Origin: a virus
Direction: 5' to 3' (one strand)
IMG/VR virus record: IMGVR_UViG_3300034152_000094
Location: 1-33,170 of that record
DNA length: 33,170 nt
Both the position numbers and the translations under genes were made by a program. Below are positions 1 through 33,170 of the stretch, one piece after another. Within the stretch, counting starts at the first letter, position 1. Each line of letters begins with the position of its first letter. The notes under the pieces were generated by a model. That model was given only the letters and a program-made list of their open reading frames with translations, had not been told where the DNA came from and did no database searches.

Positions 1-1
1 G

Positions 2-277
2 CCAAGATTAGTCCAAAGCACTTTGGGTCAAGTTCTTGTAATGGGCGACGTGGAAACACTAATCCCGATGTTGACGCAAGAACTGGAACAGATATCCAGT
101 ATCAAAGGTGGGGGCGACCAAGTATTGCCTTTACTGCTCCAGCGACTGACAGCCCGTGCATCTAAGAAGATTGTTGCGGTGCCAGTCACTATCCAGCAAA
201 CGGGAGAAAGGGATTTGGTTGTAGTACCCCAAGGATTGGAAGAAACTCTAACAATACTGGAGCCAATATCGCAATGA
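2..277 (+). CDS. C-terminal fragment of an upstream virion gene (possibly portal)
   Basis: The reading frame is open from the left edge to a TGA at 275-277, so this is the 3' end of a longer gene and the first in-frame TTG (23) is probably internal. The visible 91 residues are hydrophilic and helical, with no motif I recognise. The stop overlaps the next ATG (ATGA), indicating translational coupling. It lies directly before a head-tail connector and two genes before the scaffold, which is where portal or head-morphogenesis genes usually sit. That position is the only basis for suggesting portal; the family is not identified from sequence. Confidence 0.6.
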   Translation, partial: PRLVQSTLGQVLVMGDVETLIPMLTQELEQISSIKGGGDQVLPLLLQRLTARASKKIVAVPVTIQQTGERDLVVVPQGLEETLTILEPISQ

Positions 278-1026
278 ACAAACTGCAAAAGAAAAGCACA
301 GAGCAGCTAGTCTATATTGTAACCTTCGATAGTGTTCTACCAGCGGGAGTTACAATTACTTCTCTCGACGCGATCACTGTCAGCCCAGCAGGCTTAGAGT
401 ATTCTGATGAAACAGTTCTAGCCGCTGACACGGACGGCGTGCCGGCTGGGCGGGGTATCTCAATTAAGCTGTCTAGTGGGTCTGACGGCTATGAATACTT
501 CATTATGTTGGCCGTCACAGGGTCGAATGGTTCTGAATACGTAGTACGAGCCACATTGGTCGTTTCAGATTCAGCAATGTCTGATGCTACCCTTTACTAC
601 GGGTCAGTTTGGGAGGGTGATGATTACTTCAGGAACATCCTTGATAGCGATGCCTGGGATGATGCATCTAACCCAAATAAGCGAGTTGCTCTTTGGCAAG
701 CCACACGATCAATTGATCGTTTGAATTTCAGAGGGACTAAAGTGGGCACACTTCAGTTTCCTCGCGGAACAGACACAGAAACACCCGAAACAATCAAACA
801 AGCCACATTTGAGATAGCAATTCGATTATTAGACGGCGTCAATGTCGAACTCGAGCATGAAGACCTACGAACCAACAAAGACAAATATGGCAACGTAGAG
901 TCAGCTAGAGACACGTCTTGGGGAATGGAACATCTACAAGCAGGGATTGTTAGTCTTCAAGCCTGGCATCTTTTGAAGCCGTACCTAAGAGACGGCCGAC
1001 GTATTCAACTTCAAAGGAAAACATAG
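274..1026 (+). CDS. Ig-like plus DnaT-like head-tail connector protein
   Basis: The 250-residue product has two parts. Residues about 10-100 look like a beta-rich Ig-type module with Asp/Ser/Gly-rich strands. Residues about 105-250 resemble the phage DnaT-like/head-tail adaptor family: an aromatic-rich start, an 'ATRSIDRLNFRGTKV' helix, a 'LQFPRG' turn and an 'IKQATFEIAIRLLDGV' helix. In that family the helical domain forms the ring under the portal. The start is the ATG overlapping the previous stop (ATGA), and the gene ends inside the next start (TAGTG). Its place before the scaffold and capsid genes fits a connector. Fusion of an Ig-type module to the adaptor is somewhat unusual and is inferred from composition only. 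Confidence 0.6.
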   Translation: MNKLQKKSTEQLVYIVTFDSVLPAGVTITSLDAITVSPAGLEYSDETVLAADTDGVPAGRGISIKLSSGSDGYEYFIMLAVTGSNGSEYVVRATLVVSDSAMSDATLYYGSVWEGDDYFRNILDSDAWDDASNPNKRVALWQATRSIDRLNFRGTKVGTLQFPRGTDTETPETIKQATFEIAIRLLDGVNVELEHEDLRTNKDKYGNVESARDTSWGMEHLQAGIVSLQAWHLLKPYLRDGRRIQLQRKT

Positions 1027-1289
1027 TGCCTGGATTCAACAGTTTCTCAGCACAGCCCAATATGAAGCTGGTCATGACTGAAGATGGCGACCGTCGCATT
1101 AAAGTGATGGTGCCTGAGACCGGTGAAGAACTCTGGTTGGAAGAATGGCTAAATAGTGTATTCTATTTCCCAACCGATGATGAACTCGACGCGCAAATTA
1201 GCTCTCTTCGCTCCGGCGATGAAGATGCAGTGGTTATCGAACGCGACATGGGTCCGATCGATATTTCTCTCTACAAGTCCTCACTGTAG
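1026..1289 (+). CDS. Small acidic protein of unknown function, head region
   Basis: This 87-residue acidic protein starts at a GTG that shares its G with the TAG of the preceding gene. AAAGGA lies about eight bases upstream and supports this start; the next in-frame ATG (1063) would remove 12 residues. It has no recognised family, membrane segment or signal peptide. The sequence includes an E/D-rich stretch with two tryptophans around residues 35-45. Its position between the connector and scaffold genes suggests a head-assembly or connector accessory role, which is inference only. A hairpin and a candidate promoter follow it. Confidence 0.55.
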   Translation: MPGFNSFSAQPNMKLVMTEDGDRRIKVMVPETGEELWLEEWLNSVFYFPTDDELDAQISSLRSGDEDAVVIERDMGPIDISLYKSSL

Positions 1290-1294
1290 GACGT

Positions 1295-1330
1295 AATCAA
1301 ACTGACTCTTGCACCAGTTTGATTTATAAT
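1295..1330 (+). promoter_or_regulatory. Hairpin and candidate promoter ahead of scaffold/capsid genes
   Basis: A perfect 10-bp stem, AATCAAACTG (1295-1304) with CAGTTTGATT (1315-1324), has a 10-base loop. A TATAAT hexamer (1325-1330) follows directly, and CTGACT (1302-1307) sits 17 bases upstream of it as a weak -35. The same bases could act as a weak terminator or processing hairpin for the upstream message. A separate promoter for the abundant scaffold and capsid proteins is plausible. The AAGGAG Shine-Dalgarno of the scaffold gene follows. Confidence 0.4.
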
Positions 1331-1350
1331 CCAAATGCAAGGAGATCAAA

Positions 1351-2217
1351 ATGAAATTCGATTTGCACAATTGGCTTTTGTCCCTTCCTTTCGTGACAGC
1401 TTATGAGGGTGATGACGGCGGTGACGGTGACGGTGATGGTGACGGTTCTGGTGGCGACCGCACTGCCGCTGGTACTGGCGGCGACGGCGATGGGGGCGGT
1501 GATGGTGATGGTGACGGTGACGGTGACGGCACCGGTGGCCAGAAGACTTTCACGCAGGCCGAACTGAACACCATTCTCAAGCGAGAGCGGAAGAAGAACG
1601 AAGACCGCGTCAAGTCTCAGATCAAAGAGCTTGAGGAATTGAAGAAATCGAAGTCAATGTCCGAACAGGACCGGGCGAAGTTGGCGACGCGAATCGACAG
1701 CCTGAACGACGAACTGCTTACCAAACAGCAGTTGGCCGCGAAAGAAAAGGAGAAGCTCAAGAAGCAATACTCTGAGCAACTCGATCAAGTTACGCAGGAG
1801 CGAGATTCATGGCAGCAGCGTTACCGGAACGCAGAAATCAACCGGGCAATTTCGGATGCTGCCCAAGAGGAAGGCGCTTTTCAGTCGCGAGACTTGCAGG
1901 CTCTTCTGGCGCCGAACACGGCACTTCAGGAAGACATCGGAGACGACGGCGAACCCCAAGGGACATTCACCCCGAAGGTTAAGTTCGCGGATTCCGATAA
2001 GGACGGGAAGCCAGTTACCCTTGACCTGACGGTATCGGAAGCCGTCAAACGTATGAAAGACACACCCGAAAGATATGGGCACCTCTTCAAGTCGACCGCC
2101 AGTAGTGGATTAGGCGAGAGCGGCGGAGCCGGACGTGGGACGGCCAAAGACGTCTCCAAGATGTCACCTGCGGAATACAGGAAATATCGAAAAGAACAAG
2201 GTTTGGGAAATTTCTAA
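1351..2217 (+). CDS. Capsid assembly scaffolding protein
   Basis: The 288-residue product sits directly before the capsid gene. It contains the phrase 'TFTQAELNTILKRER' (about residues 65-79), typical of phage scaffold proteins, followed by a long charged coiled coil (about 75-165) and a basic C-terminal tail, the usual capsid-binding end of scaffolds. Residues 20-63 are an unusual Gly/Asp-rich low-complexity segment. Residues 13-18 read PFVTAY, which recurs at residues 10-15 of the capsid protein. The ATG has a good AAGGAG site. Scaffolds nucleate procapsid assembly and leave before DNA packaging. The family assignment is fairly secure from motif and position. Confidence 0.85.
   Translation: MKFDLHNWLLSLPFVTAYEGDDGGDGDGDGDGSGGDRTAAGTGGDGDGGGDGDGDGDGDGTGGQKTFTQAELNTILKRERKKNEDRVKSQIKELEELKKSKSMSEQDRAKLATRIDSLNDELLTKQQLAAKEKEKLKKQYSEQLDQVTQERDSWQQRYRNAEINRAISDAAQEEGAFQSRDLQALLAPNTALQEDIGDDGEPQGTFTPKVKFADSDKDGKPVTLDLTVSEAVKRMKDTPERYGHLFKSTASSGLGESGGAGRGTAKDVSKMSPAEYRKYRKEQGLGNF
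1408..1539 (+). repeat. Gly/Asp-coding hexamer repeat inside scaffold gene
   Basis: The stretch is built from GGTGAC/GGTGAT/GGCGAC units encoding (Gly-Asp)n, interrupted by one Ser/Arg/Thr/Ala segment. Third-base variation between copies shows it is not a fresh expansion. The encoded linker is highly acidic and presumably disordered. It separates the PFVTAY-bearing N-terminus from the coiled coil. Confidence 0.85.
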
Positions 2218-2262
2218 TTTAGCTAGAACAACTAGCTTCTCTACTTTCGGAGTAAGAAAACG

Positions 2263-2366
2263 ATGAATACGAAGTACGTCCTCGGCGGCCCTTTCGTGAC
2301 CGCATACAACAACTCTCTGGACGCTCTGGTCCCCGAACTGTGGGCCCAGGAAAGTTTGGCCATCCT
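2263..2366 (+). CDS. Major capsid protein, exon 1
   Basis: This exon encodes the first 34 residues plus two bases of codon 35 of the major capsid protein. The ATG follows a GGAG site (2249-2252). The exon ends '...ESLAIL', and joining base 2366 to 3313 restores '...LAILEENMVAG...', the N-terminal arrangement expected for P22-like coat proteins ('ELW...LAILEENMV'). Without splicing the frame runs only to a TAA about 20 bases into the intron. Residues 10-15 (PFVTAY) repeat the scaffold N-terminus with three differences, all silent. A small AGCTAG/CTAGCT hairpin (2221-2237) precedes the gene. Confidence 0.8.
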
Positions 2367-3312
2367 AAATCCTCTGGGACTCTAATTAGTAATAATTAGA
2401 TGCACAGTGGGCTGTATGCTGGAAACTCCACTTTAAGCTAACATTACTAATGAGGTAACAAATGTTAGTACAGGACAATCAGCAGGTAACTGATTCTTGG
2501 TTTGCTGCCATTTTAGATGGTGAGGGTTCTTTTAGAATTACAAAGCATGGAACTCCCGAAGTCCGAATTGTTAATACGGACTTAGATATTATTGACGCTT
2601 GTGAACAATTCTTAAAAGGCAATCATATTGTCTATAAGAAGTCCTCACAGAAAGTAAGGAATCGGAAACGGTTCTTTACGGTTGGAATAACTAATGATTC
2701 TAATCAAATATTCCAATATGCTACCATGCTTTATAACCTACTTGAACCTAAGCTACAATGTCGAAGACAGCAATTCCAAAGAATACTAGGAACCTCAGAG
2801 ACTTTACGCCCACTAACTGTTGATTTCGATTGGTTGATTGGGATTTGGGAGGGAGAAGGCTACTTCTCTTTGACGAAAGGATATCGAGGTAGTGCAGATA
2901 TGCAAATTGGATTAGGTAATACTAATCCTTTGATTCTTGAAAAGGTTGCAATAAATCTGAAAGCGATTGATTGTCCTTTCTATATTAGAAGTAAGAATTA
3001 CGAACGGAAAGAATGGAAGAATGCCCAGGAAATCGTAATTCGAGGATTACATCGGTGTTATAAGTTTCTGCAAGGCACTAATACCAAGTGGTCAGCAAAA
3101 CGTAACGTTCGATTGTCCGAGCTCTGCACAGAATTTGTTAATAGCCGATTTATGAAAGAGGCTAAAGATGAGTTCACACTTCGTGAAGCCCAAATAATCC
3201 AAACATGTATTGATATCAATAACAGTTAATGATAAAGTCCAATCTGGAAGCGAAACTTCCAGGGTAAATTCCGCCAATTTACCTAAGCCTGAATAAGGTG
3301 AAAATATCTCCG
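2367..3312 (+). mobile_element. Group I intron in the major capsid gene
   Basis: The 946-base insertion interrupts the capsid reading frame. Its ends meet group I rules. The 5' exon ends TCCT (2363-2366) and pairs with GGGA (2376-2379), giving the required U-G wobble at the splice site (P1). The first five bases of exon 2, GGAGG (3313-3317), pair with CCTCT (2371-2375), the expected P10. The last intron base is G (3312). GATAAAGTCC (3231-3240), just after the internal ORF, resembles the conserved S element. It carries a LAGLIDADG endonuclease gene with its own ribosome site. Exact ends are inferred from pairing and protein continuity; the full P3-P8 core was not modelled. Confidence 0.8.
2462..3229 (+). 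CDS. Intron-encoded LAGLIDADG homing endonuclease
   Basis: This 255-residue protein has two LAGLIDADG motifs, 'WFAAILDGEGSF' (about 13-24) and 'DWLIGIWEGEGYF' (about 123-135). Each contributes an acidic catalytic residue at the dimer-like interface, and two motifs in one chain indicate a monomeric enzyme. Such proteins cut intron-less alleles so the intron is copied in, and some also assist splicing as maturases. The ATG follows TGAGGT at a normal distance. The gene is more AT-rich than the flanking capsid exons, in line with separate origin. It lies wholly inside the intron, in a loop upstream of the S-like element. Confidence 0.9.
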   Translation: MLVQDNQQVTDSWFAAILDGEGSFRITKHGTPEVRIVNTDLDIIDACEQFLKGNHIVYKKSSQKVRNRKRFFTVGITNDSNQIFQYATMLYNLLEPKLQCRRQQFQRILGTSETLRPLTVDFDWLIGIWEGEGYFSLTKGYRGSADMQIGLGNTNPLILEKVAINLKAIDCPFYIRSKNYERKEWKNAQEIVIRGLHRCYKFLQGTNTKWSAKRNVRLSELCTEFVNSRFMKEAKDEFTLREAQIIQTCIDINNS

Positions 3313-4609
3313 GGAGGAGAACATGGTGGCAGGATTACTCGTGCACAAGGATTTTGAAGATGAGATCGCCAATTTCGGCGACACAGTTAACACCCGTAAG
3401 CCGGGTGAGTTCCAGGCCAAGCGTAAAGGCGTGAACGACAACGTCGATGTGCAGGCTGCGAACAGCACGAACGTGCCGGTCAAGCTGAACCAGCACGTTC
3501 ACACCTCGTTCCTGATTCGGGACGGTGAAGAGTCGCTGGCCTTCAAGAGCTTGGTCGAAGAGTACCTGGCACCGGCGATGATGGCCCAGGCCCGATTCGT
3601 TGACCAGATCGTTCTCGGTCAGTTCCCGCAGTTCCTTGCGAACGGTTACGGTAAGCTGGGTGGGTTGTCCGCGACGACCGCCAAGGATTACATCCTTGGT
3701 ACTCGGAACGTGATGAACGTCAACAAGGCGTACCAGCAAGGTCGAAACCTGATTTGGTCGCCCAATGGTGAAACCGCTGCACTCGGCACGGAACTGTTCA
3801 TCAGTGCTGAGAAGCGTGGTGACGAAGGTACGGCTCTGCGAGATGCAAGTCTCGGTCAGTTGCTCGGCTTCGATCACTACATGAGCCAGAACATGTCCGA
3901 TTACCTGGAAGGTGATGTGGACGCGACTGGTGCGATCAACAACGGTAACACCGCCGTTGGTACGACAACTCTGACGGTCGACGGTTTCAGCGCCGCGATC
4001 CCGGCCAACAGCTACATCAAGGTGGCTGGCGACCCGACTCCGCACCGAGTTGTCTCGACTGTCGGCGGTACAACTCCGACGTCAATTGTCATCGCCTCGC
4101 CTGGCCTACGTAACGCTGTCGCCGATGGTCAGGTCGTGACCGTGTACGCTGGCGGTGCTGTCAACTTGGGTGCTGGTTACGCTGCCGGTTACGACAAGTA
4201 CATCAAGGTTAGCGGCTTCACGCTGCCGCCGCGAGTTGGCCAGTTCATCAGCTTCGCTGACGCTGCCACAAACGCCGTCTACACGATCATCGACTACGAT
4301 TCCACTGATGGTGTTCTGCTCGATCGGCCGCTGGAAGCCGCGATCAGCAATGCCGACGCGGTCAATATCGCCCCTGGCGGTAACTACAACTTCGCGTTCC
4401 ACCGCAACGCGATCGCCCTCGTGACCCGACCTCTGGCTCCGCCGCGATCTGGTGCTGGTGCGTTGTCAGCCGTTGTGAACTACAACGGTCTGTCAATGCG
4501 TGCCGTCATCACCTACGACGGTAACAAGCAGGGTCACCTGGTTACCCTCGACATGCTGTGTGGTGTCAAGGTTCTGGACACGGCGCTTGGAGCAGTGTTG
4601 TTCGGTTAA
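3313..4609 (+). CDS. Major capsid protein, exon 2 (P22 gp5-like)
   Basis: Exon 2 encodes residues 35-466. It starts at the base that completes a CTG codon and continues EENMVAGLLVHKDFEDEI, then 'GDTVNTRKPGEF', typical of P22-type coat proteins with the HK97 fold. A middle segment (about residues 225-370) is rich in Gly/Thr/Val/Ala and resembles the beta-rich inserted domain of that family. The spliced product is 466 residues, a normal length. Starting at the internal ATG (3323) would remove the conserved N-terminal arm and leave no sensible role for exon 1. The C-content and codon use suit a highly expressed gene. A GC-rich hairpin follows the stop. Confidence 0.85.
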
Positions 4610-4623
4610 TCGGAATTCACCTG

Positions 4624-4650
4624 TGCGGGGCCACATGGTGTGGCCCCGCA
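4624..4650 (+). terminator. Strong hairpin after the capsid gene (weak or rho-dependent terminator)
   Basis: TGCGGGGCCA (4624-4633) pairs perfectly with TGGCCCCGCA (4641-4650), and two inner pairs extend the stem to 12 bp with a three-base loop. No T-run follows. It may therefore be a partial terminator, or a 3' hairpin that stabilises the capsid message while allowing read-through to the next genes. Confidence 0.5.
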
Positions 4651-4677
4651 CTTCCCTATCAGTTTCGGAGGTGAATT

Positions 4678-4998
4678 TTGAAACCGGAGATCATCATCGC
4701 TATCATCACTTTAGCTGGAGTGGTGGTCACTGGCGGCTCAACTATCATTGTTGCTATTCTCCGATTCAAAGATCGAAAGATACTTGTTGAAGTGAATGAA
4801 GCAGTTAATAACCGAGTCGCTAAACGCGGGCCAGAAGCAAAACTGCTCTATGATCTAGTGTGGGAGAACCATAAGAAAAGCCAGAAACTTGAAGGGCATA
4901 TCGATGCTACTCAGAAGAAAGTTGAAGGCGTTTCTGATCAGATAAAGGAACTCCCGTGTAAGGATCAGCAGTTCTACTGCCCATTGCAAGGTAAATAA
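4678..4998 (+). CDS. Small membrane-anchored protein, unknown function
   Basis: The 106-residue product starts at TTG, chosen because a near-perfect CGGAGGTG site lies seven bases upstream and no ATG lies near. Residues 4-28 form a hydrophobic transmembrane helix (IIIAIITLAGVVVTGG), followed by a short basic segment and a helical, coiled-coil-like tail with two late cysteines. One membrane span plus a charged tail fits a small phage membrane protein such as a holin or spanin-like partner. Its position between capsid and connector genes is unusual for a holin, so no function is assigned. Its stop overlaps the next ATG (TAATG). Confidence 0.65.
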   Translation: MKPEIIIAIITLAGVVVTGGSTIIVAILRFKDRKILVEVNEAVNNRVAKRGPEAKLLYDLVWENHKKSQKLEGHIDATQKKVEGVSDQIKELPCKDQQFYCPLQGK

Positions 4999-5552
4999 TG
5001 ACCACCAATCAGCTTCAGTTTATACGTCGCGTCTTGTATCGGCTGAAGCGACGTTACGGAGCCACAGCCGATTATTACAGGATAAGCGCGAATACAGTTG
5101 ACGAGTCAACCGGTCTATCTACACAAACACGTACGAAATATACCATTAAACGGGTGATCAGACTCCCTGTTCGACTTATCCGTGATAACGAGTATCAAAC
5201 ATCCTTCTTGACCGCCAACCGTAATTTCATTTACGGGGCGACCTATGACAAAGACATTCAAGTCTTTGTTATCGATGCAAAAGATATAACTATCACGCCA
5301 AGTCATGACGATTACATCATAGTTGGTGATTCAAGGTTCAACGTGAAGGAAGTTGAAAAGCTTGACTATAACCTGGGCTATACGGTAATAGCTGAAGCAA
5401 TCGAGGGTGACAACTTAGATCGAATCTTCGAGGAAGCAATCACCCAGACTCTCGGTTTACAGGGTAATTTTGACTTAGGTCAAGTCCTCGGTAAATCGAT
5501 CAGTCATACGGTTGCATTGGAAAGTGAGGTGGCATATGAGCATACACAGTGA
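4998..5552 (+). CDS. Putative head-tail joining (neck) protein
   Basis: This 184-residue protein is coupled to the previous gene through TAATG. Its N-terminus is basic and helical (about 1-25). A central beta-rich part ends in 'DDYIIVGDSRFNVKEVEKLDYNLGYTVIAEAI' (about 115-150), which resembles the small beta-barrel of head-closure proteins, where the strand pair 'D.i..g...y.v..i' is common. It overlaps the start of the next gene by 17 bases. Position between the capsid gene and a likely tail-terminator gene supports a neck role. The exact family is not identified. Confidence 0.5.
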   Translation: MTTNQLQFIRRVLYRLKRRYGATADYYRISANTVDESTGLSTQTRTKYTIKRVIRLPVRLIRDNEYQTSFLTANRNFIYGATYDKDIQVFVIDAKDITITPSHDDYIIVGDSRFNVKEVEKLDYNLGYTVIAEAIEGDNLDRIFEEAITQTLGLQGNFDLGQVLGKSISHTVALESEVAYEHTQ

Positions 5553-6012
5553 TTGGGTGCGATGGTGCCACCACTCTATTGTCAAACATTTCCATGACCA
5601 GTTGAACGCGACCGCTGAAGTCTACGTCGAAGGTCGAAAACGGAAAGACCCGGAACCACAACCACGATTTGAAATCAGAATTGACGGACCACAATTCGAT
5701 GAAGTTTCAAACAAGTGCTGGTTTCTCACCGTAGAAATCAATATCTTGATTGTCACATCCCGTGACGAACGAGATACTTACAACCATCAAAAAGTTGTGG
5801 GGGAATGTGTCGCAGCTTTTACGGATGATATCTTAGTCAAGAAGTACGGAAGCGAAGATGGAGATGACGAATCACTAATCGGGTGTTTTACCGAAAGATC
5901 AGACCCGAAAGAGAAGGTAGTCGTTAGCAACTTCGGTGTGATAGAGCCCACCAACAGGCTGATTATGTCAACTGCCGAAGGTCATTACCAAATGTGTCTC
6001 AAAGAAGGGTAA
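5536..6012 (+). CDS. Putative tail terminator / tail completion protein
   Basis: The start chosen is ATG 5536, preceded by GAGGTGG; an upstream TTG (5512) lacks a ribosome site and would deepen the overlap. The 158-residue protein begins with a helix (DWVRWCHHSIVKHFHDQL), followed by 'RFEIRIDGP' and 'CWFLTVEINILIVTSRDERDTY', an alternating strand-helix layout like phage tail-terminator proteins that cap the tail tube. Its place just before the tail tube gene fits. The assignment rests on position and general fold pattern, not on a diagnostic motif. Confidence 0.5.
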   Translation: MSIHSDWVRWCHHSIVKHFHDQLNATAEVYVEGRKRKDPEPQPRFEIRIDGPQFDEVSNKCWFLTVEINILIVTSRDERDTYNHQKVVGECVAAFTDDILVKKYGSEDGDDESLIGCFTERSDPKEKVVVSNFGVIEPTNRLIMSTAEGHYQMCLKEG

Positions 6013-6018
6013 CTTGAA

Positions 6019-6504
6019 ATGGCACAAATTGATTTGAAGAAAGCTGTCATCAAGATTCTTGATGGCAGTAGCCCTACCCCGAATGAACTGACGATCATCG
6101 TCGGCGAAGGTAATCTGACCTGGACCGAGCGGGTGAATCGTGAGTACATCTTGAATCGTGGTGTGATTCATGGTGTCCGTGACGGGGATGAAGAACCCAT
6201 CGACGTGTCCCTCGAATTTATGTGGGAGTTCCTGATGGCCGATGTCGGCGATCCGCCCACGGTCGAGGATGCGTTGAAGAAGCGAGGCAATGCCTCTACG
6301 TGGGAAACGTCCGGTGCTGACGCGTGCGAACCGTACGCTGTCGATATTCAAGTGGTCTATACGCCGGTCTGTGCGGGCGTCGATCCTGAAACCATTCTCT
6401 TGCAGGAGTTCCGCTACGAGGAACTGGAACACGACCTGCGAGGCGGCACTGTGTCTGTCAGTGGTAAGTGCAACGTCAAGGAAGCATCGGTCTCACGAGG
6501 TTAA
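6019..6504 (+). CDS. Putative major tail tube protein
   Basis: The 161-residue protein begins MAQIDLKKAVIKILDGS. It continues with 'NELTIIVGEGNLTWTERVNREYILNRG' and ends with a beta-rich segment 'YEELEHDLRGGTVSVSGKCNV'. Length, strand-rich pattern and the 'GEGNLTW' strand are usual for siphophage tail tube proteins, which form stacked hexameric rings around the tape measure. It sits between the likely tail terminator and the chaperone genes, the standard place for this gene. A short helix in the middle (about 60-75) is also typical. Function is inferred with moderate certainty. Confidence 0.6.
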   Translation: MAQIDLKKAVIKILDGSSPTPNELTIIVGEGNLTWTERVNREYILNRGVIHGVRDGDEEPIDVSLEFMWEFLMADVGDPPTVEDALKKRGNASTWETSGADACEPYAVDIQVVYTPVCAGVDPETILLQEFRYEELEHDLRGGTVSVSGKCNVKEASVSRG

Positions 6505-6507
6505 TTC

Positions 6508-6993
6508 ATGAGCGTTAGCGCACCCCGAATTGTTGCACAGCTCCAGGCTACTGTGACGAAGACGCTGACTGATGAGTCAACGCCTTCTCACAAGTATGTC
6601 AAAGGGTTGTATGAAGTGGTTCCGGCAGATGCAGACCTCCTGTACAATAATCGGCACGAAGTTGGTGCCGGAGGTGCAGTTGAGTTGGATCTCGCAGGAA
6701 CGCTAGTTGATGCCATTGGTCAAGCGTGTGTGTTTGCAACGGTCTACGCGATTTACATCCGTAACCGTTCCACCACGACCACTGACAAAGTCCACATCGG
6801 TGGAGATGACGCCTCCATTCCGCTCTTTGGAGCCGTGGCGGATTATCTCATCCTTCCAGCCAACGGTGTGTTTCTCGTCACAAGTCCGATTGATGGTTGG
6901 ACTGTTACAGCCACGTCGGCAGATATCTTGGAGATTTCCAATCCTGGCGGCACGGCGATCGATTGTGACGTCGCTGTTCTCGGTAAGGCCTAA
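6508..6993 (+). CDS. Virion structural protein, beta-rich
   Basis: The ATG lies four bases after the previous stop. The 161-residue protein has a pattern found in a common but poorly named phage virion family: 'AVELDLAGTLVDAIGQACVFATVYAIYIRN', then a 'HIGGDDAS' turn, 'LILPANGVFLVTSPIDGWTVTATSADILEISNPGG', and a final 'IDCDVAVLGKA' strand. Such proteins sit near tail tube genes and may be tube-associated or decoration proteins. No catalytic motif is present. The family resemblance is from memory, and the role in this phage is inference. Confidence 0.55.
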   Translation: MSVSAPRIVAQLQATVTKTLTDESTPSHKYVKGLYEVVPADADLLYNNRHEVGAGGAVELDLAGTLVDAIGQACVFATVYAIYIRNRSTTTTDKVHIGGDDASIPLFGAVADYLILPANGVFLVTSPIDGWTVTATSADILEISNPGGTAIDCDVAVLGKA

Positions 6994-7011
6994 TAAGGAA
7001 GGTACTCTGAT

Positions 7012-7521
7012 ATGAAACTTGGCGGTGAAAAGTTCGTTAAGCCAAACCTCGAAATAATCGTCATCCCTCGGGGCGACGGAGAAGACATCGTATTCAAGGC
7101 TGGTCCAGTCGGCAACATGGATGACTTCGAGAAGTTATGTCCACTACCTGAACCGCCCGTGAAGATGTATCCTGGCGGCCGGAAGTCCCAGAACGTCAAA
7201 GACGAAGGCTACCAGAAGAAGCTGGCAGAGCACGCCGAACTTCGCTTCCACTTCATGGCTATTCAGTCGCTCAAGATGACTGAAGAGTTGGAGTGGGAAA
7301 CGGTCGATGAGGCCGAACCCTCAACATGGACGAACTACATGGATGAACTCCGAGAGGCTGGCTTCTCGGAAGTCGAAGTTAATCGAGTTGTCCAAGGCGT
7401 CATGGATGCCAATTGTTTGAATGAAGACCGGATTGAGGAGGCGAGGCAGCGTTTTTTAGCTTCGCAGCAGGAAGCACTCGAAAAGTCATCGACCCTGGCG
7501 GACGAACCGAGCTCTACATAG
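7012..7521 (+). CDS. Tail assembly chaperone, short form (G-like)
   Basis: This 169-residue acidic, helical protein lies immediately before the frameshifted extension and close to the tape measure gene, the position of lambda G. A slippery heptamer occurs near its end (7452-7458). Most ribosomes should read on to TAG 7519-7521 and make this short form. Chaperones of this kind coat the tape measure protein during tail assembly and do not enter the virion. Start: ATG with a GGAAGG site upstream. Identification rests on position plus the frameshift arrangement. Confidence 0.75.
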   Translation: MKLGGEKFVKPNLEIIVIPRGDGEDIVFKAGPVGNMDDFEKLCPLPEPPVKMYPGGRKSQNVKDEGYQKKLAEHAELRFHFMAIQSLKMTEELEWETVDEAEPSTWTNYMDELREAGFSEVEVNRVVQGVMDANCLNEDRIEEARQRFLASQQEALEKSSTLADEPSST

Positions 7522-7688
7522 TCTGGAGGGTTTGCGAACGTCTGGGATTACGACCACCGGGTGTCAAGGATAACTTTGAGGATAATGGACTTGACATAAC
7601 AGCCAAGTTAATCGCCTACGGTCAAATACGAGACATGGAAGAATTCAAAATGGCCGAGGCGATGGCAAAAGCCGGAAGGGTGATCTGA
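7012..7688 (+). CDS. Tail assembly chaperone, long form (GT-like) by -1 frameshift
   Basis: The long product reads zero-frame codons from 7012 through TTA at 7456-7458, slips back one base, and continues from base 7458 to TGA 7686-7688, giving 225 residues. The -1 frame is open throughout and encodes 76 residues with good coding character, including 'TELYIVWRVCERLGLRPPGV' and 'DITAKLIAYGQIRDMEEF'. That is typical of the T part of G-T proteins, which recruits the tail tube subunit. No start codon with a ribosome site precedes the extension. Its TGA overlaps the following ATG (TGATG), so the extension sits in the operon as a real gene would. The extension has no entry in a simple ORF list. Confidence 0.85.
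7452..7458 (+). promoter_or_regulatory. Programmed -1 frameshift slippery heptamer TTTTTTA
   Basis: The zero-frame codons are CGT TTT TTA, so the heptamer is T TTT TTA, a canonical X XXY YYZ slippery site of the same sequence used by HIV gag-pol. Both tRNAs can re-pair after slipping back one base. It lies about 21 codons before the zero-frame stop. The -1 frame stays open past that stop. Confidence 0.85.
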
Positions 7689-8269
7689 TGGGCTTCGTGA
7701 ACATTACTCTGGATGTCTTGAAAGTTGATGAGCGTAAAGCTCAACAGAAATATGATATCGCCATCCGGCGACAAATGAATAACGCGGCAAGGGCCTTTGT
7801 GCGGGCAGCGGTCAAACGTATCCCGGTTGATACCGGGATGGCCCGTGGATCGCTCCTGCACTTAGGCCGCTTGCTTCGCGTTGCCGTACCAATCAGGCCA
7901 AAACCTAGCATACGAGAACGAAACTATCAATATGAACCAGCAAGAGGTCAACCTAAAACGGCAGCCCTTGGTAGTGAGTTGACTGTCAGTCACATCACTA
8001 AGAAAGGCAGCCGCTATGAGTTCATTTTCCATACGCAGATATTTCATTTGATTCTCAACGATGTTTGGGGATCAGCACATACTGGACCATGGAACGCATT
8101 AAGTGCAGGCCGCCAAGAAGCTCAACGCTATATGCGCGGCACTGCCCCGAAGCGGATGCCACATCCTACAGAATATCTGTTGAAGAGCCGTCATTCCATC
8201 GGTCGGGGTGGTAGATTATTCAAGGAGAAATTCAAGCCCGTCCGAAAGCAGAAGACAGTAAGGAGTTAG
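7688..8269 (+). CDS. HK97 gp10-like minor tail / tail completion protein
   Basis: The 193-residue protein contains 'AARAFVRAAVKRIPVDTGMARGSL' (about 33-56), the signature of the HK97 gp10-like family, in which a helix is followed by 'P.dTG.L..Sl'. That family usually acts in tail completion or the neck. Here it follows the chaperones and precedes the tape measure gene. Its ATG overlaps the TGA of the frameshift extension. The C-terminal third is basic and rich in Arg/Lys/His. Family recognition is good; the precise role is less certain because of the unusual position. Confidence 0.65.
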   Translation: MGFVNITLDVLKVDERKAQQKYDIAIRRQMNNAARAFVRAAVKRIPVDTGMARGSLLHLGRLLRVAVPIRPKPSIRERNYQYEPARGQPKTAALGSELTVSHITKKGSRYEFIFHTQIFHLILNDVWGSAHTGPWNALSAGRQEAQRYMRGTAPKRMPHPTEYLLKSRHSIGRGGRLFKEKFKPVRKQKTVRS

Positions 8270-8270
8270 A

Positions 8271-11200
8271 ATGTCTGAATTCAACGCATCCTTTGGAATT
8301 GACTCAAGTCAAGTAAAAGCTGGAGCTTCGGCACTTAATAAAGAATTGGGAACCATCGGGGAAAAGCTCGGGCGACTAACGAGCACCACGACCCGTATCG
8401 ACAAAGCTACCAATACTTTATCAGTAACATATAAAGGATTCACGACGAGCGGCCAGCAAGTCCGGGCTGTTGTTGAAAATATCGCACTTTCGGCTAAGAA
8501 GTATCGGCAAGAGATGCAAGTAGCATCACTAGCCACTCACAATGCTATTGAAGCAAAAGAGAAGTCAGCCGTAGCCAGCAAGAAACAGGAACAAGCCGCT
8601 AAGGCCGCTGCCGCTGCTGAGAAAGCCGCAGCCTTAGCTGCAAAGGGGCGTCGGGCTCAAGTTCACGGTCCGCAAGGTTTTCTTAAGAAGACCGTTCCTG
8701 GTCAATTTGGGGCCATACCCAAAGGGGCCACTAATGAACAGATCCTGGCAATCCAAAACGCCATCAACAAAACAGCACAACTGATCGAGAAGGGCAAATT
8801 CACCCACGAACAGTTCAAGAAAGTAGCCGCAGCGATTAAGAAGGACTTTAACGCTACTTTCACAGGTGCAGAAGCGGCAGCAGCCGTAGCGTACCGAAAA
8901 ATGGTCATCGGATATCAAAAAGTTGAGAAAGAGATTAAGGCTGCCAACGCCCGTATAAAAGCTAGTCATGCAGCGATGCGGGCGGAGCAGTTAAAGGCCG
9001 CAAGAGCGTCTGTGGCCAAACAGTTTGTTCGCAAGGATGTGGGACAGCTTTTTGGTCAAATACCACAACTCACACAGTTCAATAAAGCACAACACGCATC
9101 ACTGCAAAAAGCAATTGGCTCGACGGAGACATTAATCCGAAAGGGTGAGTTCTCCCGTAGAACATTCCTGAGAGTCGCTGCAGCCATCCGACAGAACTAC
9201 ACAGCATCATTCACTGGGGTAGAAGCCCGAGCGGCGGCAGCATTCCGCCGGATTGATGCGGCTATGATGAAGACTCGAAATGCGGCAACAGATGCCGCGA
9301 AGGGAGTCTTACTATCATGGGGTGGTGTATTCCGAATCTTTGCAACCCATACTTTGCACTTGTTCGCAACTCATTTGATTATGGGGTTCCGAGAACTCAT
9401 CCGAACTTCGGCTGAGCTTCAAGTGAAGATCGCGGAAATCTCGACGATTGCTGAAGGGGCAACATTCTCATTCGGTGAGTGGGAATCTAAGATCCTAGAT
9501 GTCTCAGCGGCATTTGGTTTGGAGGAAATTGACGTCGCGACTGGCGCCTATGAAGCTCTGTCAAATCAGATGGCTGACGGCATCGAAGTCTTCGGCTTCA
9601 TGGAGGATGCAGCTACCCTGGCACGTACAACTAACTCATCATTAGCCGAGTCTGTTGACTTGCTGTCTTCGGCTTTGAATGTGTATGGTCGACGAGGGTT
9701 AACTGCTCAACGTGCGTCGGCGATGTTGTTCAAGACGATTGACTTGGGGCGTGTTCGTGCTTCCGACTTAGCCAACACTCTTGGTACTGTGGCGGCACCC
9801 GCCGAACAGATGGGTATCAAGTTCAAGGAGATGCTCGCAGGTATTGCGACTATCACCCGACAAGGTATCACGCCCGATGTGGCATTGACTCACTTACGAA
9901 ACGTCATCTTGAAGATGATCCGCCCCACGGACGCTATGAAGCAGTTGTTCAAGGAGTGGGGAGTCGAGTCTGGGCGGCAAGCCATCACGATGTATGGCTA
10001 CGCTGGTGTCATGCAAAAGTTCAACGACTTGGTTGCCGAGCGAGGCATCGAAGTCTTGGGTGAATACTTCGGACGTATCCGTGCTATTCAAGGTGCAATG
10101 GAGCAAGCCGGACCAGCTTTCGGCCAGTTCCAAGAGGCGATGGATCAAATTGGCGGTGACTCCGTCATGGGCGACTACGCGGATGCAACTGAGTCTGCAT
10201 TAGGTTCTATTGGTATTCGATTTGAGAAGCAGATGAAGTCAATTCAAACCGCCTTTAAGAGGGCTGTTGGTACTCCAACTGTTGAGTTCATCACTAAGAC
10301 CCTGGAGAGCATGGGTGGTGCCGATAATGTCATTAAGAACGTCATAGGGTCCTTTAAGACTCTGAACGCAACTCTGGCATTAGTCGTGGGCACCATAAAA
10401 GCCATTGCTCAGCCGTTTATTGTATTCAATAAGACTACGGGTGTTCTTGGTACAGCTATTCGGGCGGCGATACTTCCGCTCGGGATTTTCATTGCTAAGT
10501 TGACTCTTATCAAGTTTGGGGTCGGTAGAGCCTTATTATCAACTAAGCAACTAATAGTTAGCGGTTTGGTTCCTCTTAAGACTGCCACTAAGGCCGCCAC
10601 ACGCGCCAATAAGGCTTTCTCTGTAAGCATGGGTCCCGTGATCCTCGGGATCACATCCCTGATCAGTCTTTATATGGAACTGAAATACTCGGCCCAGCGA
10701 GCAGCGGAAGAGTCAGCGACGGCCTTGAACGAAATGGTTCAGGCTATGGAGGGTAAAGACCGTGAGGGCTTCAATGAAAGCATTGAAGCCATGATAGCAT
10801 CAATGGATGAACAGGTCACTCAGATTAAGGACTACTGGTCGCCTGAATTCAATAAGCTGACTATGGGCATCACAGCCGCATCTGATAGGATTTATAGCCT
10901 AGTTACGGCGATCAAGTCTGTCTCTGGTGTGAACTTGGAGAAGCTGAAGTTTGACTTCGGCGGTGAAGAGAAGAAGTCTCCAGAAGATAAGATCAAGGAC
11001 TACCTCAAGGCTATCGAGTCCAGCATCAAGCGGGCAACGGGCTACCAATACAAGTTAATGTTGGAGATGGATCTGGATACAGGTGCCGCCCAGAATCGAA
11101 TTGATGCCTTAACTGCTGAGTCTTTGCAACTATACAGTATCGGCAACTTGGAAGCCGGTAACGCATTGATCGACCAAGCCTTGAAACTTGTCGAGAAGAT

Positions 11201-12581
11201 GGAAGGTAAAGACCCGCTGAAGACTATGGCGGATATTCAGAAACGAACACAAGATCGCTTACAGAAGTCCAAGGGGCCAAAAGCCATTGGCGACTTGATG
11301 CGGGAAGCGACCGGCATCGAACAGAAAGCGGTTGAGCTATTCAAACTTGGGAACTTCGAGGAAGCTAACAAACTCTTCAAAGAGTTTGAGAAGATATACG
11401 ATGAAGTCATCAGCCGTCAGAAGAAATTCCGAGACGGCTTCAAGGGTATGGTTCAATTCAAGTCACCTACAGGTGGCCCCTTGACTCAACTATTGGAACA
11501 ACGCGATCGGTTGGTGGAAGCCACAAAGACTGGCTTTGTTAGTCAAGGCGACCAATTGAAGAAGACTCGAATTAGTGCAGAGGTTGAGGGCCAAAAGGTA
11601 TTGGCTTCGCTTATCCGTCAAGAGAATGAGGCGATACCTCGAAATACTCAACTGACGGATGAGAATGCCAAAGCTAAGGAAGCACTCCGAGAACAGATCG
11701 CGGCAAACCGTAAAGAGTATATGGCGACGATCGCAACATTGCACGCACTTGAAGCAAAGATGCGAACTGCTTTGTCTTCCGAGCAGGCAATGGCTTATGA
11801 CAACATGAACCCTCTCAATTTACTGCCAGGTAATGCCGCAGTGAATGATCGGCTTAGAAGCATGAGAGCTACCACGAGTGTCCTAGCTAAGGGCTATCGT
11901 AAGTTAGTATTGATGCAGGAGAGCGAAGCGACGCATATTGAGGGTGTCCCAAGGCAGCAAGCAATCACCGAACAGGCAGAGCATTTGCACTGGTTGTACG
12001 ATAAGCTAGCTGAAAGTATGAAGAAATTCAAGGCTTTGCCTAAATTCAAGGACCAGCAGGAAAACTTCAGATTTGGAGGTTTCAACGATTGGGATCTTGA
12101 ACAAAAGAACCTTGAAGAGCAAGCAGCATCCTTGAAACGGAATATCGATGCAGTCGCCTCTGCTCAAGCACAGTTAAAGCAATTTGCAGATACCGCACCA
12201 GATGAACTGGACACCAACCTATGGAAAGAGCGAAACCGGTTGATGGGTGAGTATGATTCAATACTGCGTCGGGCGAGAGAAGCAGCCACTCAGTTTGACG
12301 GCAGCTTCCAGTCGATGCCAAACTTTGATAGATTCCTCCAGAAGGTGGATGAGTCTACTCAGAAGTTGGAGCAGATGCAGCAGAAGATGCAATTCACCCC
12401 TCAGATTAGGGATCAGTCTTCCCTTAATAGGTCAGGAGCCACGGGGGCGACAGAGCAAGTTGTGAACCTTGACATGAACGTCAACATCAATGGCTCGGAT
12501 GCAAATCCGAAAGAAATAGCGAACGAAGTTCTTACTCTCGCGAAGCGAGAAATCCGACGTGGTACTCTCCAGTGGGGATAA
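8271..12581 (+). CDS. Tape measure protein (TP901-type)
   Basis: At 1436 residues this is the second longest gene. Residues about 375-640 match the TP901 tape measure core, with 'ELQVKIAEISTIAEG', 'LEEIDVATGAYEALSNQ', 'TLARTTNSSLAESVDLL' and 'VAAPAEQMGIKFKEMLAGIATITRQGI'. Ala/Lys-rich coiled coil occupies about 85-335, and several hydrophobic stretches lie at about 345-372 and 690-800; such segments may help DNA pass the membrane. Residues about 137-210 and 252-325 are two diverged copies of one module. By the usual rule of about 0.15 nm per residue the tail would be near 215 nm long, a rough estimate. The ATG has an AAGGAG site. Confidence 0.92.
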   Translation: MSEFNASFGIDSSQVKAGASALNKELGTIGEKLGRLTSTTTRIDKATNTLSVTYKGFTTSGQQVRAVVENIALSAKKYRQEMQVASLATHNAIEAKEKSAVASKKQEQAAKAAAAAEKAAALAAKGRRAQVHGPQGFLKKTVPGQFGAIPKGATNEQILAIQNAINKTAQLIEKGKFTHEQFKKVAAAIKKDFNATFTGAEAAAAVAYRKMVIGYQKVEKEIKAANARIKASHAAMRAEQLKAARASVAKQFVRKDVGQLFGQIPQLTQFNKAQHASLQKAIGSTETLIRKGEFSRRTFLRVAAAIRQNYTASFTGVEARAAAAFRRIDAAMMKTRNAATDAAKGVLLSWGGVFRIFATHTLHLFATHLIMGFRELIRTSAELQVKIAEISTIAEGATFSFGEWESKILDVSAAFGLEEIDVATGAYEALSNQMADGIEVFGFMEDAATLARTTNSSLAESVDLLSSALNVYGRRGLTAQRASAMLFKTIDLGRVRASDLANTLGTVAAPAEQMGIKFKEMLAGIATITRQGITPDVALTHLRNVILKMIRPTDAMKQLFKEWGVESGRQAITMYGYAGVMQKFNDLVAERGIEVLGEYFGRIRAIQGAMEQAGPAFGQFQEAMDQIGGDSVMGDYADATESALGSIGIRFEKQMKSIQTAFKRAVGTPTVEFITKTLESMGGADNVIKNVIGSFKTLNATLALVVGTIKAIAQPFIVFNKTTGVLGTAIRAAILPLGIFIAKLTLIKFGVGRALLSTKQLIVSGLVPLKTATKAATRANKAFSVSMGPVILGITSLISLYMELKYSAQRAAEESATALNEMVQAMEGKDREGFNESIEAMIASMDEQVTQIKDYWSPEFNKLTMGITAASDRIYSLVTAIKSVSGVNLEKLKFDFGGEEKKSPEDKIKDYLKAIESSIKRATGYQYKLMLEMDLDTGAAQNRIDALTAESLQLYSIGNLEAGNALIDQALKLVEKMEGKDPLKTMADIQKRTQDRLQKSKGPKAIGDLMREATGIEQKAVELFKLGNFEEANKLFKEFEKIYDEVISRQKKFRDGFKGMVQFKSPTGGPLTQLLEQRDRLVEATKTGFVSQGDQLKKTRISAEVEGQKVLASLIRQENEAIPRNTQLTDENAKAKEALREQIAANRKEYMATIATLHALEAKMRTALSSEQAMAYDNMNPLNLLPGNAAVNDRLRSMRATTSVLAKGYRKLVLMQESEATHIEGVPRQQAITEQAEHLHWLYDKLAESMKKFKALPKFKDQQENFRFGGFNDWDLEQKNLEEQAASLKRNIDAVASAQAQLKQFADTAPDELDTNLWKERNRLMGEYDSILRRAREAATQFDGSFQSMPNFDRFLQKVDESTQKLEQMQQKMQFTPQIRDQSSLNRSGATGATEQVVNLDMNVNINGSDANPKEIANEVLTLAKREIRRGTLQWG

Positions 12582-12584
12582 CTA

Positions 12585-13121
12585 ATGCACAACATGCAAC
12601 TACAACAGCAAATCGGCGTTTCAGTTTGCCGAGGTCATCAAGTCGCTGACTTGTTCACCCCAAAGGGTGTATTCGGCGTCGAACTCTGGCGAGACAGCAA
12701 ACTGTTCGACCGGTTTGAAGTACCCAACGGTGTCAAAACCGAAGGCAAGAACAAGATTTTGGACGTAATGTTCCACGAGGTCACGCAATTGGCAACTTGG
12801 TACATTGGTCTAATGGATGCCAGCGGCTTCTCCGCCGAGGCAGCGGCAGACACTCTTTCGACTCACGCGGGTTGGAACGAGTTCACGGCATACACCGGTG
12901 ACCGTAAGGAGTGGGTTGAAGGTGCGGCATCGGGTGGTGCAATTGCCAACTCGACACCTGCAACATTCAACATCAACGCATCGGGCTCGGTTCAGGGCAT
13001 CTTTGTATGCAGTGCGGAATCAGGTACGTCTGGTATTCTGTGGTCCTCGGGCCAATTCGCCGCAGCGGTAACGGTCGGCAATGGTGACGAACTGAAGATC
13101 ACTTACACAGTTTCGTGCTAA
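12585..13121 (+). CDS. Virion protein following the tape measure, phage conserved
   Basis: The 178-residue protein includes 'LWRDSKLFDRFEVPNGVKTEGKNKILDVMFH' (about 34-64) and 'TWYIGLMDASGF' (about 69-80), then a Gly/Ser/Ala/Thr-rich beta half. This combination recurs in many phages, usually annotated only as a hypothetical or structural protein. I recognise the pattern without a firm function. The beta-rich C-terminus would suit a tail-tip or decoration role. It is followed by a strong intrinsic terminator, so it ends the capsid-tape measure transcription unit. Confidence 0.6.
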   Translation: MHNMQLQQQIGVSVCRGHQVADLFTPKGVFGVELWRDSKLFDRFEVPNGVKTEGKNKILDVMFHEVTQLATWYIGLMDASGFSAEAAADTLSTHAGWNEFTAYTGDRKEWVEGAASGGAIANSTPATFNINASGSVQGIFVCSAESGTSGILWSSGQFAAAVTVGNGDELKITYTVSC

Positions 13122-13124
13122 CCC

Positions 13125-13166
13125 AAAAGCCTCCGTACCCGCACTGGGTGCGGGGGCTTTTCTTTT
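13125..13166 (+). terminator. Rho-independent terminator
   Basis: A 16-bp stem has AAAAGCC... (13125-13140) pairing with ...GGCTTTT (13146-13161), including two G-T pairs, around a five-base loop GCACT. It is followed by a T-rich tail reading TTTTCTTTT. This is the clearest terminator in the left arm and separates tape-measure transcription from the tail-tip genes. Confidence 0.9.
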
Positions 13167-13181
13167 GTATGAGGCGAGCAA

Positions 13182-13652
13182 GTGAGCGATAAATTCACGA
13201 AGATCACCGACATTTATTGGCCGGATGGCACAGGTCTTCCGGAAGCTCCAACCCTGACGGCTCGTGACACTACCTTACTCGAATGTGGTGGCGACTCGAT
13301 AGAGTTGAAGAACCCACCCTTTGGGGACAACTTGGATGTTGTCACTCCAAAAATAGTCCGTGAGACTCGTGGAGGCTCTTTGCGAACACTCACTGATGAT
13401 AGTTGGGGATCTCGATTCAAACTTGAGTTTGAGTTCCACAATTTGAATAGAGACGAATTCTTGAATCTGCAGGAGTTCGTCAAAACAACTATCGGGAAAC
13501 TGATCACCCTCACAGACTGTTACAGTCGGACGTGGGCGGGGATTATCACAAACCCTGATGCGTTGTTCACAGACAATGGCCGGGACAGTTCTGAATCTGA
13601 CACCCCGATGGATAGATCCGTCAAAATAGAATTTGAAGGGAGTTTGTCATGA
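13182..13652 (+). CDS. Putative tail-tip / distal tail protein
   Basis: The 156-residue product starts at GTG; the upstream GAGGCGA is only a weak ribosome site. It has 'TLTARDTTLLECGGDSIELKNPPFGDN', 'FKLEFEFHNLNRDEFLNLQEFVKTTIGKLITL' and a final 'DRSVKIEFEGSL' strand. The beta-sandwich with a central helix is typical of distal tail proteins. The following 120-residue gene has the same layout, so the two may be distant paralogues. It lies after the terminator and ATGA-overlaps the next gene, starting the tail-tip operon. No promoter could be clearly seen in the 15 bases between the terminator and the start. Confidence 0.5.
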   Translation: MSDKFTKITDIYWPDGTGLPEAPTLTARDTTLLECGGDSIELKNPPFGDNLDVVTPKIVRETRGGSLRTLTDDSWGSRFKLEFEFHNLNRDEFLNLQEFVKTTIGKLITLTDCYSRTWAGIITNPDALFTDNGRDSSESDTPMDRSVKIEFEGSLS

Positions 13653-14011
13653 TTTTATTGTCCGCCCCTTACCCCGCGATTACAGTCACAGTGTCGTTAC
13701 CCAATCCTGTGGTTGGGGACCGCGTGGGTAATGCCACAAAGCTCACAAAACATCGAGCAATAGACGGCACGACATACACGTTTGTTAAGACAAACAATCG
13801 ACAGCGTTTTGAATACACTTTTGATTTAACAACCATGAAGGCTGAGGAGCTTAAGGCTTTCTTGAAAGTGCATCGAAACGTTGATATCCGGTGGCAAGAC
13901 CATTACGGCGTGGTACGAGTAGGCCGTCTCACTGACGAAGAAACGCCCTTCCAATATGACAGGAAATCGTCGGTCACCGTCGAACTCAAGATAGAAGGAG
14001 AGGAGCTATGA
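13649..14011 (+). CDS. Small tail-tip protein, possibly paralogous to its neighbour
   Basis: The 120-residue protein overlaps both neighbours by ATGA. It has 'RFEYTFDLTTMKAEELKAFLKVHRNVDIRWQDHYG', where a strand leads into a helix and a second strand, then a closing 'SSVTVELKIEGEEL' strand. The 13182-13652 product has the same 'FEF..L....F..F' plus 'VKIEFEG' arrangement. This suggests duplicated beta-sandwich tail-tip subunits, by eye only. Between the tape measure and the giant hub protein, a distal-tail or hub-adaptor role is the most likely. Confidence 0.5.
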   Translation: MILLSAPYPAITVTVSLPNPVVGDRVGNATKLTKHRAIDGTTYTFVKTNNRQRFEYTFDLTTMKAEELKAFLKVHRNVDIRWQDHYGVVRVGRLTDEETPFQYDRKSSVTVELKIEGEEL

Positions 14012-17000
14012 GGGTAATTGAAGGCAACGCTTTAGCGGCATTGCAAGAGCAATACGCGGTCGAGCCTATCAACATTATCGGTATTGAGTTTGAAGCAGGG
14101 ACAATCTTACTCTATGCCGATAAGGATATCAGAGACGCTGAAGGCAATGTGGTAGTCAGCGGTAAGATTCTGAGACTTGACAGTCTTGAAGAGGCCATTA
14201 AAGTCTCCTCCGGGGCAAACTCTGTTTCAGTATCTGTAGAGTTGGACGACACGAATGGTGAAATCAAAGCAGCTTTCGATCAGTACGATCTTCATAAAAA
14301 GCCGTGTTACATCTACCAATACTTTGACAATGACACGCTAACTCTTGACGACAAGTTCTTGATTGTCAAGGGCGAGATGTCGACACCAATCACTTGGGAT
14401 GAGGGTAAACGGACTGTCACGTTTGATATTCTCTCGAAGATCGAATCGGAGGAAGTGGGATTTGCACCCGAAGAGGGGCAGTTCCCTGAAATCTCGTCAG
14501 ATCTTTTAGGACGGAACTGGCCTTTATGTTTTGGCGATTGCGTTTACGTCCCGGCAGTTAAGAGTGTGGACACATTGGTGGCTCAGACTCGGGAACCATT
14601 TGGTATTCCGGATGCAACACTGCCGTGGAAACGGGACCTTCTCTGGAAGAGAATCGTACTCCATCGAGACAGCTACAAGTATTACCACAAACTCATCAGG
14701 CGTTTGAAGAGTGCCAAGCCTCTTGAGGTCAACGAAGACATCCTTGGTCAGGAGATTGATAATAATCCAACTCGACCGGCTGAGAATATCAAGATCGATT
14801 ACGCCGATACAGTTTGCTTTGAGGACTTGATCAAGCAGCAAAGCGAATGGCAGAATAGAGAGCTTAAGAGAGTCTTGGACTATCTGAATGCTTACTCTGA
14901 AGTTACAGGCACATCTGAGGAGATGGACTCGGAGACGCATAGCACTTATTACAACGCCTTCAGTATTGTACTTAATATTGGGGACTTGTATCTGATTGAT
15001 TTGCAGACTTCGTATCAAGTCGCCTATGAGTTCCCGTTTGCACCTTTGAATACGCTTGATTTACGGAACAGCCTGTACCAGTTGGAATGGAATTTCCATG
15101 AAGCATTGGACGCACTAGTCGCACTAATTGGCGAGATGCCTGAATCAGTATCTCAAGAGTTCATGACTTATTTCATGGAAGATTTAGCTCTGCTTCGCGA
15201 CCTTTGCCAGCAGATCACGATGATGTTGACAACTCTCAAAACCTTATTGGGTGACAAGAAGGATATCTTCAAAGCGGAACTTGAAGATTCCCAGTATAGG
15301 TTCAAGACAATTAGTAGATTACGTGAGAAATGCTTCAAGATCATCGACATGTTCCAAAAAGACTACCATATGTGGATCAGAGCGATTGACGAGATTGCCA
15401 ATCAGCAAAAGCTGTTCAAGACATCAGTCAGTGTCGTAAATGGAAGTAAGTTCCCACAAAATGAGGATTGCCAAATCGAGATTGACGGTTTGATCTTTGA
15501 GGGGCAATTCAACGGTGACACTTTTACATTCAAACTTGATTCCAACGGCAACCCTCTTATTTTCCCGAAGTACACAAACATCAATGTGGACTCTGAGACG
15601 ACAAATACAACGTCCTTCGAGTTAACCGATGCGAGCGTACAACTATCAGGGCATTACTGCGTTACACCTCAAAATCTCATTCTTAAGGTGAACGAACAGT
15701 CCGGTAAGAAATGCTACGTCGAATTGGTCGAACGTCCAAGTCATCGACGTTACACTCGGGACGCATATCGGGATGAAGCGTATAATGATCTTCTAGATTT
15801 CACTTGGAACATCTTGCGTAATGAGGGAGCCCAAGAGCACACGGAGGCCGAACGGCAAAAGATCATTGAGAGTGCAGTTGATGACCTCGTCTCAGGTTCT
15901 CGAATTGAAGAACTTCGTAAGTCAATCAACGACTCCGTCAAGTGGATGAAGGACAACGCCCAAGACGCTTCGATCGACGATATGGCCACGGCGAAGGATG
16001 CCCTGTTTGAAAACCTACAGCAATACCAATCGCTTATGGGTGGATTGTCAATCCCCTTCAGCGTGGTAGATAAGACGGGCCAGCTTATCTCAGACAGTGA
16101 GTTCAAAACACTGTTAGGTGCAGAGAACTTACAGTACCAGGAATACCTTCGTTCTCAGGACGCATCGCTCCCATCATCGGTGCCGTTTGGTTTGGATTAT
16201 TACAGCGTCACAGGAGATACCGCTGCAAACGGTATCATATATGCTAGTCCAATCCTATTACCATCTTGGTTAGGATTACTGCCTGAAACGGCCGATGTCA
16301 TCAGAACTCTAACAAGCATGAGTATCAGTGGTAATGACTATCTGACCATCGATCAGATTCAGAAGATTGAGAAGTGGCCTCCTAGCACGTTTTGGGTAGC
16401 TCAAGCAGGGGCAGAAATGAGACTGGCTTCTAATAGCACAGTCAAATTCGTCTGCAACACATTGCCATCGACTATCAAAGGTGTGTATGCCTACCGTGGG
16501 GTTGATGGCATCCGGAAGTTGTCACCAGTACCATCGAGCTATTACACTAAGAACGAAGCAGATAGTGAATCCTACGACGGATTGACAGTCACAACAATTA
16601 CTCTACACCAACCCCTGAGTGCTTACGAGTCCGAAGGTTGGGAAGATGGGATTTATGTGAGTCTGTCATCATCGGTTGGACCAAACACCGCTGATATCAT
16701 CTCACATATCGCTACCAATTATACGGACCTAACAGTCGATGCAACATCGTTTAGCGATACCCACACTAAGGTAGCGAACTACCCGATGAACTTCGCGATC
16801 ACGGACAAAATGGATGCCGTGGCTCTAATAGAGCAACTAGCATGGCAAGGTCGCTGTGTCGCCTACGTGCGGGAAGACAAGGTTTACTTGAAGTATCTGT
16901 CTGACTCGGATACGCCGGTAGCAACGATCACAGCATCGGATGTTTTAGAGAAGAGCGTGTCAGTTAGCTTGACGCCCACTGAAGACCTTGTGACTAAGTT

Positions 17001-18561
17001 CGTAGCGAAATGGCAGCCGGATTATCTATCTCGCGATGATCAAGTCAAAAGCACGTTCCGCCACAATATTGCACGCTATGGTACTCAAGAGCAAGAGTAC
17101 GACTTCTTTGCATATAACATTGAAGACCTCGTGGCTAAGTCGGCAACCTTCTGGATGATTCGGAAAAGCAATACCTGGAAACGAATCCGATTCAAGACTA
17201 CAATGAAGTTCTTGAATCTGGAAGTCTGGGATACAATCACACTAAATCTTCCAGGATACGTAGCGACTGGTAGTGTCACTGCGATCATCGAAAGCGCCCA
17301 ATACAACTCAGAAGATAGCACTATTGAGTTCGAGTGTTGGACACCTGTGCGGGTCGGTGAGTCTGAGGCCTACACTTACGCTTTCCCGTCAGGATTGGAA
17401 AGTGAAACAACATGGCCAACCGAAGAGGATATTGCTACTGGTGATGCCGGAAACCCAAATGGTTCTTTTGTCTCTCTGGGTAATGTCAGTGTTGGCGGCA
17501 GCGTGCCTATACTAGATAACATACCGAAAGACTGGGGGCGGGCTCTCCCTGATGTGGATGACGTCCTCCCGATTAGTCCTCTCTTTGGTATTGAAGAGTT
17601 GGATTACGCTTTAACGGTTATCAGGGAGCACAAACTAGACCCACCCAAGGACATCACTGAGAGAGTCGATCCGGTCAAGTACAAGACACCTCCTGCGACG
17701 GGCGACTCGGAAAAGCGTTTAACTGACGTCGATCAAAAGACTTTCTCAGGGTCTGTGAAGTCCAAGGGTGAAGAAAATGGCGGCTGGGTTGTATGCCAAG
17801 TCATTCGTGCAGATGGTCAAGAGGTGACGGCTCATGCATCCGCTAAAGCAGCGAAGAATGTTCGACCACACCAGCCTGTCGATGTCTATTATGATAAACC
17901 AACAAACCGCCATGTCATCGGTTCAGGTACCGCAGAGGGCGGAAGTGCTATCAAGCACTTTGTCTTAACACTTGATGGTGAAACCGATGATTATCTTCTC
18001 TGCATGGAATTGGAAGAATATCAGTATTCTATCAAGGGCCCAGGTATTCGTCATGAGAACGAACACTACAACTACGGCTATCAGCATGGTTGGTTTGATG
18101 GTTATGATAGCAACGAAGAATATAGCCAATACGGTGGACATCGGTATCCCAATCCTTATATGTGTGACGGCGAAGTAATAGAATCTGAACAGAACAACTA
18201 TAACAACTACATGCAGGGTTATGATCACGGTTATGAAGCGGCGTTCGGCACTAAACCTGCTTTCGGCGGTGTCGTTATCCCAGTCGCCAAGCCTCATGGC
18301 TTCCAGAAGACACCTTGGCATGAGACTCCGCAACACTATAATGGTTCGCCCATTATTTACAAATACTACTCTGTTGGTGCCCGAATGGCATACAATCAAT
18401 ATCAGTATTACGAATGGCAACGAATCACACCGTCGTATTCGCCGGGGGATATTATCATGGCCGTCAAGAGCAACTTAAACGGAATGCAAATGGAGGATGG
18501 CACACCCATCGAGTGGACGGATTTGAACACCCAAGGTCGAATATGGGCCGCTCAAGCATGA
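14008..18561 (+). CDS. Large tail hub / tail-tip protein with possible receptor-binding C-terminus
   Basis: The 1517-residue protein is the longest in the window. Its N-terminal 170 residues contain strand-rich sequence ending 'NWPLCFGDCVYVPAV', a phrase found in phage hub/baseplate-like proteins. Residues about 925-1025 ('DKMDAVALIEQLAWQGRCVAYVREDKVYLKYL') look like a hub core domain with a short beta-meander. Near residues 1250-1310 an OB-like segment ('VVCQVIRADGQEV') appears. Residues about 1350-1420 are Tyr/Gly/Asn-rich with 'YGYQHGWFDGYD' and 'MQGYDHGYEAAFG', suggesting surface contact. Two long coiled segments fill the centre. It is ATGA-coupled on both sides. Hub assignment is likely; domain limits are approximate. 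Confidence 0.7.
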   Translation: MRVIEGNALAALQEQYAVEPINIIGIEFEAGTILLYADKDIRDAEGNVVVSGKILRLDSLEEAIKVSSGANSVSVSVELDDTNGEIKAAFDQYDLHKKPCYIYQYFDNDTLTLDDKFLIVKGEMSTPITWDEGKRTVTFDILSKIESEEVGFAPEEGQFPEISSDLLGRNWPLCFGDCVYVPAVKSVDTLVAQTREPFGIPDATLPWKRDLLWKRIVLHRDSYKYYHKLIRRLKSAKPLEVNEDILGQEIDNNPTRPAENIKIDYADTVCFEDLIKQQSEWQNRELKRVLDYLNAYSEVTGTSEEMDSETHSTYYNAFSIVLNIGDLYLIDLQTSYQVAYEFPFAPLNTLDLRNSLYQLEWNFHEALDALVALIGEMPESVSQEFMTYFMEDLALLRDLCQQITMMLTTLKTLLGDKKDIFKAELEDSQYRFKTISRLREKCFKIIDMFQKDYHMWIRAIDEIANQQKLFKTSVSVVNGSKFPQNEDCQIEIDGLIFEGQFNGDTFTFKLDSNGNPLIFPKYTNINVDSETTNTTSFELTDASVQLSGHYCVTPQNLILKVNEQSGKKCYVELVERPSHRRYTRDAYRDEAYNDLLDFTWNILRNEGAQEHTEAERQKIIESAVDDLVSGSRIEELRKSINDSVKWMKDNAQDASIDDMATAKDALFENLQQYQSLMGGLSIPFSVVDKTGQLISDSEFKTLLGAENLQYQEYLRSQDASLPSSVPFGLDYYSVTGDTAANGIIYASPILLPSWLGLLPETADVIRTLTSMSISGNDYLTIDQIQKIEKWPPSTFWVAQAGAEMRLASNSTVKFVCNTLPSTIKGVYAYRGVDGIRKLSPVPSSYYTKNEADSESYDGLTVTTITLHQPLSAYESEGWEDGIYVSLSSSVGPNTADIISHIATNYTDLTVDATSFSDTHTKVANYPMNFAITDKMDAVALIEQLAWQGRCVAYVREDKVYLKYLSDSDTPVATITASDVLEKSVSVSLTPTEDLVTKFVAKWQPDYLSRDDQVKSTFRHNIARYGTQEQEYDFFAYNIEDLVAKSATFWMIRKSNTWKRIRFKTTMKFLNLEVWDTITLNLPGYVATGSVTAIIESAQYNSEDSTIEFECWTPVRVGESEAYTYAFPSGLESETTWPTEEDIATGDAGNPNGSFVSLGNVSVGGSVPILDNIPKDWGRALPDVDDVLPISPLFGIEELDYALTVIREHKLDPPKDITERVDPVKYKTPPATGDSEKRLTDVDQKTFSGSVKSKGEENGGWVVCQVIRADGQEVTAHASAKAAKNVRPHQPVDVYYDKPTNRHVIGSGTAEGGSAIKHFVLTLDGETDDYLLCMELEEYQYSIKGPGIRHENEHYNYGYQHGWFDGYDSNEEYSQYGGHRYPNPYMCDGEVIESEQNNYNNYMQGYDHGYEAAFGTKPAFGGVVIPVAKPHGFQKTPWHETPQHYNGSPIIYKYYSVGARMAYNQYQYYEWQRITPSYSPGDIIMAVKSNLNGMQMEDGTPIEWTDLNTQGRIWAAQA

Positions 18562-19154
18562 AGTATCAAGAAGCTCGATCACAAATCAAGACTGGAGACA
18601 TTCTGTCTTGTCGGGGTAATGCAATCTTCTCGAAGATCATCCGTCAATGGGGCGGTCTTCAAAACTGGGTCTATACTGGTAAGTGGGATGTCGATGACAT
18701 CACACATTCCGGTATCGCAGTTTGGATTACATTCCCACACGAGCAGAATGAAGACCGTCTGTGTATCTTGGAAGCACATGTTTTCAAGGGAGTTCGTCTG
18801 AACCCTTTGAGCAAAGTGCTTGAAGATTACTGGAAGAGCAATGGTAAGGTCTATTGGCAATCTCTGCAAGGTATTAACGGGGCAACCGTCGCAGAATCAG
18901 CATTGAAGAATTGGACAAAGGCGTATCCGCATTTGCGTCAATTCTTGATTGCCGGTTTGAAATGCTCACAAGCAGTACGCCGGCGGTTCGGCCTGAAAGT
19001 CGATACCAATGAAGATTGTTTTCATTGCTCAGAGTTAGCCACTAGAGCTTTGATGGATGCTGGCTACCCACATAATAGGGAGCCGGCCGTCACGACTCCG
19101 ACAGATGTGTCAGAGTTCCCATGTCTCGGCGATAAAGTTGAGCTAGCGCAATAA
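18558..19154 (+). CDS. Permuted NlpC/P60 (YiiX-like) papain-fold peptidase
   Basis: The start is ATG 18558, overlapping the hub stop as ATGA; a longer frame upstream only runs inside the hub gene. The 198-residue product shows the order of circularly permuted NlpC/P60 enzymes: 'GDILSCRG' (13-20), 'ITHSGIAVW' with candidate catalytic His 50, a 'LEAH' turn, and 'HCSELATRAL' with candidate catalytic Cys 157. Such enzymes cleave peptide or amide bonds, often in cell walls. Directly after the hub gene, it could be a tail-associated wall hydrolase aiding entry, or a lysis enzyme. No signal peptide is seen. A terminator follows. Confidence 0.7.
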   Translation: MKYQEARSQIKTGDILSCRGNAIFSKIIRQWGGLQNWVYTGKWDVDDITHSGIAVWITFPHEQNEDRLCILEAHVFKGVRLNPLSKVLEDYWKSNGKVYWQSLQGINGATVAESALKNWTKAYPHLRQFLIAGLKCSQAVRRRFGLKVDTNEDCFHCSELATRALMDAGYPHNREPAVTTPTDVSEFPCLGDKVELAQ

Positions 19155-19192
19155 AAAAGCCCCGGTCAGCTTCGTGCTGGCCGGGGCTTTTT
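19154..19192. terminator. Bidirectional intrinsic terminator between convergent arms
   Basis: AAAAAGCCCCGG... (19154-19170) pairs with ...CCGGGGCTTTTT (19176-19192) over 17 bp with one G-T pair and loop TTCGT. An A-run before and a T-run after allow it to stop transcription from both sides. It sits exactly between the end of the + strand virion operon and the end of the - strand replication operon at 19195. Confidence 0.92.
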
Positions 19193-19194
19193 GC

Positions 19195-20463
19195 TTATGA
19201 TAGACGCATGTTCGCGTTGAAGTGTCCAACGTAACCGTCGGAGTAACTCCATAACCACGCCTCTGCTGCTCGGTTTCCTTTGACGTATCCTTTCTTGTAA
19301 TGCCAGGCATCTGTACCACAAAGGCTAGGAATTACTTGGACGCGGACACCGTTATAGGTATCACTTGCATGGAATATAGTTTCCTTCTTCTTGTGAGCAT
19401 GACCAACGTGCCAGTTCAGTGAGATAGCTTCCACTGCCAATTCTGTTCGCTCCCGTAGCATGATAGATGGTAAATCCCGGTGAGCTTCTTCACTACCGTG
19501 CGTAAAGCCGATCAAGTTTCGACCATAACCAACATACTTACGTGACCTGGGGTCTTTGTCCACTCGCACGGAGTCCATATTCCGATACCATGCCTCGATG
19601 AACTTAGCCATGTACCATGAACTCTCGTAGTCATGATTACCTGGCACCCAAAGCACATTAACAGGAGCGACTGCCAAACAACGGGCAATACCGTTGATGA
19701 CTGCATCACAACCAGCCTCGAATATCTTTGACATCCGAGTGTCCACATCCTGCGGAGTATCGTTGACCGTAGTGTTCTTCCAACTGTTGACGTGGAAGAA
19801 ATCTTGCCCGATGGGTAATAGAATCTGTTCGACATGGTAGCCGATAACTCGTTCCAACAAGTCTTCAATGGCATTGCTGTACAAGTTCACCGATGTCTTG
19901 AGGTCGTAGTCATTACCAGTTTCCATACCCCAGGCCAATTTCCCGAAGTGGTGATCGAACAAAGCGATCTCTAATAGATGTCGTTGAGTGATGACCGGGT
20001 AGTCTTTCAGGGCAACCGGTTGCCAAGTCCCAACTCTTTCTGCTAGACGGTCAATGGCGTCTTCGATGTAGCTTCGCACTTTGCGTTTGAGCCATATCTT
20101 GACTTGCCAAAGTTCGTGATCGCGGGCTTGCTCGTTAGCATCCTTGTAGCCCATTTCCCACTTGTTGATCAGGTAGTGATCAACTTCCCAAACATCGAGA
20201 TCAACCTCGGCAGCTTCGAGGGCTGCATCGAGAGACTTGATTCTGACGTTGACTGTGAGTTCCTTATCGTCCTCACCCTTTCCGCTTTCCTGAACAACGC
20301 CTTCCTTAGCCGTTATCGGGATGCCCCGTTCGGCGGCGGCTTTCAGTCTTGAAAAGAACGTTGACCGGCTAAGCCCGAGAGCTTCCGCGGCAGCCGCTTT
20401 ATTGCCGTGTGCTTGGTAAGCATCGACAGTCTCTTTGAGTTGTTCAACCGTCAGCTTCTTCAT
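19195..20463 (-). CDS. HTH-fused calcineurin-like metallophosphoesterase
   Basis: The 422-residue product joins a Fis-type helix-turn-helix (about 5-42, 'NKAAAAEALGLSRSTFFSRLKAA') to a metallophosphoesterase. Its metal-binding motifs are all present: 'FDHHFGK' (D170/H171-172), 'GQDFFHVN' (D221), 'GNHD' (275-278), 'FTHG' (H322) and 'GHAHK' (354-358). Enzymes of this type cleave phosphodiester or phosphomonoester bonds with two metals, so a DNA- or nucleotide-processing role is plausible. The start has GGAGG followed by six bases. It overlaps the previous gene by 20 bases and is the last gene of the - strand operon. Confidence 0.85.
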   Translation of the reverse strand: MKKLTVEQLKETVDAYQAHGNKAAAAEALGLSRSTFFSRLKAAAERGIPITAKEGVVQESGKGEDDKELTVNVRIKSLDAALEAAEVDLDVWEVDHYLINKWEMGYKDANEQARDHELWQVKIWLKRKVRSYIEDAIDRLAERVGTWQPVALKDYPVITQRHLLEIALFDHHFGKLAWGMETGNDYDLKTSVNLYSNAIEDLLERVIGYHVEQILLPIGQDFFHVNSWKNTTVNDTPQDVDTRMSKIFEAGCDAVINGIARCLAVAPVNVLWVPGNHDYESSWYMAKFIEAWYRNMDSVRVDKDPRSRKYVGYGRNLIGFTHGSEEAHRDLPSIMLRERTELAVEAISLNWHVGHAHKKKETIFHASDTYNGVRVQVIPSLCGTDAWHYKKGYVKGNRAAEAWLWSYSDGYVGHFNANMRLS

Positions 20464-21007
20464 TCACTGCCTCCACACTTGGTTCCAGTGATCCATAGAG
20501 TTCAGTGATCAAGGTTTCCACCAAGATCCTCGTATCTGGGTGTAGGCACATCCGCGATTTGTGTTTGGCATACCACACGCGACAATCCGGGTGACCTTGA
20601 GCGGTCCCGGCACCAACCCAATCTGCTACCATCTCACGGGCAAACCTCTCTGGCATCTGCGTCGCTCGGCATACCGCCTCAGATGTGTCATACACATGCA
20701 CCCAGAATTGCCAATGATGTTTATTCCGTTTCTGGTGAAACAACCAGGCCCGGTCGAAAGTATCATCGTCGCCCGTCCGATGGGCACCGTCTTCGAGTTT
20801 GTGTCGGAAGAAGTGGTTAGCGTAAGCAAACCATTCATCCGGGTAGAACTTCGAGTAATCATGGAGTAGTAACTGCAACCGCCCGATCTTCAATCGACGA
20901 CCGACCCGGTACACATGATACTTGTGTCTCATGATGTACTTAAGATTCTTCCAATGTTTGGACGTCTTCAAGATCCAGTACAGCTTAAGAAGTTTCCACA
21001 ACTTCAT
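20444..21007 (-). CDS. DUF5662-like phage protein
   Basis: The 187-residue basic protein has 'LLLHDYSKFYPDEWFAYANHF' (about 47-67) and 'HQKRNKHHWQFWVHV' (about 92-106), followed by 'MVADWVGAG'. This set (HDxSKF, NxHHWxxW, xADW) is what I associate with the DUF5662 family, common in phages and of unknown function; the His/Asp pattern hints at metal binding. The N-terminal 30 residues are Lys/Trp/Leu-rich. It overlaps the exonuclease gene by 23 bases and the metallophosphoesterase gene by 20. Family assignment is from memory of its motif. Confidence 0.7.
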   Translation of the reverse strand: MKLWKLLKLYWILKTSKHWKNLKYIMRHKYHVYRVGRRLKIGRLQLLLHDYSKFYPDEWFAYANHFFRHKLEDGAHRTGDDDTFDRAWLFHQKRNKHHWQFWVHVYDTSEAVCRATQMPERFAREMVADWVGAGTAQGHPDCRVWYAKHKSRMCLHPDTRILVETLITELYGSLEPSVEAVNEEADG

Positions 21008-21662
21008 GTGGTAAATCCCTTATCTGGGAGCGTTGCACCAGCCGCCGGTAGCATTCACATGTTGCTACCACATCGTCGAGTGCGGTATGGGCACGATCCC
21101 TCGATACCCCAAGTTGGCTGCATAAGTATTGCAGATTGCACTTGGGATAAGCGAATGGCTCGTGCCGCCAATCGGCAACGTCATTGTCGTACAACGCCAT
21201 GCACATTAGATCGCGGTACTGCGGGCTGAAGTAATGGTTAAAGCCCGCCTCACCAAGCCAGTCCATGAGAAACATGCGATCGAATGCCCAGTTAACCGCT
21301 ATGGGCATGATCTTTTTGAATGGTGCAAACTTCAAACTGTCCCACCATTCTCCAAACACGTCAGCCGCTAAATCAGCGTCACATCCGCTAGTCGCGATCT
21401 TGACGACACGCTTTCGGTCCTGACACATTTTATCCTTGACCACCATGTCAAGGTCTTTGCCCTGAATCCGCAGAGCCTCCAGATCGATATTCTCAATGCG
21501 TTTGGGCTGTATCTCCATCAAGAACGGGTTGATGCCCTGAGCGGGTTTCAAGTCCGGGCCAAGTATGATACAGCACACTTCAATAATATCGTGATAGCCG
21601 GGCGTGAACCCGGTCGTCTCGACGTCAATAACTCCTAAGAGATTTGAATTGAGATGTCTGAT
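20985..21662 (-). CDS. DnaQ-like 3'-5' exonuclease with ATC start codon
   Basis: A start at GTG 21578 would remove the first catalytic motif. The frame upstream encodes 'GVIDVETTGFTPGYHDIIEV', the ExoI motif with metal-binding D13 and E15. ExoII (D128 in 'NWAFDRMFL') and ExoIII (H192, D197 in 'HTALDD') complete a DEDDh nuclease. No ATG, GTG or TTG lies between the in-frame stop and ExoI. AAGGAGGTG (21675-21667) precedes an ATC at 21662-21660, with six bases after GGAGG. That gives a 225-residue enzyme of normal length. Such enzymes remove 3' nucleotides in proofreading or repair. The start is inference; the extension is directly visible. Confidence 0.85.
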   Translation of the reverse strand: MRHLNSNLLGVIDVETTGFTPGYHDIIEVCCIILGPDLKPAQGINPFLMEIQPKRIENIDLEALRIQGKDLDMVVKDKMCQDRKRVVKIATSGCDADLAADVFGEWWDSLKFAPFKKIMPIAVNWAFDRMFLMDWLGEAGFNHYFSPQYRDLMCMALYDNDVADWRHEPFAYPKCNLQYLCSQLGVSRDRAHTALDDVVATCECYRRLVQRSQIRDLPHEVVETS

Positions 21663-21675
21663 CTCACACCTCCTT
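21660..21675 (-). promoter_or_regulatory. Strong ribosome site with ATC start (exonuclease gene)
   Basis: On the - strand the sequence reads AAGGAGGTG TGAG ATC. GGAGG is separated by six bases from ATC. An ATT 14 codons on (21629) is an alternative, but GGAG lies only two bases before it, which is too close. Confidence 0.7.
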
Positions 21676-21704
21676 CAACATATTTCCAAAAGCGATGTTG
21701 AGAA

Positions 21705-22178
21705 TTAAGATCGATGATCATTGATCTCCCCCATCGAATATTGAATGACTTCAACTCCAGCTTCCCGGAACTGAGTCAAGGATAATTCGAAGGCATCCTT
21801 CCAACGTGATAAGGCATCCTCGCTTGGCAACGGGGCAACATGCCTCTTGACACCGGCCTGAATCATTTTGGCACTGCAACGCGAGCATGAGATGAAGGGC
21901 CAAGTGTAGAGACATGATCCCTCGACTGAGCTTTGGGCAGCAATTAAGGCATTCTCTTCACAGTGAATGACCATCTCATACTTGATTTTGCGGTCATTGT
22001 ACCTGTCTTCGGAGTCGTCAACGCCGGCAGCAAAGCCATTGAAACCAATCGCGATTACTGATCGGTTAGGTCGAACAAAAACAGCACCGGTCTTAGTAGA
22101 CGGGTCTTTCGACCATGTTGAAACTAACCGTGCCATTTCCAAATAACGCATGTCCCACTTTTTATTAAGCAGTTGCAT
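21705..22178 (-). CDS. Deoxycytidylate (dCMP) deaminase
   Basis: The 157-residue protein has the zinc-deaminase signature: 'VIHCEENAL' with H72 and proton-shuttle E74, and 'CSRCSAKMIQAGV' with zinc ligands C98 and C101. The N-terminal 'DMRYLEMARLVSTWSKDPSTKTGAVFV' is typical of the dCMP deaminase family. The enzyme converts dCMP to dUMP for dTTP synthesis, which fits a phage nucleotide pool next to a dNMP kinase. The usual Pro before the first Cys (PCxxC) is Ser here, a minor deviation. Its ATG overlaps the stop of the preceding methylase gene (TAATG). AAGGAAG provides the ribosome site. Confidence 0.88.
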   Translation of the reverse strand: MQLLNKKWDMRYLEMARLVSTWSKDPSTKTGAVFVRPNRSVIAIGFNGFAAGVDDSEDRYNDRKIKYEMVIHCEENALIAAQSSVEGSCLYTWPFISCSRCSAKMIQAGVKRHVAPLPSEDALSRWKDAFELSLTQFREAGVEVIQYSMGEINDHRS

Positions 22179-23071
22179 TAGGACGCTTCCTTAATCCATA
22201 GGTACTCTTTTCGGACACCTCGTTCAACGGTGCCCTCACGACCAGTCATATTGTTGTGTTCGTCGAACGCCATCGGCGTGACTCGGTTATCAACGGCATC
22301 GTTGATGTGAATCGAGTCCCACGGAAACTCGTCATAAACCGGATTCTCATAACCGGAAAGAACCACTGCACCCTCAAGGTTGAAGACCCGCTGGCACATT
22401 TCAATGTGGTCTTTGCGGGTGAACCCGGTCCCGTATGCATCCGACCCATAGTAGGGTGGGTCGAGATAGAACAATGCATTCGGTGCATCGAAGTCTTTGA
22501 AGCATTGCCGCCAATCCAGATTCTCAATCTGAACGCCACGTAGCCGTTCATGAATCTGAGGGAACATCGGAATGGCTTGGCGAATCTTGTTCGGGATATT
22601 GTTGTGGTTCTTAACCACTCTCCCGAAGAACTCGCACCGACCGGCAAAGCTCGCTTGTACTAGATAGTACCAACGAGCAGCCCGATCGGCAATGCCCTCC
22701 TCTTTCTCCCACGTGTCTCGGCACCAAGCAAAGAACTCACGAGAGTGAGGCATCAGTTCGATCTTCTCTTTCAGTTCTCGTAACGTGTCATCATTCTGGA
22801 TGGCACGGTACAGAGCTACTGAGCCAGCAAACCGATCATTGAAGACCTCCAGTTTGGAGGGAGTCTTGGAAAGCAAGACGGCACCAGACCCACCAAAGAC
22901 TTCCACATAAGTTTCATGCCACGGCAGCAACGGAAGTATGAACTCCAGTTGGCCGAACTTGTTACCCATGTAGTTGACTGGCGGGTGAAGGAACTCGTCC
23001 TTTGTTCTTGATGCATGGGAATCATCCAATGCGTTGAACATTGCTTCAAGAGATTCAGCGTCGTGTGTCAT
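22178..23071 (-). CDS. D12-class (Dam-like) adenine-N6 DNA methyltransferase
   Basis: The product (297 residues from ATG 23071) has the D12-class motifs in order: 'NYMGNK' (33-38) and 'VEVFGGSGAVLL' (56-67) for SAM binding, and catalytic 'LDPPYYG' (DPPY 204-207). These enzymes methylate adenine in DNA, often protecting phage DNA from host restriction. A longer frame opens at GTG 23155, but it lacks a ribosome site and would overlap the neighbour by 44 bases. The chosen ATG has AGCAGG about four bases upstream, and the conserved part begins well after it. The true start could be either; the enzyme identity is secure. Confidence 0.88.
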   Translation of the reverse strand: MTHDAESLEAMFNALDDSHASRTKDEFLHPPVNYMGNKFGQLEFILPLLPWHETYVEVFGGSGAVLLSKTPSKLEVFNDRFAGSVALYRAIQNDDTLRELKEKIELMPHSREFFAWCRDTWEKEEGIADRAARWYYLVQASFAGRCEFFGRVVKNHNNIPNKIRQAIPMFPQIHERLRGVQIENLDWRQCFKDFDAPNALFYLDPPYYGSDAYGTGFTRKDHIEMCQRVFNLEGAVVLSGYENPVYDEFPWDSIHINDAVDNRVTPMAFDEHNNMTGREGTVERGVRKEYLWIKEAS

Positions 23072-23111
23072 ATGCCTGCTGCACCTTGCAAGTCGAAAAA
23101 TAGATTCCACT

Positions 23112-23342
23112 TCATTCAATGATCTCCCATTCAAGTAGATCATCGGTGAAGACACCAGTTAGCGGATAGATTCTATCCGAGTCGGGGTCTTCTTTGAGCC
23201 AAACCCCTTGATTCCAAGCCGAGCCCAAATAGACTTCAGTGGTCTTCAGACCGGCTGACACAGCTTGGGCTTCAAGTTCCTCAGGGAGTCTCATCTTGAC
23301 GCGACTGATATTAGTACCGTCGGGTAGTTCCTTGACTTGCAT
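23112..23342 (-). CDS. Small protein of unknown function between two methylase genes
   Basis: This 76-residue protein starts at an ATG overlapping the MT-A70 stop (TAATG), with GGGAGGA five bases upstream, one of the better ribosome sites here. The N-terminus 'TNISRVKMRLPEELEAQAVSAGLKTTEVYL' could form a strand followed by a helix, slightly like ribbon-helix-helix proteins, but the match is not strong enough to name. The C-terminus is acidic (DDLLEWEIIE). A role with the neighbouring methylases is suggested by position only. Confidence 0.6.
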   Translation of the reverse strand: MQVKELPDGTNISRVKMRLPEELEAQAVSAGLKTTEVYLGSAWNQGVWLKEDPDSDRIYPLTGVFTDDLLEWEIIE

Positions 23343-23920
23343 TACTTCCTCCCTAAATCGAATACGGCATCTCGCCAGTCGAGATAGTCAGTTTGGTTTC
23401 CAAGTTGATCCCAGCCGTTACGCTTCTCGCGGCTGAAAATGTCAATCTTATCATGTTCAGGGTACATGCGGTTGATTACCTCATACGCCTTATCAGGCTT
23501 TCGGCTGTGTTCGCGTGACTTCTCAGTGAACACCGTCGGGCAGACGCCCCGAGCAGCAGTATCCACAGGCTGAAACTTGCCCATGTAATACCAGATCATG
23601 TACTCGTGAGTGTACCGCACAGAGAATGCCGGAGCAAGACCATTGATCTTGTCCCAGATAAATATGGCATGTCGCCGATAGCCAATCCATTTGAGGTTGG
23701 CCAACGTCAAGTCCAAATACTGATCGACAGTCCATAGGAACATGTTATGATCCGGTGCCATTTGAGGTATTACTACTTCCCGTTGGAAAGTAAGTATGTC
23801 CTCAAAAGACATCGTCTCGTAAGCAAGTTCCTGTTTCGCATCGGCTTTCGCTTTCTTACCTGCCATTCTTAGATCCCATGGGGGATCAATCATTGCAGTT
23901 TGATACTTCTTAGAGGTCAT
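23342..23920 (-). CDS. MT-A70 family adenine-N6 methyltransferase
   Basis: From ATG 23920 the protein has 192 residues and begins 'MTSKKYQTAMIDPPWD', placing the catalytic DPPW at residues 12-15, the usual position for compact phage MT-A70 enzymes. Further motifs include 'MFLWTVDQYL' and 'AIFIWDKING', and a late 'EHSRKP' with 'KIDIFSREKRNGWDQLGNQ', which match the family's C-terminal conserved block. The enzyme would methylate adenine in DNA or RNA. An upstream start (23971) would overlap the kinase gene by 62 bases, while the chosen start overlaps by 11. Confidence 0.85.
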   Translation of the reverse strand: MTSKKYQTAMIDPPWDLRMAGKKAKADAKQELAYETMSFEDILTFQREVVIPQMAPDHNMFLWTVDQYLDLTLANLKWIGYRRHAIFIWDKINGLAPAFSVRYTHEYMIWYYMGKFQPVDTAARGVCPTVFTEKSREHSRKPDKAYEVINRMYPEHDKIDIFSREKRNGWDQLGNQTDYLDWRDAVFDLGRK

Positions 23921-24476
23921 GGCCTGTAACGAATTCCATAACCTGCTCGTACAAGTAGTTGAGATTGCCATCGTTTACGATGACAGCATCCCAGTCCTTA
24001 TAATCAGCCAGTGCTTCGTCCGCAACATCGTGCGAGACTCCCACATCTGGGCGATCAATGCGGATGATTAATCCACCGAAGTCATGAATGCGGTCTGCTT
24101 CGTTCGGGAAGCGGCAGTCAGAGATCAGTAGGATATCCGTGTCATCATGCTGCGTGAATAGCAGGTCAACCCACGTGTTAACGTAGATTGCCCGCCCGAC
24201 TGTCGTGCCGAACTCAATCCAGATTTCGCGGGGTGTCTTGCCAACGGTCGGCAACGGTTCTTCTCGCAGATGTGCGTTATGAGCTTCTTCATAGAACTCC
24301 GGCCCGCGGAGTCCGTCCCACCCGTAAAGCCGATGGCACATCGCCTTCAACTCATAGGCAAAGGAACCTTTCTGTATATTCTTCTTTGAACCAGTGGTTC
24401 TCAGGCCACTAATTAAGAACTTCGTCGCAGTATCTTTGCCGACACGCTTGCGGTGTCCGAATGCAATCGGGATAAT
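23910..24476 (-). CDS. Deoxynucleoside monophosphate kinase with ATT start codon
   Basis: A conventional start gives only a 146-residue piece without a P-loop. The open frame continues upstream and encodes 'IPIAFGHRKRVGKDTATKFL', a Walker A of the phage dNMP kinase type (GHRKRVGKDT). It is followed by 'SFAYELKAMCHRLYGW', then 'DLLISDCRFPNEAD'-like sequence with the Asp-Cys-Arg-Phe motif of this family. No ATG, GTG or TTG precedes the P-loop. AGAGGAGGTG lies upstream, and six bases after GGAGG is ATT (24476-24474), giving 188 residues. The enzyme phosphorylates dNMPs. It overlaps the small HTH gene by 64 bases. Identity is strong; the start codon is inference. Confidence 0.85.
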   Translation of the reverse strand: MIPIAFGHRKRVGKDTATKFLISGLRTTGSKKNIQKGSFAYELKAMCHRLYGWDGLRGPEFYEEAHNAHLREEPLPTVGKTPREIWIEFGTTVGRAIYVNTWVDLLFTQHDDTDILLISDCRFPNEADRIHDFGGLIIRIDRPDVGVSHDVADEALADYKDWDAVIVNDGNLNYLYEQVMEFVTGHDL

Positions 24477-24604
24477 GGTACACCTCCTCTGGACCCTACC
24501 AAAATGTGCATAATGTAACCTCGTGAGACTCCATACCGGTTAGCAATTGCTTGCTGTGTCATTCCATTTGCGTACAAATCAGGAATCGGTCTTTGTTTCT
24601 TCAT
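24413..24604 (-). CDS. Small helix-turn-helix protein
   Basis: The start chosen is ATG 24604, with AAGGAAG upstream; a much longer frame to 24835 runs antisense-like through the primase gene and is not credible. The 63-residue product contains 'IPDLYANGMTQQAIANRYGVSRGYIMHIL' (about 7-35), a clear helix-turn-helix of resolvase or sigma-region-4 type, followed by a basic tail. It may regulate this operon or assist the primase. It overlaps the primase end by 26 bases and the kinase start by 64 bases, which constrains its C-terminal tail. DNA binding is likely; the target is unknown. Confidence 0.7.
   Translation of the reverse strand: MKKQRPIPDLYANGMTQQAIANRYGVSRGYIMHILVGSRGGVPLSRLHSDTASVSAKILRRSS
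24474..24490 (-). promoter_or_regulatory. Strong ribosome site with ATT start (kinase gene)
   Basis: The - strand reads AGAGGAGGTG TACC ATT: GGAGG, six bases, ATT. The arrangement equals that of the ATC start at 21660-21675. The site lies inside the coding region of the small HTH gene. Confidence 0.7.
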
Positions 24605-27600
24605 TCTTAACTTCCTTGGGGAGCAATTGGTCCCCAACCAATTGTAGCGGTGGACTAGGTTCTGAGCCAGGCTGTAAAGGTTCCCATGCGATATTACCAA
24701 TGTAGAATTGACCTTGTTTCTCGTAGACGCGGCCTTTGGGAAATTGTTTAGGCATCCTTTTGCCAGTCCGAATCTTACCCCAGTCTTGCCGATATGCCGG
24801 ATCGAGCCAATCAGCGAACTTCTCGTAGAACTCACTCCACTTGATCAAACCGCCGTCGACGGGGAAGCAGTTCTCACGGATGAATATCTGCAAAAACGAC
24901 TCATTAGATATTGCAACCGCTTGCTTGATCTCGGTTTCAATAACCGGGACATTCAAACGATCAGACGGAGGCGGTACTTCCAGATTCAGAATCTCTGCGA
25001 GGAAGTCCGGTGCCTCTTTCTCCAACTGTGGGATCATATCCTTCTTCGGAATCAAGTCCACTGGATCAAGGGTCGGGACTTCGATCATTGTGATACGAGT
25101 ATCCGCACTGATGATCGGGCAGAAGTCAGGACTGTTAGCACAATGTACAAAGTGACAAGTATTCGTAACACTGTAAGGCGTCATACCCTTTTGGTGAATC
25201 TGAATCGTGGACGATGTTACCCAGTCTTTGATTCGCTCCTGAGCCTGTTTGTTCGTCCGTAAGTCCGTTTCTTCAATCACACCGATCACCGACCCTTCAA
25301 GCTCACCGTTGAATCCGCTGGGGTTAATGAGTGCGGAATCCGCACGCACAACACCGCAAGTCAAAAGCAGTGAGATCGCTTCGTGAAAGATCGACTTACC
25401 AGTACCCTGCTCTTCTGAGTAGAGGAACAAGTAAGGCAACGGCTGCTCGGGTTCCTGAAACAGGGAAGCTATCCAGCACTTCAAGTAGTCAGCACCTTTG
25501 AGGATACCATTCTGTTGACACCACTTGTGGTTCTCGATTGCTTCATCCAGGCCCCGACCGATGTGATTGAGGATCTTCATCCAAGTGGGATAGTCCAGTT
25601 TCTCAGTGATCTCTTTCGGGTGAAAACGTAGCTGTGCAGCATTCCGATTCCACATCCGACCGCCAATGAACTCTGGCTGGAACGGCTTGCAAACAACCGT
25701 CCAAGGCTTCGAGATTGCGGAGCCGAGAATCTGATCTACCTCTTTGCCTGAGCGACTGTGCGTACCACGTAGGAAGACTTTGATGTCATCCTTCTTCTTG
25801 AGACGCCATATGTCGTCGCCCTGGAGGGTCCATCCAGTAGTATAGTCCTGACCGTCGGCTTCCGTCACCAGATGCCGAATCATGTCGTCGTAGTTTGCGA
25901 CTTCCGTTTCAACGGGGGCAGCAGCCCGGATGTTAAGGAATTTCATCCAGGTCTTTTTACCCGGTAGCCAACCCTTCATATCGCCGCCGTCATCCCGATC
26001 ATCCTTATCGACTTCCACCATGAGGCGTCCATCTTTATGGATGCTTAATCGGGTCTTTCGGCCTTGGTACTTGGGGTCAAGTCCAATATCAGAGCCCAAA
26101 AGACTAGCAGCTTTATTCGCGGATTGAGCATCCATGAAGTTAAAGCCGCCCTTCTGATCTTCCACACCTTCCGTATGTCGAGCAGCAGTCTTCAAATCCG
26201 GATCAACGTTGTAGAAGCAACGCGTCCAGCCCTGACCATCTTGCTCCCACGGTTCTGCTTCCTGCACGCCCGGTGTGAATCTTCGGATCACCCATCCACC
26301 GTTCAAAAGAGGAAAGGCGAAGCAATTAGAAGTTACAATTCCACTAGCTAAAGTGAAATTATGGTGATAAGACACTGAGGGGCAATAAACATCTTCAATT
26401 CGTCCTTCATCCCAACCAACTGCTACAACAGTTGTTCCAGATTTGAATCGACGATCTTCGAGATTCTTTTCAAATCTTTCCCGCTGATCACTTCTGAAGA
26501 AGTGATCAGGTTCAAGGTTGTAAAGCTGAATTGTGAAACAATACTCTATTGATCCTTCTTTGAAATTAGTGTCTCGTTCCGATTCTCTGACCTCATTGCA
26601 ACGAAAACCAGCATAAATAGCTAAGTCCCTTATGTCTTTAAGATCATGATAATCAGATTGATACAAAGTCAACCTAGCACCATTCTCCTTCATACTACCA
26701 TCAGCACAGAGAAACCCTAGTACGAAACCTAGGGCATACTCCTGAGAACATTCGATAGGTAACTCTTTCCAATGTTCTGGAAGTTGCCGAAAATAGCGGC
26801 CATCAGTAGTTTCACTATAGTTCCCAAACTCCTCAAGAATCGGACGAAGGTCAATATCATTGCCGTGGAGCTTAACTTGACAGTTTGCTTTACGCTTTAA
26901 TAGGCCTGATTCTTCAATACGCCAACCGTCACCAAATACAAATCCATGAGCTACCCCCTCTAAATCAGGTTCCCCTAATTCAAAGCGAGCCATGAACGCG
27001 GTATCTCCACGACGACTATCAGCTTTAAGCTGACAAGTCATTTTACGAGGCCCAAATGGTTTGTCTGTGTTGTAATTGTAAGTCAACCAATAATGATTAT
27101 CAGTTGCCCACTCTATAGCTCCGTTTCCAAATCGAATTGGATAGGTCTTCCTGATTCCATGATGTTTAATCGGCACATCAATCCATTCAAAACCATCACC
27201 CGTCCAGACATACAATTCAGCATGTCCATCAGTGTCGTAAATCTCCTTCAGAGTACGCACCCCGGAACGTGTAATTACACGTGTATTCCCGCTCGCGCAG
27301 TTCCAATCTTGACCACGCTCCCGCCCTTTGGACACGGTCTCGAAGATTCCTTTGAAGTTCAACTCCTCATGGGCTTGCTTCAGGTCATAAGTATGCACAG
27401 TGAGCATCTTCGAGTCCTGGTCCCATGCCCATTGAGACTTATGTTCTTCAAGCCAACGAATTAACTTCTCGTGTTGCTTGTCAATTGGGATTGCTGATCG
27501 GCGTGACGTTACCTCGTCGAAAGCATCTTCGAGATTGCCATCGCCCTGGTCAACAACAAACTTCGGCTGGGGTCGGTTACGGCGACCACTGATGACCTGC

Positions 27601-28310
27601 ACATGATCTTCCCAGTTATTCGGAATATCTTGTAAGACACCGCCTTCTTTAATGAGCTTCAAACCTTCGGGAGCCTTGAGCAGCTTCCGATGCCACACCC
27701 ACATATTACCACCGCAAGCATCAACTTTGGAGTGGAAGTCAAAACCAGTGAGGGCAGACATTTTGCCAAGAATGGCACGTGCGAGTGCAGCGTGCTCGTT
27801 GTGGTTTGACGTGGGTACGTTAGGCAGGAACACGTAGAGGTGTAAGCCGCGGCCGCCTGTACTCTTTCGCACAGTCACCCAGTCGAGATCCCAGACTGCT
27901 TTCTGAACAGCAGCCAACTCAACATCAGTCAGCTTTTTCTCGTGTCGTTCGGAGTGGCCGATGATAGCATCGAAATCATACCCGACCCAAGCCGATTGTC
28001 GATCGGCCCAGTTCCAACCTGTCATGCCGATTCCTTCAGCGTGCATCTCAAGATCAAAACTTATCGGTCGGTCTTCATACTTTGGGTCAGTGTTGGCATT
28101 ATATGGGATTCTAAACGACTTCCACGTCTGCATCCCATCGCTCCATGCTTGCCACCTTCTACCCTTGAACTCTCCATCTACACGCTCGCCCCCGTCCTGG
28201 GCTACATTCACCTGACATTCCATGTCGTGATTGTACATCCCCGCGAGGTCCGCGTGCGTTTTGGCCTGAAGCAGATTCTTAATCGCTTCAGTCCTAGTCG
28301 GTCGTGCCAT
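24579..28310 (-). CDS. PrimPol-SF3 replicative primase-helicase containing an intein
   Basis: The 1243-residue precursor has an N-terminal primase-polymerase domain with 'GYDFD' (catalytic acids about 112-114) and 'STGGRGLHLYVFL' (His 157). The C-terminal SF3/D5-type helicase has Walker A 'EEQGTGKS' (966-973), Walker B 'IGVIEE' (about 1009-1014) and a sensor Asn segment 'CHFVHCANSPDF'. An intein occupies residues 338-662 and excision leaves 918 residues. The protein would prime and unwind phage DNA. The start is ATG 28310, because GGAGG plus six bases precedes it; an upstream ATG touches the GGAGG. It is the first gene of the - strand operon, behind a palindrome and a promoter motif. Confidence 0.9.
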   Translation of the reverse strand: MARPTRTEAIKNLLQAKTHADLAGMYNHDMECQVNVAQDGGERVDGEFKGRRWQAWSDGMQTWKSFRIPYNANTDPKYEDRPISFDLEMHAEGIGMTGWNWADRQSAWVGYDFDAIIGHSERHEKKLTDVELAAVQKAVWDLDWVTVRKSTGGRGLHLYVFLPNVPTSNHNEHAALARAILGKMSALTGFDFHSKVDACGGNMWVWHRKLLKAPEGLKLIKEGGVLQDIPNNWEDHVQVISGRRNRPQPKFVVDQGDGNLEDAFDEVTSRRSAIPIDKQHEKLIRWLEEHKSQWAWDQDSKMLTVHTYDLKQAHEELNFKGIFETVSKGRERGQDWNCASGNTRVITRSGVRTLKEIYDTDGHAELYVWTGDGFEWIDVPIKHHGIRKTYPIRFGNGAIEWATDNHYWLTYNYNTDKPFGPRKMTCQLKADSRRGDTAFMARFELGEPDLEGVAHGFVFGDGWRIEESGLLKRKANCQVKLHGNDIDLRPILEEFGNYSETTDGRYFRQLPEHWKELPIECSQEYALGFVLGFLCADGSMKENGARLTLYQSDYHDLKDIRDLAIYAGFRCNEVRESERDTNFKEGSIEYCFTIQLYNLEPDHFFRSDQRERFEKNLEDRRFKSGTTVVAVGWDEGRIEDVYCPSVSYHHNFTLASGIVTSNCFAFPLLNGGWVIRRFTPGVQEAEPWEQDGQGWTRCFYNVDPDLKTAARHTEGVEDQKGGFNFMDAQSANKAASLLGSDIGLDPKYQGRKTRLSIHKDGRLMVEVDKDDRDDGGDMKGWLPGKKTWMKFLNIRAAAPVETEVANYDDMIRHLVTEADGQDYTTGWTLQGDDIWRLKKKDDIKVFLRGTHSRSGKEVDQILGSAISKPWTVVCKPFQPEFIGGRMWNRNAAQLRFHPKEITEKLDYPTWMKILNHIGRGLDEAIENHKWCQQNGILKGADYLKCWIASLFQEPEQPLPYLFLYSEEQGTGKSIFHEAISLLLTCGVVRADSALINPSGFNGELEGSVIGVIEETDLRTNKQAQERIKDWVTSSTIQIHQKGMTPYSVTNTCHFVHCANSPDFCPIISADTRITMIEVPTLDPVDLIPKKDMIPQLEKEAPDFLAEILNLEVPPPSDRLNVPVIETEIKQAVAISNESFLQIFIRENCFPVDGGLIKWSEFYEKFADWLDPAYRQDWGKIRTGKRMPKQFPKGRVYEKQGQFYIGNIAWEPLQPGSEPSPPLQLVGDQLLPKEVKNEETKTDS
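26325..27299 (-). mobile_element. Intein with LAGLIDADG endonuclease in primase-helicase
   Basis: The 325-residue intein begins with Cys1 (CASGNTRVITRSG), has block B 'ATDNHYW' (T66, H69), two LAGLIDADG-type motifs ('AHGFVFGDG' about 118-126 and 'GFVLGFLCADG' about 191-201), and ends 'HHNFTLASGIVTSN' before Cys+1. These are the residues needed for splicing: Cys1, TxxH, terminal Asn and Cys+1. The penultimate residue is Ser instead of the usual His. Flanking exteins join as '...ERGQDWN/CFAFPLL...'. The segment is more AT-rich than the flanks. It sits between the PrimPol and helicase domains. Confidence 0.9.
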
Positions 28311-28322
28311 AAGCATCCTCCA

Positions 28323-28346
28323 AACATCGAATCCGGATTGGATGTT
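28323..28346. promoter_or_regulatory. 24-bp palindrome in primase leader (copy 1)
   Basis: AACATC-G-AATCCGGATT-G-GATGTT is a near-perfect dyad, with only the G/G pair mismatched. It lies immediately before the GGAGG ribosome site of the primase gene. The reverse complement equals copy 2 at 28782-28805 exactly. A dimeric repressor operator or an RNA hairpin limiting ribosome access are both possible. Confidence 0.65.
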
Positions 28347-28397
28347 TTGTTACAGCCAATACCATCCAGATAGTCTACCTATTTGATAGTAGCCCGT

Positions 28398-28412
28398 CAT
28401 TCTACCATAGTA
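28398..28412 (-). promoter_or_regulatory. Promoter-like motif for the replication operon
   Basis: The - strand reads TACTATGGTAGAATG, and the same 15 bases occur on the + strand at 28704-28718. Both copies have CCGGAC 15 bases before TACTAT. TACTAT or TAGAAT would serve as -10. Transcription would begin about 80 bases before the primase start. Confidence 0.6.
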
Positions 28413-28439
28413 TAGTTACATGTATTCGTCCGGGGAATT

Positions 28440-28615
28440 GTAACCTGTTGCGCCCGAACGGTTTACAGCTTACTTTACAACTGTAGGGATGGGTTAGCAC
28501 TATGTTTTTTAACAAAAGAGAAAGGAAAAACATAGGGCTAGGTAGTCCTCGCGGTTGTCATGTTTGCCGTAACCTGTTGCGAGCAAACAACTTAGGAAAA
28601 CCCGCGAATTGCGGG
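28440..28615. other. Repeat-bearing gap, candidate origin or partition region
   Basis: Between the divergent promoters lie two copies of GTAACCTGTTGCG (28440-28452 and 28569-28581), each able to form a stem with nearby bases, and a hairpin CCCGC-GAATT-GCGGG (28601-28615). A run TGTTTTTTAACA (28502-28513) lies between them. No convincing gene is present. Position beside the primase gene and the ParB gene makes an origin or a ParB-binding site possible, but the classical parS consensus is not seen. Confidence 0.35.
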
Positions 28616-28703
28616 CAGTTTGGCACGCCATTTGCTATACGCGGGCGCGTTCATTTTATTATTACAACCCGCACAAATTATGCCGGACAATTCCAGCGAA
28701 GTG

Positions 28704-28718
28704 TACTATGGTAGAATG
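28704..28718 (+). promoter_or_regulatory. Promoter-like motif facing the ParB genes
   Basis: TACTATGGTAGAATG is identical to the - strand copy at 28398-28412, and upstream CCGGACAA matches CCGGACGA at the same spacing. It points toward the ParB region. A folded leader follows directly. Confidence 0.6.
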
Positions 28719-28719
28719 T

Positions 28720-28809
28720 AGACCCAAGGGGTCTGTCATGTTGGGCGACGTATCTAGCTGGATGCTCCGGCTAGTGATCCCAACATCCAATCCGGATTCG
28801 ATGTTTTGC
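28720..28809 (+). promoter_or_regulatory. Folded leader with alternative hairpins and palindrome copy 2
   Basis: Three structures follow the promoter motif. AGACCC/GGGTCT (28720-28734) is a tight hairpin. ATGTTGGG (28738-28745) pairs with CCCAACAT (28779-28786) and encloses CTAGCTGG/CCGGCTAG (28754-28774). The 24-bp palindrome copy 2 (28782-28805) is followed by a short T run. The palindrome uses bases 28782-28786 that also belong to the ATGTTGGG stem, so the two folds exclude each other. This resembles an attenuator or riboswitch layout, though the palindrome could simply be an operator. Confidence 0.5.
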
Positions 28810-28830
28810 TCGATGCCGAATCCAACGCAT

Positions 28831-29010
28831 TTTGGAGCCGATTCAGAATCGCGTTCAACCACGAAAACAAGGAACCACATCTCGACAAGATTCAACCTAG
28901 CACCTAGAATCAAAACCAAATGGATTTGCACCTCGTACATAATGGATTGTCACATCTACTTAGATTCTGACCTAACGAGGTAAGATTCGGCATGAGCGAT
29001 AACGCTACCC
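28831..29010 (+). repeat. Direct repeat, copy 1 (180 bp), ending inside a truncated parB start
   Basis: The segment from TTTGGAGCCGATTCAG to GATAACGCTACCC matches 29590-29777 with about four substitutions and one 8-base gap. It contains the parB leader and the first parB codons. The start-to-start distance of the two copies is 759 bases. Confidence 0.9.
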
Positions 29011-29024
29011 CAGTGATGTCATGA
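28992..29024 (+). pseudogene. Truncated 5' end of the ParB gene
   Basis: ATG at 28992 begins MSDNAT like the intact ParB gene at 29759, then departs after 29010 and stops at TGA 29022-29024. It is the remnant left in repeat copy 1. If translated it would give a ten-residue peptide. Confidence 0.75.
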
Positions 29025-29150
29025 CATGTATTGGTGAGCCATTACACCCAAGCCAAGTCTGCACCTCGCGAAACGATACGAGTTGTCTTTGCCCTGAACG
29101 GGTGCAATTCTTGAGCACGAAATTAAGCTGATTGAGCAGGAGATTGAAAA

Positions 29151-29507
29151 ATGCGACTGAACGACGCGAAAACGAGTATGGACGGCAAGACGTTGCACGC
29201 CACCTTCGACGATGGGCGCGAGTGTGCGTTCCCCTATCCCATCCCGGCAAAGGTGCGTTCCGGTGGGCTTGCGGAATACGCCGAAGAGGTGCAGGCGTGG
29301 CTTGACCAGGGCAACAAGCCGGAACCGCTTATGACCGAGGCTGAGGCGGCTGCGAAGCGCAGAGCGGCGGAATATCTGGCTGCGGCGGAACGAGAACGCG
29401 AGAAAGCGGTACTCATCCGAGCGAAGGAACTGGCAACGGAAAAGGCGGACAGCGCCGCCGTGGCCGTTCTGGACGCGAGAATCAGCAAAATGGAAACTGA
29501 TGCTTGA
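29151..29507 (+). CDS. GC-rich foreign gene of unknown function in the repeat-flanked island
   Basis: The 118-residue protein has a beta-like N-terminus (MRLNDAKTSMDGKTLHATFDDG), which loosely recalls DUF2442-type domains, and an Ala/Glu/Arg-rich coiled coil from about residue 60. The ATG follows AGGAG at a normal distance. Base composition is clearly GC-richer than the flanking phage genes, with strong third-position G/C. Upstream, a frame ending at the TGA 29158-29160 reads 'GAILEHEIKLIEQEIEKCD', apparently the 3' end of another gene. Both suggest a fragment of another genome. Function is unknown. Confidence 0.65.
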   Translation: MRLNDAKTSMDGKTLHATFDDGRECAFPYPIPAKVRSGGLAEYAEEVQAWLDQGNKPEPLMTEAEAAAKRRAAEYLAAAEREREKAVLIRAKELATEKADSAAVAVLDARISKMETDA

Positions 29508-29531
29508 CTTTTGCTCAAATCCGTGTATACT
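29504..29531 (+). promoter_or_regulatory. Sigma-70-like promoter inside the island
   Basis: TTGACT (29504-29509) and TATACT (29526-29531) are separated by 16 bases. The expected start is just before the ATG at 29539, so the message would be almost leaderless. Confidence 0.6.
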
Positions 29532-29538
29532 TAACGAT

Positions 29539-29589
29539 ATGAGCAAGATTTACAGCATAAGTGAGTTCGCCAAGCGGGTTAATGTCTCG
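29539..29589 (+). pseudogene. N-terminal fragment of an IS607-type recombinase or MerR-like HTH gene
   Basis: The fragment reads MSKIYSISEFAKRVNVS, matching the start of the MerR-type HTH of IS607-family TnpA proteins, where 'VKTLQRWDREG' would follow. At exactly 29590 it meets repeat copy 2 and runs into unrelated sequence, stopping in the repeat. It is a truncated 5' end. Other MerR/excisionase-type HTH proteins begin similarly, so IS607 is probable but not certain. Confidence 0.6.
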
Positions 29590-29777
29590 TTTGAAGCCGA
29601 TTCAGAATCGCGTTCAACCCTGAAAACAAGGAACCACATCTCGACAAGATTCAAACTTACAACCTAGCACCTAGAACCAAAACCAAATGGATTTGCACCT
29701 CGTACATAATGGATTGTCACATCTACTTAGATTCTGACCTAACGAGGTAAGATTCGGCATGAGCGATAACGCTACCC
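29590..29777 (+). repeat. Direct repeat, copy 2 (188 bp), leading into intact ParB gene
   Basis: This copy matches 28831-29010, with an 8-base insertion near 29654-29661 and about four substitutions. It covers the leader and first codons of the functional gene. Confidence 0.9.
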
Positions 29778-30874
29778 AAGAAGCTGCCCAGCCCGTCGAA
29801 GGCATTTCGTCACTTCAAGAAGTTCCGTTGGCATCGATTCGCGAAAACCCTGTCGCGCTGCGGCAGGTGAATCGTAACACGGAACAGTATATGGAACTCG
29901 TTGACTCGATCCGCACCGAGGGCCTGTTAAACCCGATCGTGGTTCGCCCGATGAAAGATCCCGAGACGGACGAAGAGTTCTACGGACTTATCGACGGCCT
30001 GCACCGCTTCACTGCTGCTCAGGACGCCGGCCTGAAAACGATTCCTGCTCACGTTAAGAGCATGGAAGACGCCCAAGTCCTTGTTGCCCAAATCATTGGC
30101 AACATCCATCGCATTGAGACTCGACCCGTCGAATACTCGAAGCAACTCCAGAAGATTCTGGCTCAAGACCCGCTGCTCACAGCTTCGCAGTTGGCGAAGC
30201 AGCTTGGCAAGTCCACCACGTGGGTATCGGAACGCCTCGGTCTGTTGAAGATCGATGACAACATCAGTAAGCTCGTTGATGAGGGCAAGATCAACTTGTC
30301 CAACGCGTTCGTGCTGGCCAAGCTGCCGAAGGAAGAACAGGTCGCGTTCGTTGACCGAGCGATGACGATGACGCCTCAGGAATTCAGTGCCACGGTGCTG
30401 GAACGCAAGAAGGCGTTGGACAAAGCCCGCCGTGAAGGTCGTCAGGTCGCATCCGGCGAATTCGTCGCTCCCATCCACATGCGAAAGCTGAAGGAAGTCC
30501 GCGCCGAATTCGAGAAGCCTGAAGTTGGCCCGGCTCTGATCAGGGCCGGCAAGGTGAAGGACGTCGCCGAGGCGTTCGCTCTTGGTATTCAGTGGGTTCT
30601 GCATCAAGACCCGACGTCGGTCGAGGTCGCCAAGCAGAAGGACGAAGATCGGAAGCGCGAACAGCAAGAGAAGCGCGACTTGGCCAAGAACGCCAAGGCC
30701 AAGAAGAAGGCCGAGGAAGCCGCCGTCAAGGCAGCCCGATTGGCCCTCGAGTCCGAGCTTATCGAAGGCAACGCCGACGAAGCGAAAATCAAGGAAGAGT
30801 TGGCCAAGTTCGATGTGGCCAATGGTCTGAAAGACGGCAAGCCCGTCAAGAAGGACGAGAGCAAGGATGGCTAA
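29759..30874 (+). CDS. ParB/Spo0J-like DNA-binding protein
   Basis: The 371-residue protein has the ParB N-terminal domain with 'VPLASIRENP' (about 22-31), 'LVDSIRTEGLLNPIVVRP' (about 47-64), 'GLIDGLHRFTAAQDAG' (about 76-91) and 'IIGNIHRIETRPVEYSKQL' (about 111-129), which form the nucleotide-binding fold. 'SQLAKQLGKSTTWVSERLGLL' (about 142-162) is the helix-turn-helix. The C-terminal third is a Lys/Glu/Ala-rich coiled coil ending in KEELAKF. No ParA gene is in the window. The protein may act in phage DNA partition, transcription or protection. Its start codons are duplicated upstream. Confidence 0.88.
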   Translation: MSDNATQEAAQPVEGISSLQEVPLASIRENPVALRQVNRNTEQYMELVDSIRTEGLLNPIVVRPMKDPETDEEFYGLIDGLHRFTAAQDAGLKTIPAHVKSMEDAQVLVAQIIGNIHRIETRPVEYSKQLQKILAQDPLLTASQLAKQLGKSTTWVSERLGLLKIDDNISKLVDEGKINLSNAFVLAKLPKEEQVAFVDRAMTMTPQEFSATVLERKKALDKARREGRQVASGEFVAPIHMRKLKEVRAEFEKPEVGPALIRAGKVKDVAEAFALGIQWVLHQDPTSVEVAKQKDEDRKREQQEKRDLAKNAKAKKKAEEAAVKAARLALESELIEGNADEAKIKEELAKFDVANGLKDGKPVKKDESKDG

Positions 30875-30914
30875 CCCGTAACTTTCAATTCCACATCTCA
30901 GAGAACCAAGTAAC

Positions 30915-31637
30915 ATGCTGACTTATTATCAACTTGCTGATCCGTTCGCATCACCTTACGATGGCGGTCAACTGATCCCGATGGATCAATTGAGTGTCGG
31001 TGGTGAACTCGCAACGGTCGGCGATGATGACTTCGATGATGTCATCTTGTCTTCAAGCTTCCTGGCTCGCATTCAGTTGTTCGGTGCGAACAGTGATGCG
31101 GTCAAGGAAGAGAAGATCGGCCAGGGTCGATTCGGCCTCGTCCGCTCGAAAGATGACATTGAAGACCTTGGCAAGAACCTCGATTGCCTTCCTCTCGCAT
31201 GGCGTCTGAAAGCGATGCAGATCGTTGACGGCGAAGTTTTCAGCAACTTCGATCATCAATCTGACGAGTTCAAACGCATTCAGGCTGAGTCCGAAGAACA
31301 GGACAGCGGCTGCATGTATGGCGTCGAGTTTCTTCTATGGCTGCCCGAACTTGGCGAGTACGTTACGTACTTCCTGTCGTCCAAGTCCAGCCGCCGAGAA
31401 GCCAAGCCTCTTCGAGGCTTGATCGGAAAGGGTGCTACTATCGAGGCCAAGCTGGTCAAGACTAAGCGGTACTCGTGGCACGCTCCCAAAGTCGTCGCTT
31501 GCTCGACACCGTTCTCGGAACTTCCTGATCCGAACAAGATGAAGGAAGAATTGGCGAAGTTCAACAACCCGAACTCGTCCGACACCGAGGGTGCGACGGA
31601 TGAAGAGGCGGCGTCGCAAGACACGTCCCGACGATAA
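30915..31637 (+). CDS. Conserved phage protein linked to ParB, possibly DNA-associated
   Basis: The 240-residue protein includes 'FGANSDAVKEEKIGQGRFGLV', 'LDCLPLAWRLKAMQI', 'DSGCMYGVEFLLWLPELGEYVTYFLSSKSSRREAKPL' and 'YSWHAPKVVACSTPFSELP'. I recognise this as a recurrent phage protein type near replication or recombination genes, without an established activity. Its C-terminus has KEELAKF followed by an acidic tail, like the preceding ParB. An acidic tail is common among single-strand-binding proteins, but no OB fold is evident. It lies 40 bases after the ParB gene, likely in one operon. Confidence 0.6.
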   Translation: MLTYYQLADPFASPYDGGQLIPMDQLSVGGELATVGDDDFDDVILSSSFLARIQLFGANSDAVKEEKIGQGRFGLVRSKDDIEDLGKNLDCLPLAWRLKAMQIVDGEVFSNFDHQSDEFKRIQAESEEQDSGCMYGVEFLLWLPELGEYVTYFLSSKSSRREAKPLRGLIGKGATIEAKLVKTKRYSWHAPKVVACSTPFSELPDPNKMKEELAKFNNPNSSDTEGATDEEAASQDTSRR

Positions 31638-31762
31638 CGAATATGTGGGCCGGAGTCCTCGGTATTCCGAGTACAATAACAAGACCACTTTTCGATACAA
31701 TGGGCCGAAGTGGATGGGTTATCCCTATAGTATTACCCCATGCATAATACCATGCCTAACTT

Positions 31763-31874
31763 GGAGAGGTAGCTCAGTCGGTAGAGCAAACCCACCGCGA
31801 TCACATGCCCGCTAGGGCCGATGCACTGGGTTATCATCATTCTTTAGGTCGTGGGTTCGAGTCCCACCCTCTCC
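31763..31874 (+). tRNA. Aberrant tRNA-like gene, anticodon uncertain
   Basis: Acceptor GGAGAGG/CCTCTCC, D arm GCTC-AGTCGGTA-GAGC (31772-31787) and T arm GTGGG-TTCGAGT-CCCAC are all perfect. The part between them is far too long: the element is 112 bases instead of about 75. AACCC (31789-31793) can pair with GGGTT (31828-31832) around a 34-base loop holding a GCCC/GGGC hairpin, and a long variable segment follows. No anticodon can be read with confidence; TGG is possible. CCA is not encoded. Confidence 0.55.
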
Positions 31875-31907
31875 TCTTGCGTCAGGTAGGCAACCTTGAT
31901 TAGTCGC

Positions 31908-31994
31908 CGGAAGCATAGCCAACACAATTCCATGCCCCACAGGGCTGATACATTGGATTATCATAGGTCGCTGGTTCAAATCCAGCCCCTCCGA
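31908..31994 (+). tRNA. Degenerate second tRNA-like element
   Basis: The T arm GCTGG-TTCAAAT-CCAGC is intact, and CCCTCCG (31987-31993) pairs with CGGAAGC (31908-31914) in five of seven positions. A normal D arm is missing. A 33-base internal block (31932-31964) is 79 percent identical to 31805-31837 in the preceding element. It is probably a decayed duplicate or a structured RNA; function is unclear. Confidence 0.35.
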
Positions 31995-32073
31995 CTTGTG
32001 GGTCGATTGGATCAGGGTTATCTCAATTTTGGTTTGAATCTTATCCCTATCTGCATTCCTTTTGGAGAATTAA

Positions 32074-32706
32074 ATGCTGGGGCGTGACTTCTTTGCTGAC
32101 GAACGGGACACGGATTACACCATCCCGAAGCGAGCAAGCACACGGATGAAACGCTACTGGAAAGACGACAAAGTCTTTCTGAATCAAGAGCAGACACCCG
32201 CATGTGTGGGTCACGCTTGGGGACACTGGCTTATCGATCCGCCGATTCAACAATTCATGAATCCTCACGGGATTTATGAGATCGCCCAACACTTCGATGA
32301 GTGGGAAGGCACTGACTACAACGGCACAAGTGTCCGAGCCGGAGCCAAGGTACTCAAATCTTTAGGATTCATTTCTGAGTATCACTGGACCTGGGACGTT
32401 GAAACAATGCTGGCAGTTGTCTTGGACATCGGGCCAGTTGTCGTCGGCACCCACTGGTACGACAGTATGTGGGGCGTCGATGAGTATGGCTATCTCAAGC
32501 CATCCGGTAACATTGTGGGCGGTCACGCCTACATTGTCAATGGAGCCGATCGTCGCAAACATTGCTTCCGCATCAAGAACTCTTGGGGTAGGCGATGGGG
32601 CATCGAAGGTCGAGCTTACATTACTTTTCAGGATATGGCACGCCTTATTTCTGAAAACGGCGAAGTCTGTTTGGCTGTTGAACAATGGCCTCATTGGTAT
32701 TCATAA
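32074..32706 (+). CDS. Papain-like (C1A) cysteine peptidase
   Basis: The 210-residue protein shows the full C1A active site: oxyanion Q38 and nucleophile C44 in 'NQEQTPACVGHAWG', H151 in 'GGHAYIV', and N169 in 'FRIKNSWGRRWGIEGRAYI'. The Cys lies near the N-terminus and there is no propeptide or signal peptide, so it should be an intracellular, immediately active enzyme. Possible roles are cleavage of host proteins or processing of phage proteins, both inference. It lies between tRNA genes, a typical place for accessory genes. The ATG has GGAG seven bases upstream. Confidence 0.85.
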   Translation: MLGRDFFADERDTDYTIPKRASTRMKRYWKDDKVFLNQEQTPACVGHAWGHWLIDPPIQQFMNPHGIYEIAQHFDEWEGTDYNGTSVRAGAKVLKSLGFISEYHWTWDVETMLAVVLDIGPVVVGTHWYDSMWGVDEYGYLKPSGNIVGGHAYIVNGADRRKHCFRIKNSWGRRWGIEGRAYITFQDMARLISENGEVCLAVEQWPHWYS

Positions 32707-32765
32707 CTTCTCCCACGTGGAAGTTCCAGGTGTCGTATAAAACCTCCTTACTCATTGAACACTGA

Positions 32766-32840
32766 TGCGGAGTAGAGCAGTTGGTTTAGCTCGGGAGCCT
32801 CATAAGTTCCAGGTCGCAGGTTCGAGTCCTGTCTCCGCCA
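32766..32840 (+). tRNA. tRNA-Met(CAT), initiator-like
   Basis: A complete 75-base cloverleaf: acceptor GCGGAG/CTCCGC with T1 opposite C72 unpaired, D stem GAGC/GCTC with A11-T24, anticodon loop CTCATAA (anticodon CAT), T arm GCAGG-TTCGAGT-CCTGT, discriminator A73. An unpaired 1-72 position and purine 11-pyrimidine 24 are marks of bacterial initiator tRNA; elongators usually have Y11-R24 and a paired end. The three consecutive G-C pairs of the initiator anticodon stem are absent (A29-T41, G30-T40, C31-G39). CCA is not encoded. Confidence 0.88.
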
Positions 32841-32877
32841 CTCGATTTTCAAGACTGGCGTGTTAGTGCCAGATACA

Positions 32878-33026
32878 ACCAGCTTGCTGGGTCGGATGAG
32901 AATCGTTATCATCATGAGAAATCGGCGAAAGGTAAACCTCATGAAGATCGATTATGGTTGACGTGGAGAGGTACTCCACGATCCCCTGCAATATAACCGC
33001 TAACGCGGGTCGGATGGGAATCGTTA
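32878..33026 (+). other. Structured repeat region, candidate small RNA
   Basis: Two copies of GTCGGATGRGAATCGTTA (32891-32908 and 33009-33026) are each preceded by a four-base-pair tetraloop hairpin: CCAG-CTTG-CTGG (32879-32890) and CCGC-TAAC-GCGG (32997-33008). The stems differ at two pairs but remain paired. Between them are hairpins TCATGAG/CTCATGA (32912-32944) and CGTGGAG/CTCCACG (32962-32980). No gene is visible in the 211 bases between the tRNA and the next start. Confidence 0.5.
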
Positions 33027-33051
33027 CCCTTTGACGTAACCGGAGGTTCAT

Positions 33052-33170
33052 ATGGGCTGGTACCGCATACCTCGCTCTACACAAGAACACTGGCATCGAG
33101 CAAAAAGGTCAGTAAGAATGCTTCCAGATGCGCGGGACGACATTCCAACGAAGTTGGAAGAAGCAGTACA
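33052..33170 (+). CDS. Start of a gene truncated by the window edge
   Basis: ATG 33052 follows CGGAGG by five bases after GGAGG, a strong site. The 39 visible residues begin MGWYRIPRSTQEHWHRAKRS and are basic, then acidic. No motif is recognisable and the frame is still open at the right edge. It may be another accessory protein in the tRNA region. Confidence 0.6.
   Translation, partial: MGWYRIPRSTQEHWHRAKRSVRMLPDARDDIPTKLEEAV

Follow-up and report, generated by a model that had tools for sequence, protein, structure and literature searches.

In an uncultured phage, two neighbouring replication genes, encoding a DnaQ-like exonuclease and a dNMP kinase, are most probably translated from isoleucine codons that took the place of an ancestral ATG, AUC in the exonuclease and AUU in the kinase. 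They lie on a 33 kb phage contig, IMG/VR virus record IMGVR_UViG_3300034152_000094, analysed over its positions 1 to 33,170 (the window). Initiation itself at these codons is what we infer; it is well supported and very probable for the exonuclease, and likely for the kinase. The features concerned are listed here.

20985..21662, minus strand: DnaQ-like exonuclease gene, 225 aa when translated from ATC 21662 (PF00929, E 4e-12; PHROG 192; homology to record G001 from residue 1)
21660..21662, minus strand: proposed ATC start codon of the exonuclease (same ATC in the syntenic phage L002, record G001; ATG there in L153, L156 and most homologues)
21667..21675, minus strand: Shine-Dalgarno sequence of the exonuclease, AAGGAGGTG, complementary over 9 bases to the 3' end of the usual 16S rRNA (-13.0 kcal/mol)
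21664..21681, minus strand: possible five-codon mini-ORF, ATG TTG AAG GAG GTG TGA, read directly from the sequence
21705..22178, minus strand: dCMP deaminase gene (PF00383), directly upstream of the exonuclease
23910..24476, minus strand: dNMP kinase gene, 188 aa when translated from ATT 24476 (PF21448, E 2e-10; PHROG 139, E 4e-41)
24474..24476, minus strand: proposed ATT start codon of the kinase (gapless alignment with the ATG of L002 and L056)
24481..24488, minus strand: Shine-Dalgarno sequence of the kinase, AGGAGGTG, 8-base match (-13.3 kcal/mol, ranked first among 31 genes)
24413..24604, minus strand: 63-codon ORF with helix-turn-helix (HTH) matches too weak for the Pfam cut-offs; lies between the genes for primase and kinase and overlaps the start of the latter

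Two frames lacking a conventional start before the catalytic motif

As the initial annotation had noted, both enzymes lose an essential motif if a conventional start is used. The exonuclease frame reads TGA(21677) AGG AGG TGT GAG ATC(21662) AGA CAT CTC AAT TCA AAT CTC TTA GGA GTT ATT GAC GTC GAG, and ATG, GTG and TTG are absent from the preceding in-frame stop to the catalytic motif; the first conventional codon of the stop-to-stop ORF is codon 32 (counted from zero), past the motif. The protein matches a DnaQ-like family profile (PHROG 192), and its N-terminal DxE is intact only with a start at the isoleucine codon. The same annotation had called this motif that of ExoI: an exonuclease with a DxE it is, of the DnaQ/RNase T type (PF00929, PHROG 192) and not ExoI specifically. 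Similarly, in the kinase frame TAA(24542) is followed by 21 codons without ATG, GTG or TTG and then by ATT(24476) ATC CCG ATT GCA TTC GGA CAC ... GGC AAA GAT ACT. Its first conventional codon is codon 63 of the stop-to-stop ORF (counted from zero), past the Walker A P-loop GHRKRVGKDT, which begins at codon 7. The dNMP kinase family profile (PF21448, PHROG 139) is matched, and the N-terminal P-loop is intact only if the isoleucine codon is the start, for which the ATC one codon after the ATT could be an alternative.

Both isoleucine codons follow strong ribosome-binding sites. GGAGG at 21673 is separated by six bases from the ATC and GGAGG at 24487 by six bases from the ATT, and the observation that the same spacing precedes the ATG of the primase (28310) and of the metallophosphoesterase (20463) was borne out. 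When Shine-Dalgarno strength was ranked over 31 window genes, with our own choice of starts and the usual 16S 3' end assumed for the host, the kinase (-13.3 kcal/mol) and the exonuclease (-13.0 kcal/mol) took ranks 1 and 2; the TTG-start gene at 4678 ranked fourth. Local RNA folds around the starts showed nothing distinctive. The initiator tRNA would probably pair with the first two bases of AUC and AUU, the 30S subunit being held at the isoleucine codon by a well-spaced Shine-Dalgarno helix of 8-9 pairs, six bases after GGAGG.

Isoleucine start codons are very rare: published reconstructions hold one AUG to AUU switch among 61,358 AUG starts (Belinky et al. 2017, PMC5622118). Among 324 conserved ORFs of the window, G001 and relatives, three stand out in that homology reaches back beyond any usual start in all comparisons: the exonucleases of the window and of G001 (15 of 15 comparisons each) and the kinase of the window (7 of 7). 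A small ORF of L057 was also flagged, in 3 of 3 comparisons, and several further ORFs, flagged in one or two comparisons each, are weak cases. As far as examined, the remaining flagged ORFs come from alignments that overhang by a few codons, from pairs of nearly identical contigs, from frameshift ORFs of tail chaperones and from one broken gene. A G001 tail gene at 40506 was rejected as a start-less gene, being a frameshifted one; the G001 counterpart of window gene 6508 is divided between two frames (L043:458-973 = G001 40458-40973, plus strand) by an indel that arose by mutation or assembly. The ORF at 7437-7688 (plus strand) of the window is conserved, has no start of its own and overlaps the end of gene 7012-7521, which fits a chaperone frameshift; it was rejected as a case of non-canonical initiation and is probably a tail assembly chaperone frameshift product.

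Homologues and the origin of the isoleucine codons

Single-sequence searches of IMG/VR found no relatives of the exonuclease or the kinase, and phage tblastn gave no match to the exonuclease, so that the metallophosphoesterase and the primase were needed to reach relatives. A metallophosphoesterase scan led to the syntenic phage L002 (record G001) and a primase-profile scan to 24 contigs. The primase-scan contigs and earlier loci provided 21 exonuclease and 9 kinase ORFs, plus one weaker, counting duplicates and the window itself. When IMG/VR was scanned with patterns for the exonuclease start site, ATG stood there in 36 contigs and an isoleucine codon in five; one of the five is G001, three are unrelated and one, L122, carries a true exonuclease homologue. 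The further isoleucine pattern matches L119-L121 were rejected as isoleucine-start exonucleases, as they are not exonucleases.

The G001 exonuclease is 73% identical to that of the window from residue 1 and is likewise without a usual start. It reads TAA CCT ATC AAA CAT CTG AAT GGA, with the in-frame stop two codons upstream of the ATC and GGGAGG eight bases before it. The codon 12 positions before the Asp of the DxE is ATG in most exonucleases and is followed by x-H-L-N or x-H-W-N; some homologues have further start codons upstream of that ATG, and in three (L058, L059 and L067) this codon is not ATG but one lies further upstream. In the sister phages L153 and L156 the ATG at that codon is the only possible start. 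The alignment therefore backs the ATC proposed in the initial annotation, which recurs in G001 where relatives have ATG. The kinase ATT was upheld in the same way, as it faces the ATG of G001 and of L056: the N-terminus IIPIAFGH of the window (ATT) stands opposite MRVIAFGH of G001 (ATG).

Between the window and G001, 18 of 61 four-fold sites of the exonuclease are identical, which together with the 73% protein identity indicates that silent sites are saturated and that the exonuclease is under purifying selection. The ATC has thus persisted over this divergence, though one substitution would restore ATG, and its presence in a phage as distantly related as G001 argues against both a sequencing error and a recent chance event. 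That both codons end in C says little on its own: 60% of the other shared isoleucine codons match too. Conservation of the exonuclease ATC extends to G001 only, and the kinase ATT, known from one contig, is not conserved.

In a tree of 45 exonuclease sequences, the window and L002 are sisters and lie next to L153 and L156, with L122 elsewhere. The L122 homologue (E 4e-78) reads ATT ATC CAT CTT AAT, preceded by AAAAAGGGAGGGTACTCAC; an in-frame TTG ten codons upstream has no Shine-Dalgarno sequence (-0.6 kcal/mol). Some of the nearest kin of L122 start five codons upstream, so that their ATG here could be an internal codon, and L122 is a probable isoleucine-start exonuclease. Well-supported branches force two changes, and the isoleucine codon of the exonuclease would accordingly have arisen twice independently.

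The Shine-Dalgarno sequences of these genes are stronger than in ATG-start relatives and in other genes, again assuming the usual 16S end for the host. For the exonuclease, values of -13.0 (window) and -10.2 kcal/mol (G001) compare with -6.1 in L153 and -3.9 in L156, and L122 (-11.8) compares with the nearby L155 (-6.1); for the kinase, -13.3 in the window compares with -3.9 before the ATG of G001. The G001 exonuclease sequence, eight bases from its ATC, is good and not exceptional. This comparison shows Shine-Dalgarno compensation of starts that are predicted to be weak, a behaviour described before (PMC5622118, PMC13009471).

At each switch to an isoleucine start, a different gene lies directly upstream than in the ATG relative. 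The dCMP deaminase gene stands between Dam and the exonuclease in the window and G001, whereas Dam directly precedes the exonuclease in L153 and L156. An HNH endonuclease gene (PF13392) overlaps the ATT start with its 3' end in L122. The kinase ATT of the window lies within the small HTH ORF, whereas G001 has a HAD-like gene with an ATGA overlap at this place. The HTH ORF (24413..24604) has weak matches to HNH endonucleases and is perhaps a C-terminal remnant of one. Replacement of the gene directly upstream probably removed the ATG and supplied a new Shine-Dalgarno sequence, and the weaker initiation may have been tolerated or mildly favoured. A stop codon lies one base before the exonuclease ATC in the window, where it ends the mini-ORF (21664..21681), and three bases before it in G001; these near stops and the overlaps at both ATT starts would also allow translational coupling, and the mini-ORF may be coupled to the exonuclease. 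A broader scheme, in which mobile or new genes inserted before start codons repeatedly leave isoleucine starts, the inserted 3' end gives the strong Shine-Dalgarno sequence, and the weak start is then retained to control the dosage of the exonuclease, perhaps helped by an initiator tRNA without three G-C pairs, is decidedly unlikely in our estimate.

Several other insertions and mobile-element-like genes were seen. In L059 (11477-12470, plus strand) an HNH-endonuclease-like ORF lies directly before the kinase, with GGGAGG near its 3' end, then the kinase ATG. About 320 residues resembling an intein are inserted in the window primase (about 26330-27290, minus strand) and are absent from that of G001, and an ORF at 2462-3229 (plus strand) between structural genes resembles, by eye, a LAGLIDADG-type homing endonuclease.

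Errors, fusions and regulation as alternatives

That assembly or base errors conceal true ATG codons is most improbable as an account of the two genes. A frameshift-type error or mutation elsewhere in G001 and the occurrence of the kinase ATT in a single contig would suit it, but the exonuclease ATC is found in two divergent contigs and the two genes have the two strongest Shine-Dalgarno sequences. The recurrence of the ATC in an independent contig makes an error in the exonuclease very unlikely; one in the kinase is unlikely. Just as improbable is a fusion of both proteins to an upstream ORF by stop readthrough or frameshifting, which would require no start codon. It would account for the in-frame stops upstream of the exonuclease frame in both phages and for the overlap of HTH ORF and kinase, yet it requires readthrough of TAA and then TGA in the window and of TAA in G001, while relatives begin unfused with ATG at the same codon. 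Moreover, no X_XXZ_ZZN -1 motif is seen by eye in the HTH-kinase overlap, and the Shine-Dalgarno spacing fits the isoleucine codons.

Translation from the isoleucine codons could also serve a purpose. The operon-wide system of low-level or IF3-sensitive initiation suggested by the initial annotation was not borne out: in G001 the codon facing the kinase ATT is ATG. A regulatory device in the sense of IF3-sensitive or weak initiation, which keeps exonuclease and kinase low or ties them to the translation state of the host in the manner of infC and sigR, adds a purpose to translation from isoleucine codons and does not exclude it; we regard it as rather unlikely. It draws on the retention of the ATC at saturating divergence, where one substitution restores ATG, and on the two gains of an isoleucine codon in the exonuclease. 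IF3 sensitivity is expected in principle, as IF3 is reported to repress non-canonical starts (the GTC of sigR) and infC uses ATT or ATC (PMC5472188). Set against this are the missing conservation of the kinase ATT in G001 and the very strong Shine-Dalgarno sequences that offset the weak start and may bring output back up instead of holding it down. Control by IF3, or by a regulatory system of its own, is conceivable.

A phage initiator-like tRNA that relaxes start-codon choice and makes isoleucine codons usable is a very unlikely cause. Both the window and G001 do encode a tRNA-Met(CAU) that has A11:U24 and is mismatched at 1:72, and in the window the three anticodon-stem G-C pairs are missing. 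However, G026 encodes an initiator-like tRNA with three G-C pairs and has no isoleucine-start exonuclease, which weakens such a tRNA as the specific cause; the tRNA-Met genes of G014 and G016 may be of the same kind, and few genes show the effect.

The tRNA-Met(CAU) genes lie at 32766-32841 (plus strand) in the window and at L044:11279-11355 (plus strand), and show the initiator features 1:72 mismatch, A11:U24 and A73; the G001 copy keeps two of the three G-C pairs. A further tRNA-like gene of the window (Rfam match 31763-31875, missed by ARAGORN) is followed by a second tRNA-like stretch (together 31763-31997, plus strand), and both carry a roughly 30-base insert in the anticodon region, CATGCCC..GGGC.GAT.CA.TGG.TTATCAT, as in tRNA introns or a repeat insertion.

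Relation to known non-canonical starts

Since gene finders assume ATG, GTG or TTG, genes of this kind are cut past their catalytic residues, and both enzymes would be annotated as broken. An AUC start conserved in phage and an independent AUU in the same gene family would provide natural test cases for the parts that Shine-Dalgarno strength, IF3 and the initiator tRNA play in start choice. Our comparison also suggests gene insertion at operon junctions as a source of non-canonical starts.

Functional genes that start with an isoleucine codon, as proposed here, include infC, which encodes IF3 and uses AUU in E. coli and ATC in Streptomyces (PMC5472188), and pcnB, which uses AUU (Binns and Masters 2002 via PMC13009471). 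IF3 is described as a repressor of such starts (PMC5472188; PMC13009471). The present cases differ in that they concern phage replication genes and have an unconserved kinase start. In Staphylococcus aureus, cvfC1 (AUU) as well as ccpN and infC (AUA) combine a weak isoleucine start with a long Shine-Dalgarno sequence, as the genes of the window appear to do, and the ccpN start is conserved across species; those starts were identified by ribosome profiling and reporters, with about 10-30% of the output of AUG, whereas ours come from comparing sequences (PMC13009471). Similarly, switches from AUG to non-AUG codons are reported to pair a weaker start with a stronger Shine-Dalgarno sequence (Belinky et al. 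2017, PMC5622118), as here, though they concern mainly GUG and UUG, and the parts of that study drawn on give no AUC switch. The GTC start of Streptomyces sigR is another non-canonical start for which annotators pick a wrong usual codon, as would happen here; it differs in its codon, in belonging to a bacterial stress regulator and in that control by IF3 was shown by experiment (PMC5472188).
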